A DNA stretch of 64,000 nucleotides from positions 62,001 through 126,000 of the forward strand of contig CAJBEZ010000095.1 in the NCBI GenBank assembly GCA_903952205.1. The letters run 5' to 3'. The notes under the pieces are model-generated. The model searched no databases. It was not told the origin of the DNA and saw only the letters and a list, made by a program, of their open reading frames with translations. Numbering within the stretch: the first letter of the stretch is position 1; every line of letters begins with the position of its first letter. This stretch comes from an uncultured Desulfomonile sp. (GTDB taxonomy: Bacteria > Desulfobacterota > Desulfomonilia > Desulfomonilales > Desulfomonilaceae). Positions 1-64,000 of this stretch are shown here, in pieces. Made by a program: the position numbers and the translations under genes.

Positions 1-774
1 AACGCCCTCATTTATGAAACCCCCCCTGAAGATTGGGACCACGTTAAATCAGGAAAACTATACTTCCGCCGCTTCGGTAACCTGGCGATACAGCACCTGG
101 AAGCGTGTGGTTATCCCCTTTGCAAAGGGGAAATAATGGCCTCGAACCCAAAATGGCGGAAACCTTATGTCGTTTGGAGGAATTACTTTGACAGATGGAT
201 GAGCGCGCCTGAACCTCAGGCCGTTCTCCACGCGACAATTTTCTTTGATTTCCGCGCAGGTCATGGTCATCAGCAACTCGCTGAGAAACTTAGAGACTAT
301 ATTGTGATTCAAGCTCCAAACCGTGGTTTATTCTTGATGCATCTCGCCCGGGATTGCATGTCCACCAAAATCCCTCTTTCTTTTTTCAGAAATCTCCTGG
401 TTGAGAAAGATGGGGAGCACAAGGACCGATTGGACATCAAGTCAAGAGGGCTGACGCCATTTGTGGATTTCGCAAGGATTATGGCTCTGAGACATGGTCT
501 GAAAGAAACCAATACGCTTTCCAGGTTCAGGATTCTAGGAGAAGCTGGACTGATACCAAGCGAAATATATACTGAAGCGTTGGAAGCTTATGAATTTCAA
601 ACACAGATTCGTTTGGTGCATCAACTGCGCTTGCTCGAGTCCGGACTTCAACCTGATAACTACGTTAATCCTGCGGAATTATCGGATTTAGAAAAACAAA
701 CCCTAAAGGAAGCTTTTGCGGTAATCGGCCGAATTCAGGGGTACATCAAAAATGAATTTAGAGTTCTCGAATAG
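1..774 (+). CDS. DUF294-type putative nucleotidyltransferase, C-terminal part (5' end outside window)
   Basis: The frame is open from the first base, so the gene begins upstream. About 257 residues are visible, starting NALIYE. They match the end of the DUF294 nucleotidyltransferase domain followed by the helical DUF294 C-terminal substrate-binding domain; CBS or cyclic-nucleotide-binding domains normally precede these. An internal ATG at 136 is not a credible start because the homologous reading (KLYFRRFGNLAIQHLEACGYPLC, positions 55-123) continues upstream of it. The DnaQ-like exonuclease starts 8 bp after the stop, so the two are probably co-transcribed. In other proteobacteria such pairs sit beside acetate symporter and acyl-CoA synthetase genes, as here; the biochemical role is not known. 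The family call is confident, the function is not. Confidence 0.8.
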   Translation, partial: NALIYETPPEDWDHVKSGKLYFRRFGNLAIQHLEACGYPLCKGEIMASNPKWRKPYVVWRNYFDRWMSAPEPQAVLHATIFFDFRAGHGHQQLAEKLRDYIVIQAPNRGLFLMHLARDCMSTKIPLSFFRNLLVEKDGEHKDRLDIKSRGLTPFVDFARIMALRHGLKETNTLSRFRILGEAGLIPSEIYTEALEAYEFQTQIRLVHQLRLLESGLQPDNYVNPAELSDLEKQTLKEAFAVIGRIQGYIKNEFRVLE

Positions 775-782
775 TTGGGGAC

Positions 783-1523
783 ATGAACCTCGGATTGAAA
801 CGTTTGTTCAAATCGCTTGGATTCTTGAAACACCCGTCTTTAAGAGAAAACAAGCGGTTCTTTTATGATCTTAATTGGAATAAACCATTAGAAGATTATG
901 ATTTTGTTGTCTTTGATACCGAACTGACGGGACTTGAACCTCGTAATGACGAAATTGTGTCAATCGGAGCGGTCCGGGTTCGGAATCTGCGTATAGCGGT
1001 TGGGCGGACATTTTTCTGCTACGCTAGACCTAATAAGCCGCTCCCTAAAGACAGCACATTGATCCATCGCATAACACCCGACCAGATTGTAGGAGCCCCG
1101 CCTCTCGAAGACATCCTTCCGGACTTTGTGAGTTTCCTGCATGGGGCTGTAATTGTGGGACATTTCGTGTCCATTGACATCAGTTTCCTGAATCGGGCCA
1201 CCAAGAGCTGCATGGGCGGGATAATTAAGAACCCCTTCGTTGATACCATGAAAATGGCCCAATATTACGAAGATCACAGACGTCGTCGGTACTACGAAGA
1301 CGCTGCGCAGAAACTGTCTTTCGGTCTGAATGACCTCTCAAAAAAATACGGTTTGCCGCTCTTCGAGAAGCACGACGCTCTCGAAGACGCTATGCAAACC
1401 GCATATCTTTTTCTGTTCCTTATGAAAAAATTCAAGAATCTGGGTATTTCAACCCTGAGAGATCTTTTTACAGGGCAGAAAAAAGCCGCGTTCTCTTCGG
1501 ATCAGGACTCTTATTCAGCATAG
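783..1523 (+). CDS. DnaQ-like 3'-5' exonuclease (DEDDh family)
   Basis: A 246-residue protein with the DEDDh exonuclease signature: Exo I FDTELTG near residue 44, Exo II around GHFVSIDISF near residue 125, and Exo III HDALEDA near residue 198. It resembles the DNA polymerase III epsilon domain but is a stand-alone protein with a short basic N-terminal extension. Bacterial relatives next to DUF294 nucleotidyltransferases and ActP have no settled substrate. The ATG follows the upstream stop by 8 bp. The 3' end overlaps the convergent prpE gene by 13 bp, and no terminator separates them. Confidence 0.85.
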   Translation: MNLGLKRLFKSLGFLKHPSLRENKRFFYDLNWNKPLEDYDFVVFDTELTGLEPRNDEIVSIGAVRVRNLRIAVGRTFFCYARPNKPLPKDSTLIHRITPDQIVGAPPLEDILPDFVSFLHGAVIVGHFVSIDISFLNRATKSCMGGIIKNPFVDTMKMAQYYEDHRRRRYYEDAAQKLSFGLNDLSKKYGLPLFEKHDALEDAMQTAYLFLFLMKKFKNLGISTLRDLFTGQKKAAFSSDQDSYSA

Positions 1524-3403
1524 CCGATAGTTTTTAGCGCGGAGCCTATTTCATCCAGTGTGACCGGGTCATCAATCGTCGACGGAACAGAATACTCCTC
1601 TTTGTCGGCAATCTTACGCATGGTCCCTCTCAGGACTTTTCCGGACCGGGTCTTTGGGAGCCGATTAACCACCACGGCTTTCTTGAACGAAGCAACCGCC
1701 CCGATGTCACTTCGAACCATTTGGATCACCTCGTTAACTATGTCATCCTTAGGCTTTGTAACTCCTGCCTTGAGCACAATAAATCCGACTGGAACTTGCC
1801 CCTTCAGGTTATCAGCCACACCGACCACGGCGCATTCCGCAACATCGGGATGTCTGGCAAGGACCTCTTCCATGCCTCCGGTGGACAGACGATGACCAGC
1901 GACGTTTATAACGTCATCAATGCGTCCCATTACAAAGACATAGCCATCTTCGTCCATGTACCCGCCGTCACCGGTCAGGTAATATCCAGGGAATGGGCTC
2001 ATGTAAGATTCGACAAATCGTTTGTCATCATTCCAGAGAGTCGGCAGATTTGCCGGCGGCAAAGGTAGTTTTACCGTGATTACACCATTTTGGTTTGGTC
2101 CAAGTTCCTGCGCCGTTGTGGGGTCAAGAATCTTGATATTGTATCCTGGCATGGGCATGGTCGCTGAACCGGGTTTGGTTGGGAAAAACTCAAGGCCCCG
2201 GAAATTCCCTGCAATGGCCCAAGCTGTCTCTGTTTGCCACCAGTGATCTATAACCGGCTTCTTCAAAAGATCGGTTCCCCAGAAATATGTATCCGGATCA
2301 AGTCGCTCGCCCGCCAGGAAAAGGGTTTCGAATTGGGAGAGATCGTATTTCTCAAGAAATAGACCTTTGGGGTCTTCTCTTTTGATAGCTCGAATAGCAG
2401 TAGGCGCGGTGAAAAGGGCCTTCACCTTATGTTCCGAGATTACCCTCCAGAATGCGCCCGGATCCGGGGTCCCGACAGGCTTGCCTTCGAAAAGGATAGT
2501 GGTCGCGCCGATGAACAGTGGCGCATAAACAATATATGAATGGCCCACTACCCAGCCGACATCTGAAGCGGCCCAGTAAACGTCACCCGGATTGATGTTG
2601 TAAATGTGCTTCATGCTCCACATCAGGGCTACAGCATGGCCGCCGTTATCTCGAACGACGCCCTTTGGTTTGCCTGTTGTGCCGGAGGTGTACAAAATGT
2701 ACAGAGGGTCCGTAGCCTCGACCGTCACACATTCCGCCGGTTTAGCGGCGGCTTCTATCTCTTCCCAGTCAAAATCTCGGCCGGCCTTCATCTCGGCTTT
2801 GGCCATGGGTCTCTGATAGATGACGCATTTAGTCGGCTTGTAGGAGGCTATTTCGATAGCTTCATCGAGCAAGGGTTTGTATGGAATTACCTTCTTGACT
2901 TCGATGCCACAGGACGCGGTCAAGATAACATCAGGCTTTGCGTCATCAATTCGGACCGCCAATTCTCGAGGCGCAAAACCACCGAAAACCACCGAATGGA
3001 CAGCGCCGATACGCGCGCATGCGAGCATTGATATGGCCGCTTCCGGAATCATCGGCATGTATACGAGGACGGTGTCTCCCTTTTTTACACCAAGATCTAC
3101 GAGCATACCCGCTGTTTGTGAAACTCGGTGCTGAAGTTCGCGATAGGTAAGCTTCCGGACGGTATCCGTAACCGGGCTGTCATAAATTATGGCGTCCTGA
3201 TCCCCCCTACCGCGTTCGACATGGCGATCCACAGCATTGTAACAAGTGTTGAGCTTTCCGCCCTGGAACCAACGATAGAACGGGGGATTGAAACTATCCA
3301 GAACCAAGTCCCATTTCTTGTTCCAGTCAATCGCCTCAGCCGCTTTTCCCCAGAATGTCTCCGGACTATCCAAGGATTCCCTGTAAGCTTCCGCATACGT
3401 CAT
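1511..3403 (-). CDS. prpE: Propionyl-CoA synthetase (AMP-forming)
   Basis: A 630-residue member of the acetyl/propionyl-CoA synthetase family, making propionyl-CoA (or a related short acyl-CoA) from acid, ATP and CoA. The N-terminus (MTYAEAY, then NPPFYRWF and GELNTCYNA-like segments) and the VRDNGGHAVAL stretch are typical of PrpE rather than Acs. Visible motifs are TSGTTGKPKG near residue 238, the WWQTE motif, GDGGYMDEDGY, and the C-terminal SGKVLRG lysine, which in this family is controlled by acetylation. The ATG at 3403 is preferred over an in-frame upstream codon at 3421 because GGGGG lies just before it. It lies near, but divergent from, the ActP operon, which could import its substrate. 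Confidence 0.9.
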   Translation of the reverse strand: MTYAEAYRESLDSPETFWGKAAEAIDWNKKWDLVLDSFNPPFYRWFQGGKLNTCYNAVDRHVERGRGDQDAIIYDSPVTDTVRKLTYRELQHRVSQTAGMLVDLGVKKGDTVLVYMPMIPEAAISMLACARIGAVHSVVFGGFAPRELAVRIDDAKPDVILTASCGIEVKKVIPYKPLLDEAIEIASYKPTKCVIYQRPMAKAEMKAGRDFDWEEIEAAAKPAECVTVEATDPLYILYTSGTTGKPKGVVRDNGGHAVALMWSMKHIYNINPGDVYWAASDVGWVVGHSYIVYAPLFIGATTILFEGKPVGTPDPGAFWRVISEHKVKALFTAPTAIRAIKREDPKGLFLEKYDLSQFETLFLAGERLDPDTYFWGTDLLKKPVIDHWWQTETAWAIAGNFRGLEFFPTKPGSATMPMPGYNIKILDPTTAQELGPNQNGVITVKLPLPPANLPTLWNDDKRFVESYMSPFPGYYLTGDGGYMDEDGYVFVMGRIDDVINVAGHRLSTGGMEEVLARHPDVAECAVVGVADNLKGQVPVGFIVLKAGVTKPKDDIVNEVIQMVRSDIGAVASFKKAVVVNRLPKTRSGKVLRGTMRKIADKEEYSVPSTIDDPVTLDEIGSALKTIGYAE

Positions 3404-4701
3404 AGTTACCCCCAGACGCAACTATAGATTATTACCCTTTCGGGTTTGTCCAAACCTCAGCGTTAATTCTAGTCATCCCCACAAAAGTGAATGGTTTCAA
3501 AACCAAGCGCAAATAGAAATCAAAAATGGGATTTCCTAATGCCGAATCAATTGGTGTATATAGACGCTGCCAAGCGCGTCACGTCGTTTTATGATGAGAT
3601 CTTTATGATTACGTTTTTTGTGCAATTAGCGCAAGTCTTTTTTGGAAGGCGGTTCAGTTGCTTTTTCACCGCGATAAATTGAAGATCAGGCATTAGTCGG
3701 CTTCAATTGAAAGATAAAGCCACCAGTAACACATTGAAACTACAGGCTAATTCTATGCAACTGATTTTTTGAGTTGACAGAAGACATAAAGTCACATTAA
3801 TCTTGTCAAGTCTGACACATCCGTAGTCGGTCTCAACATATAAATAGTGGTTTGACAACTTGGTACACAACGTTTGATACGGACTGGGCGATGCTCGGTG
3901 CTCGTATGTTCGAGTAAAGAGTTCTTATCGCGCAGTAATAATAAGGCAATTTCCCTGTTTTAGGCTTTAACCCTTTTTCAACCGCCGTGGCCAGGGAGTC
4001 GCTCAAGTGTCTCAACGAGCGTTTGTTGATCATTCCGCTAATCCTCTTACCCATGCATTAGAGCGTGGGCCGCATGATGTCTATCGTCAGCTTCTCGAAT
4101 TCTTGTCTATTTATGACTTCCGTCAAAACTACTGTCGATTCAATCAGCTTATCGTCGTGTCGAAATTCAGGAGACTTTTCTCAAAGACCCTAGCAGGGGT
4201 ATTCAGGGGGATACTGTCCAGATTAATATCGAAAATTCATGATGTCACATTTCAATTCCTTCCTTTTTTGTGTGTCCTTAGTTCATCAGTGTCAGTTATT
4301 TCAGATATGCGAATTCAGTGTTTTTCTTTGTGGTCAACGCTCTCCAAAGACGCTTTGAAGACAATTTGCTCTTTGACGCCATTCGGAAGAAATTTTCTTG
4401 AAAAACTAGGATTGATTCTTCTTGATAGAAATCACTTTTTGGTGTTGGTGAACGGGAGGTCACCGCCGTGACCGATGTGAAGCTTGGGCCCAACAGTAGA
4501 TTTTGTTTCATTAATTCTTCAGGACACAATTACTTAATTCAATTGGATCTTTATCATTAATAGCGTAGTGGCGTCTCCATTCTGGGGAATGGATTCATCG
4601 AGGGATGAAACTGACGCGCGGATGATTGGACGAATGCCTGGCTAAAAGAGAAGCGCAAGGTTTCTCTGCATTTTCATAGAGACAGGAAGGAGAATTGTAC
4701 C
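3404..4701. other. Long intergenic region, no convincing gene
   Basis: About 1.3 kb between divergent prpE and the DUF485/actP operon. The open frames inside (3491-3682, 4007-4471) have no ribosome site, no recognisable domain and implausible composition. I see sigma-70-like sequences at 3774-3803 and 3852-3880 and a weak sigma-54-like match at 3647-3662, but no terminator hairpin. It may hold regulatory DNA for the two flanking transcription units, or a decayed gene that I cannot recognise. Confidence 0.5.
3774..3803 (+). promoter_or_regulatory. Candidate sigma-70 promoter
   Basis: TTGACA at 3774-3779, an 18-bp spacer, and TAATCT at 3798-3803. It points toward the actP operon but lies about 900 bp upstream of it, so the transcript would have a long leader or be a separate RNA. 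Confidence 0.25.
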
Positions 4702-5016
4702 GTGGCTGAACAACAAACAGATTGGGCGGCAATCGCCAAAAACCCAAAGTTCGAGGAAATACACCACCGGAAAGCTGTCTTTCTTTTCGGTTGGTGGATT
4801 TTTTCCTGTGTTTACTACTTTCTATTGCCCATAGGCGCAGGATCAGCACAGGGACTGTATTCCGTGAAGATCATAGGCAATATTAACTTCGGCTATCTTT
4901 TTGCGCTTTCACAGTTTTTCGTGTCGTGGGCGATCGCTCTTTATTACGCCTGGTGGGCGAATAGCGTTTCAGACCGTTTAACCAGTGAACTCTTAGATGA
5001 ATTAAAATTACGGTAA
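4702..5016 (+). CDS. DUF485 small membrane protein, partner of the acetate symporter
   Basis: A 104-residue protein with two hydrophobic segments (about residues 24-45 and 60-85), of the DUF485 family that includes E. coli YjcH. Relatives are nearly always encoded directly upstream of actP. The GTG start at 4702 follows AAGGAG at a good distance. The start of actP is 14 bp downstream, so the two are one operon. Its role is probably accessory to the symporter in the inner membrane; no catalytic residues are expected. Confidence 0.85.
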   Translation: MAEQQTDWAAIAKNPKFEEIHHRKAVFLFGWWIFSCVYYFLLPIGAGSAQGLYSVKIIGNINFGYLFALSQFFVSWAIALYYAWWANSVSDRLTSELLDELKLR

Positions 5017-5030
5017 GGAGGAGAGGCGCA

Positions 5031-6944
5031 ATGAAGAAATTTTTTGTCATTATGATGGTCGCCCTCACTCTGGGCGTAGTAATAAACGCTGTATTACCGG
5101 TCGTAAGCTTCGCCGGCCCCGAAAACCAGATAGCGTCAGCGATTACCGCTCAGGCTCCTGCAAAAGTGGAGAGAGTTGAAGCTAACAGAGCCATTACGAT
5201 CACAATGTTTCTCATAATTGTCGGTATCACTCTGGGGATAGTGGTTTGGGCCGCAAAACGGACAAAAACAACTGCGGACTTCTACGCGGCCCGTGGAGCG
5301 ATCACCGGGACCCAAAATGGATGGGCCATCGCGGGCGACTACATGTCCGCCGCGTCATTCCTGGGAATTGCAGGTCTCATCTCACTCTACGGTTATGATG
5401 GGTTCATGTACTCCGTCGGTTGGCTTGTGGCGTACGTGACCGTCTTATTGATAGTGGCTGAGCCTTGCCGTAACGCGGGAAAGTTCACAATGGGCGACAT
5501 TTTGTCCTTCAGGACAAATCCCAAGCCGGTCAGAGCCGCTGCAGCGATTTCTACTGTGGCGGTTTCCACATTTTATCTCACGGCGCAAATGGTCGGCGCC
5601 GGAAAACTCATGGAATTGCTGCTCGGTATCCCATTCAGAATTGCAATTTCAGGCGTTGGCTGTTTGATGATTATTTACGTCGTTTTCGGCGGCATGATCG
5701 CTACCACCTGGGTTCAGATCATTAAAGCCGGTTTGTTGATGACAGGAGCGGGTGTGCTCTGCATACTGGTAGCGGCCAAAGCCGGTTTTAATCCGGTTCA
5801 ATTCTTCTCAGACGTAGCAACCAACACTAATATTCAGAGTTGGGTTCAGATCAATCTCCTGAAAGAAGCGATTCCAAAGGCCGGTTTTGACTATGGTCAG
5901 CGATTCCTTGAACCGGGCTTACTCTTGAAGGATGTGTGGGATCAAATTTCACTGGGTATGGCGCTCGTACTTGGAACAGCGGGAATGCCTCACATTCTTA
6001 TGAGATTCTTCACGGTCCCCACGGCGCAGGCTGCTCGAAAATCCGTCATCATCGCTATGTTCATCATTGGAACATTCTACATTTTGACGACTCTTCTGGG
6101 GTTCGGAGCCGCCATAAACGTGAGCCCGCAACTGATTTCCCGTGTGGACGCCGGCGGAAACATGGCCAACATGCTGCTCGCCCAGATGCTTGGAAACCAG
6201 GTCGCCCCACTTGCCGGGGACTTCTTGCTGGCGTTCCTGTGCGCGGTCGCGTTCGCGACGATTCTCGCTGTTGTTTCCGGTCTGGTCCTTGCGGCCTCTG
6301 CCGCCATTTCTCATGATATTTATGTGAACATAGTTAAAGGCGGGCACGCTGATCAGCACGAACAGGTCAGGGCAGCTCGAATCACATCCGTCGCCGTCGG
6401 CGCCACAGCTATCATTATAGCGATATTGGCCGAAGGTCAGAACGTAGCGCATCTCGTAGCGCTCGCTTTTGCGGTCGCTTCCTCCGGAAACCTCCCGGTT
6501 GTTATCCTTGCGCTTTTCTGGCGTAAGTTTAATACAGCCGGAACAATCGCTGGTCTCATGGTCGGCACCTTTGTCGCCATAGGGCTGGTGCTAGTTTCAC
6601 CGAACATGCAGTACCCCAAGATAATAGCGGCTGGACAGCAAAAAATCTCTGTGGCCTTGGAGCAGAAACAGGCTGGTGGCGCAACCTTGACTGACAAGGA
6701 AAAGGCGGAACTTGCCAAGGCAAAGATGCTTTATGAAAAGAACAAGGACGGCTCGTCCATGATGGGCTTGGATAAGCCTCTATTCCCGCTAAAGAACCCC
6801 GGCATAGTCTCAATCCCCGTCGGGTTCCTTGCGGCAGTTTTGTTCTCTTTAATGTTCAGGCGCAAGAAAGAAGAAGACGCGTTCGACGAACTCTATGTGC
6901 GTCAGAACACGGGTATTGGTGTGGCAAAGACCATAGCTCACTAG
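5031..6944 (+). CDS. actP: Cation/acetate symporter of the sodium:solute symporter family
   Basis: A 637-residue multi-pass membrane protein of the SSS family. It has an N-terminal hydrophobic signal-like segment, then GDYMSAASFLGIAG, a SSS hallmark, and the C-terminal FDELYVRQNTGIG, which closely follows the end of ActP proteins. Known members import acetate and other short carboxylates such as propionate with sodium. AAGGAGGAG precedes the ATG. With prpE nearby this suggests scavenging of short-chain fatty acids. A non-membrane insert at about residues 520-570, rich in Lys, Glu and Ala, is present in many ActP relatives. Confidence 0.9.
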   Translation: MKKFFVIMMVALTLGVVINAVLPVVSFAGPENQIASAITAQAPAKVERVEANRAITITMFLIIVGITLGIVVWAAKRTKTTADFYAARGAITGTQNGWAIAGDYMSAASFLGIAGLISLYGYDGFMYSVGWLVAYVTVLLIVAEPCRNAGKFTMGDILSFRTNPKPVRAAAAISTVAVSTFYLTAQMVGAGKLMELLLGIPFRIAISGVGCLMIIYVVFGGMIATTWVQIIKAGLLMTGAGVLCILVAAKAGFNPVQFFSDVATNTNIQSWVQINLLKEAIPKAGFDYGQRFLEPGLLLKDVWDQISLGMALVLGTAGMPHILMRFFTVPTAQAARKSVIIAMFIIGTFYILTTLLGFGAAINVSPQLISRVDAGGNMANMLLAQMLGNQVAPLAGDFLLAFLCAVAFATILAVVSGLVLAASAAISHDIYVNIVKGGHADQHEQVRAARITSVAVGATAIIIAILAEGQNVAHLVALAFAVASSGNLPVVILALFWRKFNTAGTIAGLMVGTFVAIGLVLVSPNMQYPKIIAAGQQKISVALEQKQAGGATLTDKEKAELAKAKMLYEKNKDGSSMMGLDKPLFPLKNPGIVSIPVGFLAAVLFSLMFRRKKEEDAFDELYVRQNTGIGVAKTIAH

Positions 6945-6962
6945 CGCCCAACAATTGAACGA

Positions 6963-6978
6963 CCGGCGGAGACGCCGG
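6963..6978. other. Small hairpin after actP
   Basis: A perfect 6-bp inverted repeat CCGGCG/CGCCGG closing a GAGA tetraloop, 18 bp after the actP stop. There is no T-run, so it is not itself a terminator. It may stabilise the mRNA 3' end. Confidence 0.4.
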
Positions 6979-7040
6979 CACGACTTTAAACATGGAAAGT
7001 TACTGCGGAGTTCCCGTAGCAACTGTTCCTCAAAGAAATA

Positions 7041-7076
7041 AAAACGAGGGATGTAAGACATTCCCTCGTTTTTTTC
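7041..7076. terminator. Rho-independent terminator, probably bidirectional
   Basis: AAACGAGGGA and TCCCTCGTTT pair around a 10-nt loop and are followed by a T-run to 7075. An A-run precedes it, so it can also work on the minus strand. It sits between the convergent actP and nifS genes. Confidence 0.85.
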
Positions 7077-7100
7077 GTGTCAGCAGGCTATCTGGAATTT

Positions 7101-8288
7101 CTATTGAACTATGCAGGCGGTATTGAAATTATCGACATTGAAGGGCGACATCGCCCTCAGAGTTTCTATAATTCGAGGCGTTTCTTCAATGACGAATTCA
7201 ATTTCATCTTCGGTGTTGTAACGTGAAAGAGAAAATCGTATTGAACCGTGAACCGCTGTAAAAGGAACACCCATTGCTCTCAAAACGTGAGACGGTTCCA
7301 GAGACCCTGAAGTGCAGGCTGATCCTGATGAAGCGCAAATGCCCTTGTCGTCGAGTCTCATGAGAATCGCCTCACCTTCCACAAATTCAAAACCAATGTT
7401 AAGGGTGTTGGGCAGTCTCGATTCTGGGCGTCCGTTAACCCTGGCCTGAGAGACCTTCTCCAGTAATCCCTGCTGTAGGCGATCCCGCATCTTTTTTACC
7501 CGGGTATTTTCTTCATTAAAGTTGTTCATGGCCAAGCGGGCGGCCTCTCCAAGTCCGACTATTCCAGGGACATTCTCTGTCCCCCCTCTCCTGTTGGACT
7601 CTTGATGACCACCAATCATGAATGGCGAAAAGCGCGTGCCTTTCTTGATGTACAACGCGCCGATCCCCTTTGGAGCATGCAGTTTATGCCCTGATAACGA
7701 CAGGAAATTGATATTGGTTTTGCTGAGATTTATCGGGATCTTGCCAACCGCTTGGACCGCGTCCGTATGCATTAGCGCCCCATGGCCCGCAGCTATTTCT
7801 GCAATCTCGACCACTGGAAAGATAACACCTGTCTCGTTGTTGGCCCACATTGCCGAAACTATAGCGGTTTTGTCATTTATTGCGCGTTTGACGTCCTCCA
7901 TATCAATCATGCCCGACTTATCGACTGAAATCCACTTCACTGTATATCCTTTGAAGCGCGCAAGATGCTTGCAAAGGTTCAAGACTGCAGGGTGCTCGAC
8001 GCGAGTGGTAACTATTTCACGACGTTCAGGTAAGGTGTTGAGCGCGCTCAGAATCGCTGTCGAATCAGACTCCGTGCCACCTGATGTAAATACTATCTCA
8101 TGAGGAGAGGCGCCCAGCAGTTCAGCCATGTTGGCTCGAGCGTTCGCGATCTCCCGGGCCACACTTCCTCCAAAGAAGTGCATACTAGAAGGGTTTCCAT
8201 AACGCTCCGTGAAAAAGGGCTTTATGGCCTCAATGACCTCATCCGCGACACGGGTTGTCGCGTTATTATCAAGGTAAATTGTTTTCAT
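7101..8288 (-). CDS. nifS: Cysteine desulfurase, NifS type
   Basis: A 395-residue PLP enzyme that removes sulfur from L-cysteine for Fe-S cluster assembly. It opens with the family start [12 protein letters not shown]. The PLP lysine is in [10 protein letters not shown] near residue 203, and the catalytic cysteine in SSGSACTSG near residue 319, with the class I loop spacing. The start overlaps the nifU stop by 4 bp (ATGA), implying translational coupling. No nitrogenase genes are in the window, so a general Fe-S role, as in anaerobes that lack Isc, is more likely than a nitrogenase-specific one. Confidence 0.93.
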
Positions 8289-9133
8289 AGCGGCGCCTCT
8301 TGCACAATAAGGTCCGGATGAACGAGTTCACGGAGTTTATTTTCGATCCCGGCTTTGGTAAGCGCTGAACTGGGACAGGATGAACAAAGCCCGCGTAATG
8401 CTATCTTTACAATGTCGCCATCAAGGTCAATGAGTTCAACATCTCCGCCATCTTGCTGCAAACTTGGTTTGATTTCCTTTTCTAAGACTTCTTGAATCCT
8501 GCCAATTTTCTGGATGTTGGTCATAGCCTTACGGGGCTTGGAGACCTCGTTTTTCGCAGCTTTGGTCTCGGCCTTGACATCCGCTATGATATCTTCGATC
8601 TTTTCATGACACAGACCACAGCCTCCACCGGCTTTGGTATAGTCAGTCACTTCCTGAATGGTGGACAGATTATTTTCGCGGACTGCGCGTCGAATCTGTT
8701 CGTCAGACACCCCGAAACATTCGCAGACCAATTCGCCTTCGATTTGTTCACGAGGAGCCTCTTCGCCTTTGTAACAAGCGACCGCAGCATGGAATGCGTC
8801 GCGTCCCATGACGGAACAGTGCATTTTTTCTTTAGGAAGGCCCCCGAGGTAGTCCGCTATGTCCTGATTCGTTATTTTGAGGGCTTCCTCGACCGTCTTA
8901 CCTTTGATCATTTCAGTAAGTGCGCTACTGGATGCTATAGCGCTGCCACAGCCGAATGTTTGAAAGCTTGCGTCCAGAATTTTCTCCGTTTCCGGATCAA
9001 TTTTCAAGAAAAGCTTCAGAGCGTCGCCACAAGCCAGGGAACCAACCTCCCCCACAGCGTTGGCCCCTTCCAGGGTCCCAACGTTTCTTGGCTGAAAAAA
9101 ATGGTCTCTAACTTTTTCTGAGTATTCCCACAT
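8285..9133 (-). CDS. nifU: Fe-S cluster scaffold NifU (three-domain form)
   Basis: A 282-residue modular NifU. The N-terminal IscU-like domain has Cys35 (LACGDA), the Cys in FGCGSA near 61 and the Cys in MHCSVM near 105. The central BFD-like [2Fe-2S] domain carries CECFG and CGLC at about residues 137-175. The C-terminal NifU domain has the CSSC cluster site near 252. It works with NifS on the same transcript. GGGGGAT lies before the ATG. All cluster ligands expected for a full-length NifU are present. Confidence 0.93.
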
Positions 9134-9171
9134 GCAAATCCCCCTGTTTAATAATTTAGTATTTATAGATC

Positions 9172-9507
9172 TTATTTTTTATTTTTCTTGTCACATAAGC
9201 AACCCAACCCTTTGAATTCAAACTTCTTCGCGACCACGTTCTCCTGCAACTGGATCAGGTTGAGTTTCTGGTCTTTGTCGATACACTGAAAACAAATTAT
9301 TTTTCCATTCGGGGAATCACAAGAGTTAAATATATCGACTCCAAACGAATCTCGAATTGTTTCGGCAGTCTTCGCATCCGGATGTTTGAGTATTTCAGTT
9401 ATTTTTGTAGCCGCTTCATCGCAATTTGTGGCCATCTCCAGTAATTGGGCTTTGACGGATGTGCTGAGGATAAAAAGTACAGCGAATATCAATAGCGTCT
9501 TCTTCAT
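9172..9507 (-). CDS. Small exported cysteine-containing protein
   Basis: A 111-residue protein with a clear signal peptide ([21 protein letters not shown]). The mature part has about seven cysteines, including CFQC and CLC, which could form disulfides or bind a metal. I do not recognise the family. It ends 38 bp before nifU on the same strand and is probably co-transcribed with it, although it should act in the periplasm. AGGAACC lies upstream of the ATG. Confidence 0.6.
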
Positions 9508-9584
9508 CAGGTTCCTCCGATTAACTTTGAATTAGGTTAGTATCTTATAAAGATTTACAATTTCATGAGGATGACGATCGATCA

Positions 9585-9980
9585 TTAGCGCTTCTTTTTT
9601 TCTTCTTCGGCGCCGCGGTCCCCTAGAGGTGGCCCTGGAGCTTTCTCTGGCCGGGCAAATTCCGGCTTAAGATCGGGCCTGCCAACTGGAGTAGGGCCTT
9701 CCCTTTTAATCTGTTTTTTTTCTTTCTTAGGAACTGAACGCAAAACTTTAGGGTTTTTGTGAGGAACCAATTCATGTTTGACATCTAAAGGTTTGGCTTC
9801 ACTCTTTTTACTGGCGCTCGAAGACAATTTAGGACTCGGTGGGGTTTCGCTCCGGCTTCCAACGAATGGTGTAGATGGCACTGAGCTTGTAGGAAAATCC
9901 TGAGATCTTACCGAGCCAGGCAAAGACCATATTAGAACTACGATGGCGACAGATAACAGCCTCGTATTTCGTTCGTACAT
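9585..9980 (-). CDS. Exported proline/lysine-rich protein
   Basis: About 131 residues from the ATG at 9980, chosen because AAGGA lies 8 bases upstream; in-frame ATGs at 9995 and 10016 are alternatives. MYERNTRLLSVAIVVLIW looks like a signal peptide ending near VRSQ. The rest is low-complexity, rich in Pro, Lys, Ser and Glu, and ends in EEEKKKR, so it is probably disordered. No known family. Confidence 0.5.
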   Translation of the reverse strand: MYERNTRLLSVAIVVLIWSLPGSVRSQDFPTSSVPSTPFVGSRSETPPSPKLSSSASKKSEAKPLDVKHELVPHKNPKVLRSVPKKEKKQIKREGPTPVGRPDLKPEFARPEKAPGPPLGDRGAEEEKKKR

Positions 9981-10264
9981 CAGGGGTTCCTTCATGGGAC
10001 GCTGCAGACAAGACACGAATTGATTCTAAGCTCCCTGTACGCCGCCAAAAACGACAATTACCAAAGTGTTCTGAGGCGCCATAGAGGAGTAGGTTGAAGT
10101 TTGCAAATTCGTGGCCCCGTGTCAAGGCTCATAGAACTTCCCTTGATTGGAATCCTGGGCGCTTGCTTCACAATCAACAAAAGGTTAAGCGTTTGATCAC
10201 GGTTTGATTAATTTGGGACGAAATGTTGATTAAGCTGGTAGTAAAGGGTTTTCGTGGGATCAGT
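9981..10264. other. Intergenic, nothing recognised
   Basis: 284 bp between two minus-strand genes. It probably contains the promoter of the downstream exported-protein/nifUS transcript, but no consensus element is convincing. Confidence 0.4.
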
Positions 10265-11446
10265 TCATGTTTTTTCTAATGCTCGCGAAAAAATAGATTC
10301 AAAGTCTCGTGCGGTAGATTCCCAGTTCAATCCAGAGTCATCCAATTTCTTTCTTGCCGACCAGCCCATTTTCAAGCGGGTCCCTCTGTTCTTTAACATG
10401 ATCCTTATGCATTGCCTTAGAGACTCTATGTCACCGGGGTTGTATAAAAGGCCGGTTTTCCCCTCGGTCACCAAATCGGGAATTCCTCCCACCCTGGTTC
10501 CTATCACGGGCAATGCGCTGGCCATAGCCTCCTTTATAACGTTGGGACTTCCTTCAGTATAACTCGGTAATACCAGAAAGTCGGCGTCACGCATCAGTTT
10601 TGCAACTTCAACGGGAGGCGCTATCCCTCTCCAAAACACCTGATCTTTTTGCAATTTGTCTTGCGCAAGAATCTTTAGCTCGCAAGCGAAGTAGCCATCG
10701 CCGACAACAACTAGATGAACATCACCCAGATCGGGGGTAGCTAATGCCTCGATTAAATCCTGCAGGCCTTTCTTCGGTATGAGGCTTCCCACAAAGATCA
10801 TCACCAATGGAAATCTTTCTGCCGGATTTTTGTTTCCCGGGAAAAACAGCGACGTATCAACACCGAACCTTGGAACGCTCAAACGCGATGTGTCAGCGCC
10901 AAGATCTTTCATTATGTCGCTCAATTCATTGCTCACAGCGGTAACATGGCTTGATTGACCAATTACCCACTTCGTGACCAGTTTCCAGATTGGTCTGTCA
11001 CGCGCCAGATAACCGTCGTCCCCTCGAAAAGAAACCACCAAGGGTTTACCCGAAAACCGGCTTGCAATTGCGCCCACAAAGCCGGCTCCTATCCAGTTTG
11101 CATAAATCAAATCGCTGCGCCATACCGCCAAAATTGTTCTTAGAATAAAAACAGCCATCATGGGAACGATCTGAATTCTGGCCAAGACGCTCGTTGCGAT
11201 ATTTTCTGGAATTCCACCGGCCCCTTTGGTCAAACGTTCCAAAGAGTGTGGCAGGAAATAACCAAATCTATGGACAGGGATTCCGTCCAGAGATCGGCAT
11301 CCATAGTAGGTTCCGTCAGAAGGAGCAAGCACTTCGAGATCGAATCCCCGATCTTGTATAGCTCGAACCAGACTGTGTATAAATGCCCCGGTCCAGTCAC
11401 TTTCGTTGTTTGGATAAGTGGTTGTGAGGACTAGTATCCTGGTCAT
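10265..11446 (-). CDS. GT4-family glycosyltransferase
   Basis: A protein of about 393 residues in the GT-B fold. It has an N-terminal nucleotide-sugar-type domain beginning ILVLTTTYPN, a SFRGDDGY segment, and a C-terminal domain with VGSLIPKKGLQDLIEA and the E(x7)E motif PSYTEGSPNVIKEAMA. These are typical of glycosyltransferases that build surface polysaccharide. The ATG at 11446 is preferred over a TTG at 11461; no strong ribosome site is visible for either. The epimerase at 11767-12747 lies upstream on the same strand and could supply a UDP-sugar. Confidence 0.85.
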   Translation of the reverse strand: MTRILVLTTTYPNNESDWTGAFIHSLVRAIQDRGFDLEVLAPSDGTYYGCRSLDGIPVHRFGYFLPHSLERLTKGAGGIPENIATSVLARIQIVPMMAVFILRTILAVWRSDLIYANWIGAGFVGAIASRFSGKPLVVSFRGDDGYLARDRPIWKLVTKWVIGQSSHVTAVSNELSDIMKDLGADTSRLSVPRFGVDTSLFFPGNKNPAERFPLVMIFVGSLIPKKGLQDLIEALATPDLGDVHLVVVGDGYFACELKILAQDKLQKDQVFWRGIAPPVEVAKLMRDADFLVLPSYTEGSPNVIKEAMASALPVIGTRVGGIPDLVTEGKTGLLYNPGDIESLRQCIRIMLKNRGTRLKMGWSARKKLDDSGLNWESTARDFESIFSRALEKT

Positions 11447-11595
11447 TCGGGTATGCGCCAACCGGGATGTTTAGGCGCAACATTTAATCGACATCTAAAA
11501 TCAATTATTAGGCGCGCCTTTACTAGAAAGTAATCTCGATTATCATTGAATGTATTTGAGATTATTATCATATTGTAATTAAAGTGTTTTCTAGT

Positions 11596-11624
11596 TTGAC
11601 AAAGATGAATCTTGTATGTATGGT
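11596..11624 (+). promoter_or_regulatory. Sigma-70-like promoter of a candidate small RNA
   Basis: TTGACA at 11596-11601, a 17-bp spacer, and TATGGT at 11619-11624 on the plus strand, opposite to the flanking genes. The predicted start is near 11631. Confidence 0.4.
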
Positions 11625-11630
11625 CGTGTC

Positions 11631-11727
11631 TATATGGTTTTAACAATTAGGTTTTCTGGATTTTCTCCAGATGTTGAATTGTCCGACTGAGGGTACAGGG
11701 GTTAGGGTCGGACATTTTCTTTTTTTT
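11631..11727 (+). ncRNA. Candidate small RNA with two hairpins
   Basis: About 97 nt between the promoter-like sequence at 11596-11624 and a strong terminator. It contains a perfect 6-bp hairpin, TCTGGA-TTTTC-TCCAGA (11655-11671), then the terminator hairpin with a G/A-rich 19-nt loop. There is no open frame of note. Both neighbouring genes are on the minus strand, so the terminator has no gene to end. The start is inferred, not seen. Confidence 0.4.
11680..11727 (+). terminator. Rho-independent terminator without an upstream gene
   Basis: Perfect 8-bp stem TGTCCGAC (11680-11687) and GTCGGACA (11707-11714), followed by a 13-base tract of T with one C. On the minus strand no T-run follows, so it acts for plus-strand transcription only. 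Confidence 0.65.
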
Positions 11728-11766
11728 AAACTGAGATGTTTCAGCCCCCAAACTGTATTTAACATT

Positions 11767-12747
11767 TCATTGATTCGCAGTTTTCTTGTAATATTCAATA
11801 CTTGCCTGCAGTCCACTTTCAAGATCCCACTCAGCCCTAAATCCAAATTTTTCGTCAGCCAGCGAAACATCCGCCGATGAATGCATCACGTCACCCGGAC
11901 GGACAGGTTCAAATAACGGCTCTATATTAGCGCCTAGAAGGTTTTTGAGATTCTCAAGTAACTGAAGCAGTTGGACCTGATCCCCTTTTCCAATATTGTA
12001 GGACGCGCCACAAACATCCGAAGAAGCTTCCATTGCCAGTAAATTAGCTCTTACAACATCTTTGACAAATGTAAAATCCCGGCTCTGAAGACCAGTCCCA
12101 TAGATTATGGGCGCCGCCCCTGACAGCAGCCTTGTCACGAATCTTGGTATGACTGCCGCATATTCGGATGTGGGATCCTGTCGCGGGCCGTAAACGTTGA
12201 AGTATCTTAAACCGACGGTGTTTAAATCGTATAAATTCTTGAATAGCCGGCTATGATCTTCGTTGATTTTCTTGGTCAAGGCGTATGGGCTCAAAGGAAT
12301 TCCCTCACGACCCTCTTTTTTAGGAAGCTCTTCACTAGACCCATAAACCGATGACGATGACGCAAAGACTACTCTTTTGACGTTATTTCTATGGGCAGCC
12401 CAAAACACATTCAAGGTCCCGTCGGCATTAACATTCTGCGTCGTCAATGGATCGGCCACTGATCTTGGCACGCTGCCAAGGGCAGCTTGGTGGAATATTC
12501 CATCCAAGCCGATTGTTGCGGATACGACAGTTTCAAAGTCTCTGATGTCACCCTCCACGACGTGAAAATCGCGGCCGGGAACAAAACGTCCATCTCCCAA
12601 GTGTTCCAGATTTTCTTTCTTTCCAGTTGCGAAGTTATCTAGCACCCCTACTTCGTGGCCATCCAGCAATAGTTGTTCGACGAGATGGCTTCCGATAAAA
12701 CCAGCCCCACCGGTAACCAGGAATTTCTTGTGGGTTGATGACGGCAT
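11767..12747 (-). CDS. NAD-dependent sugar epimerase (UDP-GlcNAc/UDP-Glc 4-epimerase-like)
   Basis: A 326-residue extended short-chain dehydrogenase. It has the nucleotide-binding GGAGFIGSHL at residues 13-22, the catalytic Ser in SSSSVYG and the YALTK (YxxxK) motif near residue 152, then FNVYGPRQDPTSEYAAVIP, typical of WbpP/GalE-type UDP-sugar 4-epimerases. It should act in the cytoplasm to make a nucleotide sugar for surface glycans. The glycosyltransferase downstream on the same strand fits this. The exact substrate cannot be read from sequence alone. Confidence 0.85.
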   Translation of the reverse strand: MPSSTHKKFLVTGGAGFIGSHLVEQLLLDGHEVGVLDNFATGKKENLEHLGDGRFVPGRDFHVVEGDIRDFETVVSATIGLDGIFHQAALGSVPRSVADPLTTQNVNADGTLNVFWAAHRNNVKRVVFASSSSVYGSSEELPKKEGREGIPLSPYALTKKINEDHSRLFKNLYDLNTVGLRYFNVYGPRQDPTSEYAAVIPRFVTRLLSGAAPIIYGTGLQSRDFTFVKDVVRANLLAMEASSDVCGASYNIGKGDQVQLLQLLENLKNLLGANIEPLFEPVRPGDVMHSSADVSLADEKFGFRAEWDLESGLQASIEYYKKTANQ

Positions 12748-13121
12748 AAAATCTCCTTAAGGACATTTAATTGAACAATGTTTATCATAATAACCATAAG
12801 CCGAACCAGAATCGAAAACTTTTTTCTTCGAACTTTGCAAAGTCTGGTTTTCAGGATCAAATCTCCAATAATATCGTGTAGAGTAGTACAATTGAGTCAG
12901 TTCTTTTATGAAACACCTATTGCGTTTGGTACAATTATGTCTTATAAGTAATAATTAGAGGGTACAAAGTTTAATAGACGCGCCAACTTGATTGTCCTTC
13001 AGGATGAGGATACCAGAGGGCTGAGATTAAAGACCTTACTCCCATGAAAGGGAAACTTAAATGGGTCATTCTAACCCAAGTGGACTACGCGAAAAACCTT
13101 GTTCATTTAGCGTTCAAAGAA

Positions 13122-13147
13122 TTTATCGTGATCTATTTTATCGTGAT
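13122..13147. repeat. Tandem direct repeat TTTATCGTGAT, 15-bp period
   Basis: Two exact 11-bp copies at 13122-13132 and 13137-13147, about 280 bp before the mrp start. They could be an operator or activator site; this is inference from position. Confidence 0.35.
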
Positions 13148-13247
13148 GGTATTCATCCGTAATTGAGATACGAATATTCGATGTGGTTTCGGGGCCGTGA
13201 AACGCGCCTGTTATTTGTAGGTAAGCAAAAATGATGTATGTTAGGTT

Positions 13248-13263
13248 TGGCGGCCCCATTGTA
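13248..13263 (+). promoter_or_regulatory. Weak sigma-54-like promoter
   Basis: TGGCGGCCCCATTGTA has the -24 element TGGC and TTG of the -12 element at the right spacing, but GT replaces the near-invariant GC. It is 160 bp before the mrp start. The ORP operon of Desulfovibrio is known to be sigma-54 dependent, which is why it is noted. Confidence 0.25.
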
Positions 13264-13423
13264 TTATTTTGCGCTCCAACACATTATAATTATTAATGGA
13301 AATTAATGCTTGTTTAAATCTGAGTTATCCTTTGAACGTTTGAATGTGGCGCTCGGCGTTATGAGGTGCGCCGAAAAACTACCTTCAGAACTTAGAAAAT
13401 CATAATGAGAATAGAGGAAAATA

Positions 13424-14305
13424 ATGTCTGACAAAACGGACTGTTCACCAGACGCCACTTGTCAAACCTGCGGGTCTTCCACGGGTTGTGACGCGGCAGC
13501 CAAGGCAAAACATCTTGAAGAGCTTATGACGAACAAACTGTCCATGATCAAGCGCCGGTTGGTAGTTATGAGTGGTAAGGGTGGCGTTGGAAAAACAACA
13601 GTATCAGTGAATCTTGCGGTAGCTCTGGCGCGATTAGGAAAAAAGGTGGGGCTTTTTGACGCTGATGTTCATGGTCCCAACGTGCCGAAGATGTTGGGTA
13701 TTGACGGATTGGTTCCCGGTATGGGGCCCAACGGTCTGATTCCCGTCGTGGCTCAAGAGAACTTAAATGTTATTTCAATGGCTTTCATGATTGAAAACCC
13801 AGACACCCCAGTTGTATGGCGAGGCCCTATGAAGCATTCGCTTTTTCAGCAGTTTATTTCGGATGTTGATTGGGGTCCTCTCGACTATCTCATAGTTGAT
13901 CTCCCTCCAGGAACGGGGGATGAGCCGTTGAGTATAGCTCAGCTTCTCGGTAAGCCTCTTTGGGCGATAATTGTTACTACCCCCCAGGATGTTGCGCTTC
14001 TGGATTCACGAAAATCTGTCGTGTTTGCTCAAACATTGGAAATGAAAATGTTGGGCATTGTTGAGAACATGAGTGGACTGGCGTGCCCACACTGCGGGGG
14101 TTCTATTGATTTGTTCAAAAGAGGTGGAGGAGTCAGGTCGGCAACGGAACTGGGAGTGCCACTCCTTGGGGTGATCCCAATAGATCCGCAAATTGTAATT
14201 GCGGGAGACTCGGGCCGTACTGTTGAAAAGGTTTCGCCTCAAGGGCCATCAGCGGTATCTTTCGCTGAATTGGGCGAAAAAGTACAGGCGGCTATTATGA
14301 GTTGA
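13424..14305 (+). CDS. Mrp/Nbp35-type Fe-S carrier ATPase
   Basis: A 293-residue P-loop ATPase of the Mrp/ApbC/Nbp35 family that carries and transfers [4Fe-4S] clusters. The N-terminus has C7, C13, C16 and C22, close to the Nbp35 N-terminal cluster pattern (CX2CX5C at its end). The deviant Walker A GKGGVGKT is near residue 49, and the bridging CPHC motif near 221. GAGG precedes the ATG. It opens a nine-gene operon with NifX-like, MinD-like and IscU-like proteins, matching the Mrp member of the ORP complex in Desulfovibrio. Confidence 0.9.
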   Translation: MSDKTDCSPDATCQTCGSSTGCDAAAKAKHLEELMTNKLSMIKRRLVVMSGKGGVGKTTVSVNLAVALARLGKKVGLFDADVHGPNVPKMLGIDGLVPGMGPNGLIPVVAQENLNVISMAFMIENPDTPVVWRGPMKHSLFQQFISDVDWGPLDYLIVDLPPGTGDEPLSIAQLLGKPLWAIIVTTPQDVALLDSRKSVVFAQTLEMKMLGIVENMSGLACPHCGGSIDLFKRGGGVRSATELGVPLLGVIPIDPQIVIAGDSGRTVEKVSPQGPSAVSFAELGEKVQAAIMS

Positions 14306-14379
14306 CGATTTTAATGCGCATGCTCGTTTAAACCGGTCATGTTAAAATTAACAAAAGTCGAATTTAGAGGAGAAAATAG

Positions 14380-14760
14380 ATGCCAAGAGAAACTGTAGCG
14401 GTACCATCGATGAACCCTGGCGGCCTAGATGCAGCGCGTTCAGGTCATTTTGGCCATTGTGACGTGTTTACGTTAGTGCATGTTGAAGATGGTTCAATTC
14501 AGGAAATTTCCATCGTTGACAACCCACCTCATGAGCAGGGCGGTTGTTTCGCCCCGGTAAGTATTCTGCATCAAAGCGGGGCAAACTCTCTTATCGTCGG
14601 CGGCATAGGGATGCGGCCACTTATGGGTTTCAAACAGGTTGGAATAGAAGTTTATTATGGTCCTAATGGAGAAACGGTAGGGTCAGTGATAAGCGAGCTT
14701 TTGGAAGGCAAATTGGAGTTGATTGCCCCTAATCAGGTTTGTGGAGGAGGGGGCGCATAA
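14380..14760 (+). CDS. NifX/NifB-type cofactor-binding protein (ORP-like), copy 1
   Basis: A 126-residue protein of the dinitrogenase FeMo-cofactor biosynthesis domain family (NifX, NafY, orange protein). Typical features are the early SGHFGHCDVF segment, HEQGGC with a cysteine near residue 52, and IVGGIGMRPL. The C-terminus ends CGGGGA. Relatives bind metal clusters non-covalently; in Desulfovibrio, Orp carries a Mo-Cu cluster. AGAGGAG precedes the ATG. The second copy begins 17 bp downstream. Confidence 0.82.
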   Translation: MPRETVAVPSMNPGGLDAARSGHFGHCDVFTLVHVEDGSIQEISIVDNPPHEQGGCFAPVSILHQSGANSLIVGGIGMRPLMGFKQVGIEVYYGPNGETVGSVISELLEGKLELIAPNQVCGGGGA

Positions 14761-14777
14761 ATGCCTCGGAGGTCAAA

Positions 14778-15140
14778 ATGAAAATCGCTGTAACATCTAC
14801 CGGAAAGACCCTTGAATCCGCGATCGATCCGCGTTTTGGAAGGGCGCCGTATATTCTCATTATCGAAAGCGAAGACGGCGAGCTTTTGGAAGCCATTGAC
14901 AATGCCGCAAACTCCGGCGCTTTCAGAGGAGCTGGAATACAAGCGGCAAAAGCGGTTGCGGACAGAAAAGTCGGTGTACTGCTGACAGGACACTGCGGTC
15001 CAAACGCTTTCTCAGCATTGGAAGCCGCAGGCGTTAAAGTGGGAACGGAGCAGAAGGGAACGGCCCTGGACGCAATAGAACGATTCAAGAAAAATGAAAT
15101 AGTCTTTGCCGCAAAACCCAACGCTGAGGCGCACTGGTAA
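14778..15140 (+). CDS. NifX/NifB-type cofactor-binding protein, copy 2
   Basis: A 120-residue protein of the same domain family as its upstream neighbour. MKIAVTSTGKTLESAIDPRFGRA is the usual family start, and LLTGHCGPNAFSAL carries the conserved region near residue 75. The ATG at 14778 has GGAGG six bases upstream; the open frame extends back to 14739 but lacks such a site. Two divergent NifX-like proteins in one operon may bind different clusters or form a heterodimer (inference). Confidence 0.82.
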   Translation: MKIAVTSTGKTLESAIDPRFGRAPYILIIESEDGELLEAIDNAANSGAFRGAGIQAAKAVADRKVGVLLTGHCGPNAFSALEAAGVKVGTEQKGTALDAIERFKKNEIVFAAKPNAEAHW

Positions 15141-15162
15141 GGCAAATTAAGGACGTGGACTC

Positions 15163-15999
15163 ATGATTGTCGCTGTTGCGAGCGGAAAAGGCGGCACTGG
15201 GAAGACTACCGTGGCGACTAGTCTTGCTCTGGCATTAGGTAGTCGGTCTCAAATTCTGGATTGTGATGTGGAGGAGCCCAATTGCCACATATTGCTGAAA
15301 CCGGAGATAACGGACTCTTATCCTGTGAATTTGCCGGTACCGTCCGTAGATAAAGAAAAATGTTCCCTATGCGGTAAATGCGGGGAAGTCTGCCAATTCA
15401 GCGCCATCGTGTTGATCGGGCAGACGGTGCTTACGTTCCCTGAACTCTGTCATGGATGTGGGGCTTGCTCTATTTTGTGTCCGGAAAGGGCAATTCAAGA
15501 AGTCCCGAGGCGTCTTGGCGTTATTGAAATGGGTTTTGTCAAGGATGTCGAGTTTGTTCAGGGACGCATTAGAATCGGTGAAGCCATGAGCCCCCCTCTT
15601 ATCAGAGAGGTCAAGACAAGGATCAACAGGGACAAAGTGGCTATTCTTGACGCTCCTCCCGGGGCGTCCTGCCCGGTTATTACGACAGTTAAGAACAGCG
15701 ATTTCGTGATCATGGTAACCGAGCCAACTCCATTTGGTCTAAATGACCTGGAAATAGCGGTCGAAGCCATAGAGGACCTAGGTATTCCAATGGGTGTTGT
15801 TATCAACAGATGCGACATCGGGGATTCCGATTCGAAAGATTATTGCGCTAGAAAAGGACTTCCACTTCTTATGGAAATACCCAATCACAGAAAAATAGCG
15901 GAAGGATATGCCAGAGGGGTTCCCTTAGTTGAGTCGATGCCTGAGTATGTGGACAAATTCCGGAACATGTCGGATTACATTCTTAACAACAAACACTGA
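15163..15999 (+). CDS. MinD-family ATPase with inserted 2[4Fe-4S] ferredoxin domain, copy 1
   Basis: A 278-residue protein with deviant Walker A GKGGTGKTT at residues 9-17. A ferredoxin insert at about residues 62-110 holds two CxxCxxCxxxC motifs (CSLCGKCGEVC and CHGCGACSILC). Then follow DAPPGASCP and VTEPTPFG of the MinD/ParA fold. This architecture pairs with NifX-like proteins in anaerobes, including the two ATPases of the Desulfovibrio ORP complex. Probably it uses ATP to deliver or reduce clusters in the cytoplasm; the reaction is not established. Confidence 0.88.
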   Translation: MIVAVASGKGGTGKTTVATSLALALGSRSQILDCDVEEPNCHILLKPEITDSYPVNLPVPSVDKEKCSLCGKCGEVCQFSAIVLIGQTVLTFPELCHGCGACSILCPERAIQEVPRRLGVIEMGFVKDVEFVQGRIRIGEAMSPPLIREVKTRINRDKVAILDAPPGASCPVITTVKNSDFVIMVTEPTPFGLNDLEIAVEAIEDLGIPMGVVINRCDIGDSDSKDYCARKGLPLLMEIPNHRKIAEGYARGVPLVESMPEYVDKFRNMSDYILNNKH

Positions 16000-16028
16000 G
16001 CCGTTTAAAGGAGCGGGCGTATAGGCTT

Positions 16029-16892
16029 ATGAAGGAACTAGCTATCATTAGTGGTAAAGGTGGCACAGGCAAGACTTCCCTCGCCGCGTGTTTCGCTTTT
16101 CTGGCGGAGAGTCTGGTTCTGGCCGATTGTGACGTCGATGCGGCTGACCTTCACATACTGACGCAGCCCAGGATTATTCATCAGGAACCGTTTGTCGGTG
16201 GGAAGAAGGCATTGATAGCCCCTGACAAATGCTCACAGTGCGGTATATGCCTTGAAAATTGCAGGTATGGGGCGATCAAGGAAGTCTTTGAAGTTGATCC
16301 GGTCGCATGTGAAGGCTGCGCTCTCTGCCATTATCTCTGCCCGGAATCCGCTATAACCATGGAAGAAACACTCAATGGAACATGGTACATCTCGGAAACG
16401 AGGATGGGACCTATGGTTCACGCCAATCTTATTCCCGGTGAAGAAAATTCCGGAAAACTTGTAGCGCTTGTTCGGAACCAGGCTAAGGTCATAGCGGAGG
16501 AGCGAAATATCGACATGGTAATTGTAGACGGGGCGCCTGGAGTTGGTTGTCCGGTTATCTCATCTATTACCGGCGTCGATCATGTCGTCATTGTCACAGA
16601 ACCTACCATGTCTGGACTTCACGACATGAAAAGGGCCGCTGAGCTGGTTAGAGGTTTCGGAACGCCGATCTCCCTGGTAATCAACAAATGGGACATTCAT
16701 CCTGGCATGGCCATGGAAATCGAAGAGTACGGAAAATCGTCAGACATACCTTTGGCTGGAAAAATTCCTTACGACAGGCTCGTGACTGATTCTATGGTCA
16801 GACGGAGGGCCGTGGTCGAAGAAGACCCCGGACCGGCAAGCGAAGCGATTGTGGAAGTATGGAAAGTTATAAACCAGCACATTTGCAAATGA
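16029..16892 (+). CDS. MinD-family ATPase with inserted 2[4Fe-4S] ferredoxin domain, copy 2
   Basis: A 287-residue paralogue of the preceding protein, with GKGGTGKTS at residues 9-17 and two four-cysteine motifs (CSQCGICLENC and CEGCALCHYLC) at about residues 66-110. DGAPGVGCPVIS and VTEPTMSGLHD follow. The pair probably forms a heterodimer, since tandem copies recur in ORP-type operons. AAAGGAG lies upstream of the ATG, 29 bp after copy 1. Confidence 0.88.
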   Translation: MKELAIISGKGGTGKTSLAACFAFLAESLVLADCDVDAADLHILTQPRIIHQEPFVGGKKALIAPDKCSQCGICLENCRYGAIKEVFEVDPVACEGCALCHYLCPESAITMEETLNGTWYISETRMGPMVHANLIPGEENSGKLVALVRNQAKVIAEERNIDMVIVDGAPGVGCPVISSITGVDHVVIVTEPTMSGLHDMKRAAELVRGFGTPISLVINKWDIHPGMAMEIEEYGKSSDIPLAGKIPYDRLVTDSMVRRRAVVEEDPGPASEAIVEVWKVINQHICK

Positions 16893-16905
16893 AAGAGACG
16901 CCGAT

Positions 16906-17196
16906 ATGAACATGAATATGCTGGAAGATGACATAAAATCCGCATTGACTGAAGTGGTGGATCCAGAGACACATTTAAGCATAATGCGAATGGGTGTGAT
17001 AAAAGACCTTAAAGTTGGGGATGAAGGCGAAGTGAGCGTGGTTTTTCGGCCCGCGTCTCCCACATGTCCCATGGCTTATGGACTGGCCAACAGCATTAAA
17101 ATGAAGATCGCGTCCGTCAAAGGGGTCAAGTCTGTAGTTCTCAAAGTAGAAAACTTTTCAAAAGCCGGACACCTTGAGTCAGTTATTAATTCGTGA
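16906..17196 (+). CDS. DUF59/MIP18-type Fe-S assembly protein
   Basis: A 96-residue DUF59 protein. VVDPETHLSIMRMGVIKDL is the usual domain start, and RPASPTCPM carries the conserved cysteine near residue 51. Relatives (SufT, PaaD, the N-terminal domain of Mrp proteins) help load Fe-S clusters onto target proteins. The Mrp of this operon lacks an N-terminal DUF59, so this may be the split-off equivalent (inference). It lies 13 bp after the second MinD-like gene. Confidence 0.85.
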   Translation: MNMNMLEDDIKSALTEVVDPETHLSIMRMGVIKDLKVGDEGEVSVVFRPASPTCPMAYGLANSIKMKIASVKGVKSVVLKVENFSKAGHLESVINS

Positions 17197-17223
17197 CATA
17201 TTAGTTTTAGGAGGTTTTTTGCC

Positions 17224-17469
17224 ATGCCTATAAAAGAATTCAAATGTCTCAATTGTGGCGTTACAAATGAATTGATCGTTGATATCGGTAGAAATTCAGA
17301 CCCTGAAATTTGCCGGTCTTGTGGTTCGATCCAATTGGAGCCCGTATTGTCTGCGCCTTCCCCTCTTTCAAAGACCCCGGAGAACGCCCATTTCGGTGGT
17401 TCCTGTTGCGGGTCCAGTCCCAACAAGCAGGGATGTGTCCCTGGAAGCTGCTGTGGCGGAAAAATTTAG
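17224..17469 (+). CDS. FmdB-like zinc-ribbon protein with a cysteine-rich tail
   Basis: An 81-residue protein beginning MPIKEFKCLNCG, with two CxxC pairs (CLNC at 8-11, CRSC at 31-34) as in FmdB-type regulatory zinc ribbons. The C-terminal third adds CC, C and CC (SCCG, GCVPGSCCGG), an unusual concentration for such a small protein and perhaps a second metal or cluster site. TTAGGAGG precedes the ATG. Its place between DUF59 and an IscU-like scaffold suggests a metal-handling or assembly role. Confidence 0.75.
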   Translation: MPIKEFKCLNCGVTNELIVDIGRNSDPEICRSCGSIQLEPVLSAPSPLSKTPENAHFGGSCCGSSPNKQGCVPGSCCGGKI

Positions 17470-17482
17470 TAACACTATTTCC

Positions 17483-17914
17483 ATGAGAGATGTTTATATG
17501 AAATCCGATGACGAAATTTTTGATGACATTGAAGGTATGGTTCTAAGAGACGCTGCAAAACTTTATTCCCCCACAGTCATAGAACACTTTAACAGCCCTC
17601 AGAATTTCGGAGCTATTGAAGACGCTCACGCTAATACTTTCATGAGTGGGATCTGTGGGGACACAATAGGGATTTTTGTCACAATGGCCGGAGAAAAAAT
17701 ATCGGAAATTGGCTTTGTAACTAATGGTTGCGGCCCAACGATCGCCTGCGCAAGCGCGTTGACATGTATGGCCAAAGGCAAGAACCCGGATGAGGCCCGT
17801 AAAATATCGTCTCAACAATTGATTGAATTTTTGGGCGGACTCCCGATAGAACACACTCATTGCGCTGATCTGGCTGTAAACACACTTCGAGGAACTTTGG
17901 CAAAGCTACCATGA
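17483..17914 (+). CDS. IscU/NifU-N-like Fe-S scaffold
   Basis: About 143 residues from the ATG at 17483; an in-frame ATG at 17498 is a possible alternative. It has the three cysteines of the IscU fold: GICGDT near residue 56, NGCGPTIACAS near 81 and HTHCAD near 126. The spacing fits a scaffold, but an N-terminal extension of about 30 residues precedes YSPTVIEHFNSPQNFG. It is distinct from the full NifU at 8285-9133, so this operon has its own scaffold. No cysteine desulfurase is in the operon; NifS nearby could supply sulfur. Confidence 0.85.
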   Translation: MRDVYMKSDDEIFDDIEGMVLRDAAKLYSPTVIEHFNSPQNFGAIEDAHANTFMSGICGDTIGIFVTMAGEKISEIGFVTNGCGPTIACASALTCMAKGKNPDEARKISSQQLIEFLGGLPIEHTHCADLAVNTLRGTLAKLP

Positions 17915-18300
17915 CAAATGACAAACATGTGAAAGCCTGCGTTTTTGTTGATAAGGATGTTGACGTCTCTTCAGTATTAAAGCTTTTGGATTCTCGCGGC
18001 ATAAATGCGGAGGTTTTTTCGGAGCCCGATTCTGCGGTATCCCAGCATGAAAAACAGGCTTTTGACCTTCTGATAGCTCAGGACGACACCGCCACTTCCA
18101 GGGGATTAAAGCTTATAAATGAGTTCCTGACTATAAACTGGATGACTTCCTCAATTCTGATTTGTGATCTTGACGAGGCTTCAATTCATGAACGTGCGGA
18201 GGGCCTTGGAATTTTGGGCCACGTACGTCATTTTGACGAAATGGTCTCTTTGGAATCCCTCCTGGATAGGTTCAAGAAACTCCATCACATCCATGATTAG
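17911..18300 (+). CDS. Small receiver-like protein, probably not phosphorylated
   Basis: A 129-residue alpha/beta protein whose start overlaps the upstream stop by 4 bp. The pattern (FVDKDVDVSSVLKLL, then AFDLLIAQDD, then SILICDLDEA) resembles a response-regulator receiver domain. The usual DxxMP acceptor context is missing, so phosphorylation is doubtful. It has no output domain. It ends the operon and could be an allosteric or protein-interaction partner of the ATPases (inference). Recognition is by fold pattern only. Confidence 0.6.
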   Translation: MTNDKHVKACVFVDKDVDVSSVLKLLDSRGINAEVFSEPDSAVSQHEKQAFDLLIAQDDTATSRGLKLINEFLTINWMTSSILICDLDEASIHERAEGLGILGHVRHFDEMVSLESLLDRFKKLHHIHD

Positions 18301-18341
18301 GCTTGAAGATTTTTGCATTCTTAGGGGCTAATGATTGGATT

Positions 18342-18635
18342 CTACCAGGAATGTGACATTGCGCCTTTCTTGCATGCCACCACACATGGCGGAGTTGGTG
18401 GGTTATCTCCAGAAGGTTTGCAAGGGCCACATTCGTAATTGAGTTTGTTCTTCTTTTCATGAACTACTATGGCTGTCGGATCCTCATTCATCGGATCATT
18501 GGGGTCCTCGTCAACCACTTTAAATATCTTACCTGGACAGGCTTCTACGCACGCGCCACAGGCATTGCACTTGTCGGTGTCGATGGTGATAAAATAGTTT
18601 CCTGATCCGTCACAGTATCCGTAGTTGGTTAACAT
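18342..18635 (-). CDS. Ferredoxin of a benzoyl-CoA-reductase-type activator module (BzdM-like position)
   Basis: A 97-residue ferredoxin with a classical CNACGACVEACPGKI motif at residues 23-37. A second cysteine group, CGPCKPSGDN then CVVAC, contains an insertion of about 13 residues. An Asp/Asn-rich loop separates the two. It is last in a three-gene set after two activator ATPase subunits, which is the order seen in bzd operons (P, Q, M). It probably delivers low-potential electrons to the activator dimer. Confidence 0.75.
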   Translation of the reverse strand: MLTNYGYCDGSGNYFITIDTDKCNACGACVEACPGKIFKVVDEDPNDPMNEDPTAIVVHEKKNKLNYECGPCKPSGDNPPTPPCVVACKKGAMSHSW

Positions 18636-18664
18636 CTTAAAATTAAACTGAACCGCCTTGGCTT

Positions 18665-19549
18665 CTATTTCCTGCCTCTGCCTTTATGACAAAGGGCGTA
18701 ACCAAACAAGGCCGCTCCTGCGGCTCCAGCCAGTTGTGTGTCCCATGAGGTTTTGAGTGGCTCAAGCCCCATTTTCTTTGTGAGCCTACCGATGACGCCC
18801 TTGTTTTTGGCCATTCCGCCGGTGATTGCGAATTCAGGCTCAACCCCTATCCTTTCAAGAAGGGAATAGATACGATCGGCCATGGCTGAGCAATATGCCG
18901 CTAAGACTTCATTTGTGCTCAGTCCTTTCCTCAGAAGTCCGGTCGCTTCTGATTTGGCGTACACTACGCAGGTACTCGAGACCGCCAAGGGTTCCGTCTC
19001 AATCTGATATGATCTCTCTCCAACTTCTCCAATCGGGACTGAAAGAAGGTCAGAGAATACCTCCATGCCCCTACCCGTCCCCGCTGCGCATTTGTCATTC
19101 ATGAGGAAGTTTATAACCTTACCCTTTTCGTCACAGCGGATCGCCTTGATGTCCTGCCCACCGACATCAAGGACAGTTCTGACTGTGGAACCATAGAAGA
19201 AATTGGCCCCTCTGGCGTGGCACGCAATCTCAGTAACTGTTCTATCGCCCATAGGCACGTTGACTCGGCCATAACCCGTCCCAATGCAGTAATGAACCTT
19301 GTCTTCCGTTAATGTAGTCTTTTCGAGAGCAAATTTGAGAGCGTTTCTTGCGCTATTAGGACTATTTGATCCAGTCCTCATATTCCCCCAAGCGTACATC
19401 TTGCCGTCCACCATTATTACAGCCTGCGAACTGACAGACCCTACGTCAATTCCAAGAGTTATAAACTCAGCCCCCTCCCAACGTATATCGGGATCAACCC
19501 AGTTGGTCTCTGCCCATCGCCAGAATTCCTGCTTTTTCCCCTCGACCAT
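18665..19549 (-). CDS. BadF/BadG/BcrA/BcrD-type ATPase, BzdQ-like
   Basis: A 294-residue member of the ASKHA ATPase family that couples ATP hydrolysis to electron transfer into benzoyl-CoA reductases and 2-hydroxyacyl-CoA dehydratases. ITLGIDVGSVSSQAVIM is the phosphate-1 loop; GGQD and ITGGMAKN are further nucleotide-site motifs. The two cysteines expected to ligate the subunit-bridging [4Fe-4S] cluster are in DKCAAGTG near residue 152 and STCVVYAKSE near 193. The 40-residue N-terminal extension with EFWRWAE resembles BzdQ. GGAG precedes the ATG. No catalytic subunits are adjacent. Confidence 0.82.
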   Translation of the reverse strand: MVEGKKQEFWRWAETNWVDPDIRWEGAEFITLGIDVGSVSSQAVIMVDGKMYAWGNMRTGSNSPNSARNALKFALEKTTLTEDKVHYCIGTGYGRVNVPMGDRTVTEIACHARGANFFYGSTVRTVLDVGGQDIKAIRCDEKGKVINFLMNDKCAAGTGRGMEVFSDLLSVPIGEVGERSYQIETEPLAVSSTCVVYAKSEATGLLRKGLSTNEVLAAYCSAMADRIYSLLERIGVEPEFAITGGMAKNKGVIGRLTKKMGLEPLKTSWDTQLAGAAGAALFGYALCHKGRGRK

Positions 19550-19638
19550 GTGTATATGCTCCGATCTTTTTGTTGTGCCGCCTGAAACCTTCCCGGGTAG
19601 CGCTTCCCGAAAGCTGCTTATAGAAACTAACCCGTCTG

Positions 19639-20409
19639 TTATTTTCTAGCCGCAACGACAGCGGCGCCTACGGCCGAGCCGTATTCCGGGTCCACAGGGA
19701 TATATATTTTATCAACCCCAAGTTCTCTTTGCAGAGCGGTCGTAAAACCAGGATTGTGGGCCAATCCGCCTAACATAACGATGTCTGGATTTACGCCAAC
19801 CCGCCTTATCAGAGATACTATTCTACTTGCCATCGCATCGTGGATCGCCCTGCTGATGTCGTTTATCTCGGTTTTCGCGTGAATAAGACCTACAACCTCG
19901 GATTCCGCAAAAATTACGCATTGAGCGTTCAAGGGAATAGGGTTGCCCGAAGAAAGAGCTAGGGCTCCCAACTCGGCCAACGGGGTCTCTAGCGCTCGCG
20001 CCATTGATTCGATAAACGCTCCGGAGCCTGCGGCGCATTTCTCATTAATGGCAAAGTCTATGACGGCGCCATTTTCATCGAATTTAGCGGCTCGTGCTTC
20101 TTCAGCGCCCACGTCGGCTACAGTCCGACTAGTTGGGAAGAAATAGCCGGCTGCAACGGTCATGGCCTTGATTTCATTGACCTGGATAGTGGCTGCCTTG
20201 ATTGATTTCGCCCCTGACCCGGTCCCTCCGATATGTTCAACCTCTTTGGGCTCTATACCGGCGTTTTTGATCGCCATCTCAAACGAAGCCTTGACCGCCA
20301 TGGCCTGTTCAAAGCCCGTCATGGCTTGGCCTTTCCCGATTATCTTACCGTCCTTTATAATGACGGTTTTTGTATTTTTAGCCCCACAGTCGATTCCTGC
20401 GGTGATCAT
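19639..20409 (-). CDS. BadF/BadG/BcrA/BcrD-type ATPase, BzdP-like
   Basis: A 256-residue ASKHA ATPase, the shorter partner of the BzdQ-like subunit. MITAGIDCGAKNTKTVII forms the phosphate loop, and the cluster-ligating cysteines are in EKCAAGSG near residue 124 and AQCVIFAESE near 163. GAGGAGG lies before the ATG. The trio reads BzdP-BzdQ-ferredoxin. In known Bzd operons the catalytic subunits N and O come first; here the upstream neighbour is a divergent unrelated gene, so the module is an orphan within this window. Confidence 0.82.
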   Translation of the reverse strand: MITAGIDCGAKNTKTVIIKDGKIIGKGQAMTGFEQAMAVKASFEMAIKNAGIEPKEVEHIGGTGSGAKSIKAATIQVNEIKAMTVAAGYFFPTSRTVADVGAEEARAAKFDENGAVIDFAINEKCAAGSGAFIESMARALETPLAELGALALSSGNPIPLNAQCVIFAESEVVGLIHAKTEINDISRAIHDAMASRIVSLIRRVGVNPDIVMLGGLAHNPGFTTALQRELGVDKIYIPVDPEYGSAVGAAVVAARK

Positions 20410-20579
20410 CCGTTGAACCTCCTCAAATTTGGGAGCGGCGGAAATCGATCCGACATCTCTATTCCTTTCTGTGTTTACATTTTCTTTAGTCCTAAGCGAT
20501 AGAGAAATATGCCGTTTATATTTCTAGCGAACTTTTCCTCTCCCGTGGCGCCCCATTTGAACAAAGACCATTGCCAACC

Positions 20580-20608
20580 TTGCAAGATTCTTAACTAAGA
20601 TTTAATAT
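20580..20608 (+). promoter_or_regulatory. Sigma-70-like promoter for the acidic protein pair
   Basis: TTGCAA (20580-20585), a 17-bp spacer, and TAATAT (20603-20608). The predicted start lies about 27 bases before the ATG at 20642. Confidence 0.4.
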
Positions 20609-20641
20609 AGGCGCAAGTTATCGGGGAGGTTTCACAGACTC

Positions 20642-21169
20642 ATGGAAGAAGAAATTCTGGTCAATCCCGAGATAAGCATTGAATACACGACCTTCGAGGA
20701 ACTTGTAGCAGAAAATTCGGGACATGAATTGGATTATCTCGAGCTGGTTTCACGAGATCCACTATCCATGGACACGGCAACCCTTGCTTTTTCATTGAAC
20801 CGTTTCATTAGGATGTCTGGTCCTCTCATGGAAAAGCTGCTCCTGACTCTAGACGAAGATGATCCTCCTGGGCTGAAGGAAATATTTGAGAGTAAGGGGT
20901 TGGAGTTGGACAAGAATCAGGCCCAAAGACTCCGGAACATTATCTTCTCCTTTAGAGACTCAGACGAGGGAGAAGCCAGTTTCAATCTTGTGAAGGCGTT
21001 ACAAGTCATGACTATTGCCAGACAGCGCCGTCGAGTGATTCTTAACCTCGGAGAATCATATAAAACCCCCAATGAAGGCTGGATAGACGAAGACTTCGGC
21101 GGAGATGAGGGCGCACGCGAGATTGTCGGATCAATAGAGGATCCTCATTGGCACGAACGGGAGGAGTAA
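20642..21169 (+). CDS. Acidic protein of unknown function
   Basis: A 175-residue, strongly acidic, helix-rich soluble protein without signal peptide or recognised domain. GGGGAGG lies about 12 bases before the ATG. The gene is divergent from the BzdP-like gene, sharing a 232-bp control region, and is followed after 7 bp by a second unknown gene. The name-giving features are only composition and context. Confidence 0.6.
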   Translation: MEEEILVNPEISIEYTTFEELVAENSGHELDYLELVSRDPLSMDTATLAFSLNRFIRMSGPLMEKLLLTLDEDDPPGLKEIFESKGLELDKNQAQRLRNIIFSFRDSDEGEASFNLVKALQVMTIARQRRRVILNLGESYKTPNEGWIDEDFGGDEGAREIVGSIEDPHWHEREE

Positions 21170-21176
21170 GTCTCTT

Positions 21177-21977
21177 ATGCGAATGGAAAACTATTTAACC
21201 CCCCTATCCGAACGCGGCCACAAGGTGTTGGACTTAATTGGGATAGATAGGAAACACGCGGCTGAGTTAATGGAGAGTCTTTCTCGAGAAGAGCAGGTTA
21301 ACCTGGTTTCAAACGAAGCTCTTACTGATCCCCGAAATGCTCAGGAAATAGTGTTTCTACTCGATGATCACGAAGGGAAGGACCTTGTGAAAGAGTTGGG
21401 AGACCGTACGCTGTTTCGTCTTATGAAATCCCAGTGTTCCACTCACATCGGAGTCCTCCCACTCGTAGAACCGCAGCGCGTGCAGTCAATTCTGGACCTT
21501 GACTCGGAATTATTTTCTTCGAAGGGAGTTACAGACCCTCAAACCGCCTATCACTGGCTAGTAAGTTTCTTAGAGGAGACCGAGGAGAATTTTTCTGAAG
21601 TTTTAAAAAGTCTAGACATTAAACTTGTCGCCTCCGCTTTCCAGGATAAACTAGTGCGAACTGGGCTTCAAACTGTAGCGGCTTCTGATGAAGACACAGA
21701 GGGAGCTTTTCCCGCTGATTTCTTGGTCAAATTGGACAGGGGAGAGTTAAAACCTGATGATCTTGAACTTACGGATGAAGAAACGCTAGATATTCTCAAG
21801 AAGATTTATCTTCTTGACGAAGGCTATTTCGTCGAACTAGTCTCACTCATGATGCGTGAAGAAGACCTGAAAACCCGAACAGCCGAAGAAGCTCTTTCCC
21901 GGATTAACGAGCAGGTCGGAGACATGAAGCAAATTGTTCAGGAAGCTGAAGATATGTTTGTGCCTTTAGATGTTTGA
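21177..21977 (+). CDS. Uncharacterised acidic helical protein, possibly DUF6178-like
   Basis: A 266-residue, acidic, mostly helical protein. The first 120 residues (LSREEQVNLV, then EIVFLLDDHEGKDLV, LPLVEPQRV) have the flavour of repeated magnesium-transporter-N-like or DUF6178-type helical repeats known in deltaproteobacteria; this is from memory and uncertain. GGGAGGAG precedes the ATG at 21177. It is in an operon with the previous gene. Confidence 0.55.
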   Translation: MRMENYLTPLSERGHKVLDLIGIDRKHAAELMESLSREEQVNLVSNEALTDPRNAQEIVFLLDDHEGKDLVKELGDRTLFRLMKSQCSTHIGVLPLVEPQRVQSILDLDSELFSSKGVTDPQTAYHWLVSFLEETEENFSEVLKSLDIKLVASAFQDKLVRTGLQTVAASDEDTEGAFPADFLVKLDRGELKPDDLELTDEETLDILKKIYLLDEGYFVELVSLMMREEDLKTRTAEEALSRINEQVGDMKQIVQEAEDMFVPLDV

Positions 21978-22006
21978 TGTTGGCGCGGGTTTCTGTAGAC
22001 AAAATT

Positions 22007-22032
22007 AAAAGGCGGCTCGATTAGCCGCCTTT
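22007..22032. terminator. Bidirectional rho-independent terminator
   Basis: AAAAGGCGGCT and AGCCGCCTTT form a 10-bp stem with a CGATT loop between two convergent genes. An A-run on one side and T-run on the other let it work both ways. Confidence 0.8.
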
Positions 22033-22040
22033 CGCTGTTT

Positions 22041-22952
22041 CTAGTTCTTGGGATTTGCCTTAGGACCACCAACGGAGGGGGCGCTTTCCGCAGGCTTTGC
22101 GTCCTCAATTGGCAATAAGATCTGAACATTCATCTTTTTTCTGAGAGAATCAGCAATGTTCTCATATTGTTCTTGTTGTTTCTGATATTTGAGTTGCTCG
22201 ATTATGTATTCTTTGACCTGATCGAATGAGGCCTCTTCAGCAGGCTTGCTGTCTTCGAGGAAAAGAATATGATATCCAAACTTGCTTTTCACCGGGCCTT
22301 CTACTTGACCTTTCTTCATTTTGAAGGCTACTTCCTCGATTTCCGGGACCAGGTTTCCTTTGGGCATCCAATCCAGGTCTCCCCCTTTTGCTTTGCTTGG
22401 ACAAATTGAGATTTGTGTCGCAATCTCAGCAAATTTCTCACCCTTTTTGAGCCTCGCCAAGACATCCTTGGCCTCTTTTTCGTTTTCTACGAGAATGTGA
22501 TGAAGTTTGATATTCTCCGGTGTGGAGAATTCTGCTTTATTCTGTTCGAAATATTTCTTGCCGTCCGCTTCCGAAGGAGCGGGTGAGTCCTTTGTCATTT
22601 TGTCCAGCAACAAACGCGCAAGAAGATCATTGCGTGTAAAAGCCAGGAGTTTTTCGGCGTCTGGAGTCTTGTCCAAACCCTGTTTTTCAGCTTCCGCTGC
22701 GAGAGCGTAAATGTTGACGATATAATCCAGTGTCTGTTTTCTCCCTTCAGGAGTCTGATAATAATAGCGGAATTTCTCAGGAACAGCGTTTGCCATCTGC
22801 TTCAGATCTCCTTCCGTAACTGTTCTGGACCCAATTTTTGCCAAAACCTGATCGTCTGGTATTGTCTGTTGAGCCCAAGCCACAGAGAAGCTAAACAATG
22901 CGCAAGCGGCAATAGTTAAAATGAAATTTGATTTCTTGTTTAAAATTAACAT
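22041..22952 (-). CDS. Periplasmic parvulin-type peptidyl-prolyl isomerase
   Basis: A 303-residue protein with a signal peptide (hydrophobic run at residues 10-27, cleavage near AWAQQ). A SurA_N-like helical region follows, then a PpiC/rotamase domain at about residues 145-235 (LHHILVENEKEA, KGGDLDWMPKG, VKSKFGYHILFLE). It should assist folding of exported proteins. The C-terminal tail is Pro/Ala-rich. GGAG lies before the ATG. Confidence 0.88.
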   Translation of the reverse strand: MLILNKKSNFILTIAACALFSFSVAWAQQTIPDDQVLAKIGSRTVTEGDLKQMANAVPEKFRYYYQTPEGRKQTLDYIVNIYALAAEAEKQGLDKTPDAEKLLAFTRNDLLARLLLDKMTKDSPAPSEADGKKYFEQNKAEFSTPENIKLHHILVENEKEAKDVLARLKKGEKFAEIATQISICPSKAKGGDLDWMPKGNLVPEIEEVAFKMKKGQVEGPVKSKFGYHILFLEDSKPAEEASFDQVKEYIIEQLKYQKQQEQYENIADSLRKKMNVQILLPIEDAKPAESAPSVGGPKANPKN

Positions 22953-23369
22953 GTTTTACTCCATTTCTTTATTATTATGATATTTATTACATTAAATATT
23001 TGTCTTATTTGATTATTATCTGCCATGACGCGTTATAACACAGGCATGACTGACAGTCAAACCTCTTTGATTCAAGGCGCCACCATGCCTTACTGTTGCT
23101 GGAATTCATGGGAAAATAACTTCATATAAGGACAAGACAAATGGTCAGTCATACAGGTTTCGCCTGTTTGCGACAACGCGCATCTTGAAGATCGAGGAGC
23201 CGACATGGATCGACAAAATCCAATATCCCACACAACAGACGGCTTCATTGCTCAAAGTTATTCATAAAAAATTAGGCCAACGTCTTGTAATTAGGGGCGA
23301 GAATATTTAATATATTAGGGATTAGTTATATGAGGGTGTCGCCGAAACGGGAAGGAAACCCAGGCCCCG
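22953..23369. other. Intergenic region with small palindromes and a promoter
   Basis: 417 bp between divergent genes. I see a palindrome TGACTGACAGTCA at 23047-23059, a partial echo GGTCAGTCAT near 23143, a small hairpin ACAGG-TTTCG-CCTGT near 23155, and a promoter at 23285-23313. No gene. Confidence 0.4.
23285..23313 (+). promoter_or_regulatory. Sigma-70-like promoter for the FN3/TPR lipoprotein
   Basis: TTGTAA (23285-23290), 17-bp spacer, TAATAT (23308-23313), about 57 bases before the ATG. The -10 is identical to that at 20603. Confidence 0.4.
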
Positions 23370-24062
23370 ATGCGACATGTCTTCAGATATTACTCGAAGG
23401 TTCCATTGATTTTGAAAACTAGAAATAAAGGCGTTACGCTTCTTTGTATATCAACCTTGTGGGCCGCAACGCTTGGACTGGTTTCCTGCAGCGGGCCAAA
23501 GGGTGGATTTGAATCGACCGCAGCTCCACCTCCGCCAACAGAAATGAGATTTGAGACCGTCGACCAAGGTCTTCTGGTAAGTTGGCCTGCGGTTTCCGGG
23601 GCGTCTAAATACACGTTGTTCTGGGGGCCGGAAAAACATGAGTATAGAAAGATAGTTGAAACTTCTTCCCCGGCTGTCATAATAAGGGGGTTACGTGAAG
23701 GTGAGTTGAATTATTTTGCCGTAACCTCCTTGACTCCTCATGTGGAAAGCGCTTTCTCAGAAGAGACTCCGTTTGTTTTTGACACAGACCAGCGAAACGC
23801 TTCCAATCATTTGGAAAGGGCGCTCCAATTAGAAACCAAGGGTAATTTCGTTGAGGCTCTAGTTCACATCACTACAGCGATTAAACTGGACTCAGACAAT
23901 CCAGAATTTTATCGTAAGAGAGCCGGTATCAAGGAACGTCTGGGCATGAACAACGAAGCTGAGAAAGATCTTGCGACCGCGGCAAAACTACCCGCCAAGG
24001 CTAGATATCTCTCCAAAAACAGACGGGAGAACTTCGTGTCTACGGTTCGTGACCAATTTTAA
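23370..24062 (+). CDS. Lipoprotein with a fibronectin-III-like and a TPR-like domain
   Basis: A 230-residue protein with a long basic N-region, a hydrophobic stretch and a lipobox ending LVSC near residue 40, so it is probably lipid-anchored. Residues 55-140 have the fibronectin III pattern (LLVSWPAVSGASKYTLFWG, then LNYFAVTSLT). Residues 145-210 look like one or two tetratricopeptide repeats (ALQLETKGNFVEALVHITTAIKL). A cell-surface binding or scaffold role is likely; no partner is evident. Confidence 0.75.
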   Translation: MRHVFRYYSKVPLILKTRNKGVTLLCISTLWAATLGLVSCSGPKGGFESTAAPPPPTEMRFETVDQGLLVSWPAVSGASKYTLFWGPEKHEYRKIVETSSPAVIIRGLREGELNYFAVTSLTPHVESAFSEETPFVFDTDQRNASNHLERALQLETKGNFVEALVHITTAIKLDSDNPEFYRKRAGIKERLGMNNEAEKDLATAAKLPAKARYLSKNRRENFVSTVRDQF

Positions 24063-24207
24063 ACGCTTGAATCTAATTTCCTCTGAGTCTTGCTAAAATC
24101 TGAATGGAATCTCATGCAATTAATAGGGTTGGCGACTTAATTGTGACCGTGTAGAATGGTTGTCCAGACACGAACGTCCAGACTAACGCGGAGTGGGGCT
24201 CTGAATA

Positions 24208-25404
24208 TTGCAAACATGGTTGTTTGTTTCAACTTTCATAATACTAGTTGCGATGGTTCTGGAAATATCCCGATTGATTCCGCAACTGCTAAGAGGTTTG
24301 AAGTTTGAATCTCAATTCGTCCTCCCCGACATAGATCTATCTGTAGTTGAAACGTGCTCGGTTAGTGTTATTGTTCCGGCCAAAGATGAAGCGCCCAATA
24401 TTATCAAAGCGGTCGAATCGATCTTAGCCTCATCTTATAAGAATCTTGAAGTCATCCTGGTCAATGATCGCAGTACCGACGACACTTGGGAATTGATGCG
24501 ACGCCTTTCAGAGAAAGACAACCGCATTAAGATTGTCGATGTAAAGAATGTGCCCGACAATTGGACCGGCAAAACCCATGCTATGTTTGTCGGCACAGGA
24601 GTTGCGTCTGGAGATATTTTTCTGTTCACTGACGCCGACGCTGTTTTCTCCGAAGACTTGATAGCCAGAGCAGTTAAATATTTCTCTCTCGAAAAACTTG
24701 ACCTGTTAAGCCTGATTCCAGGTTTCCAGGAATGGGGTTTCCTTGAAAAGGGAATCTATCCCCACATGGCTCTGGTTATTTCATATTTCTTCCCTCTGAA
24801 TTCAATCAATGATCCAAATTCGGAAGCGGCTGTAGCTTCAGGATGTTTTATTATGATATCGGCTAAAACATATCGTGAACTAGGAACATGGAGCAAACTG
24901 AAAAGTCAATTAACGGAAGATATTGCAATAGCAAGAATGGCTAAAAGTGTCGGTAAAAAGATCTGTGTGGGCCGATCGGACATGGTTCGCACTAAAGCCT
25001 TTTCCAATGTCTTTGATCTGGCTCGATTCTGGAGAAGGACTTTCTATGGCGCTCTCGACAACAACTTGATCAAAATCATGAGGCTGTGGCTAAATTACAC
25101 ACCTCTGTTGATTCCATTCGGTCTGACAATTTACCTTGTGTTCAGGATGTTAATGGATGAAGATTGCGGTTCCAGGGAATTAATAATTTTTTTTATGAGT
25201 GTGGCAACCATCGCTGCAATAGAAATTCCGCTAGGTATTTTTCTGAGAAATTATCATGGCAAATGGGCTTACACTTTTCTGGCTCCTGTGGGCATTCTCA
25301 CCGGTTCCTGGATAGCAACCTGGTTATTTTTTACAAAAGTTTTTAACGTTGGGATAGAGTGGAGAGGGTCAATTTATAAACAGGACATCTGGAGAAAAAC
25401 TTGA
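24208..25404 (+). CDS. Membrane GT2-family glycosyltransferase (HpnB/CrtQ-like)
   Basis: A 398-residue protein. An N-terminal membrane helix is followed by a GT2 catalytic domain (SVIVPAKDEAPNI near residue 53, LVNDRSTDD near 88, FTDADAVF near 140, and an acceptor-site QLTEDIAI near 235). Two or three C-terminal membrane segments follow after residue 290. NWTGKTHA is typical of HpnB and CrtQ-like enzymes that modify hopanoids or carotenoids, but the substrate is not proven. The TTG start is supported by GGAGTGGGG upstream; the ATG at 24253 would cut the first helix. Confidence 0.75.
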   Translation: MQTWLFVSTFIILVAMVLEISRLIPQLLRGLKFESQFVLPDIDLSVVETCSVSVIVPAKDEAPNIIKAVESILASSYKNLEVILVNDRSTDDTWELMRRLSEKDNRIKIVDVKNVPDNWTGKTHAMFVGTGVASGDIFLFTDADAVFSEDLIARAVKYFSLEKLDLLSLIPGFQEWGFLEKGIYPHMALVISYFFPLNSINDPNSEAAVASGCFIMISAKTYRELGTWSKLKSQLTEDIAIARMAKSVGKKICVGRSDMVRTKAFSNVFDLARFWRRTFYGALDNNLIKIMRLWLNYTPLLIPFGLTIYLVFRMLMDEDCGSRELIIFFMSVATIAAIEIPLGIFLRNYHGKWAYTFLAPVGILTGSWIATWLFFTKVFNVGIEWRGSIYKQDIWRKT

Positions 25405-25474
25405 CCCTGCAAACTCTTTGTTGGTATCATTTCCCGCTATTCGGATCAGTCCCTTAATAAAGGAGACACGCCTC

Positions 25475-26320
25475 ATGTGGAAAGACAGATTGCAATTACA
25501 AAAAGTATCATTGTTTGTTGCGGCATTGTTGATTCTTACTGTTCCCGGTTTGACATTTGGAGCGGACTTCAAAACATTCACCAGCGACGAGTATGGCTTT
25601 TCCATGAAATTCCCGCCGACATGGATAAAAATCGATAAACCCCAGGGGAATTACTACGTGGTGTTTCAGGATCCGGACCTGACTGAAAACTTCAGGGCAA
25701 AAATTCATGTTGCCGCTCATAAGCCGGTCAAAGACCAGCTCAATGTTTTCCTTCAGGAATTACGAAACGGAATAACGGATCTTCAAAAAGGGACAGGAAC
25801 CGCCAAGGAAAAACAGGAAGTCCGTATTCTTGATGAAGGGGAATTCAAAAGTGAAGTTCCGGGAGCTTACTATTTCTTCATTCAGGCTTTTGAAAATACC
25901 CCAAAGACATGGATGGACATAATCATAGTATTTTTCAAATTTGATCAGACCCTTGTAAGAGTATCCTGCCTGGCCCCATCAAAGAGCATGGAAAAGTTTC
26001 ACCAGATCTTCAACGAAGTTTTACTTTCGGTGCGTTTTAACCAAACCTCCCCGGTGACGGAACAGAATGCAGACAAAAATGTAACCACTGGATCTACGGG
26101 TCAGACTCCCGCGGCCCCCACTTTGCCGACATCACCGCAATCGGTTGCTCCAGGGACTCAGCAACCACAACAAATTCAACCATCCGAGATAAGACAGGAT
26201 TCTCCCTCCGCAACTCCATCAACCACAGTTCCCGGAGCGCCCCCTGCTCCAGCCCAAAGACCTGGGCCTCGAGGGCCGGCTCGTGGGTCAGACAGACCAG
26301 CTACGGGGATAGTTAACTAA
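25475..26320 (+). CDS. Exported PsbP/DcrB-like protein with a Pro-rich tail
   Basis: About 281 residues from the ATG at 25475, chosen for the AAGGAG just upstream; the frame itself opens at a TTG (25418). A signal peptide ends near LTFGA. Residues 30-180 (FKTFTSDEYGFSMKFPPTWIKID, then the SCLAPSKSMEKFHQIFNEVL end) match the PsbP/DUF1795 type of fold. The last 90 residues are rich in Pro, Thr and Gln and are probably disordered. The function is unknown. Confidence 0.7.
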   Translation: MWKDRLQLQKVSLFVAALLILTVPGLTFGADFKTFTSDEYGFSMKFPPTWIKIDKPQGNYYVVFQDPDLTENFRAKIHVAAHKPVKDQLNVFLQELRNGITDLQKGTGTAKEKQEVRILDEGEFKSEVPGAYYFFIQAFENTPKTWMDIIIVFFKFDQTLVRVSCLAPSKSMEKFHQIFNEVLLSVRFNQTSPVTEQNADKNVTTGSTGQTPAAPTLPTSPQSVAPGTQQPQQIQPSEIRQDSPSATPSTTVPGAPPAPAQRPGPRGPARGSDRPATGIVN

Positions 26321-26364
26321 TACTGAAATTGTGCCCCAATGAACCCTTCGTGTAAGGTTTTTTT

Positions 26365-28746
26365 ATGCGATTGAACAGATTCGTAAAAATTTTTGGAAAA
26401 CATGAAGGGTTCAAGAAACTTCAAAGAAGCCTTTCTGGAACTCGACCTCCAGTCGTAGACATCGATGCGGTAAGGGGTCGGGCGCTAAAACTGGCCCAGA
26501 AGTATGAGCCTAAGGGCGATCATTATGAACTCCAGAAGGCGCTTACTGAGTTCTCGGTTTCTTTCGATGAAAACGATTTCCATAATACTGCAGCGATGCT
26601 TAAGTTCCTTACGGGTCACCTGTTCAACAATATTTCTCTACCACCGCCCGCGCATGTTATTGAAAAGATCCGTAATTTCCAGGGTCCCCTCTTCTTCTTT
26701 GTTAATCATTCCTCTTACTTTGACTATGCGTTGGCATCCGATTTGATCGACAGATTGGGATTGCCGATTCCAATCACCCATGTTTCGGGAGATGTGACGC
26801 AAGGCTGGGTTTCAAAATGGCTTAAAGCGTTTAGGACTCTTGAAGCGCCTAAGACATTTTCTCCAGTTCAACACCGTTCTTACGCATGGTTTTGCGCAGC
26901 TCTGGCCGAACGGGGAGAGGTCCAGGCTCTTTACGCCAGGACCAGCCGCTATACTGTTCGTTCTAGAGATGGTGTATTGAGAGAACCGTATGTTCCTCAC
27001 GGTCTTCTCGCCGGCATCAAGGCCACAGGAAAAGCCTTGGTGATACCGGTTTCCATATCTTACTCCATCATACCGGAGGACAGCTATCTCACATCACCTT
27101 GGTTCTTCCCGGTTCTTTCCATGTTCCCCAAGAGAAGATCCATGCTTTTCCCTTTTGTGTTGGGCATTGCCGCTCCGGAAAAAGCCATAAACCGAATTGA
27201 AGGAATTTTTGGAGACGTCGTGGCAACTGTTGGGGAGCCTTTTGAACTCAACGATGATAATTCACTGACGCTCCAGCGAATATCCCATCGAGCGATTGAA
27301 GAAATTGCCCGTAATAAAGTCATTCATCCTTCACAGTTGGTGGCCAAATCGATGCAGGGCGTGGAGCGAATCGATAGAAGGGCGTTACGGGAGAAAGTCC
27401 TTGATGAAATCGAGAATACGACTGCTTTCTTCAAATCCCGTTACAGAAAGTCGCCTCCCTTTCATCCTCTAATTACATCTGACCTGGACAGGGCTTTGCG
27501 CACAGGCCTAAAAGACTTGTCCGGCCGTCGGGCGATTTCATGGTCCGTGTGGACACGCAATTATTATCCAAGAAACCAATCAATATTGAACTTTTACGCG
27601 TACCACGCTGATCGGCGTATCTATCCTCTTAGAGGTCGCAACACTATGACTGTGGTCAACGCCGGCGCTTGGGGTTACACTTTAGCGTTACACATAGGAG
27701 GAAATCTTCTAAGAAAGCCGGATCTTTCGGAACACGCTCTTATATTGTACGATTCCCGCGAGGCAATCCTCGAGAAGCTTACGGTTGAAGGGAAACATCC
27801 GTGGATTTTCAAGGATCTTACGATTCCTCGATCGGTAAGACCTGAATCAGATCTCATCGCAGCGATAGGCGACACCTCTCTCATCCTACTGGTGACCCCC
27901 AGCAAGTATTTCTACTCCACTATTACCAAGGTCATCGAGATGGCCCCTGAGGGCAGTGACCTTGTGATCGCCACCAAGGGATTTATACCCGAAACTGGAT
28001 TGCTTCCATGCCAAACCATACGCGAAGAACTGGAGCGTTTAGGAAAAAGGATGCGTATTTCTACACTCTCAGGCGCAAATTTGGCTCATGAAATTGCCTA
28101 CGGTGGAGCAGGGGTTACACAGATAGCTTGTGATCATTACGAAACTTTTGACCGGTTGAGGCCACTTGTAGAAACCCCCCTCTTTCGCGTTGTCTATTCA
28201 GGCGATGTTACTGGAACCAGCCTGGCTTCGGCCATGAAGAATGTTTACGCTATAGGATATGGTATCCTCGAAGGATCCAAGATGGCTCCGGAGAATTTTC
28301 TCGCCACTTACGCAACACTGGTAACGGCTGAAATCAGGGATTTTGGTTCACTTCTGGGAGCGCAACCCGAGACTTTTGACGCTGAGAGCCAGGTTTGGAT
28401 GGCTGATCTGCTTGCAACCTGCAGGGGAGGACGCTCTGCGAGTTTCGGTCGCGATCTGGCGCAAATGGAGGAGAAGCACGGCAAAGGCAGGTCAGCCAGG
28501 ACATTGCTGGAGCAGTACAGAAAGAAAATGATTGCTGTTGAAGGCTTTGAAGCGTCTCGTTTTGCTAACAGAATCGCCGCACAAAGAGGTTTCCATCCAG
28601 TAATTCTAGGAGAAATTTACGCGATTCTCCACGGAGGGAAAGCTATAGACATTCCGGATTTCATGGAAAAATCATTGGACGCCCTCCGAAAAAGGGAAGC
28701 TTCTCCTATAAGCAACGCTTTACGAACAAGGACTACACGCCATTGA
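26365..28746 (+). CDS. Fusion of PlsB-like acyltransferase and glycerol-3-phosphate dehydrogenase
   Basis: A 793-residue two-enzyme protein. Residues 90-330 form a PlsB/PlsC-type acyltransferase with the HX4D motif NHSSYFDYA near residue 113. From about 425 a GpsA-like NAD(P)-dependent glycerol-3-phosphate dehydrogenase begins with TVVNAGAWGYTLALHIGG, and the catalytic-lysine region is SAMKNVYAIGYG near residue 620. It could convert dihydroxyacetone phosphate to glycerol-3-phosphate and acylate it to lysophosphatidate in one polypeptide. The dinucleotide loop has Asn-Ala-Gly-Ala in place of the usual GxGxxG start, so cofactor use should be checked. Confidence 0.82.
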   Translation: MRLNRFVKIFGKHEGFKKLQRSLSGTRPPVVDIDAVRGRALKLAQKYEPKGDHYELQKALTEFSVSFDENDFHNTAAMLKFLTGHLFNNISLPPPAHVIEKIRNFQGPLFFFVNHSSYFDYALASDLIDRLGLPIPITHVSGDVTQGWVSKWLKAFRTLEAPKTFSPVQHRSYAWFCAALAERGEVQALYARTSRYTVRSRDGVLREPYVPHGLLAGIKATGKALVIPVSISYSIIPEDSYLTSPWFFPVLSMFPKRRSMLFPFVLGIAAPEKAINRIEGIFGDVVATVGEPFELNDDNSLTLQRISHRAIEEIARNKVIHPSQLVAKSMQGVERIDRRALREKVLDEIENTTAFFKSRYRKSPPFHPLITSDLDRALRTGLKDLSGRRAISWSVWTRNYYPRNQSILNFYAYHADRRIYPLRGRNTMTVVNAGAWGYTLALHIGGNLLRKPDLSEHALILYDSREAILEKLTVEGKHPWIFKDLTIPRSVRPESDLIAAIGDTSLILLVTPSKYFYSTITKVIEMAPEGSDLVIATKGFIPETGLLPCQTIREELERLGKRMRISTLSGANLAHEIAYGGAGVTQIACDHYETFDRLRPLVETPLFRVVYSGDVTGTSLASAMKNVYAIGYGILEGSKMAPENFLATYATLVTAEIRDFGSLLGAQPETFDAESQVWMADLLATCRGGRSASFGRDLAQMEEKHGKGRSARTLLEQYRKKMIAVEGFEASRFANRIAAQRGFHPVILGEIYAILHGGKAIDIPDFMEKSLDALRKREASPISNALRTRTTRH

Positions 28747-28770
28747 ACGCCCCCGCCGACTAGGAGCTAT

Positions 28771-28790
28771 CGGGTATTGACTCCTACCCG
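28771..28790 (+). terminator. Possible weak terminator hairpin
   Basis: CGGGTA and TACCCG pair around an 8-base loop, 25 bp after the fusion gene. The following tract GCAATTATTTT is only partly T-rich. Confidence 0.35.
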
Positions 28791-28865
28791 GCAATTATTT
28801 TGATCAAGTACTTCCAAAATAAGAGTAAATTTCCTGACAATCGGTTTTAACAAATTGGTGATCTT

Positions 28866-29837
28866 ATGGCTTCAACTGTTTTGATAAAAGATTTAAGCGA
28901 CGGAGAGCAAATTCTCCGATTTTTTGAGTTGCGAACCAAGACCTTGAGGAAAACTAGAGGAGGCCAAATCTATCTGGATTTGAAACTAGGAGACTCAAGT
29001 GGTGAAATTTCAGCAAAATTGTGGCCGGAAGCTCTTCAGAAGTGGGGCGAAGGTTTTGATCTTGGGGACATTGTTAAAGTCGAGGGCCGAGTCGAGATAT
29101 TCCGAGATCGAATCCAACTTGTTGTAGACAAGATCAGGAAGGCTGAAGAATCAGAGGTTTCAGATATCTCTACGATCATCAGAACTACAGAATGTAACGT
29201 AGATGAAGTCTTCGACCAGATGGTCCAGTTGGCCGAAACTATTAAACCTGCGGAACTGTCTAATTTTGTATTGGAAATTTTGGAGAGGGTGTGTGATCAA
29301 TTCAAGTCGGCCCCAGCGGCAAAAATTATTCACCATGCTTATAGAGGTGGTCTGATAGAACACACGTGGTCGGTAGTCCTCAAAGTGTTGGCCATCCTGG
29401 AAACGGAACCCAAGATTGATCGCTCCATAGCTATATCTGGAGCAATATTGCATGACATTGGAAAACTTCAGGAAATATCCGAGGGGACCAGGAGCGGAAC
29501 TATAGAGGGAAGATTAATTGGCCATGTCATACTTGGAGCCACTTTTCTCAAGAACGTCGCTCTCGAACTGGGATTGGAAAACGAACCATGGCTAGTCGAA
29601 TTGGAGCACATTCTCCTTTCCCATCATGGGGAGCCTGAATTTGGAGCCCCGGTTCGTCCGTTTACAAGGGAAGCGATATTGGTGCATTTCGTGGATAACC
29701 TTGATTCAAGGCTAAAAATAATGGATGAGGCATTGGAATCAGTAGATTCTGATGGATTTTCACAATATAATAAATGGCTTGAAGGAAGAGCATACAGCGG
29801 TGCGCACCTGAAGCCTTTGGAGGACGAAAATGTTTGA
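28866..29837 (+). CDS. YhaM-like 3'-5' exoribonuclease (OB-fold plus HD domain)
   Basis: A 323-residue protein. The N-terminal OB-fold nucleic-acid-binding domain (about residues 18-95: TRGGQIYLDLKLGDSSGEI) is followed by an HD phosphohydrolase domain (about 155-290) with the metal residues in HHAYRGGLIEHT, ILHDIGKL and LSHHGEPEF. This is the architecture of YhaM/CBF1 exoribonucleases. Its end overlaps the prfB start by 8 bp, so the two are translationally linked. Confidence 0.85.
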   Translation: MASTVLIKDLSDGEQILRFFELRTKTLRKTRGGQIYLDLKLGDSSGEISAKLWPEALQKWGEGFDLGDIVKVEGRVEIFRDRIQLVVDKIRKAEESEVSDISTIIRTTECNVDEVFDQMVQLAETIKPAELSNFVLEILERVCDQFKSAPAAKIIHHAYRGGLIEHTWSVVLKVLAILETEPKIDRSIAISGAILHDIGKLQEISEGTRSGTIEGRLIGHVILGATFLKNVALELGLENEPWLVELEHILLSHHGEPEFGAPVRPFTREAILVHFVDNLDSRLKIMDEALESVDSDGFSQYNKWLEGRAYSGAHLKPLEDENV

Positions 29838-30937
29838 ACTTCAACAGAAGATGGCGGAAATAAGACAGCGACAATCCAACCTCAGAGGTTATCTTTGACC
29901 TGGATGGTAAGATTTCGCGATTAAACGAGATTGAAAAAACACAATCAGATGAAGCCTTCTGGACTACCCCGGGAACTGCTAAAGACGTCCTGAAGGAACA
30001 AAAAATCATAAATAGAATTTTGCAAAATTTCCAGGGACTGGACAGAAATATAGATGATACGGAAGCTCTCCTGGAGCTGGCTTTGGAAGAAGAAGACAAC
30101 TCTGTCCTGGATGAAGTCCAGCAAAACATCTCCATGCTCGAAAACCAGATAAGGGAAATGGAGGTCCAAAGGCTATTTGCCCAACCCGAAGATTCCGGGT
30201 CAGCCATTGTTGAAATCCATGCCGGAGCAGGAGGAACAGAAGCTCAGGACTGGACCGAGATGCTCCTCCGGATGTATCTCCGATGGAGTGAGATAGAGGG
30301 TTACAAAGCTGATATTCTGGACTCGCTTCCGGGAGAAGAAGCTGGTCTAAAGTCAGTAACATTCACAGTTGAAGGTGAATACGCATACGGCCGATTAAGA
30401 GCGGAAATGGGGATACACAGACTGGTAAGAATTTCGCCATTTGACGCGAATTCGAGACGTCATACATCCTTTGCCGCCCTGTTTGTATATCCAAGCGCAG
30501 ATGACGATGTGGAGATTGAGATTAATGAAGCGGACCTGAAGGTTGATACCTACAGAGCGTCCGGCGCAGGAGGTCAGCATGTAAACAAGACCGACTCGGC
30601 TGTACGGATCACCCATCTACCTAGCGGCATTGTGGCGCAATGCCAGAATGAAAGGTCACAACACAAGAACCGGGCAATGGCCTTGAAGATACTTAGATCT
30701 CGTCTTTATGACCTTGAACTAGAAAAGAAAAGAGCCGAAAAGGATACTTTGCACAAAAGCAAGAAAGATATAGCGTGGGGTTCACAAATAAGATCCTATG
30801 TGCTTCAACCCTACCAAATGGTAAAAGATCACCGGACAAACTGCGAGATAGGGAATGTTCAGGGAGTGCTTGATGGTGACATAAACCGCCTGATCGACGA
30901 GTATCTACTATTTGAGGCTAAAGAGGGAAGTGCCTGA
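29830..30937 (+). CDS. prfB: Peptide chain release factor 2, expressed by programmed +1 frameshift
   Basis: RF2 recognises UGA and UAA stop codons and releases the peptide. The first 22 codons run from the ATG at 29830 to a TGA at 29896; the remaining frame continues from GAC at 29897 to the stop at 30937, giving about 368 residues. The SPF motif in RISPFDANSRRHTSFA and the GGQ in GAGGQHVNK identify RF2. GGAGG precedes the ATG. A simple gene finder would report only the part from 30020 and miss the true start. Confidence 0.95.
29884..29899 (+). promoter_or_regulatory. RF2 autoregulatory frameshift site
   Basis: AGAGGTTATCTTTGAC is the conserved slip site: a Shine-Dalgarno-like AGAGG just before, CTT as the slippery codon, and the in-frame TGA followed by C. 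Low RF2 stalls the ribosome at TGA and promotes the +1 shift, so RF2 controls its own level. Confidence 0.93.
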
Positions 30938-30958
30938 AATAGTAATTAAGGCCGTGGG

Positions 30959-30996
30959 GTCCACATCTTTCTTTGAAACGATGTGGACACGTTTTT
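30959..30996 (+). terminator. Rho-independent terminator of prfB
   Basis: GTCCACATC and GATGTGGAC form a perfect 9-bp stem with a 12-base loop, followed by ACG and five T residues, 21 bp after the prfB stop. Confidence 0.8.
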
Positions 30997-31084
30997 CGTT
31001 AGTATCCCTGCAACCGCCATTAGAACTGCAAAAGACACTTAGGTAGGTTTTGAGGCTCAGTGGATCTTTAAACCAAACATAGGT

Positions 31085-31580
31085 TCATCCCTGTCCTGAA
31101 AACTCCTTTCTCGTCAGCATGAAGTACCATTCAAAAAGTATTAACAATGTTAGAGGCCCAATCAAATCAACGCCCCCGGCCCATAGATTATTGGACGAAT
31201 AGTTGCCTAACGCCACCTCCTCCCATATATGTTGCCCGGCTGAGAGCAAGCACATGACAGTAGGGGCAATGCTGACGCCCAACCAATAGAGAGGATTTCT
31301 TATTACGATAGAGAAAAACCCCGCAATTGCCCATCCCAGTTCACCAGCGCCCAATTCAAACTGAAACTGCCTGTGCGGTACCCACCCGATACTCCTTGCG
31401 GTTTGTTCGAAGTTGAGACAGTGCCCTAAAAACCCCGACTAGACCACTTATTCCGATGGCGAATACCATCTGGTAGAGGAGAAAAAGTTTTAATCTATCG
31501 GCCAGGGAGCGAGGCTTTCGGATCAACACGTGGATGACTGCAAAAAGAAGCCCCAAACTCCAGTTGAACAAGAATAACAT
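31085..31580 (-). pseudogene. DUF6790-like membrane protein, broken by a frameshift
   Basis: Two minus-strand frames join into one protein of about 165 residues. The first (31580 to about 31430) gives membrane helices ending ISGLVGVF. The second continues GHCLNFEQTARSIGW, then FQFELGAGELGWAIAGFF, to 31085, typical of DUF6790 family membrane proteins. The shift falls at a T5/G4 homopolymer (plus strand 31427-31436), so either the gene is a recent pseudogene or the assembly has a one-base error. The family name is recalled and moderately sure; the frameshift is directly visible. Confidence 0.7.
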
Positions 31581-31775
31581 GTTTACACATCTACTCCAGA
31601 TCCTGTATCAATAGTCCTATTGACAGTTTATCAGAAAGTCGGACTGACTGCCCAAAAAACTGATAGAGACTTCATCCAGGTCAATCATTTATAATGAAAC
31701 GATCACACATATAGCAGGTGACGCATCGAAACATTGCCCCTTTTTAATTCCAATTAACTCATTAAGGAAACTACG

Positions 31776-33446
31776 ATGGAAAAAATATGGCTCAAATCTT
31801 ATACGCCTGGAGTTCCTGCGACTATAGATTTCGCGGACATTCCCTTACACTTGGCCCTTACTCAAACAGCCGCCAGGATTCCTAAAAATCCTGCCCTCGT
31901 TTTTCAGGGGAAAACCATTAGTTATCAAGAACTGGACGTAATGGTTTCGAAATTCGCGTCAGGGCTTAAAAGCCTTGGAGTCGGACCTGGAGACAGGGTT
32001 GCCCTACTTTTACCAAATCTCGTCCAGACGGTGGTCGGTATGTACGGCGCTTTCCGGCTCGGCGCCATCGCTGTGCCGAATAATCCTCTCTACACGGACC
32101 GGGAGCTGGAGTACCAGTTGCGAGATTCTGGATGCGGATGGATCATTTGTCTGGACACCCTAGTGCCCCGGATGATGAAATTGCGGCCAAAAACTGAAAT
32201 TAAAAGTATCATCTCATGCCATATTCGTGATTATCTCCCGTTTCCACTGAAACAGCTCTTCCCGCTCTTGAAAAGGAAGCTCCACTTAGATACTCCAAGA
32301 CAGGAAGATATTTACGAATTCACGACACTTATTAACAGCCAACAGGCGGTAAAGGCTAATTATCCGTCCAGTATGGAAGAAACGGCCGTACTAATTTATA
32401 CGGGTGGTACAACCGGAGTCTCGAAAGGGGTGGAACTAACCCACAGAAACCTGTCATCAAACTGCCAACAGGCGCGGGCATGGTGTATGGATTTCGCTGA
32501 CGACAAAGAAATTGCTCTCGGATGCCTCCCGTTCTTTCACTCTTACGGCCTCACAGCGGCCATGAACATGTCTATTTTTTACGGATGGCTCAATGTTCTT
32601 ATTCCCAAGCCTGAAGCTCTTGCCATTCTCAAGGCCGTACAGAAATATAAGGTGACCTTCATTCCTGGAGTTCCGACTCTATTCAATGCGATGATCAACC
32701 ATCCTGCAATCAAGAAGTATAGTTTAAATTCGGTGAAGGCATGCCTGTCCGCAGCGGCCCCATTGCCACTGGAGACGATCAGGGGGTTTGAGGCGGTGAC
32801 CGGAATCCTTATTTCTGAAGCCTACGGCCTTACTGAGACCGCTCCATGCACGCACGCCATTCCATTAGGGGGAAAGGTAAAACCCGGATGCATAGGGCTG
32901 CCAATCCCCAGCACCGACGCAAAACTGGTCGACATAGATAATCCCGACCGAGAAATTTTCACATTTGGCGAACCCGGTGAGCTTTGTGTCAAAGGTCCTC
33001 AAGTTATGAAAGGATACCACAACCGGCCGGAGGAAACCGCTGCGGCGTTCAAAGATGGATGGTTTCTTACCGGCGACATCGCCACGGTAGACGAGGAAGG
33101 GTATTTCACAATTGTGGATCGCAAAAAAGACATGATCATATCCGGTGGTTTTAACATTTACCCTCGGGATGTAGACGAAGTTCTCTTCGCTCACCCAAAA
33201 ATCCTCGAAGCATGCGTAATAGGTGTCCCTGACCGCCACTTCGGAGAGAGTGTCAAAGCTTATGTTGTTCTTAAACCAGACCAATCTGTTACAGAGCAAG
33301 AGATCATCGACTACTGCAGAGAGCGGATGGCAAATTACAAAGCGCCCAAGAGCGTCGAGTTCATTGACAGCCTCCCCAAGAGCGCAATCGGAAAAATCCT
33401 CCGCAAAGGTTTAGTAGAAATGGACAGAAAAAAGGCTCATTTATAG
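31776..33446 (+). CDS. Long/medium-chain acyl-CoA synthetase (AMP-forming)
   Basis: A 556-residue FadD-like ligase that activates a carboxylic acid with ATP and CoA. Motifs in order are YTGGTTGVSKGVELTHRN near residue 210, AYGLTETAPCTHA near 350, GWFLTGDIATVDEEGYF near 428, DRKKDMIISGGFNIYP, and the C-terminal catalytic Lys in AIGKILRKG near 540. The length is typical. There is no operon partner; a TATAAT at 31690-31695 could be its -10 element. Whether it prefers fatty or aromatic acids is not decided by these motifs. Confidence 0.88.
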   Translation: MEKIWLKSYTPGVPATIDFADIPLHLALTQTAARIPKNPALVFQGKTISYQELDVMVSKFASGLKSLGVGPGDRVALLLPNLVQTVVGMYGAFRLGAIAVPNNPLYTDRELEYQLRDSGCGWIICLDTLVPRMMKLRPKTEIKSIISCHIRDYLPFPLKQLFPLLKRKLHLDTPRQEDIYEFTTLINSQQAVKANYPSSMEETAVLIYTGGTTGVSKGVELTHRNLSSNCQQARAWCMDFADDKEIALGCLPFFHSYGLTAAMNMSIFYGWLNVLIPKPEALAILKAVQKYKVTFIPGVPTLFNAMINHPAIKKYSLNSVKACLSAAAPLPLETIRGFEAVTGILISEAYGLTETAPCTHAIPLGGKVKPGCIGLPIPSTDAKLVDIDNPDREIFTFGEPGELCVKGPQVMKGYHNRPEETAAAFKDGWFLTGDIATVDEEGYFTIVDRKKDMIISGGFNIYPRDVDEVLFAHPKILEACVIGVPDRHFGESVKAYVVLKPDQSVTEQEIIDYCRERMANYKAPKSVEFIDSLPKSAIGKILRKGLVEMDRKKAHL

Positions 33447-33805
33447 TATTCACGCCTAGTTTTAGAAATATTAGAGTCATTTAACCTTTTATTCATTGTG
33501 TCTTTTCTGTCCTCTTTAGCACTTCCGTTTTCAATAAAATTGTTAATTTGTTCAGTAATATTGATAATTGATGGTCTGCTTAATCCGTTATCAGTAGCTT
33601 GTTTTTTAATAAAATTGTTTTGTTGGTACACCTTCTGCTTTAAAGCCAGTTCAACGTAATTAAGTTCACTGAGGTCCTTAACGTTCAATGGCTTAACCTT
33701 GGATTTAGGTTTATTCCCTTTAGAACTGGGAGGTGTTGGTTGACTAGATTGTGTAGGAGGTGTTCCAGGCACAAATTCAGTGTCGTCGTCATTAATTTTT
33801 TTCAT
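33437..33805 (-). CDS. Hydrophilic hypothetical protein
   Basis: A 122-residue protein. The first 45 residues are rich in Pro, Ser, Thr and Lys; the rest is charged and helical with many Asn. No domain is recognised. TTAGGAG precedes the ATG at a good distance, which favours a real gene. Its 3' end overlaps the convergent acyl-CoA synthetase by about 10 bp. The coding DNA is notably A+T-rich compared with neighbours, suggesting foreign origin. Confidence 0.5.
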   Translation of the reverse strand: MKKINDDDTEFVPGTPPTQSSQPTPPSSKGNKPKSKVKPLNVKDLSELNYVELALKQKVYQQNNFIKKQATDNGLSRPSIINITEQINNFIENGSAKEDRKDTMNKRLNDSNISKTRREYYK

Positions 33806-34023
33806 AAAATACTCCTAATTCATTTATTATTATGGATATTGTTCCGACCATGGCGCCGGGTTGTTGGTTAAAAAAGGAATTACCAATAAAATAGCTTTTA
33901 ACATTAATTTAATCATTAAAGTATCTTAAAGTATCCTTTTGTACCATATTTATTTACGAGAGAGCCGGCGTTGAATCTCGAATTAAATGGACTGTAAATG
34001 AGATTGTGAAATAGTGAATTGGC

Positions 34024-34347
34024 CTAGACCTTTGACGAAAGGTTCAAGAGCACGACCCCAGTTATAATCGTCAATATCGCTATGACCTTAAGTAGTGATA
34101 AGGACTCATGAAACCAGACCATTCCAATGACGGCAATTATTGCAGTGCCTAGCGCCATCCAGACTGCATAGGCGACGCTCACGTCAATAGTTTTTAGCGC
34201 GAATGTGGATGCGGTAAAGGAGAATGCATAAAATACAAACACGAGGATTGATGGCCAGAGTTGGCTGAAACCCTGAGATAACTTCATACAAATGGTTCCA
34301 GAGACTTCCATGGCAATTGCAAAAAAAAGGAGTAACCAAGCGCTCAT
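34024..34347 (-). CDS. Small multidrug resistance (SMR) family transporter
   Basis: A 107-residue protein with four transmembrane helices. The essential membrane Glu is in AIAMEVSGT near residue 14, followed by LSQGFSQLWPS; helix 3 has VAYAVWMALGTAII as in EmrE, QacE and SugE. It exports cationic drugs or guanidinium by proton antiport, probably as a dimer. AGGAGGGG precedes the ATG. I looked for a guanidine riboswitch upstream and found none that is convincing. Confidence 0.88.
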   Translation of the reverse strand: MSAWLLLFFAIAMEVSGTICMKLSQGFSQLWPSILVFVFYAFSFTASTFALKTIDVSVAYAVWMALGTAIIAVIGMVWFHESLSLLKVIAILTIITGVVLLNLSSKV

Positions 34348-34575
34348 AGCTAAAAACTCCCCTCCTAAGATGTATTGTGATCATGTTCACCATTTCACAT
34401 ATTCGCTGTTGGGCCAATTTATCACTTTTTAACTCAATGTTCATTTTCTTTTCGGGCAGGAGTTGTTTGATCCAGTCCTTGATTCGATCCCGGGACTTTT
34501 CGAAGTGGATTAAGGAAGGCGTTGGGGAGTGCGTAGAACTGTCGGTTTACCGAAAGGAAAGGCAAAATCACCGGT

Positions 34576-35460
34576 TCAAATCTTGATTGATAGAAATTCA
34601 GACAGATTGCCTTCGAGAAGACCCTGAAGATAATCCTCAGGGAGCTGAAGCGTTTCCAACCGCCGGATTTCTGTGTCCCAAGAGTAGGGAATATTCGGAA
34701 AATCCGTTCCGAATATGACTCGATCGGCCCGGAGGTCTGATAATTTTGAAGGCGCAAAATTTGGCACATAGTCTACAAGCGCCATTGCAGTGTCAACCCA
34801 CAGGTTGTCGTAACGTTCCAATAATCGTCGATACTGATCAAATTCGTCTGCTCCGAGGTGTGGCACACAAATTCTTAGGCTGGGGTATTTTCTTAAAATG
34901 AACTCCACCTTTTCGGCTTTGCATGTCTCATAAGGATCGCGCTTGTAAGGGTAGTTCGGGTTCTTTGGCTCCCTGCCCACGTGGATGATCATAGGTTTGT
35001 TGTGATCCGCGCATGATTCGAATATCTCATGCATTACAGCGTCGTCCATTGCGAAATATTGTACATGGGCATGGAGCTTTATGCCATTAAGCCCCATTTC
35101 GAAGGCTTCCTTCAAAATATTTACTGCGTCTTTCTCGCCTGGGAAGACGGTAGCTGTACCGATGATCTGGGGATATTCCTGACACAGTTCAGCCATATAA
35201 GCGTTTAATTCACGTGCCATTCCTGGTTTATGAGCGTAATGCAGTCCTAGAATACGATTTAGTCCCATGGAGGTAAGGAATTCAATTATTTGAGGAGAGG
35301 TTAATTTATATCGGATGGGCCACGCGAATTGATCGAACCACCGCCAAATAGCCTTAAACACTCTATCAGGAAAAAGATGCACATGTGCGTCCGTGACCGT
35401 TGAAAAACACTCCGGTAATCGTTTGCCTTCTAAATCATCTAATGAGGTACAACTCCTCAT
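34576..35460 (-). CDS. Amidohydrolase-2 family metal-dependent hydrolase
   Basis: About 294 residues from the ATG at 35460, chosen for the GGAGG site upstream; the frame is open to 35577. The TIM-barrel hydrolase motifs are DAHVHLFP near residue 24, a middle HVGREP, a CVPHLGADE, and FGTDFPNIPYSWD near 258. The family includes decarboxylases of aromatic acids and lactone hydrolases; the substrate cannot be told. It is flanked by pseudogenes. Confidence 0.8.
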   Translation of the reverse strand: MRSCTSLDDLEGKRLPECFSTVTDAHVHLFPDRVFKAIWRWFDQFAWPIRYKLTSPQIIEFLTSMGLNRILGLHYAHKPGMARELNAYMAELCQEYPQIIGTATVFPGEKDAVNILKEAFEMGLNGIKLHAHVQYFAMDDAVMHEIFESCADHNKPMIIHVGREPKNPNYPYKRDPYETCKAEKVEFILRKYPSLRICVPHLGADEFDQYRRLLERYDNLWVDTAMALVDYVPNFAPSKLSDLRADRVIFGTDFPNIPYSWDTEIRRLETLQLPEDYLQGLLEGNLSEFLSIKI

Positions 35461-35605
35461 ATAAAACCTCCAGTTTTTAAGGCGAAAAGATGTCCAATCC
35501 CGAAAGTCTCTTTGACGGTCAACGCATGAGGAATCTTCCAGATGATTGCAAATAGGAGACGCCGGGTTGAAGCGCAAAACGGTGGCCGTACCTTTGCCAT
35601 GAGTA

Positions 35606-35830
35606 TCATTCCCTGGCTCCGTGAGCTTTCAGGAAGTTCACGACTCTTGTGTCACCATATTTTGAAGCCAACATTAGCGCTGTATAGTTCCTATCGCCGC
35701 CCCTGCCATTGACGTCCGCTCCTTCATTCAGAAAGCGTTTGACTCTTTCCCAACGGCGGTCATCGGCAGCTTTTATCAAATCCTGATTTATATCCGCCGC
35801 CTTAACGATATTTGCGCCAGCAAGGATAAA
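35606..35830 (-). pseudogene. Ankyrin-repeat fragment without a start
   Basis: A 74-codon stretch open from TAA at 35831-35833 to TGA at 35606. It translates to two ankyrin repeats (DLIKAADDRRWERVKRFLNE, GADVNGRGG, YTALMLASKYGD, VVNFLKAHGARE). No usable start codon exists before the first repeat, and the region upstream does not continue it. It is the 3' remnant of an ankyrin-repeat protein gene. Confidence 0.75.
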
Positions 35831-35835
35831 TTAAG

Positions 35836-36337
35836 AATCCAATAACTACGACTTTCAGGTTGATTTTGGTTATATTGATCCAATTAGGCATTACTGATTT
35901 CCTCCCCTAAATTGGTGTTAGCCGCCAACGTTCTGGAATGTTTTCATATAATATGCCCAACGTCAATTACATTTGCTCATCTTTGCGCATCTCAGTCTGA
36001 TCTGTGAATCCTAAGGTAAAATTATGCGTTGAATTAATCACTGTCCTTTTTAAAAGGCCATTAGAACTAATTGTGCGCCTACAGATTTGGCTCAATACTT
36101 AAAAGATGCGTAAAAATTATCCGAGTGTTCAAATTTTCGGCACAAGCCGCCCGTTTTTAATACATAGCAAAGCATAGCAATTGCAGCATGTTGTAAAATA
36201 GTAGCATTTTATGTCCAAATTTTTGTACAACGACCTTGATTTAGACCCACTCATCAGACATAACATCTATGGAGAAAGGTTTTATAACCATTTAATATGA
36301 ATGATGATATGTAATATGTTTATTTTAAACTAAACTT
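35836..36337. other. A+T-rich intergenic region
   Basis: About 500 bp with no gene. A short direct repeat (CATAGCAA/CATAGCAA) lies near 36165-36180, and a 4-bp stem hairpin near 36138. Otherwise it leads into a candidate sigma-54 promoter. Confidence 0.4.
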
Positions 36338-36353
36338 TGGCCCAGCAGTTGCA
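36338..36353 (+). promoter_or_regulatory. Sigma-54 (-24/-12) promoter
   Basis: TGGCCCAGCAGTTGCA matches the consensus TGGCACG-N4-TTGCA at nearly all key positions, with GG (36339-36340) and GC (36351-36352) at the correct 10-bp separation. The predicted transcript start is near 36364. Confidence 0.6.
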
Positions 36354-36363
36354 ATACAATATT

Positions 36364-36420
36364 GGTAAGAAAATAATCTTCCCATCCTACGCCAACTGCA
36401 GTTTCAGTTGGTTTTTTTTT
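36364..36420 (+). ncRNA. Candidate sigma-54-dependent small RNA, about 57 nt
   Basis: Between the sigma-54 promoter at 36338 and the terminator at 36392 lies an approximately 28-nt unpaired leader containing the pyrimidine-rich TCTTCCCATCCT, complementary to ribosome-binding-type sequences. There is no open frame. It could be a small regulatory RNA, or a leader with a terminator ahead of the nitronate monooxygenase gene before that gene decayed. Both readings are inference from signals. Confidence 0.45.
36392..36420 (+). terminator. Strong rho-independent terminator
   Basis: CCAACTG (36392-36398) and CAGTTGG (36405-36411) form a perfect 7-bp stem with a 6-base loop, immediately followed by nine T residues. 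No plus-strand gene lies upstream within 2.9 kb. Confidence 0.85.
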
Positions 36421-36489
36421 GGTCAATAACAGAACCAGGGAGTAGAGCCACAGGCCACAGCCCCATGCTCTCTTTTCTTCGCCTAACTT

Positions 36490-37117
36490 GCTTCTTCATT
36501 CTCCTCAAAGTGTGTGGGAGTGCGATACGCCTTGAAGGTTCAAGACATGGGCGCAGACATCATAACGGTTGTTGGATATGAGAATGGGGGCGCTACAGGA
36601 AAGCTGGATATAGGATCATTGGTGCTGGTTCCCAAGGTCGTTGAAAGCGTCAACGCGCCTGTTATCGGAGGCGGTGGCGTATGTGAGGGGAAGAGCTTTT
36701 TGGCAATGCTCGCTTTAGGCGCCGAAGGAGTCATCATGGGTACTCGTCATTCTTACTACCAAAGAGGCGCCGATTCATGAAAAACTCAAACAGGCCCTTC
36801 TTGAGGCCAAGGAGTTGGATACCATTCTGGTGATGAGGTCTGTGGGATCGACTCACCGTGTCTGGAAAAATGGCGCTGCAAGAAAATGCTGTGAGATGGA
36901 AGAGCAAAATTCTACATTGCAGGAACTCATGAAAATCGTCGGAGGGGAAAAGGCCAGAAAAATGTACACAGATGGGAATGTGGACAGTGGAGTCATTTCA
37001 TGTGGCCAATGCGTGGGACGTTGCAATGACATACTTACAATGAAGGAATTATTCGACCAAATCATGCTGGAGGCCCAGACTGTGACACGAAATCTTGTTC
37101 GTCTGAATTTGCAATAA
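36490..37117 (+). pseudogene. Nitronate monooxygenase remnant (5' deleted, frameshifted)
   Basis: Homology begins abruptly at KCVGVRYALKVQDMGADII, in the middle of the flavin TIM barrel, and runs through PVIGGGGVCEG and AEGVIMGTR to a +1/-1 shift near 36750. It continues in another frame as ILTTKEAPIHEKLKQALLEAK, then MRSVGSTHRVWKN, to the C-terminus (DSGVISCGQCVG, then IMLEA) at 37117. About the first half of the protein, with the N-terminal flavin site, is missing. It is clearly a dead copy of a 2-nitropropane dioxygenase/enoyl reductase-like gene. Confidence 0.82.
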
Positions 37118-37267
37118 AGATTAAGGCCTTTTTTAACGTGTCCACAAGACTATTTGCAAATCGTAATTCAAGCAAGACTCCATTCCAATTCTTATTGATA
37201 TTTCTGTAGTCAACGTCTATTCTGGTCTTGTCATCTGGTGTAGTTGGTATAGAAGAGGAGGCTTAGC

Positions 37268-37510
37268 ATGAATTTGATTAGTTTTTTAATATTAGGGTTG
37301 ATCGCTGGTTGGCTGGCCGGGACAATTATGAAGGGAAGAGGGGCCGGTATGCTGGTCAATCTCATCCTCGGAGTAATCGGAGCCTACCTTGGAGGTTTTC
37401 TTTTCAGTCTGTTTGGCCTGTCAGCCCACGGTTTTATTGGTTCGTTGATCACTGCTACTATTGGGGCGGTAGTTCTACTATTCCTGATTAACGTTCTCAA
37501 AAAGGCCTAG
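37268..37510 (+). CDS. GlsB/YeaQ/YmgE family small membrane protein
   Basis: An 80-residue protein of three hydrophobic segments with the family pattern LIAGWLAGTIMKGRGAGMLVNLILGVIGAYLGG. Members were first called transglycosylase-associated and are often stress-induced; the molecular role is unknown. AGAGGAGG precedes the ATG. It stands alone. Confidence 0.85.
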   Translation: MNLISFLILGLIAGWLAGTIMKGRGAGMLVNLILGVIGAYLGGFLFSLFGLSAHGFIGSLITATIGAVVLLFLINVLKKA

Positions 37511-37835
37511 ATCATAAACGGGATGAGCAACTATTTGCAAGTTGCAACGGACCTGAATGACAGGGCTTGGTTCTATCGAGCCCTATTCCGACGACAAACA
37601 GAATACAATCTACTGCGATTCTAAAACGGTTTTTTACAGCCTTTAAATTCTATTCAACAAACAGGGATCAGTCTAGGAAGTTCAAATGGTTACAATAACC
37701 TTGCTAAGCAATTACATTGACCAGCTATTATGCAACTTTGCTTAGCTTTAACTATTGCTGATTTCATTGCAGATAATATAATGGGCGCATAGATCCACTT
37801 CACCTGTTTCAGTTCAATATTTAGAGGAGGTCGCG
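37511..37835. other. Intergenic region with two inverted repeats
   Basis: 325 bp, no gene. It holds an AGGGCT/AGCCCT hairpin (37562-37584), perhaps the transcript end of the membrane protein gene, and the larger inverted repeat at 37703-37746. Confidence 0.45.
37703..37746. repeat. Perfect 9-bp inverted repeat GCTAAGCAA/TTGCTTAGC
   Basis: Arms at 37703-37711 and 37738-37746 with a 26-base spacer, 90 bp upstream of the small gene at 37836. It could form a stem-loop or be a split operator. Confidence 0.45.
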
Positions 37836-38051
37836 ATGAGCAATCCATTAGATCCGGTAAGAATCGCTTTCGACAAGGCAGTGGGGCCTTACCAAAAGAG
37901 GCAGAACTGGATAACGGTTTTGAAGGACGAGGATGTCGGTAAAGAGCGCCGTGCGGAGATCGTGAAAGAATTGGCCGAACTTGATGAAGAGTGGGTAAAG
38001 GCTCTGGTCGGACTAAAGAAGGTTATGGAGGAGTGTTCGGTTCTCCGATAA
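37836..38051 (+). CDS. Small charged hypothetical protein
   Basis: A 71-residue, highly charged, helical soluble protein (MSNPLDPVRIAFDKAVGPYQ) with no known domain. AGAGGAGG seven bases before the ATG makes translation likely. It is isolated, with more than 300 bp on either side. Confidence 0.6.
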   Translation: MSNPLDPVRIAFDKAVGPYQKRQNWITVLKDEDVGKERRAEIVKELAELDEEWVKALVGLKKVMEECSVLR

Positions 38052-38409
38052 AAATGGCCAATTGAAGTGACCCATTTTCTTCATGGTATCAAGCTCGATC
38101 CTTGATCTCAGAATTTTTGACCTAGCGTAATATCAACATCTTTTGGCACATAGGCAAACCTGTTCCTCAACCTAGTGACAGAGCAAACATCTATCAGATT
38201 TCAGTATGAGACTAGTTATAATTTGTAAATTAAGAGTAAAAGAGCTGATAGTTAATAATGAATTCTGAATATTTCCAATTTTAGGGACCGCCAGGCCTAG
38301 TTCGCTATTGTTGTGTATGTGCCGGTCTTTTATGCTGTTTCATCATAAAACCTATGGAATCGTAACGAAAATTTGCCCGCTGAGTCTTCCTCTAACGGGA
38401 GATGATCCA
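38052..38409. other. Intergenic, nothing recognised
   Basis: 358 bp before the hybrid kinase. No hairpin terminator and no clear promoter. The kinase frame is open upstream to 38308, but the better start is at 38410. Confidence 0.4.
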
Positions 38410-41400
38410 ATGGAAGGACCAGAAAAGACCAGGGACCAACTCATTAATGAGTTGGAAGAAATGCGACACAAGGTGGAGCGGCTTGAAGGCGCTCGGGCGG
38501 ACATTCAAGAAGCTAAAAAGAGCCTCAGCCAGAGTGAAAAAAGATACCAAAGTCTGTTTGAGGATTCTCTTGATGGCATTTTTGATGTTGCTATAGACGG
38601 CACAATTCTGGACGCGAACAGGGCTTATTTGAAGCTTTGTGGGTACACCTGGGAAGAGCTTTCCAAAACAAACATCGTAAATTTATACGCCGACCCAAAA
38701 GAAAGAACGTCCTATAGAAAAAAGATTCAAGAGCACGGCTATGTTAGAGATTATCCTCTACAGGTCCTTACGAAGACCGGGACAAAAAAAGACTGTGAAA
38801 TAACAGCCACGGCCCAGAAGAGTCCAGACGGGACTATAATATCTTACCGGGGAATAATACGCGATGTCACTGATCGTAACCAGTCCAGGCAAATTTTTAA
38901 GCGGGTTGAAGAAAATTATCGTGAACTCGTTGAACAAACCAACAGCATCATCCTCCGGTGGGATAAGGAAGGTAATATCACCTTTCTCAACAATTTTGGC
39001 TTGAGCTTTTTTGGGTACGCCGCAAACGAGATATTGGGACGTAATGTAATGGGAACAATAGTTCCTGAGACGGATAAATTCGGAAGAGATTTAGCGGGAA
39101 TGATCGGGAATATCTTCGCCGATCCAAAACTATACCTCAGAAATCAGAATGAAAACATGAAGTCAAATGGGGAGCGGGTCTGGATTTCATGGACTAACAG
39201 GCCGCTTTTTGATGAAGACGGGACCGTAAAGGAAATCCTGTCTATCGGCAACGATCACACAGAACTGAAGAACGCTGAAGAAGAACTTCGCAAAGCTAAA
39301 GAACAACTTGAGACTAGGGTTTCTGAACGCACAGCTATGTTGCAGAAGACTTCTGAACGTTTGAAAGCCGAACTCCTGGAACACAAGAAAACTGTAGGGG
39401 CCCTGAAGGAGAGTGAAAAAAGGTTCCGAACTCTTATCGAAAAAGCCCCTGTCGCTATTGCGGTAGCAAGGGAAAACACTTTCAAATATGCAAACCCAAA
39501 GTATGTGGAAATGTTTGGTTATGATTCCTCTGAGATTATTGGCGCGACAATATTCGATATGGTCGCTCCTGAGGATCGAGAAATATTCAGGCAAAGAGTT
39601 CACCAACGCGAACTAGGATTGCCGGTAGAATCCACTTACGAAGTCACGGGATTGCGCAGAGACGGTTCTTTCATCCCCATATCGGTTTCCGCCACAAAGG
39701 TGGACCTTACCGATGGACCGGCCATTGTTGGGTTCTTTCAGGATATTACAGATCGCGTCCGCTCCGAAAAGGCGCTGGAGGAGAGCAGAAACTTTCTAAG
39801 AGTAATCGTGGAAAGTCTTCCAGTCGGAATATTATACATAGATCCCCAAGAGAGGATTGTCCTTGCCAACAGGATATTTGGATCATGGTGGGGCAGGCCG
39901 GATGAAAACCTTGCAGGGCAAACGGTTGAAGAGATACTTGGTGAACACTACCATGCCGTTAAGGATTCAATAAAGGCGTCCCTGGCAGGCGTTGGAACCT
40001 CCCATTACCATACAGTGAAATACAAAGACGGAATTGTACGTTACATCAAGGTGTCATATCTTCCGGATATAAATTATGAGGGCGATATTCTTGGTTTTAC
40101 GTGCCTGGTAGCAGATATCACGGAACTTAGACTTGTGGAAAAAGCTCTAAGAGAGAACCAGGAACGACTTGAACTTGCGTTGTCGGGCGCGGACATGGGA
40201 ACCTGGGATTTGGACCTTCGCACTGGCGCCGCAACGCCAAATGACCGTAGCCTGCGAATCGTCGATTACTCCGTTGATGATATTGAACCAACTCTTGAAT
40301 TCTGGCAAAGCCTTGTGCATCCGGATGACGCTCCACTAGCTGTGGCAAACTTGATAGACACTATCGAAGGAAGAAAAGACTCTATCGAATCTGTATACAG
40401 AGTGCGATCAAAATCCGGCGAATACAAATGGCTGCAATCTCGCGGAAAGGTTGTGGAAAGGAACACCGAGGGCAAGGCCTTGCGCATGGCTGGGACATTC
40501 ATGGACATCACGACTCGAAAGAAGGCCGAGGAAAACCTTAAAGAGTCCGAAGGACGAAACCGACTCCTGATACAAGAATCGCCCATTGGCATAGCGATAG
40601 CGCAACATGGAAAATTCACATTCGTAAACGGCGAGTTTCTAAAAATCTTTGGCTATGACAGCTTTCAGGAGGTTATCGGACTTCGTGCGGTGGACCTTGT
40701 GGCTCCGGAATTCAGAGAATTCGTTTTGAGGCGTCGGCAGCAAGGGCAGTCGTCAGGGCAGTTTGAACCGAGGCATCATGAGATAAAGGGTTTGAAGAAA
40801 AATGGACGGTTATTTGATCTGGAATTGTGGCCAAGAGGAATTGACTATCAGGGCAAGAGAGCGCTTCTGGCTTTTTGCTCAGATAAGTCCGAATCAAAAT
40901 CTCTGAAAGATCAACTGAATCACGCCCAAAAAATGGAGGCCGTAGGCACGTTGGCAGGGGGAATTGCGCATGACTTCAACAATTTGCTTCAGATCATCCT
41001 TGGCTACACGGAACTGTTGATCCATCGTGATCAAATCAATGACGCAACGAAGAAGGACCTGGCACGAATAATGACAGCCGCTGAAAATGGCGCAGACCTG
41101 GTACACATGCTTATGACTTTCAGCAGAAAAACGGTCAGCAGACTTGTGCCCATTGATCTAAACCATCGTATTGACCGGATTAGGACCTTGTTGTCGAGAA
41201 CCATTCCAAAGATGATAGACATAAAACTGGTTCTTAATGATCGTCTCTCCATGATCAACGCTGATCCCTCCCAGTTGGACCAAATTCTCATGAACCTTGC
41301 TGTAAACGCCAGAGACGCTATGCCTGATGGAGGCGGGCTGGTCTTAGAAACAGATAATGTAAAACTGGATGAGAAATATTGCAGAAGCCAAATTGACGCA

Positions 41401-42057
41401 ACTCCTGGCGAGTATGTGGCGCTGACGGTTTCGGACACAGGATCCGGCATTGACACAGATTCTCTCGAACACATTTTTGAACCTTTCTTTACAACCAAGG
41501 GTCTCGGTAAAGGCACTGGTCTAGGTTTGGCAATGGTCTTTGGAATAGTGAAGCAGCATGGGGGACATATCAAATGTTACAGTGAGCCCGGAGCCGGGAC
41601 AACTTTCAAGATATACTTCCCTTCCATCGAGTCAGAAAAACATCAGGCTGCGCCAAAACAGGATAAGGGCCTTGAAAAGCTTGGCGGTAATGAGACGGTG
41701 CTCCTCGCTGATGATGAAAGAAGCATAAGAGATCTGTGTAAAGAGATCCTCGTAGAATATGGCTACCATGTAATTACGGCAAGCGACGGCATTGAGGCCA
41801 TAGAGATTTATTCGAGCTACAAGGGTGGCATTGATATAGTAATTCTCGACATGATCATGCCCAAAATGGACGGTAGGCAATGCTTAAATGAGTTACTCAG
41901 GATCGACCCGATGGTCAAGGTAATCGTGGCAAGTGGATACTCCATGCAACGTCAATTGCAGGAATCTTTTTCGGGGCTAATCAAAGGATCTGTCTCGAAG
42001 CCGTACAAGGCGTCTCAGCTTCTGAAAACTCTCAGACACGCTGTTGATTCAAAATGA
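38410..42057 (+). CDS. Hybrid histidine kinase with six PAS domains
   Basis: About 1215 residues from the ATG at 38410, supported by GGGAG upstream. After a short coiled coil come six PAS domains (about 42-160, 165-290, 334-455, 458-575, 582-705, 712-830), with a second coiled coil near 287-335. The dimerisation/phosphoacceptor helix has GGIAHDFNNLL with His near 854, the ATPase domain has DTGSGI and GTGLGLAMV (about 950-1070), and a C-terminal receiver domain has its acceptor Asp in VILDMIMPK near 1148. There are no membrane segments, so it senses cytoplasmic signals. The stop overlaps an ATG, but the next gene probably starts at 42087. Confidence 0.9.
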   Translation: MEGPEKTRDQLINELEEMRHKVERLEGARADIQEAKKSLSQSEKRYQSLFEDSLDGIFDVAIDGTILDANRAYLKLCGYTWEELSKTNIVNLYADPKERTSYRKKIQEHGYVRDYPLQVLTKTGTKKDCEITATAQKSPDGTIISYRGIIRDVTDRNQSRQIFKRVEENYRELVEQTNSIILRWDKEGNITFLNNFGLSFFGYAANEILGRNVMGTIVPETDKFGRDLAGMIGNIFADPKLYLRNQNENMKSNGERVWISWTNRPLFDEDGTVKEILSIGNDHTELKNAEEELRKAKEQLETRVSERTAMLQKTSERLKAELLEHKKTVGALKESEKRFRTLIEKAPVAIAVARENTFKYANPKYVEMFGYDSSEIIGATIFDMVAPEDREIFRQRVHQRELGLPVESTYEVTGLRRDGSFIPISVSATKVDLTDGPAIVGFFQDITDRVRSEKALEESRNFLRVIVESLPVGILYIDPQERIVLANRIFGSWWGRPDENLAGQTVEEILGEHYHAVKDSIKASLAGVGTSHYHTVKYKDGIVRYIKVSYLPDINYEGDILGFTCLVADITELRLVEKALRENQERLELALSGADMGTWDLDLRTGAATPNDRSLRIVDYSVDDIEPTLEFWQSLVHPDDAPLAVANLIDTIEGRKDSIESVYRVRSKSGEYKWLQSRGKVVERNTEGKALRMAGTFMDITTRKKAEENLKESEGRNRLLIQESPIGIAIAQHGKFTFVNGEFLKIFGYDSFQEVIGLRAVDLVAPEFREFVLRRRQQGQSSGQFEPRHHEIKGLKKNGRLFDLELWPRGIDYQGKRALLAFCSDKSESKSLKDQLNHAQKMEAVGTLAGGIAHDFNNLLQIILGYTELLIHRDQINDATKKDLARIMTAAENGADLVHMLMTFSRKTVSRLVPIDLNHRIDRIRTLLSRTIPKMIDIKLVLNDRLSMINADPSQLDQILMNLAVNARDAMPDGGGLVLETDNVKLDEKYCRSQIDATPGEYVALTVSDTGSGIDTDSLEHIFEPFFTTKGLGKGTGLGLAMVFGIVKQHGGHIKCYSEPGAGTTFKIYFPSIESEKHQAAPKQDKGLEKLGGNETVLLADDERSIRDLCKEILVEYGYHVITASDGIEAIEIYSSYKGGIDIVILDMIMPKMDGRQCLNELLRIDPMVKVIVASGYSMQRQLQESFSGLIKGSVSKPYKASQLLKTLRHAVDSK

Positions 42058-42086
42058 ACTTACCTAATGTATCGAAAGGAGATGTC

Positions 42087-42470
42087 ATGGGAAAAGATCC
42101 CGCTGTTTCATTGGGAGATCTGCTTGCGAAGGTCAAATCTCATCCTGATATAAACAAGGCCGGCATGATACTCTGCCACAACGGCATAGTAAGAGATTTC
42201 TCCCGCTCGGGAGGTAAAGAAGTTAGAGAGCTGAAAGTCTCAGTTGACCAATCCAGAATAGAGAGCGTCAAATCATGGGCTTTGTCCCAGCCTGGTATAG
42301 TGGCTTTGGAAATCAGGGCGTTTGAGGGTTCTTTTACTGTGGGAGAAGATCTTTTGCTTGTTGTTCTGGCTGGTGACATCAGGGATAACGTATTTTCAGT
42401 CATGAAGGAATTGATTGAAAGGATTAAAACCGAGTGTGTCAGGAAAACGGAGACATTCGCGGTCCTTTGA
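42087..42470 (+). CDS. MoaE-like protein (molybdopterin synthase large-subunit family)
   Basis: About 127 residues from the ATG at 42087, which has AAGGAG at proper distance; an upstream in-frame ATG at 42054 lacks one. GMILCHNGIVRDFSRSG and FTVGEDLLLVVLAGDIRDNVFSVMKELIERIKTE follow the MoaE pattern, in which the large subunit transfers sulfur to precursor Z. It is shorter than E. coli MoaE and lacks the usual PFWK segment near the active-site lysine, so it may be a diverged member. No other molybdopterin genes are near. Confidence 0.7.
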   Translation: MGKDPAVSLGDLLAKVKSHPDINKAGMILCHNGIVRDFSRSGGKEVRELKVSVDQSRIESVKSWALSQPGIVALEIRAFEGSFTVGEDLLLVVLAGDIRDNVFSVMKELIERIKTECVRKTETFAVL

Positions 42471-42562
42471 GTTCAAAAAATACCACGAGGGATTGGTTGT
42501 CCCGCAGCTTTCTCAACCACAATACAGGTTTAACAGATGTACACGCAAGGAGCGTCTAGTTT

Positions 42563-44260
42563 ATGGATACAAAACTGTTGATCATCGGAGGTGTAGCGGG
42601 AGGGGCCACAGCAGCAGCCAGGGCACGCAGATTGAATGAACGGGCGAAGATTATAATTCTGGAGCGGGGGAAACACATTTCTTTCGCTAATTGTGGTCTG
42701 CCGTATTACATAGGCGGTGTCATCAAATACCGGGATAATTTGCTTGTCACTACACCCGAAGACTTTCAGGCGCGATACGATGTTGAAGTGCGTATCAATT
42801 CCGAAGTGTTGTCAATCGCCACGAACAAACGAGAAATTGTAATACGCGATAGCAAATCCGGAGGCATTTACACAGAGTCCTACGACACGATAATTCTGGC
42901 CCCGGGCGCTGAACCTGTCATGCCTCCCATTCCAGGCGTGGATCTGGACGGTGTTTTCCATCTTCGTGACATTCCAGACTCAGATAAAATCAAACAAGTC
43001 ATAGGTCTCAAAAAGACGACTTCGGCAGTAGTGGTTGGCGGAGGTTTTATCGGTCTGGAAATGGCTGAAAACCTGGTAATCCGAGGAATAGAAACGACTG
43101 TGCTGGAAATGGGGAATCAGGTGATGGCGCCTCTTGACACAGAGATGGCGGCCATAGTTCACGCTCATTTGAAATATCGCGGAGTCAACCTGGCTTTGGG
43201 ACAAAGAGTCAAATCCATAGTTAGTAAAGACGGACAACTCTGGGTATCGACTGAACAGGCAAGGGAATTTGGATGTGATCTCGTCATTTCCGCAATCGGC
43301 GTGACGCCTGAAAACAGGCTGGCCAAGGAAGCGGGCCTGAAACTGGGACCCAGGGGCCACATTCAGGTAGACGCTACGATGAGGACCTCGAATCCTCACA
43401 TATACGCAGTGGGTGACGCCGTTGAGATCAAAGATTTTGTGACGGGTTTCCCAACGGCGGTGGCTCTAGCTGGACCGGCCAACAAGCAAGGGAGGGTCGC
43501 GGCCGATAATGCCATGGGTCGCCGATCCATATATACAGGGGCTTTGGGAACTTCAATCGTAAAAGTGTTTGATCTGGCGATCGCCTCAACGGGATCAAAT
43601 GAAAAGACCCTGGTGCGCCAGGGGATCCCATTCATGGTCAGCTACACCCACTCCGGATCTCATGCGTCGTATTATCCTGGCTCTTCGCCCATGGCCATTA
43701 AACTCATTTTCTCGCCGAGTTCCGGTAATATACTCGGAGCGCAAATTGTGGGAAGCGATGGTGTAGATAAGAGGATAGACGTCCTGGCTACTGCAATTCA
43801 TGCCGGTATGACTGTCCTGGATCTCGAAGAACTCGAACTCGCTTACGCTCCACCTTTTTCATCCGCAAAGGACCCTGTCAATATGGCGGGTTTCGTGGCC
43901 TCGAACATACTCAAAGGCGATATGGACGTTGCGCACTGGCATGAACTGGCGGCGTTAATTCAGAGCGGAGCTGTTTTAATGGATTTGCGTGGCGAGGAGG
44001 AAATAAGGGCGGCAGGGGCCATACCGGATTCAATTCATATTCCTCTCGATAAATTGAGAGAAGAGCTGCCAAATCTGGACAGAAACAAAGAATATATACC
44101 GTATTGCGCCGTGGGCATGAGAGGGTATCTTGCCCATCGAATATTGATCCAGAACGGATTTAACTCACGGAATCTGAGTGGAGGTTACCGGACGTTTGTC
44201 GGAGCAAGGGAAGAGATTATGAGGGAGTCTCCTGAAATGAAACTCTGGTTGAGCGAATAA
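42563..44260 (+). CDS. CoA-disulfide/persulfide reductase with C-terminal rhodanese domain
   Basis: A 565-residue flavoprotein. The FAD site begins LIIGGVAGGATAAARARR, the active Cys43 is in SFANCGLPYYIGG, NAD binding is VVVGGGFIGLEMAENL near residue 157, and IYAVGDAVE is the second FAD motif. From about 465 to 560 a rhodanese domain has its cysteine in YCAVGMRGY near 515. Such fusions reduce CoA-persulfide or polysulfide with NADH and serve in sulfur metabolism. AAGGAG precedes the ATG. Confidence 0.9.
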   Translation: MDTKLLIIGGVAGGATAAARARRLNERAKIIILERGKHISFANCGLPYYIGGVIKYRDNLLVTTPEDFQARYDVEVRINSEVLSIATNKREIVIRDSKSGGIYTESYDTIILAPGAEPVMPPIPGVDLDGVFHLRDIPDSDKIKQVIGLKKTTSAVVVGGGFIGLEMAENLVIRGIETTVLEMGNQVMAPLDTEMAAIVHAHLKYRGVNLALGQRVKSIVSKDGQLWVSTEQAREFGCDLVISAIGVTPENRLAKEAGLKLGPRGHIQVDATMRTSNPHIYAVGDAVEIKDFVTGFPTAVALAGPANKQGRVAADNAMGRRSIYTGALGTSIVKVFDLAIASTGSNEKTLVRQGIPFMVSYTHSGSHASYYPGSSPMAIKLIFSPSSGNILGAQIVGSDGVDKRIDVLATAIHAGMTVLDLEELELAYAPPFSSAKDPVNMAGFVASNILKGDMDVAHWHELAALIQSGAVLMDLRGEEEIRAAGAIPDSIHIPLDKLREELPNLDRNKEYIPYCAVGMRGYLAHRILIQNGFNSRNLSGGYRTFVGAREEIMRESPEMKLWLSE

Positions 44261-44351
44261 TCCCTCGGAATTGTTAAAGCTGCTCAATGCTGGAAAAATG
44301 CTCTGTCTTGACGGAAGCGAATTCCAAATTACTGATCTCTAAGAGGGTCAA

Positions 44352-47300
44352 ATGATCACAGTCGCAGGCTGTAAGATTCTGGACAAGATATTTGAAAGCG
44401 ACGTCTCGTCGATATTCCGTGCTGTCAGACTATCGGATAGCGAACCAGTCGTACTGAAAATGCAGAGGAAAGACCATCCGTCTACCAACGAAATCTTTGA
44501 TTTCAAATACGAATACCAGGTTATCATCTCTCTCGAGAATCATGCCGGTGTTATAAGAGCTTATGGTTTGGAAAAAGCTGAAGGCCGCCTTTTGATGGTC
44601 TTAGAGGATTTTGGAGGAGAATCGCTCGATAGAATAATGAAGAAGGCTGACTTGTCCCTTGAAGAGCGTATTGTAGTTGCCATAAAGACATGTGACTGTC
44701 TTGGACAGATTCATTCCTCAGGGATAATTCACAAAGATTTAAACCCATCAAACGTAATATTTAATAGGGGTTCCGGCCAGATCAAGATCATAGACTTTGG
44801 TATTGCCTCGGGCCTGGTTCATGAGGATGCCCATGTCATGAATCGTGGAGTTCTGGACGGGACGATTTTGTACATGGCTCCTGAACAATCAGGCAGAATG
44901 AATCGACCCTTAGACTATAGAGGCGATTATTACTCCCTGGGAGTGTCCCTCTATCAGCTATTTACCAACAGGCTTCCCTTTGAATCGAAAGATCCTCTCG
45001 AATTGATTCATTGCCACGTCGCCATTAAGCCTGACCCCCCTTCAAAAGTAAACTCCACAATTCCAGAAGCTCTCTCAAATATTATTCTGAAGCTGTTAGA
45101 AAAGAATCCTGAAAACAGATATCAAAGCAACTTTGGAATAATGGCTGACCTTGAAGCCTGCTTGAATCAGCTTCGTTCTTATGGACTGATTGGGGATATT
45201 CAAATCGCTGAAAAAGACATTCCTCAAGAACTGGTCATTTCGAACCGTATTTATGGGAGGGAAAAGGAAGCCGAAATAATTCTGAACGCCTTTGATAGAA
45301 CCGGAACCGGGAACAGAGAACTTGTTACAATCTTTGGAGAAGCTGGAATCGGGAAGACTTCCCTGGTACAGAACGTTCAGGGAAGAATAGCAAGTCGCAA
45401 TGGATATTTTGTCTCCGGAAAATTTGACCAGCTTCACAGAAACATTCTTGACAATGCGGTTCTGCACCCATTTAGGGAACTTGTCACTCAACTTCTAGTA
45501 GAAACTGAGGAAAGCCTTTTAAGGTGGAAAAACCGATTTTTGAAGGCATTAGGACCAAACTGTCAGGTAATGATTGATGTAATACCTGAACTTGAACTCA
45601 TAGTGGGCCCACAGCCTGTGCCGCCCAAACTGGAACCAGTTGGATCGGAAAATAGGTTTAAACTTCAGTTTCAGAATTTCTTGAGTGTTTTCTGCCTCTC
45701 CGAACATCCAGTTGTGATTTTTCTGGACGACATACAATGGGCAGACCTGTTTTCCCTGAAGCTCCTGGAGTTCTTGTTTACTGATCTGGACACAAAATTC
45801 CTTCTGGTAATTGTGTCCTATCGTAACGAAGAAGTTGATTCATCCCATCCAATAGTCTCGACAATGGATACCATTCTTAAGCATGACGTTCGAATAAGCG
45901 CCATGAATCTTGGACCTATTGAGTTGGAGCATACTACTGAGTTGATCGCTGATTCACTCAGAACTGATGACGGTTCAGTGAATGAACTAGCCCAAATTGT
46001 ACACGACAAGACCCAGGGCAACCCTTTTTTTCTCAAAGAATTTCTGAAATCTGTCTATGAAGAAAAACTCATTCATTTTGATCACACCATCGGAAGTTGG
46101 ACTTGGGACACGTCCCAGATTATCAGGCGAGATGTAACTAACAATGTGGCGGCGCTCCTGGAGGAGAGAATTCTCAAATTGCCTCCGATTAGCCAACATC
46201 TGCTGAAAGTTGCGGCATGCGTTGGAAACAAATTCGACGTTTTTTCACTATCCTGGTTCTTGGGGGATTCTAACAAGAACATTGTCCAACAGTTAGGCCC
46301 AGCGCTCGGTGAAAGTTTGATTTATCCGACAGGCGAAGGGCACAAACTGATTGAACTCGGCCTGGTTGATAACCCACAGGAAGTCAAAGCAGAATACAAA
46401 TTTGCTCACGACAGGATTCAACAAACGGCTTACTCATTAATCCCGGAAGACGCAAGGCCCCTGTTTCACCGCAAATTGGGCCGGGCAATGCTTCAAAACA
46501 CCCAGCCCGGTCAGATTAACGACAAGATATTCGAAATCGTGACTCAACTCAACCTGGCCCATGATTTTGCCAACGATGAAGAAGACAGATTGGAACTGGC
46601 GGAACTAAATTTGAGGGCGGGCAAGCAAGCCGGCGCCTCTACTGCGCATGAAGCAGCGCTGACATATTGTTGGCAAGGAATAAATTTACTTGGGGAAGAA
46701 GGTTGGGCTAGAAATTACCACCTCATGCTGGAACTTTGCACGGAGGCTACATTACAGGCTTTTCTCGCAACCAGGTTTGACGAGATGGAAGAGATGGCTT
46801 CCAAAGTCCTTTCAAATACACGGGATTTAATGGACGGAATTAAAATCCATGAGGCCAGGATCCAGGCGCAAATCGCCCAAAACCAAAGGCTTAAAGCCGT
46901 CAAAATGGCTTTACCAATACTGCGCCTCCTGGGAGAAGCATTTCCTGACAAACCACGGAAGATGAATGTTTTCTCAGATCTCATCAAGACAAGATGGGCT
47001 CTATTGGGTCGAAAAATCGAATCGCTGTCCAAACTACCCAGCATGAGGGATGAGAGAAAACTGGCGACGATGCGTATTCTGCGGAGCGTTGTTTCGGCAG
47101 CTTATACAGTTACCCCGGAACTGTTTGCTCTAATGATATTCAGAATGGTCCGACTTTCAGTCAATTTTGGCTTGGCCGGGGAATCGGCATTTGCTTTCGT
47201 TGCTTATGCCATAATAATGGCCTCCATTCTGGATGATCTTGACTCAGGCGTCAAGTTTGGGGACATGGCGCTCAATCTGACCCAAACTGACAATTGCAGA

Positions 47301-50300
47301 CAGGATCAGGCAAGAGTGAGGTTTGTAGTCTGTGCCTTCCTGAAGATACGTGTCAGCTCACTTCGTGATGGACTCAAGCCATTGCTTGAAAACTATCATT
47401 TGGGTCGTGAGTTAGGAGATTTTGAGTATGCGTCCGCAAGCGCGGGATTTTACTGCACTCATTCTTTTGGCATCGGAAAATATTTGCCTGAGCTTGAAAA
47501 GGAAACCTCAACCCTTGCAAGCTCCATAGGAAAGATGAAGCAGGAAACGACCAGACACCTCGTAGAAGTTTACCATCAGGAGATTCTTAACCTGATGGAA
47601 CCTTCTGAGAACCCGTGTGTTCTGCGTGGTCGAGCCTATGATGAAGAAAAGATGGCGCCTCTGTTGTTTGAGGCTGAAGAGAATTCGATCATCTGCGCCA
47701 TGTACATTCAGAAACTTCGATTGTGTTACCTGTTTCGGGATTACAGGACAGCAGTCCAGAACCTCCTTCTTGCTGAACGACACCTGGTAGGGGCTAAGGG
47801 TACAATGCTGGTTCCACCAATACTATTTTATGGCTCTCTGGCTCGATTGGCAGTCTTTGATGAATTGGACCGGAAGCAGCGTAGAGCTACCCTAAAACAT
47901 GTCTCGGAAGCGCAGAAAACTCTTCATAGATGGGCGTCAACAGCCCCCATGAACTTCATAAATGAATTTAACTTCGTTGAGGCCGAGCGATTTAGATGTT
48001 TGGGTCGCATCCAAATGGCTTTAGATCAATATGACGTGGTAATAGAACTCGCCCGAGAAAACGGGTATCTCAACGAAGAAGCGATGGCGAACGAAAGAGC
48101 GGCAATGTTGCTGATTTCACTCAGTAACAGGGTTAGAGCAAAATCTTATCTTGACGAAGCCCGCAATTGTTATTTGAAATGGGGAGCTTTGGTCAAGGTC
48201 AAAGACCTGGATGACAACTATCCTGAATTGCTTGGTAGAATTTTTTCTCCGCCGCCGACAAAATCCGATGGCTCTGACCATTCGGCAAGAGAGAAAGATA
48301 TTGACTCTACAGCCGTCATAAGAGCTTCACAAAGTATTTCGGGCGAAATAGTGCTGAAGAAGTTGCTTGAAAAACTTATGACCATTGTCATTCAAACTGC
48401 AGGAGCGGAGAAAGGCTTTCTCATAATGGAGAAAGAGGGTTCATTCTTTATAAGGGCCCAATCCGGAGACCTGGCAAGCCGGGAAATTGAACTCGAACTT
48501 GCCTCTGTCTCTAAAAGCTCAGAAATGTCTATAGCCATAATAAATTACGTGATCAGGGCCAAAAAGCCTTTGATAGTGGATGACGCCGCCAATGATCCAG
48601 GTTTCGTCAATGACCCATACATAAGAGCCAAGCTTCCAAAGTCAATCTGTTGTCTTCCTGTTGTTCGCGGTGGGGAGTTAACAGGAATATTGTACCTGGA
48701 AAACAATCAGACGTCGGCTGTTTTCACTTCTGACCGTGTCGAAATGCTAAATGTTCTTGCAACCCAAGCGGCCACATCTATTGAAAACGCTACCCTTTAC
48801 AAGAATTTGGAAGAATCAGCAAAGAAATACCAATCCTTATTCGAGAACGCTCAAGAGGCTATTTTCATTACTCAAGAAGGTAAATTCCAGTTCTGCAATC
48901 CTAGGACTTCTGAATTGATGGGCTATAATTCAGACGAATTACTTCAACAGGACATCTCCAACATCATATACCCGGACGACTTAGAAATGTTTCTGGAACA
49001 GCAGATCAAAAGCCTGAATGTGAGATCCACTTCAAATGTAGGCAGTTTCAGGATCATCAGGGGAGACCGGACAATATTGTGGGCCCATAACAACTCGGTT
49101 TTCATGGAATGGGAAGGTAAACCCGCCACTTTGAATTTTCTTACAGATGTAACTGATCTTAAGAGGGCAGCGGATATAAACGCACGTACAGAACGGTTTA
49201 AGGCTATAGGTGAATTAGCCGCTGGGGTAGCGCACAATTTTAACAATCTTCTCCAGATACTGCTTGGTGGGGTTGAATTGGCCTTGATGGACCTTGATTC
49301 CGGAAAAATCAGCAACACCAGGAAATCGCTTGAACAAATCCGCGAGTCAGCAAGGTTCGGTTCAGAGACGGTTAAGCGTTTACAGAGTTTTGCAGGTATT
49401 AGATCTCAAAATTCCGCCTCTGAAAGTAAAATGTTCGATCTATCCGAATTGGTAGTACAAGCTTCGAACTTCAGCCGCCCCCTTTGGAAAACCAACCTTG
49501 AGAAAGACGATATCAATATAGACATGAAACTAGATATCACTCCCGCCTGTTTTATAACCGGGAGAGAAAGTGAAATTTTCGAGGTACTGGTTAATCTCAT
49601 CAAAAATGCTGTTGAAGCGATGCCACATGGCGGCACAATTAGGGTCTCAACCAGAACTCATGAACAAAAGGTCGTACTCATAATTGAAGATACCGGCCAG
49701 GGTATAGCCGAATGTGACCTGAAGCGAATGTTCCAACCATTCTGGACGACCAAGGGATCTTCAGGAACGGGCCTAGGGTTGGTAGTAAGCCAAAGGATAA
49801 TAAATGACCATGGCGGCGAAATTTCGGTCAAGAGCGACGTCGGCGCAGGAACCAGCTTCAAGGTGGAAATTCCAGCGGCAAGGTCGATTACAGACGAATC
49901 GGAAAGATCAATCGAAGCGGCGCTGGAAAGAAATCTCAGGATTCTAGTGATTGACGACTCTAAACAAATTGTGACGCTGCTTCAGGACCTATTGACGGGA
50001 TACGGGCAGACCGTTCTTGGAGGTTGCTCAGGTGAAGAAGGACTTGGCGTGTTCAGTAACAATGAAGTGGATGTTGTTATCTGCGACCTTGGAATGCCAG
50101 GAATGAGTGGTTGGGAGATAGGCAGAAGAGTGGTTTCCATTTGCCGGGAAAGAGGGATACCCAAGATACCATTTATTCTATTAACAGGCTGGGGTGGACA
50201 ATCTCTTGAGCAGGAGAAACTGGCTGAGTCCGGTGTGGACGGAGTGCTGGAAAAACCGGTTGATGTGAAAAAGCTCTTCGGAATGATTAGAAAAGTCACG

Positions 50301-50327
50301 CCCGATCCAATCGGACATGTTCTGTAA
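44352..50327 (+). CDS. Ser/Thr kinase-ATPase-GAF-PAS-histidine kinase-receiver multidomain protein
   Basis: A 1991-residue signalling protein. Residues 10-270 form a Ser/Thr kinase with HKDLNPSN, IDFGIAS and MAPEQ; its glycine-rich loop is degenerate. Residues 300-600 hold an AAA-type ATPase (Walker A GEAGIGKTS near 329, Walker B VVIFLDDIQWAD near 456). A long helical TPR-like region follows to about 1310. Then GAF (1335-1480), PAS (1490-1600), a histidine kinase with GVAHNFNNLLQ (His near 1627), ATPase domain DTGQGI and GTGLGLVVS, and a receiver with VICDLGMPGMSG near 1915. GAGGG precedes the ATG. It may join Ser/Thr and His phosphorylation in one chain. Confidence 0.9.
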   Translation: MITVAGCKILDKIFESDVSSIFRAVRLSDSEPVVLKMQRKDHPSTNEIFDFKYEYQVIISLENHAGVIRAYGLEKAEGRLLMVLEDFGGESLDRIMKKADLSLEERIVVAIKTCDCLGQIHSSGIIHKDLNPSNVIFNRGSGQIKIIDFGIASGLVHEDAHVMNRGVLDGTILYMAPEQSGRMNRPLDYRGDYYSLGVSLYQLFTNRLPFESKDPLELIHCHVAIKPDPPSKVNSTIPEALSNIILKLLEKNPENRYQSNFGIMADLEACLNQLRSYGLIGDIQIAEKDIPQELVISNRIYGREKEAEIILNAFDRTGTGNRELVTIFGEAGIGKTSLVQNVQGRIASRNGYFVSGKFDQLHRNILDNAVLHPFRELVTQLLVETEESLLRWKNRFLKALGPNCQVMIDVIPELELIVGPQPVPPKLEPVGSENRFKLQFQNFLSVFCLSEHPVVIFLDDIQWADLFSLKLLEFLFTDLDTKFLLVIVSYRNEEVDSSHPIVSTMDTILKHDVRISAMNLGPIELEHTTELIADSLRTDDGSVNELAQIVHDKTQGNPFFLKEFLKSVYEEKLIHFDHTIGSWTWDTSQIIRRDVTNNVAALLEERILKLPPISQHLLKVAACVGNKFDVFSLSWFLGDSNKNIVQQLGPALGESLIYPTGEGHKLIELGLVDNPQEVKAEYKFAHDRIQQTAYSLIPEDARPLFHRKLGRAMLQNTQPGQINDKIFEIVTQLNLAHDFANDEEDRLELAELNLRAGKQAGASTAHEAALTYCWQGINLLGEEGWARNYHLMLELCTEATLQAFLATRFDEMEEMASKVLSNTRDLMDGIKIHEARIQAQIAQNQRLKAVKMALPILRLLGEAFPDKPRKMNVFSDLIKTRWALLGRKIESLSKLPSMRDERKLATMRILRSVVSAAYTVTPELFALMIFRMVRLSVNFGLAGESAFAFVAYAIIMASILDDLDSGVKFGDMALNLTQTDNCRQDQARVRFVVCAFLKIRVSSLRDGLKPLLENYHLGRELGDFEYASASAGFYCTHSFGIGKYLPELEKETSTLASSIGKMKQETTRHLVEVYHQEILNLMEPSENPCVLRGRAYDEEKMAPLLFEAEENSIICAMYIQKLRLCYLFRDYRTAVQNLLLAERHLVGAKGTMLVPPILFYGSLARLAVFDELDRKQRRATLKHVSEAQKTLHRWASTAPMNFINEFNFVEAERFRCLGRIQMALDQYDVVIELARENGYLNEEAMANERAAMLLISLSNRVRAKSYLDEARNCYLKWGALVKVKDLDDNYPELLGRIFSPPPTKSDGSDHSAREKDIDSTAVIRASQSISGEIVLKKLLEKLMTIVIQTAGAEKGFLIMEKEGSFFIRAQSGDLASREIELELASVSKSSEMSIAIINYVIRAKKPLIVDDAANDPGFVNDPYIRAKLPKSICCLPVVRGGELTGILYLENNQTSAVFTSDRVEMLNVLATQAATSIENATLYKNLEESAKKYQSLFENAQEAIFITQEGKFQFCNPRTSELMGYNSDELLQQDISNIIYPDDLEMFLEQQIKSLNVRSTSNVGSFRIIRGDRTILWAHNNSVFMEWEGKPATLNFLTDVTDLKRAADINARTERFKAIGELAAGVAHNFNNLLQILLGGVELALMDLDSGKISNTRKSLEQIRESARFGSETVKRLQSFAGIRSQNSASESKMFDLSELVVQASNFSRPLWKTNLEKDDINIDMKLDITPACFITGRESEIFEVLVNLIKNAVEAMPHGGTIRVSTRTHEQKVVLIIEDTGQGIAECDLKRMFQPFWTTKGSSGTGLGLVVSQRIINDHGGEISVKSDVGAGTSFKVEIPAARSITDESERSIEAALERNLRILVIDDSKQIVTLLQDLLTGYGQTVLGGCSGEEGLGVFSNNEVDVVICDLGMPGMSGWEIGRRVVSICRERGIPKIPFILLTGWGGQSLEQEKLAESGVDGVLEKPVDVKKLFGMIRKVTPDPIGHVL

Positions 50328-50349
50328 TTTGAGTCCAGACGGCGCTAAT

Positions 50350-50490
50350 TTAGTGTTTAAGCAAGTCGAACACGTTTTGTAGAATTCGCGTGTTGGGTCT
50401 GCCGCAATATTTCTCGTGAAATTCGTTATTGACAAGTTTTACATCGTAATAGATCAAGTCGCCGTAGGGGACGATAAGACTTCTGAATTG
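50350..50490 (-). pseudogene. Glycyl-radical-enzyme activase fragment (radical SAM)
   Basis: A 46-codon stretch (CAA at 50490 to TAA at 50350) translating to LIVPYGDLIYYDVKLVNNE, then FHEKYCGRPNTRILQNVFDLLK. This is the conserved middle of pyruvate-formate-lyase activating enzymes (D-x-DVK, H-x-x-Y-x-G, N-x-x-I-L-x-N). The radical-SAM CxxxCxxC part is absent, and a stop follows at once, next to the end of the big kinase gene. It overlaps the end of the glycyl radical enzyme fragment in another frame. Confidence 0.7.
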
Positions 50491-50722
50491 CTATAGACCT
50501 ATTGCGCAAAACATACCTGTACGCCCGGGCCTTATCCAGGACCGAAATCTTTTCCTGGGTGAACAAACCATTCTCCAGGTGATATTTAGTTATCAGTTCC
50601 GAACGCTCCACACACATCTCTGGAACTGCTCTAAAATAGGCCTTTTTGAGTTTCTCCAGTTCGGGGGACAGTTCGAGACTGATATGTTTCAAAGAAGAAT
50701 CAGTAAGTGTAACCTTGCTCAT
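50426..50722 (-). pseudogene. Glycyl radical enzyme N-terminal fragment
   Basis: A 98-codon frame whose residues 20-75 (LEKLKKAYFRAVPEMCVERSELITKYH, then KISVLDKARAYRYVLRNR) match the N-terminus of pyruvate-formate-lyase-like glycyl radical enzymes, which normally run to about 800 residues. After residue 78 homology stops, and the frame ends in unrelated sequence over the activase remnant. Most of the enzyme, including the glycyl radical motif, is deleted. The ATG has a fair ribosome site, so a short peptide could still be made. Confidence 0.75.
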
Positions 50723-50895
50723 AAATATTTTGCCTCCTTATGACAATAGTCAAAGACGGTAGGGAGTATAGACGCGCAATTCTAGCCCAGGCTGCCTGGA
50801 TAGTGGTATAGACCTTACTGAAATATTTTGAAGTTCCAAAACAGAGATGTTTATGCGACAGATTAATTTATATTAAATGCCAGAAGGAGAACTAT
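50723..50895. other. Intergenic with a short palindrome
   Basis: Upstream of the DUF362 gene. The palindrome CCAGG-CTG-CCTGG lies at 50787-50799. TATAGAC occurs twice (near 50768 and 50807). No consensus promoter is certain. Confidence 0.35.
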
Positions 50896-51978
50896 ATGGC
50901 AAAGGTTTTTCTAGCTGGGGTCAGGAAAGGATCTTCCGAAAAACTTGTGCGTGAAGCGGTCCGCGCCTCGGCGGAAACAGCAACGGATTTCTCATGGCTT
51001 TCCAAGGGCGATTCGGTATTCATCAAACCGGCTCTAAATTCTGGAAACAATTATCCGGCCACAACTAGTCAGGTGGGGATTAAAGCAATTGTGGAATTGC
51101 TCAGAGACAGGGGAGCCGGGCGGATAGTTCTTGGTGACATGTCAGGCGTTGAGCATCTCAAGTTCAGACCTGATGGTATCTCGGGAAGTACTCGTAGTTT
51201 GATGGAAAGATGCGGTATGGCCCAAGCTGCGCTCGAGGCGGGCGCTGAGTTGCATTTTTTTGAAGAAATGGGCTGGGGCGCTTTTTATGAGGACCCGCCA
51301 CCCAGCGGATCTCACTGGAAAAAAGGCATTATGATGCCGATGATTCTAAAAGAGATGGACCACATCGTCCTGATGCCGCGTTGTGGTCGTCACGCTCTAG
51401 CGGGGAGCACTCTGGGATTGAAAGCGGTGGTGGGCTATTGGCGCACAGATACTCGGCTGGAATATCACAAGGACTCCGAATCACTTTATGAAAAAACCGC
51501 TGAGGGCAATGCAGTGGAATCCCTCATTAAAAAGCAGCGATTGGTGGTATCCGTGGCTCACAAGATAATAACCACTTATGGTCCGGACAAGGGATATGTT
51601 TTAGAGCCCGAGACAGGGCTGGTGATAGCCTCGCAGTCGGTTGCGGCTCACGACATGGTTTCTCAGGCCTGGTTGCTACTCGGTAGACTTCAAACACCAA
51701 ATTGGGAGCTGGTATGGTTTAATGATCCCGACAAAAGTCAATTCATAGTCAACATGGCAAACCGCTGGATAGTCAGCATGCTCGGTAATATTGTGGATGC
51801 CTTTCAGTCTGACACCTTGATTAAGAATGATATAAAAACTATATGGGAGGACAGGACACTGAATCGAGCCTACCAGCTTTTTGGAGGGAGACCCGTGATA
51901 GATCTTAAGGCGGCAAACGATCTCGTCCCAGAGGAATTAAAAAAAAGCTTGACTGACATGACTACGTTTGGCTCATAA
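50896..51978 (+). CDS. DUF362 domain protein
   Basis: A 360-residue soluble protein of the DUF362 family: FIKPALNSGNNYPATTS near residue 47, RIVLGDMSGVEH near 75, and an LMPRCGRHALAGSTLGLKAVVGYW stretch near 160. Family members often come with ferredoxin domains; this one does not. The biochemical role is unknown. AAGGAG precedes the ATG. Confidence 0.8.
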   Translation: MAKVFLAGVRKGSSEKLVREAVRASAETATDFSWLSKGDSVFIKPALNSGNNYPATTSQVGIKAIVELLRDRGAGRIVLGDMSGVEHLKFRPDGISGSTRSLMERCGMAQAALEAGAELHFFEEMGWGAFYEDPPPSGSHWKKGIMMPMILKEMDHIVLMPRCGRHALAGSTLGLKAVVGYWRTDTRLEYHKDSESLYEKTAEGNAVESLIKKQRLVVSVAHKIITTYGPDKGYVLEPETGLVIASQSVAAHDMVSQAWLLLGRLQTPNWELVWFNDPDKSQFIVNMANRWIVSMLGNIVDAFQSDTLIKNDIKTIWEDRTLNRAYQLFGGRPVIDLKAANDLVPEELKKSLTDMTTFGS

Positions 51979-52039
51979 AAAAAGAACCAATCATCCCCCG
52001 AAACCAATTCACAGTTTTTAATTCAACTGGATCTTAGGG

Positions 52040-53344
52040 ATGGGCGCCATGGCTTTTCGAGCGGATGGGACCCTATGGGGACACCCAAAAGGACTCTTTG
52101 TGCTTTTCCTGACCGAAATGTGGGAGCGATTTTCCTACTATGGCATGAGGTCGTTACTCGTCTACTACATGGTGAAGCATCTCATGTTCAGTCAGTCTGC
52201 CGCCTCGCAGATTTACGGTCTTTACACGGGATTGGTATATCTGACCCCTTTCCTGGGTGGCGCATTAGCCGATCGAGTAATTGGGCGACGCAAAGCAGTA
52301 ATTATAGGCGCAATAGTCATGGCTGCGGGCCACTTCATGATGGCCTTTGAATCATTGTTCATCGGCGCTCTTATATTCCTGGTCATAGGCAATGGATTTT
52401 TCAAGCCTAACATCTCAACCCAGGTTGGGGAACTGTATACCGTTGGCGATTCGCGTCGAGACAGCGCCTTCAGTATTTTCTACGTGGGTATAAACTTGGG
52501 CGCTTTTTTTTCGCCTCTCATTTGCGGCACTTTGGGAGAGGTTTACGGTTGGCACTACGGGTTCAGTGCCGCCGGCACAGGCATGATACTGGGGCTCATT
52601 GTATACCTCTTTGGAAAAAAGTGGCTTGGATTTGATAGCCATGATGGATATAAAATCTTTAAACAACATTCTGTTGAATCGCTGCCTGGAGACGAAAAAC
52701 AGCGACTCTGGGTACTTTTAGCCGTAGGCCTTGTTACTGCAGCGTTCTGGGCCGCATATGAACAGCAGGGGAACACAATTGCCCTGTGGGCGGACGCTTA
52801 CACCGAGCGTCGCGTTATGGGAATGCAAATCCCCGCGTCATGGTTCCAGTCTCTCAATCCGGCTTTCATCTTCGTCTTAACGCCAATGGTGACAAGCTTC
52901 TGGTCCTGGCGGTCAAGAAAGGGAAAGGAACCGGCGGCGATATCCAAGATGGCGTTTGGATGTTTCCTGCTGGGGTTAGGATTTCTTGTAATGGCTCCGG
53001 CGGCGATATTCTACTCAGTGGGGGGAACTCCTGTAGGGATGTCGTGGCTAATTACCTTTAACCTCTTGGTCACATTGGGCGAATTGTATCTGTCTCCAGT
53101 TGGGTTATCATTAGTGACGAAGCTTTCCCCTACACGAATGGTATCCATGATTATGGGAGCCTGGTTTCTTTCGTCGTTCTTTGGAAACTATGGAGCGGGT
53201 TTCCTTGGTCAGTATTGGGAAAAAATGGCGAAAGAAAACTTTTTCTTGATGATAGCCATGATTGCGTTTATGGCTTGTTTTTTCATGCTATTAATTAGGG
53301 TGTGGATGAAAAGAATCAGCAAACTGAACATCCAGACCTATTGA
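52040..53344 (+). CDS. POT-family proton-dependent oligopeptide transporter
   Basis: A 434-residue membrane protein of the PTR2/POT branch of the MFS fold, with the signature EMWERFSYYGMRSLL near residue 27 (ExxERFxYY), GGALADRVIGRR, and FYVGINLGAFFSPLICG. It would import di- or tripeptides with protons. It is a little shorter than most family members but has about 12 membrane segments. The start could be ATG 52040 or ATG 52049; neither has a perfect ribosome site. Confidence 0.88.
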   Translation: MGAMAFRADGTLWGHPKGLFVLFLTEMWERFSYYGMRSLLVYYMVKHLMFSQSAASQIYGLYTGLVYLTPFLGGALADRVIGRRKAVIIGAIVMAAGHFMMAFESLFIGALIFLVIGNGFFKPNISTQVGELYTVGDSRRDSAFSIFYVGINLGAFFSPLICGTLGEVYGWHYGFSAAGTGMILGLIVYLFGKKWLGFDSHDGYKIFKQHSVESLPGDEKQRLWVLLAVGLVTAAFWAAYEQQGNTIALWADAYTERRVMGMQIPASWFQSLNPAFIFVLTPMVTSFWSWRSRKGKEPAAISKMAFGCFLLGLGFLVMAPAAIFYSVGGTPVGMSWLITFNLLVTLGELYLSPVGLSLVTKLSPTRMVSMIMGAWFLSSFFGNYGAGFLGQYWEKMAKENFFLMIAMIAFMACFFMLLIRVWMKRISKLNIQTY

Positions 53345-53432
53345 CCAGAGGAATTCACTGGACGATTTCGTGGAAATTGCCGCTTTGTGCTCATTAAACA
53401 GAGAATCAAATGTTGAAAGGCGTTAGACCTGA

Positions 53433-54641
53433 ATGAAGAAAATCGGAGTCTGGCTCATAGGAGCATTAGGATCTATATCTATTACCGTCATGACAGGGGC
53501 GCTCCTGTTAAGAAAGGGGTTGTGTGATTCAACGGGAATGATAACAACCACCGAACCCTTTCGTGAACTTGGCCTTGTTCCAGTGGAGGCCATGGAATTT
53601 GGGGGATGCGACATCAGGCCGGGGAGGTTGAGAGATGTTGTTAGCGGACTCCTGAGAAACCCCTGCGGAATTGACCCTTTTCTCATTGGATCTATTGAAG
53701 GGGAATTGGCGGGGATAGAGTCGTTCATCTATCCCGGTGTGGCTCTAAACTGCGGAGAGGCCATTGAACTCGTAGCTGGAGGCAATACGTGTGTTTCCTG
53801 TTCGGCCAGAGAAGAAATTGCTCGTGTCACATCCGGAATCAATGAATTTAAGTCTGTAAAAGGTCTTGATGAACTCGTAGTTGTGAACCTGGCGTCTACA
53901 GAACCTCTTATCGAAATGGACCATACTCACCATGACCTTGAGGCTCTGGAAAGATGTATTGACAGCAATGGCTTTGAGTCTTTTCGACCGAGCACGATCT
54001 ACGCCTATGCCGCAATTCAGTCACAGAGTCCTTATATTAATTTCACGCCTTCAACCGGCGCTCTTTTCCCGGCAATGGTGAAACTGGCGGAGCGCAATGG
54101 TGTGCCGGTAATGGGGAATGACGGCAAGACAGGCGAAACCCTTGTGAAATCAACATTGGCCCCAATGTTTAAATATAGAAACCTTGAGGTCTTGAGTTGG
54201 GAAGGGTTTAACATATTGGGAAATATGGACGGCAAGGTCCTGGATCATCCTGACAACAAACGGGCCAAAATTCAAACAAAAGACTCCGTTCTTCCCAGAA
54301 TTCTAGGATACTCGCCACACTCGCAGGTGCATATAAATTATGTCCCTTCTTTGGAAGACCAGAAAACGGCATGGGATTACATTCATTTCAAGGGGTTCCT
54401 GGGAGCCAAAATGTCGCTTCAATTTGTCTGGCAGGGATATGATTCGTTGTTGGCCGCGCCCCTGGTTCTGGATCTTGTGCGTCTGGCGGAACTGGCGCAT
54501 AGGAGAGGAGAAGCGGGACTAATGACGCACCTTGCCTCGTACTTCAAAGATCCACTCGGTGTCACTGAACACCGCCTTTCCGGCCAGTTTGATATGTTGA
54601 TGGATTATGTATCGATAGCAGGCCGAAAGCAGACTTTGTGA
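53433..54641 (+). CDS. Myo-inositol-1-phosphate-synthase-like protein
   Basis: A 402-residue member of the inositol-3-phosphate synthase family. The NAD-binding start is GVWLIGALGSISIT. GNDGKTGETLVKSTLAPMF near residue 228 and FNILGNMDG near 264 correspond to the family's phosphate-binding and catalytic-lysine region. It should convert glucose-6-phosphate or a similar sugar phosphate to a cyclitol phosphate. The neighbouring TIM-barrel genes overlap or follow by 31 bp, forming an operon. The substrate in this branch is uncertain. Confidence 0.75.
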   Translation: MKKIGVWLIGALGSISITVMTGALLLRKGLCDSTGMITTTEPFRELGLVPVEAMEFGGCDIRPGRLRDVVSGLLRNPCGIDPFLIGSIEGELAGIESFIYPGVALNCGEAIELVAGGNTCVSCSAREEIARVTSGINEFKSVKGLDELVVVNLASTEPLIEMDHTHHDLEALERCIDSNGFESFRPSTIYAYAAIQSQSPYINFTPSTGALFPAMVKLAERNGVPVMGNDGKTGETLVKSTLAPMFKYRNLEVLSWEGFNILGNMDGKVLDHPDNKRAKIQTKDSVLPRILGYSPHSQVHINYVPSLEDQKTAWDYIHFKGFLGAKMSLQFVWQGYDSLLAAPLVLDLVRLAELAHRRGEAGLMTHLASYFKDPLGVTEHRLSGQFDMLMDYVSIAGRKQTL

Positions 54642-54652
54642 CTGGATCTCAT

Positions 54653-55516
54653 GTGAAATTTTCATTCAGTTCAAACGGCTTTGTAAGATATTCCACTGTT
54701 GAGGCTATAAAAAAGATAGGGAAGATCGGATACGAAGGCATAGAGTTGCTGGCGGACGTACCTCACCTGTATGCGGACGAGTTGTCCAGATCTGACGAGG
54801 AAAAGGTAAAATCAGCCATTGAAAGATCGGGACTGAAGGTAGCGAACATAAACGCCAACACAGCAGTGGGGTGGTACGGCAGACAATTCTGGGAACCTCT
54901 TTTCGAGCCGTCTTTGGCAAACCCCGACAAGGTCCTTAGAAACTGGAGAATCGATTACACAAAGAAATGTGTAGATCTGGCTGATTTCCTGGACGCCCCG
55001 TTTGTTAGTGTAACATCCGGCAGACCTGCGCCGGGTATTAGTCCGGAAGAATCCAGGGATCTCCTGATTGATTCATTGGAGAAGCTAGTTGAATACTCCA
55101 CCAAGAGATCAATTGGTATTGGAGTTGAGTATGAACCGGGTCTGCTTGTAGAGTGTTTTGATGAATTATCGGCATTGCTGGAACAGATTGATTCACCCTA
55201 CCTAGGCGCCAACCTTGATCTGGGGCACAGTCACGTGCTGGGCGAAGACCCAAGGACGGTAATAAATGGATTAGGTTCCAGGGTTTTCCATATTCACATT
55301 GAAGATATACGTGGCAGAAAACACTACCACCTGGTTCCAGGGATGGGGGACATTGATTTCAGGAAGATCTTGGGAATTCTGAAAGAAAATGGTTACAATG
55401 GTTTCGCGACGGTTGAACTATACACATATCCAGACCGGCCGGAAGAGGTTGCGAGGCAATCGTTGCATTATCTTCGCTCCATTTGCGGGGAGTCAGGATT
55501 GAGCATTACGAAGTGA
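54653..55516 (+). CDS. Sugar-isomerase/AP-endonuclease-2-type TIM barrel, copy 1
   Basis: About 287 residues. The GTG at 54653 is preferred because the paralogue downstream begins MKFAFSSN in the same register (here VKFSFSSN); a GTG at 54638 that overlaps the previous stop is possible. The TIM barrel has metal-ligand candidates in EYEPGLLV near residue 159, LDLGHSHV near 185, HIHIED near 212 and the final ATVELYTYPD near 258. It is in an operon with the inositol-phosphate-synthase-like gene, so it may isomerise or epimerise the cyclitol product (inference). Confidence 0.8.
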   Translation: MKFSFSSNGFVRYSTVEAIKKIGKIGYEGIELLADVPHLYADELSRSDEEKVKSAIERSGLKVANINANTAVGWYGRQFWEPLFEPSLANPDKVLRNWRIDYTKKCVDLADFLDAPFVSVTSGRPAPGISPEESRDLLIDSLEKLVEYSTKRSIGIGVEYEPGLLVECFDELSALLEQIDSPYLGANLDLGHSHVLGEDPRTVINGLGSRVFHIHIEDIRGRKHYHLVPGMGDIDFRKILGILKENGYNGFATVELYTYPDRPEEVARQSLHYLRSICGESGLSITK

Positions 55517-55547
55517 ACCTGGAAGACAAATTCAGAAAGGCAAGTCG

Positions 55548-56396
55548 ATGAAGTTCGCGTTCAGCTCCAATGCATTCCTTAGACATGACCTCCTGGAGAC
55601 AATCAGGATTCTCTCAAGCATAGGTTATGAGGGTATAGAGATAATGGCGGACGTTCCTCACGCATTCCCTCTTCATCTGACCGACTCATATATCAGAATG
55701 ATTCGAAAAGCTGTAGAGGACCATGGGCTTGAAATATCGAACCTCAATGCCTTCATGCATCACGCCGATGGAGACACTTATCACCCTTCATGGATTGAGA
55801 AAGACCGTGACCTGAGAGTTAAACGGGTTGATTACACCCTTCGATGTATTGATCTCGCCGACATGCTGGGAGTTCGAAATATTTCCACCGAACCAGGCGG
55901 ACCACTGGAAGAGATGAGTCGCGAAGAAGGCCTGAGACTATTCAGGGACGGTCTTTTCGCTGTCGAAGACAAAGCCCGGGAAAAAGGTGTCCGTGTTCTC
56001 ATAGAACCTGAACCAGGTCTTCTTATTCAAAACAGCCGAGAATTCCTGGATTTTTTTGACGGACTCGATCCAGAGGTTTTTGGCCTTAACTTCGATATAG
56101 GACACTTTTTTTGTGTGAACGAGGACCCTGCGGAACTCGTAGAAATTATGAAAGATTATGCGCATCATTTTCATCTTGAAGATATAGCCCCTTCGCGTGA
56201 GCACCATCACCTGATGCCTGGACATGGAGGCATTGATTTATCCAAGGTATTAAATACGATTCAGGATAGCGGTTTTGATGGGTTCGTAACAGTGGAACTG
56301 TATACCTACGACCATGCGGCGGAGGAAGCCGCCACAGACGCTTTCGAGTATCTCATGCAATGGGAACGGGAAATTGGTAAAAAACCAAGAGATTAA
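55548..56396 (+). CDS. Sugar-isomerase/AP-endonuclease-2-type TIM barrel, copy 2
   Basis: A 282-residue paralogue of the preceding protein, with EPEPGLLI near residue 157, FDIGHFFC near 185, HFHLEDI near 206 and TVELYTYDH near 250. The metal-ligand pattern is conserved in both copies. AAAGG precedes the ATG. Tandem copies suggest two steps, or a heterodimer, in one pathway. Confidence 0.8.
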   Translation: MKFAFSSNAFLRHDLLETIRILSSIGYEGIEIMADVPHAFPLHLTDSYIRMIRKAVEDHGLEISNLNAFMHHADGDTYHPSWIEKDRDLRVKRVDYTLRCIDLADMLGVRNISTEPGGPLEEMSREEGLRLFRDGLFAVEDKAREKGVRVLIEPEPGLLIQNSREFLDFFDGLDPEVFGLNFDIGHFFCVNEDPAELVEIMKDYAHHFHLEDIAPSREHHHLMPGHGGIDLSKVLNTIQDSGFDGFVTVELYTYDHAAEEAATDAFEYLMQWEREIGKKPRD

Positions 56397-56418
56397 CCAG
56401 AAACCATCTTGGTGATTG

Positions 56419-57660
56419 TCACGTTCTGGCTGTTTTTGCTTCTCTACAATCCTTGGCCTTTTTCGAAACAAGATCCAGGATTCTGGCCAGGAATGGCATA
56501 GGATCGTCGGCGGCGAACCACGCTCCCTCTTTTACGCCTCTCAGTGATGCAATCCATTGGCCTATTCTAAGGCCATGGTGTCTATAGTATGTAAAAGCGG
56601 AGCGCAAATCACTGTCTTCTACAATCCATTTTCGACCCGGGACTGGACGGTCTTTAGGAACCTCTTGGCCGGTTTTGTCGAGATACATGGCCCGGACGAC
56701 ATCCAGCCCTCCTTCTCCGACGAAAAGCCGGAAGCTTGCGCCGACTCTCGGATTGACGTCCAGAATCTTGTACAAGCCGTCCCTGACGTCATATCTGTAA
56801 TCAATATCAACCACTCCACTATAGGAAATTTCTTTCAGGAACTTGATCGAAATATCTTCGACGGTTTCGTTGGTTTCACATACGCCCAACGATGAATAGC
56901 CCGTATAAACAGGAGCTTGGCGAAGTTTTCTCCCGGTAAAGGAGATCAGGCAGTTGGACTGGTCATCGAAATAACCGTTGAACATCCAGTCCTGACCTCC
57001 GGTTTCAGGAATATATTCCTGCAGCATCACGTTTGGAAAACCATGTTCCTGATGTTTCGAATACTCATGGATCAATTCCCTTCTATTTCTTACTATCATC
57101 GTCTTGGTCAATGGACGACCTTCCAGAACAGTCCAGTCAATCGCCTTCATAACCACAGGAAATACCGCATTTTGGGAAAATTCGTCAGCATCGATTTCTG
57201 AATGGGGAAAAGACGCCATGGCCGTTGAAACTTTATGTCTTGTCGCTAAAAAGAACAATCCCTGTTTGTTGCATAGGTTCTTAACAATGTCGTAATCCGC
57301 ACAACCGAACAAGAAATGTTTTCGGAGTATTTCTGAATAACCAGAGACAACTTTCGCATAAGAATCCATAGTTGCTATCAAAACCGAATCACGACCAATC
57401 GTTTCCGCTACCTGAAGGAGATACTCAATCAAGACTTCATCAGTGGTTGAAGCGTCCAACTTTGGAAAAAAGCGGCATTGCGAGTATCTGGATAACCTGG
57501 AAGGGGTTTTCTTTGAACTAATTACAGGATAGACATGGACACCAAGTCTTCCAAGACTTCTGACGATTCCCAAGCCTATGTATGATTCTTCCACACATTT
57601 TAGAATCGTAACGGGAGTTGAGAAATCACAGCCCTTAAAAATAGATGGCTGGTTTTTCAT
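56419..57660 (-). CDS. ATP-grasp ligase-like protein
   Basis: A 413-residue ATP-grasp protein. The N-terminal domain has the VEESYIGLGIVRSLGRLGVHVYPV pattern. The ATP-grasp fold is at about residues 120-330, with FPVVMKAIDW, MLQEYIPETGGQDWMFNGYF and the metal-binding ILDVNPRVGASFRLF. It resembles carbamoyl-phosphate-synthase-like ligases of surface glycan loci, which join an amino acid or acid to a sugar or amine. It is convergent with the TIM-barrel operon. The substrate is unknown. Confidence 0.8.
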   Translation of the reverse strand: MKNQPSIFKGCDFSTPVTILKCVEESYIGLGIVRSLGRLGVHVYPVISSKKTPSRLSRYSQCRFFPKLDASTTDEVLIEYLLQVAETIGRDSVLIATMDSYAKVVSGYSEILRKHFLFGCADYDIVKNLCNKQGLFFLATRHKVSTAMASFPHSEIDADEFSQNAVFPVVMKAIDWTVLEGRPLTKTMIVRNRRELIHEYSKHQEHGFPNVMLQEYIPETGGQDWMFNGYFDDQSNCLISFTGRKLRQAPVYTGYSSLGVCETNETVEDISIKFLKEISYSGVVDIDYRYDVRDGLYKILDVNPRVGASFRLFVGEGGLDVVRAMYLDKTGQEVPKDRPVPGRKWIVEDSDLRSAFTYYRHHGLRIGQWIASLRGVKEGAWFAADDPMPFLARILDLVSKKAKDCREAKTART

Positions 57661-57813
57661 GTTTCACCGCGTCAGAATTAACTGCCTGTCGATCGTAGAT
57701 TATCATCTTTCGAAACTGATCACACGAAGTTTTTCTATGTGGCGTGAGCGAGGCAAATGATTGTATAATGTTTCAGTTTCAGTTCGCATGAAAATCTTCG
57801 TTGGGGAATCATA

Positions 57814-58113
57814 CTGGATCTGTTTTCCAGGTATTTGGTGGCTTGGGGCATCGCTAAGACAGTCACAAAAACAGGGATCAAGAATTTGGCGGCCCTTGCC
57901 ATCATGAGTCAGGGCATTGGCGACACTGACCCGAAACCGATACGGAGAACAGATCCGGGATCACATGACATGGCGGCTGATGTGCGAATTTCCCTTCGAG
58001 AAATGGGGGTTGTTTTTTCCCCTGGACGGGTCGCCAGACCAACTGATAACGACCGTCAGGAGCAATTTTATGGAACATTGAAACAAGCAGAAACCGATAA
58101 CTTTTTCCCTTGA
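57814..58113 (+). pseudogene. IS3-type transposase (integrase core) remnant
   Basis: The reading starts inside the integrase domain (LDLFSRYLVAWGIA) and runs through RTDPGSHDMAADVRISLREMG to NDRQEQFYGTLKQAE. These are recognisable as the second Asp and the Glu regions of the DDE triad. The N-terminal half, the first OrfA frame and the inverted repeats are absent. It is a decayed insertion sequence. Confidence 0.7.
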
Positions 58114-58162
58114 AATGTCTGAAACAGTACAATGGCTGTGGGTCCATACATGAATCCAAGCC

Positions 58163-60223
58163 TTGCGTGAGGAATTCGATTTGTCACACATTCTCGAAAC
58201 AACTGAGAAAGGCTGTGGGGGTAAAAACGAATCTAATGAATGCCAAGAAGTCTTTTCAAAGAAATATTACCTATCTTTGAGTTGGCTTTCAATGTTAGTT
58301 TTCGTAGTTTCCTCCTCTTTCGTGTTCACGTACATGTTCGAATGGGACAAATATCATGCGATCTGTGATCCGATGTCACACATAATGTCCATGCCGGACA
58401 AGGTCCTTGTATTTTGTTTTCTTGTGGCCAAGTCCATCCTGTGGTTTCTGCCATTTATTGGGATTTTTTGGTTTCTGACGGCGCTAAATTTTGTCCGAAT
58501 TTCCATATTTTTCTTGATCACGTTTTGGCTATTTACGTTCTCCATGATGACAATCGATCTGATTCTTTATAGCCTCCACGGCGCCCACATCTTAGATCAC
58601 GTTCGATGGGTTTCCGAAGCGCTACAAGAAACTCCCTATAAGTTTTTTCATCAATTTTGGGATTTCATTGGAATAAAACTAGCCATTGGAGCGATAATTG
58701 CGCTGGTTGTCTTCATGATTTCAGTCCCTGCGACCTTATTTTCTGTCAGATGGGTTGTAACCAGGTTAGCATATCGTTTCATGGGGTTAGTGTCCGGATG
58801 GTCAATGGCAATTGTCATCTTTGCCGCATTATTATTCCCTTTGACCATAGTTCCTGTGCCGGAACAATTTCGTGATAGAGTTATTGATGCATTACCTGTG
58901 GCTGAGGGCAACAAGAAAGTTCTCGGATGTTTATTTCAAGCCGCTCACAGTTTTTTGGGCTTCGCGAGCCAGATTATTCCAGAATGGCAAAATCCAGACC
59001 ACGACAAGTTTGTCACTAATGATGAAATACCGTTTGTTGCTAAAATCGTCAATGACGCTTTGAACTCAAACTCCGCAGGAACTATTTCCGAAGTCAACCT
59101 TACCAGACCAAACCCTCCCAACATAATTGTTATAGCTCTTGAATCTTTTCGATCCAGCTTGGTTGATTTTGGTTCCATGAAAAATCTTGGAGAGTGGTCT
59201 AAACAGGGACTTCGCCTCAACAGACATTATTCTGGGTGCAATGGCACGAGGCCGGGGCTATTTGCGCTATTTAGTGGTCACGTAGCTTTGGATCAGATTG
59301 CTGATGACAAAATTAGTTTCCAAATGATCGAATTGTTTAAAAGACTTGGTTTTAACACCACGTTCATAACTTACGGTGACAGCTTTAACTGGGGCGGTGT
59401 AGATGATTGGTACAAATCTATTCCCTGCGACATTTTCCTTCGAGAAGGCAATTATTCTATGATCAAAGAAGAAATAAGTGATTGGCCTGATTCAGACCGA
59501 AGAAAAATCAATCATGCGAAACATATTCTTAATACATATACCGACAAACCTAATTTCGTGTTTGTTTTTCTCCTTTCCTCACATTGGCCCTACGCTTTCC
59601 CGAAGGAGCTTGATATTTTCAAATCTGACAAATATATTTCAAAATTCTGGAGTTTTTTTAATTTTGACGACAAGGTTAAATTATATACGAATCGATATAT
59701 AAACACGATGCTTTTTCTGGATAAAGAGATAGCGGAATTTGTGAGCCAACTTGATCCGAGTCGTAACATAGTTATTGTAACCGGAGATCATGGAGAATCC
59801 ATGGGGGAGGACGGGGGATTTGGTCACGGGGCTCGCCCATCTGAAGTACAATTGAGAACTCCATTCATAATGGTCGGACCAGGGGTTGCGCCTCGAGAAA
59901 TCAACACCGCAACGGCTCATAATGATGTCTTACCAACTTTGTTGCATGTGATAGCTGGAAGAAATGTAACTGACATTAACGCCAGTGGGAGGGACTTATT
60001 GGCTGACCCAGCGCCTGCCGACAGAGTCGTGGTGACCGCTTATCGAGGCAAGCAAAATGTTCGTGAGATATTATCAATACACGGAAACAAACGGCTTGCT
60101 TTCAAGCTTGACACAAATTTGAATAAATCTGAAAGACCAGAATTAATAGGCGGGATTGATGAAGCCGGACAATTTAACTTTAAAGTTCAGAAAGATAAAG
60201 CTACAATAGGATTTTGCTGGTGA
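58163..60223 (+). CDS. Membrane sulfatase, LTA-synthase/phosphoglycerol-transferase type
   Basis: A 686-residue protein with about five transmembrane segments in the first 260 residues and an extracytoplasmic alkaline-phosphatase-fold domain. The nucleophile Thr is in CNGTRPG near residue 358, IVIALESFRSS near 325 provides the first metal ligands, and VTGDHGESMGED near 535 the later ones. Relatives move phosphoglycerol or phosphoethanolamine onto lipids or glycans. The start is a TTG without a good ribosome site, and IS remnants lie just upstream, so the true N-terminus may be altered. Confidence 0.8.
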   Translation: MREEFDLSHILETTEKGCGGKNESNECQEVFSKKYYLSLSWLSMLVFVVSSSFVFTYMFEWDKYHAICDPMSHIMSMPDKVLVFCFLVAKSILWFLPFIGIFWFLTALNFVRISIFFLITFWLFTFSMMTIDLILYSLHGAHILDHVRWVSEALQETPYKFFHQFWDFIGIKLAIGAIIALVVFMISVPATLFSVRWVVTRLAYRFMGLVSGWSMAIVIFAALLFPLTIVPVPEQFRDRVIDALPVAEGNKKVLGCLFQAAHSFLGFASQIIPEWQNPDHDKFVTNDEIPFVAKIVNDALNSNSAGTISEVNLTRPNPPNIIVIALESFRSSLVDFGSMKNLGEWSKQGLRLNRHYSGCNGTRPGLFALFSGHVALDQIADDKISFQMIELFKRLGFNTTFITYGDSFNWGGVDDWYKSIPCDIFLREGNYSMIKEEISDWPDSDRRKINHAKHILNTYTDKPNFVFVFLLSSHWPYAFPKELDIFKSDKYISKFWSFFNFDDKVKLYTNRYINTMLFLDKEIAEFVSQLDPSRNIVIVTGDHGESMGEDGGFGHGARPSEVQLRTPFIMVGPGVAPREINTATAHNDVLPTLLHVIAGRNVTDINASGRDLLADPAPADRVVVTAYRGKQNVREILSIHGNKRLAFKLDTNLNKSERPELIGGIDEAGQFNFKVQKDKATIGFCW

Positions 60224-60395
60224 TTTCTAAGAAATTACTCAATTTTGAGCCTAACGGGCGCAGTGTTCAGAAAACTCAACCAGAGAAAAGACTCTGGTTC
60301 ATCTTCGAATGTCAAAACATTAAAATTGCGCCCTTCCGACAAGACTTTAGAGCAAAGGTCAAAACTCGACGACAAAATTTACCTCGCTATATTAA

Positions 60396-60413
60396 TTCTA
60401 CTCCGACATATAA
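60396..60413 (+). repeat. Left terminal inverted repeat of the IS
   Basis: TTCTACTCCGACATATAA, which pairs with the right end with one mismatch. Confidence 0.85.
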
Positions 60414-60451
60414 GTCTTGACAGTCCATGAGGGATATTATATGCATCTTTC

Positions 60452-61708
60452 ATGGAAACGACTAACATGTTTTTTGCTATCGACGACTACATGGCGCGAT
60501 TTTCTCATTATATAAAGCGGCATGAGGCTCGGGTTTTGGCTCAGAGGTACGTCGTCGGATTGATGATGGATGGAGACAGGAAGTCGGTTGAGCCGCTGTC
60601 GGAGAAAGTCCACGCTTCGGAAAGGGGTATGCAGCGATTGCTGACAGATGTCAAGTGGAACCTCGAGGGCGCATCTTGCGAATACAGAAGACAGATGCTT
60701 GCAGAGACAGATGATCCGCACGGGGTTTTGTTGATTGATGACACCGCATTTCCCAAGAAGGGTAATCATAGCGTATGTGTGACCAGGCAGTATTGTGGAT
60801 CTCTTGGGAAGGTGGATAATTGCCAGGTCGGTGTAAGCATGACCTATGTGGGGCAGGGCTTTGCCTGGCCGTACGCCATGGAGCTTTTTGTTCCTGAATC
60901 CTGGGATAACCCCGAGTGTCTGGCTTTGCGAAAGAAAACGAACATGCCGGAAGATGTTCATTACCGCGAAAAATGGCAGATAGCCATGGAACTGATTGAT
61001 TTGGCCGGAGCGGATGGCGTTTCCCATCGGGCGGTGGTGGCCGACAGTTGGTACGGCAATATAATGGAGTTTCGCAGGGGACTGGACGAGCGGAAAAAGA
61101 GATATGTCGTCGGCATCCATTCTGATACGTTGGTTTTTCTCGAATCTCCGGTATTTGAAGAACCCGATTCCCTAGAGAAAAAACCAGGTCGAGGCAGAAA
61201 ATATCCTAAACTGTCGGAAACGAACCTCTTGCCGGTGAAGGTGGCTGATCTGGGAAAATGTGTTGAGGAAAAAGATTGGGAACATCTGGAGATCCGTAAA
61301 GATTGCCAAGGCAAGCCGTTGGTGATTGAAGCCATATCCAGAAGAGTCTTTCCTGCTCAGGGATACAGAAAAGGTAGCATCCATGAAGAAGGCTGGCTGA
61401 TCATCGAGAGAAGACATGGGGACAAACAAACCGAACTCCGGTACTTCGTTAGTAACATGCCCCAAGACATGCCTACCCTTGAAATGGTCCGTCTCTTTCA
61501 TGAGCGGTTCTGGATTGAACAGGGCTACCAGCAACTGAAAGAAGAGTTGGGATTGGATCACCATGAAGGCAGAAGCTGGCCCGGTTGGCATCGGCATGTG
61601 CTGCTGGTCTTTCTTGCCTTCGGTTATCTTACGCTCCAACGTATACAGGAAAAAAAACGCATTCAGAATATCTGGTGGAACCAAAGGATGAGTAGTCTTG
61701 CCCCTTAA
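60452..61708 (+). CDS. IS701-family DDE transposase
   Basis: A 418-residue transposase with an intact frame. The DDE residues are in LLIDDTAFPKKG near residue 95 (first Asp), VVADSWYGN near 197 (second Asp) and RFWIEQGYQQLKEELGLDHHE near 355 (Glu). RQYCGSLGKVDNCQV is a signature of IS701-type enzymes. Lying inside intact inverted repeats, it is potentially active. The C-terminus ends just after a lysine-rich stretch, as expected. Confidence 0.9.
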   Translation: METTNMFFAIDDYMARFSHYIKRHEARVLAQRYVVGLMMDGDRKSVEPLSEKVHASERGMQRLLTDVKWNLEGASCEYRRQMLAETDDPHGVLLIDDTAFPKKGNHSVCVTRQYCGSLGKVDNCQVGVSMTYVGQGFAWPYAMELFVPESWDNPECLALRKKTNMPEDVHYREKWQIAMELIDLAGADGVSHRAVVADSWYGNIMEFRRGLDERKKRYVVGIHSDTLVFLESPVFEEPDSLEKKPGRGRKYPKLSETNLLPVKVADLGKCVEEKDWEHLEIRKDCQGKPLVIEAISRRVFPAQGYRKGSIHEEGWLIIERRHGDKQTELRYFVSNMPQDMPTLEMVRLFHERFWIEQGYQQLKEELGLDHHEGRSWPGWHRHVLLVFLAFGYLTLQRIQEKKRIQNIWWNQRMSSLAP

Positions 61709-61870
61709 ATCGCGATTTCCTTGAGTCTTGGAAGCGTCGGAAATGTCCCTTTCGCTCTTCAGAGCGATGGAAACAACGGCAAAGAGAATTGAAGCAAGTA
61801 TCCTCTCTGCCGGATGTCCGACATCAAGTCTCCCTCTTTCTGATGAGAATGTTGATTTGACTCGGTTCAT

Positions 61871-61888
61871 TTATATGGCGGAGTAGAA
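61871..61888 (+). repeat. Right terminal inverted repeat of the IS
   Basis: TTATATGGCGGAGTAGAA, the reverse complement of the left end except one base (position 61878). It ends ten bases before the 3' end of the next minus-strand gene. Confidence 0.85.
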
Positions 61889-61897
61889 ATAATTGTC

Positions 61898-62905
61898 TCA
61901 AATCTTGAACGGTCCGTAACGATAGTCCCAATAATTTTCTCTAAGCACCCATTCGAGCAATTCAGGGTCCTCACGCGCCTTCTTCTGATGAAAAAGATAT
62001 CCTCTGATCCATGCTTCGTGAACTTTCTGCTTTATTGCCGCATACGGATCTTTGGATAATCTACTTGCAATACGCCGCAATAGCCTTCTAGCTGCGGGAA
62101 GTGGCTCCTGCATTTTCCAGTCAAACTTTATGCCTCGGTTCCTTCTTATCGTAGTATAAGAATCATTTATCCCATAAAGAAAATTTCGCCGCTCGAAATA
62201 ATCCAAAGTGAGCCTTTCGGTAGGTATCCGATGGTGAATCAGAGCCTTGGGCTGATAAACAATCTTAAACCCTATGGCCTTTGCCTTCCACGCTAGGCCC
62301 GTTTCAGCGTTGCCTTGATAACATTCAAAGGGTTTAGGAATATAGTCTGGATGGAATCCACCCAGATCAAACAGCGTTTTCCGACGGATCGAGAAATTGA
62401 GCCCCCAAATGAAAAGGGAGTCTATTTCGGATGGTTGTTCGCCAAAATCCAAGACGCTAAGATAATCGCACCAACTTCTGGGGCCATCTCGATACCAAAA
62501 CGCTTCCAACCAATCAGGAGGTGGGGATTCATATCTTGGTAGATTTTTTCCACCTACAAGATGAACTTGAGGGTCATCAAAAGTTTCTTCTATCGCGTTC
62601 AGCCATCCGGAATCGACATCGATGTCATCGTCTATGTAAATTAATATGTCACACTTGGACTCAAGCGCTCCTTTGTGTCTACCAGAAAGCAATCCGGGGA
62701 TTGGTTCGTAATAATACCTGATAATGCAATTAGGAGCTGACTTGATTGCGGCTTCAGTCACGGTTTGTGTATCGTCTGTCGACGCGTTATCCACTACAAT
62801 AATTTCGTGGTCCCGTGACAATGACTTTAACGCCAGCAAAGAAGCAAGGGTAATTTGCAAGGAAGCGCTTCTGTTGAATGTGGGAATTATGATTGAGATC
62901 GGCAT
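61898..62905 (-). CDS. GT2-family glycosyltransferase
   Basis: A 335-residue GT-A enzyme: SIIIPTFNRSASLQITL at the start, VVDNASTDDT near residue 38, and IYIDDDIDVDSGW near 90 with the metal-binding DxD. A WGLNFSIRRKTLFDLGGF segment and an acceptor-site GNAETGLAWKA follow. It is a soluble or peripheral transferase of the surface-glycan type. The IS701 element inserted just after its stop leaves it intact. Confidence 0.88.
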   Translation of the reverse strand: MPISIIIPTFNRSASLQITLASLLALKSLSRDHEIIVVDNASTDDTQTVTEAAIKSAPNCIIRYYYEPIPGLLSGRHKGALESKCDILIYIDDDIDVDSGWLNAIEETFDDPQVHLVGGKNLPRYESPPPDWLEAFWYRDGPRSWCDYLSVLDFGEQPSEIDSLFIWGLNFSIRRKTLFDLGGFHPDYIPKPFECYQGNAETGLAWKAKAIGFKIVYQPKALIHHRIPTERLTLDYFERRNFLYGINDSYTTIRRNRGIKFDWKMQEPLPAARRLLRRIASRLSKDPYAAIKQKVHEAWIRGYLFHQKKAREDPELLEWVLRENYWDYRYGPFKI

Positions 62906-63268
62906 CGAGAAATTCCGCTGCGTTCAATATGAAACTTAGCCCAATATAGAGGCATTCAAGCTGAAAAGGGAGTTGCAGCGCCGTTCGCAGATTGAATTGC
63001 TCACAATGGCTTCACCTGGATATTTAGTCACATCCTTATTGAAACTAACCTATTTCCTCTTTCTAGAAAAATCTAGAATTATCATTTTTTTCTATGAAGT
63101 TGCCAGATATTGTGCGAGTTACCATAAACGGAAAAAGAAAGTAAAAGAGTATTGTAATTGAAATGAATTTAATAAAGCATCCTATTTTCCCAGTAGGAGT
63201 AAATTAGTAACATTTTTCAAGGCCTGATTACTTTCACATAACTGTCTGATGCAGAGGAGGGCCATTTG
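62906..63268. other. Intergenic, little seen
   Basis: 363 bp between divergent genes. TCTAGA-AAAA-TCTAGA (63062-63077) could form a hairpin, but the T-run is seven bases further on. No convincing small gene. Confidence 0.35.
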
Positions 63269-64000
63269 ATGACGCAGAGTGGTGCGGGCGAAGAACGACC
63301 GTCCGAGGAAATCTACCTTTCCGACTTTTATAACACCCTGGGAGTCAGGACGTTCACCGAGGCCGATTTTCTCTGGCGTTCCGCAGGCCTCAGATTATTT
63401 ACACCCGTACCCATGGTCCGTTCTATTTCCTTATCAAAGGAAGACCTTGGTCGCGTGTGGAAACAAGGCGCATTTTTCATTCATTTTCCAACGGCCGATG
63501 TGGGGCGGGGATTTCCTGGCTACATTTTTGTGATGGATGACAAGGAATACGGTTTCGGGAGCATTAAGAGTAGTGATCGTAGGCATAACATCCGTAGGGG
63601 CTTTAAACACTGTGACGTGAAAAGTATTCCTTTCGAATTTCTTGTGGACAATGCGGATCCACTAATTCGAGACACATATTATCGTCAGGGACGCAACTGC
63701 GATGATGCGGTTGTGGAAGGTTGGCGGAATTATTTTAGGGCTGCGGCGGAAAATCCGTTATTTGAAGCTTGGGCAGCATTTGTTGACAAGAAACTTGCGG
63801 CATTCAAGGTAGAATTTACATACCACGGAGTGGTCCAGGCGGACATGGTGTTTAGTTTTAAAGAACTCCTGAAATACTATCCGGTAAACGCTCTACTATT
63901 TTTTTCCACGCAGCAGGCAATTAGACGGGATGAAATTTCTTGTGTGTCTTACGGTATGACGCCGGTGACAGGGGAACCGGAAAGCCTGATAGGCTTCAAA
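63269..64000 (+). CDS. GNAT/FemAB-like acyltransferase, 3' end outside window
   Basis: The frame opens at the ATG at 63269, with GAGGAGGG upstream, and stays open to the last base, giving 244 residues so far. YLSDFYNTLGVRTFTEADFLWRSAG is followed by a segment IRRGFKHCDVKSI and a second half EAWAAFVDKKLAAF-x10-QADMVFSF. This looks like the double-GNAT/FemAB type of acyl or aminoacyl transferase seen in surface-glycan loci. It begins after a 360-bp gap and is divergent from the GT2 gene. The call is by pattern and is moderate. Confidence 0.6.
   Translation, partial: MTQSGAGEERPSEEIYLSDFYNTLGVRTFTEADFLWRSAGLRLFTPVPMVRSISLSKEDLGRVWKQGAFFIHFPTADVGRGFPGYIFVMDDKEYGFGSIKSSDRRHNIRRGFKHCDVKSIPFEFLVDNADPLIRDTYYRQGRNCDDAVVEGWRNYFRAAAENPLFEAWAAFVDKKLAAFKVEFTYHGVVQADMVFSFKELLKYYPVNALLFFSTQQAIRRDEISCVSYGMTPVTGEPESLIGFK

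Follow-up and report, generated by a model that had tools for sequence, protein, structure and literature searches.

A putative sigma-54-controlled small RNA kept throughout the Desulfomonilaceae, with 2 diverged orphan duplicates in 1 genome

The Qrr small RNAs (sRNAs) of Vibrio, controlled by LuxO/VanO and sigma-54, occur as 1 copy in some species and as several copies in others (PMC3352281, PMC10162802). In the sulfate reducer Desulfovibrio vulgaris, Dv_sRNA2 is a target of the response regulator DVU0679, with a mapped binding site (PMC3333781), and NfeR1 targets the ribosome-binding site of ntrB to silence it (PMC10746234). We analyzed a 64-kb window (the whole stretch of DNA under study, 64,000 nucleotides from an uncultured Desulfomonile sp., genome G000) in which an earlier note had proposed a sigma-54 promoter followed by a terminator. 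Members of Desulfomonile are anaerobes noted for reducing sulfate and for dehalogenation. We consider it likely that the element is a sigma-54-activated sRNA gene whose product acts in trans with Hfq, that its ancestral copy heads an FG-GAP gene, and that its orphan copies have been retargeted.

The features of the locus are collected in Table 1. The GG (36339-36340) and GC (36351-36352) of the promoter are 10 bp apart, and a perfect 7-bp stem begins 39 bp beyond the GC, followed by 9 T residues. The near-consensus promoter and the terminator are therefore as the earlier note had described them, and the open reading frames of the window confirm the absence of a plus-strand gene just upstream. 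With a G-U pair, the stem reaches 8 bp (36391-36398/36405-36412), and the terminator reads GCCAACTG-CAGTTT-CAGTTGGT, then T at 36412-36420. The RNA start at 36364 was placed 12 nt past the -12 C (36352), and the length of 57 nt was counted to the end of the T-run; the predicted fold of this 57-mer is -14.5 kcal/mol (z = -3.5 against shuffles).

Table 1. Features of the sRNA locus and its downstream neighbor (positions in the window)
Feature	Position	Strand	Basis or remark
Orphan duplicate of 341 bp, from the upstream sites through promoter and RNA to the terminator	36089..36429	+	
Distal conserved upstream site TGTTCAAATTTTCGGCAC	36126..36143	+	About 212 bp before TGG of -24; conservation, genome scans
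Proximal palindrome TGTCCAAATTTTTGTACA	36212..36229	+	About 126-127 bp before TGG			
Sigma-54 -24/-12 promoter TGGCCCAGCAGTTGC	36338..36352	+	Alignment of copies, conserved blocks, motif scan
Predicted 57-nt small RNA	36364..36420	+	Fold, covariance model; same sequence in C28 paralogue
Conserved seed TTCCCATCCTACGCC	36379..36393	+	Aligned copies
Rho-independent terminator, GCCAACTG/CAGTTGGT stem, 6-nt loop, 9 T	36391..36420	+	
Nitronate monooxygenase remnant, neighbor outside the unit	36505..37117	+	N-terminal part missing, frameshift near 36748

Across the 64-kb window, an exact match to TGGCMCRNNNNTTGCA was found only at the promoter (36338-36352). Sigma-54 matches with up to 2 mismatches numbered 15 against 16.5 expected and were thus uninformative, and relaxed promoter and terminator motifs matched approximately as often in the window as in shuffled sequence, so that motif scoring alone was indecisive. 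Such frequent loose matches would favor a chance coincidence of promoter-like and terminator-like sequences, but 18 of 18 genomes keep the element with its parts ordered and spaced alike, which already refutes this reading and leaves it virtually no probability. It is the comparison across copies, not the motif scores, that shows the predicted element to lie beyond chance.

With a 201-bp query, 2 further copies were identified in the window's genome, G000:C28 (93%, E = 4.9e-48) and G000:C29 (83%, E = 2.7e-19), making 3 copies of the sRNA gene in G000. A 101-bp query matched all 17 other Desulfomonilaceae genomes and none of 23 sister-family genomes. The covariance model R1, built from 20 copies, matched 18 of 18 Desulfomonilaceae genomes, with the best E per genome ranging from 2.8e-11 to 8.4e-17; among 395 genomes sampled evenly across the phylum, 5 of them Desulfomonilaceae, strong R1 matches were confined to these 5 family members. 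Weak R1 matches in G024, G073, G388, and G391 (E 0.001-0.009) had no sigma-54 box with seed in the sequences shown and were set aside as chance. Judged by these sequence searches, there is no convincing element in the phylum beyond the Desulfomonilaceae. An exact 18-base core was also matched once in viral contigs, within a phage structural-type gene, and in Planctomycetota and Niallia contigs, where the promoter and hairpin are absent; all of these were rejected as chance. Rfam returned nothing at gathering score, with other families at chance level only, and a search of open-paper text returned none containing both "Desulfomonile" and "small RNA." This putative family-wide regulatory RNA of the Desulfomonilaceae appears undescribed so far.

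A footprint alignment of approximately 440 bp, made from 18 non-orphan copies (1 of the 2 G008 copies was left out), resolved into 4 conserved blocks split by diverged DNA: a distal site, a proximal palindrome, the promoter, and the RNA. The mean top-base frequency was 0.91 in the distal site, 0.88 in the palindrome, and 0.84 in the -24/-12 promoter, and within the RNA it was 0.86 in the 5' part, 0.92 in the hairpin, and 0.94 in the U-run; the DNA between blocks and downstream had values of 0.50-0.58, including 0.54-0.58 in the flanks of the distal site. The extent given in the earlier note took in the promoter and terminator correctly, but the unit continues approximately 210 bp further upstream. 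The family consensus of the promoter is TGGCACGGcaaTTGC, in agreement with the sigma-54 pattern YTGGCACG-N4-TTGCW with GG and GC 10 bp apart. Loss of the GG/GC pair in relatives had been named as a refuting observation; across the 21 aligned copies, neither GG nor GC ever varies, and the whole TTGC and the UCCUACGCCAACUG ... CAGUUGG segments are likewise invariant.

The distal site (consensus TGTTCAAAAATTCGGCAG) lies at -201 to -214 in most copies, approximately 86 bp above the palindrome. For the majority of copies, the palindrome itself (consensus TGTTCAAAWWTTTGAACA) lies 126-129 bp before the TGG; in 2 the distance is 115 bp, about 1 helical turn less, and the proximal site is degenerate in G007, G008, G009, and G015. 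This palindrome is probably an enhancer-binding-protein site, and we treat it as a candidate. The arrangement of these putative sites is that of an enhancer-dependent sigma-54 promoter, with the spacing expected for a phased enhancer (approximately 80-200 bp upstream, in constant helical phase). In 12 relatives, the sole genomic site within 1 mismatch of the palindrome is the sRNA gene's own, and in G000 the palindrome and a sigma-54 promoter occur together only at the 3 sRNA copies. Presence in 18 of 18 family genomes, enhancer-like sites at a fixed distance, and paralogues all lend support to the reading of the locus as a predicted sigma-54-driven small RNA, which the earlier note had put forward.

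Other palindromes in G000 (GGTTCAAAATTTTGAACC) were considered as further sRNA sites and rejected because they belong to a longer unrelated repeat. The palindrome GGGGTTCAAAATTTTGAACCCC is repeated at G000:C36:60843 and at G000:C38:48207, 57354, and 58261, and is unrelated to the sRNA promoter. Further, TGTTCAAATTTTCGGCGC, which is near the distal-site sequence, was observed beside a malate-dehydrogenase-like gene (mdh) in 2 family members (L171 1587, L172 2300); these mdh-side matches had no visible sigma-54 promoter nearby and were not retained.

The most conserved part of the RNA is a near-invariant, largely unpaired stretch, UUCCUCCUACGCC, which runs into the stem and contains CCUCC, the anti-Shine-Dalgarno core. 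Consistent with a single-stranded seed, TTCCTCCTACGCC is invariant in the non-orphan copies and lies mostly upstream of the stem. The seed of the window copy departs from the ancestral TTTTCCTCCTACGCC at 36381, 36382, and 36384, and part of it is weakly paired with the RNA 5' end in the predicted fold. The suggestion that the unpaired part can pair with ribosome-site-like sequences holds for the family, but the window carries a derived variant, UUCCCAUCC, of the ancestral UUUUCCUCC, and the pairing of this variant with a consensus Shine-Dalgarno sequence is weaker (-7.4 kcal/mol, against -10.3 kcal/mol for the canonical seed). The predicted RNA has its own promoter, a Rho-independent terminator with a long U-run, and no ORF, as is typical of an sRNA. 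No start codon precedes the terminator in the aligned copies, and the loop varies from 5 to 9 nt, so the RNA is not coding; since the stem sequence is invariant, covariation cannot be used in support of the RNA. RpoN (rpoN) was identified in 17 of 18 family genomes and Hfq in 15 of 18, and both in 8 of 8 high-quality ones.

Complements of the seed (GGCGTAGGAGGAAAAG) with up to 2 mismatches were no commoner in the 18 genomes than reversed controls and were not shared by orthologous start sites, a search that does not resolve short anti-Shine-Dalgarno pairings. The sole complement common to several genomes lies within a coding region and was discarded. Complements of the orphan seed in G000 were at or near control level, the sRNA genes themselves aside. 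The RNA probably silences other genes by pairing with their ribosome-binding sites, and we infer translational repression in trans with Hfq, the orphans having shifted to other targets. A CrcZ-like role, in which the A-rich 5' part and the U-tail would titrate Hfq or another RNA-binding protein, strikes us as quite improbable: the A-rich segment (CAAGAAAAUAAUC; AAG-AAA-AAG-AAU in some relatives) and the long U-run are conserved and Hfq is encoded, but conservation is strongest in UCCUCCUACGCCAACUG, not in the A-rich part, and there is a single short A-rich stretch, whereas titrating RNAs usually have many sites.

The ancestral-type locus is represented by G000:C29 and a counterpart in each relative. 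Here, all on the same strand, a metallo-beta-lactamase-fold gene precedes the element, and the gene of an exported protein of approximately 520-540 aa with FG-GAP repeats directly follows it. Upstream of the metallo-beta-lactamase-fold gene there are often FmdE and NUDIX genes and, in the window's genus, an RNase II-type gene. In several genomes, an opposite-strand gene resembling a membrane pyrophosphatase (named by inspection only) follows. The FG-GAP gene was present after the T-run in all genomes with enough sequence and starts approximately 30-100 nt from it in most, a constant position that fits a cis role of the ancestral copy.

Similarity among the 3 copies in G000 ends at about the limits of the 341-bp unit, over which the window copy is 89% identical to G000:C28 and 65% to G000:C29. 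No insertion-element ends or target duplications were seen by eye flanking this unit, and no FG-GAP gene was found near the window or C28 copy. Both copies share the 3 seed changes relative to the family consensus, which give the common seed UUCCCAUCCUACGCC. Between them, there are 0 differences in the 57 nt of the RNA and 24 in the 134 bp that extend from immediately downstream of the palindrome to position -1 (Fisher P = 1.7e-4). The simplest reading of this comparison, in which the sample is small and gene conversion would look similar, is that the RNA itself has been under selection after duplication. The promoters of the orphans are slightly off consensus (TGGCCC, TGGTCC) and their palindromes have 2 mismatches each, and both elements may be weakened.

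These copies bear on whether the ancestral element is a 5' leader attenuator controlling the FG-GAP gene in cis, with the orphans, including the window copy, as non-functional duplication relics. In keeping with such a leader, the gene is retained on the same strand past the terminator at the ancestral loci, with little space for a separate promoter of its own. It is not retained at the window and C28 copies, yet their RNAs are unchanged while the adjacent DNA has diverged; further, neither an antiterminator as alternative fold nor a leader ORF could be seen, and a conserved single-stranded pyrimidine stretch is unnecessary for termination. An FG-GAP attenuator at the ancestral locus is possible and leaves the orphan copies unexplained, and we hold the leader-and-relics reading as a whole to be unlikely. 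That orphans without the FG-GAP gene keep identical RNAs favors an independent sRNA acting in trans over an attenuator, and it also speaks against a link with the nitronate monooxygenase remnant downstream.

The earlier note had also offered attenuation of the nitronate monooxygenase gene, found about 85 bp downstream of the window copy and in the same orientation. This gene is a 5'-truncated, frameshifted remnant, its intact homologues in relatives (G001, 86%, and G012, 83% identical over the matched part) lie elsewhere, and none was found beside any other copy examined; the comparison already refutes this proposal, to which we assign hardly any probability.

Phage terminase-type genes (GpA ATPase) at a contig end are approximately 0.6 kb away from the C28 copy (G000:C28:92272-92397; L037 around 12304), whose other side is occupied by HNH and pRiA4b ORF-3-like genes; this copy may have been moved together with a prophage or beside one. 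A 61-bp stretch is 82% identical between window 33444-33504 and L037 11941-12001, 2.6 kb from the window sRNA; in C28 it follows the other orphan sRNA at a distance of approximately 0.3 kb.

From the copies, their conservation pattern, synteny, and the presence of rpoN and hfq, we infer the following course for the trans-acting sRNA. A sigma-54 activator (enhancer-binding protein) would probably bind the conserved upstream sites and turn on RNA polymerase-sigma-54 at 36338-36352, and transcription would yield an RNA of approximately 57 nt ending at the hairpin plus U9. Most likely, this RNA would act in trans with Hfq: a pyrimidine stretch in it that is unpaired and near-invariant (ancestrally UUUUCCUCCUACGCC) would pair with the Shine-Dalgarno regions of target mRNAs and so block translation. 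At the ancestral copy, the FG-GAP gene would presumably be transcribed by read-through, and the window and C28 duplicates, having left that gene behind, probably have a different or narrower target set through their changed seed. More tentatively, the locus could be a sigma-54 unit with 2 outputs, termination giving the trans anti-Shine-Dalgarno RNA and read-through the FG-GAP protein; its RNA part would have been duplicated twice with a rewritten seed, so that 1 activator drives 2 RNA classes with different targets, a possibility that we regard as doubtful. The orphan pair offers a natural case of seed change following sRNA duplication, and as the on-switch, the RNA, and the diverged duplicates are defined to the base, the activator, conditions, and targets are directly testable.

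Among the described systems, Qrr likewise combines a small RNA gene with a consensus sigma-54 promoter, an upstream enhancer box, and a terminator (PMC3352281, PMC10162802). Its enhancer site is TTGCA-N3-TGCAA, unlike TGTTCAAAWWTTTGAACA here, and the present RNA is approximately 57 nt with a single conserved hairpin and no Rfam match, so that it has neither the Rfam family nor the LuxO box of Qrr. Pxr of the myxobacteria also has a sigma-54 promoter, is kept across related genera, and in some lineages has undergone duplication, the paralogues having diverged (PMC5568312), but it has 2 to 3 stem-loops and a sigma-54 regulator gene upstream of it, whereas we found 1 conserved hairpin and different neighbors. 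Dv_sRNA2, likened here by its description, is an sRNA of a sulfate-reducing bacterium under a two-component regulator (PMC3333781); unlike the Desulfomonilaceae sRNA, it adjoins its regulator gene. The alpha-r14/CuckOO sRNAs of Alphaproteobacteria (NfeR1 and kin) share an ultraconserved unpaired anti-Shine-Dalgarno motif (PMC10746234). Their motif, CCUCCUCCC, stands in the unpaired parts of 3 hairpins, whereas the Desulfomonilaceae RNA has 1 UUCCUCCUACGCC between the 5' end and the terminator, plus a sigma-54 promoter, and its 1 motif, CCUCCUACG, falls outside the only conserved hairpin. Because the defining features of Qrr, Pxr, Dv_sRNA2, and NfeR1 are each shared only in part, this apparently undescribed family-wide regulatory RNA of anaerobic Desulfomonile-type bacteria is best called a new family, a Qrr/Pxr-like sigma-54-controlled sRNA in kind.
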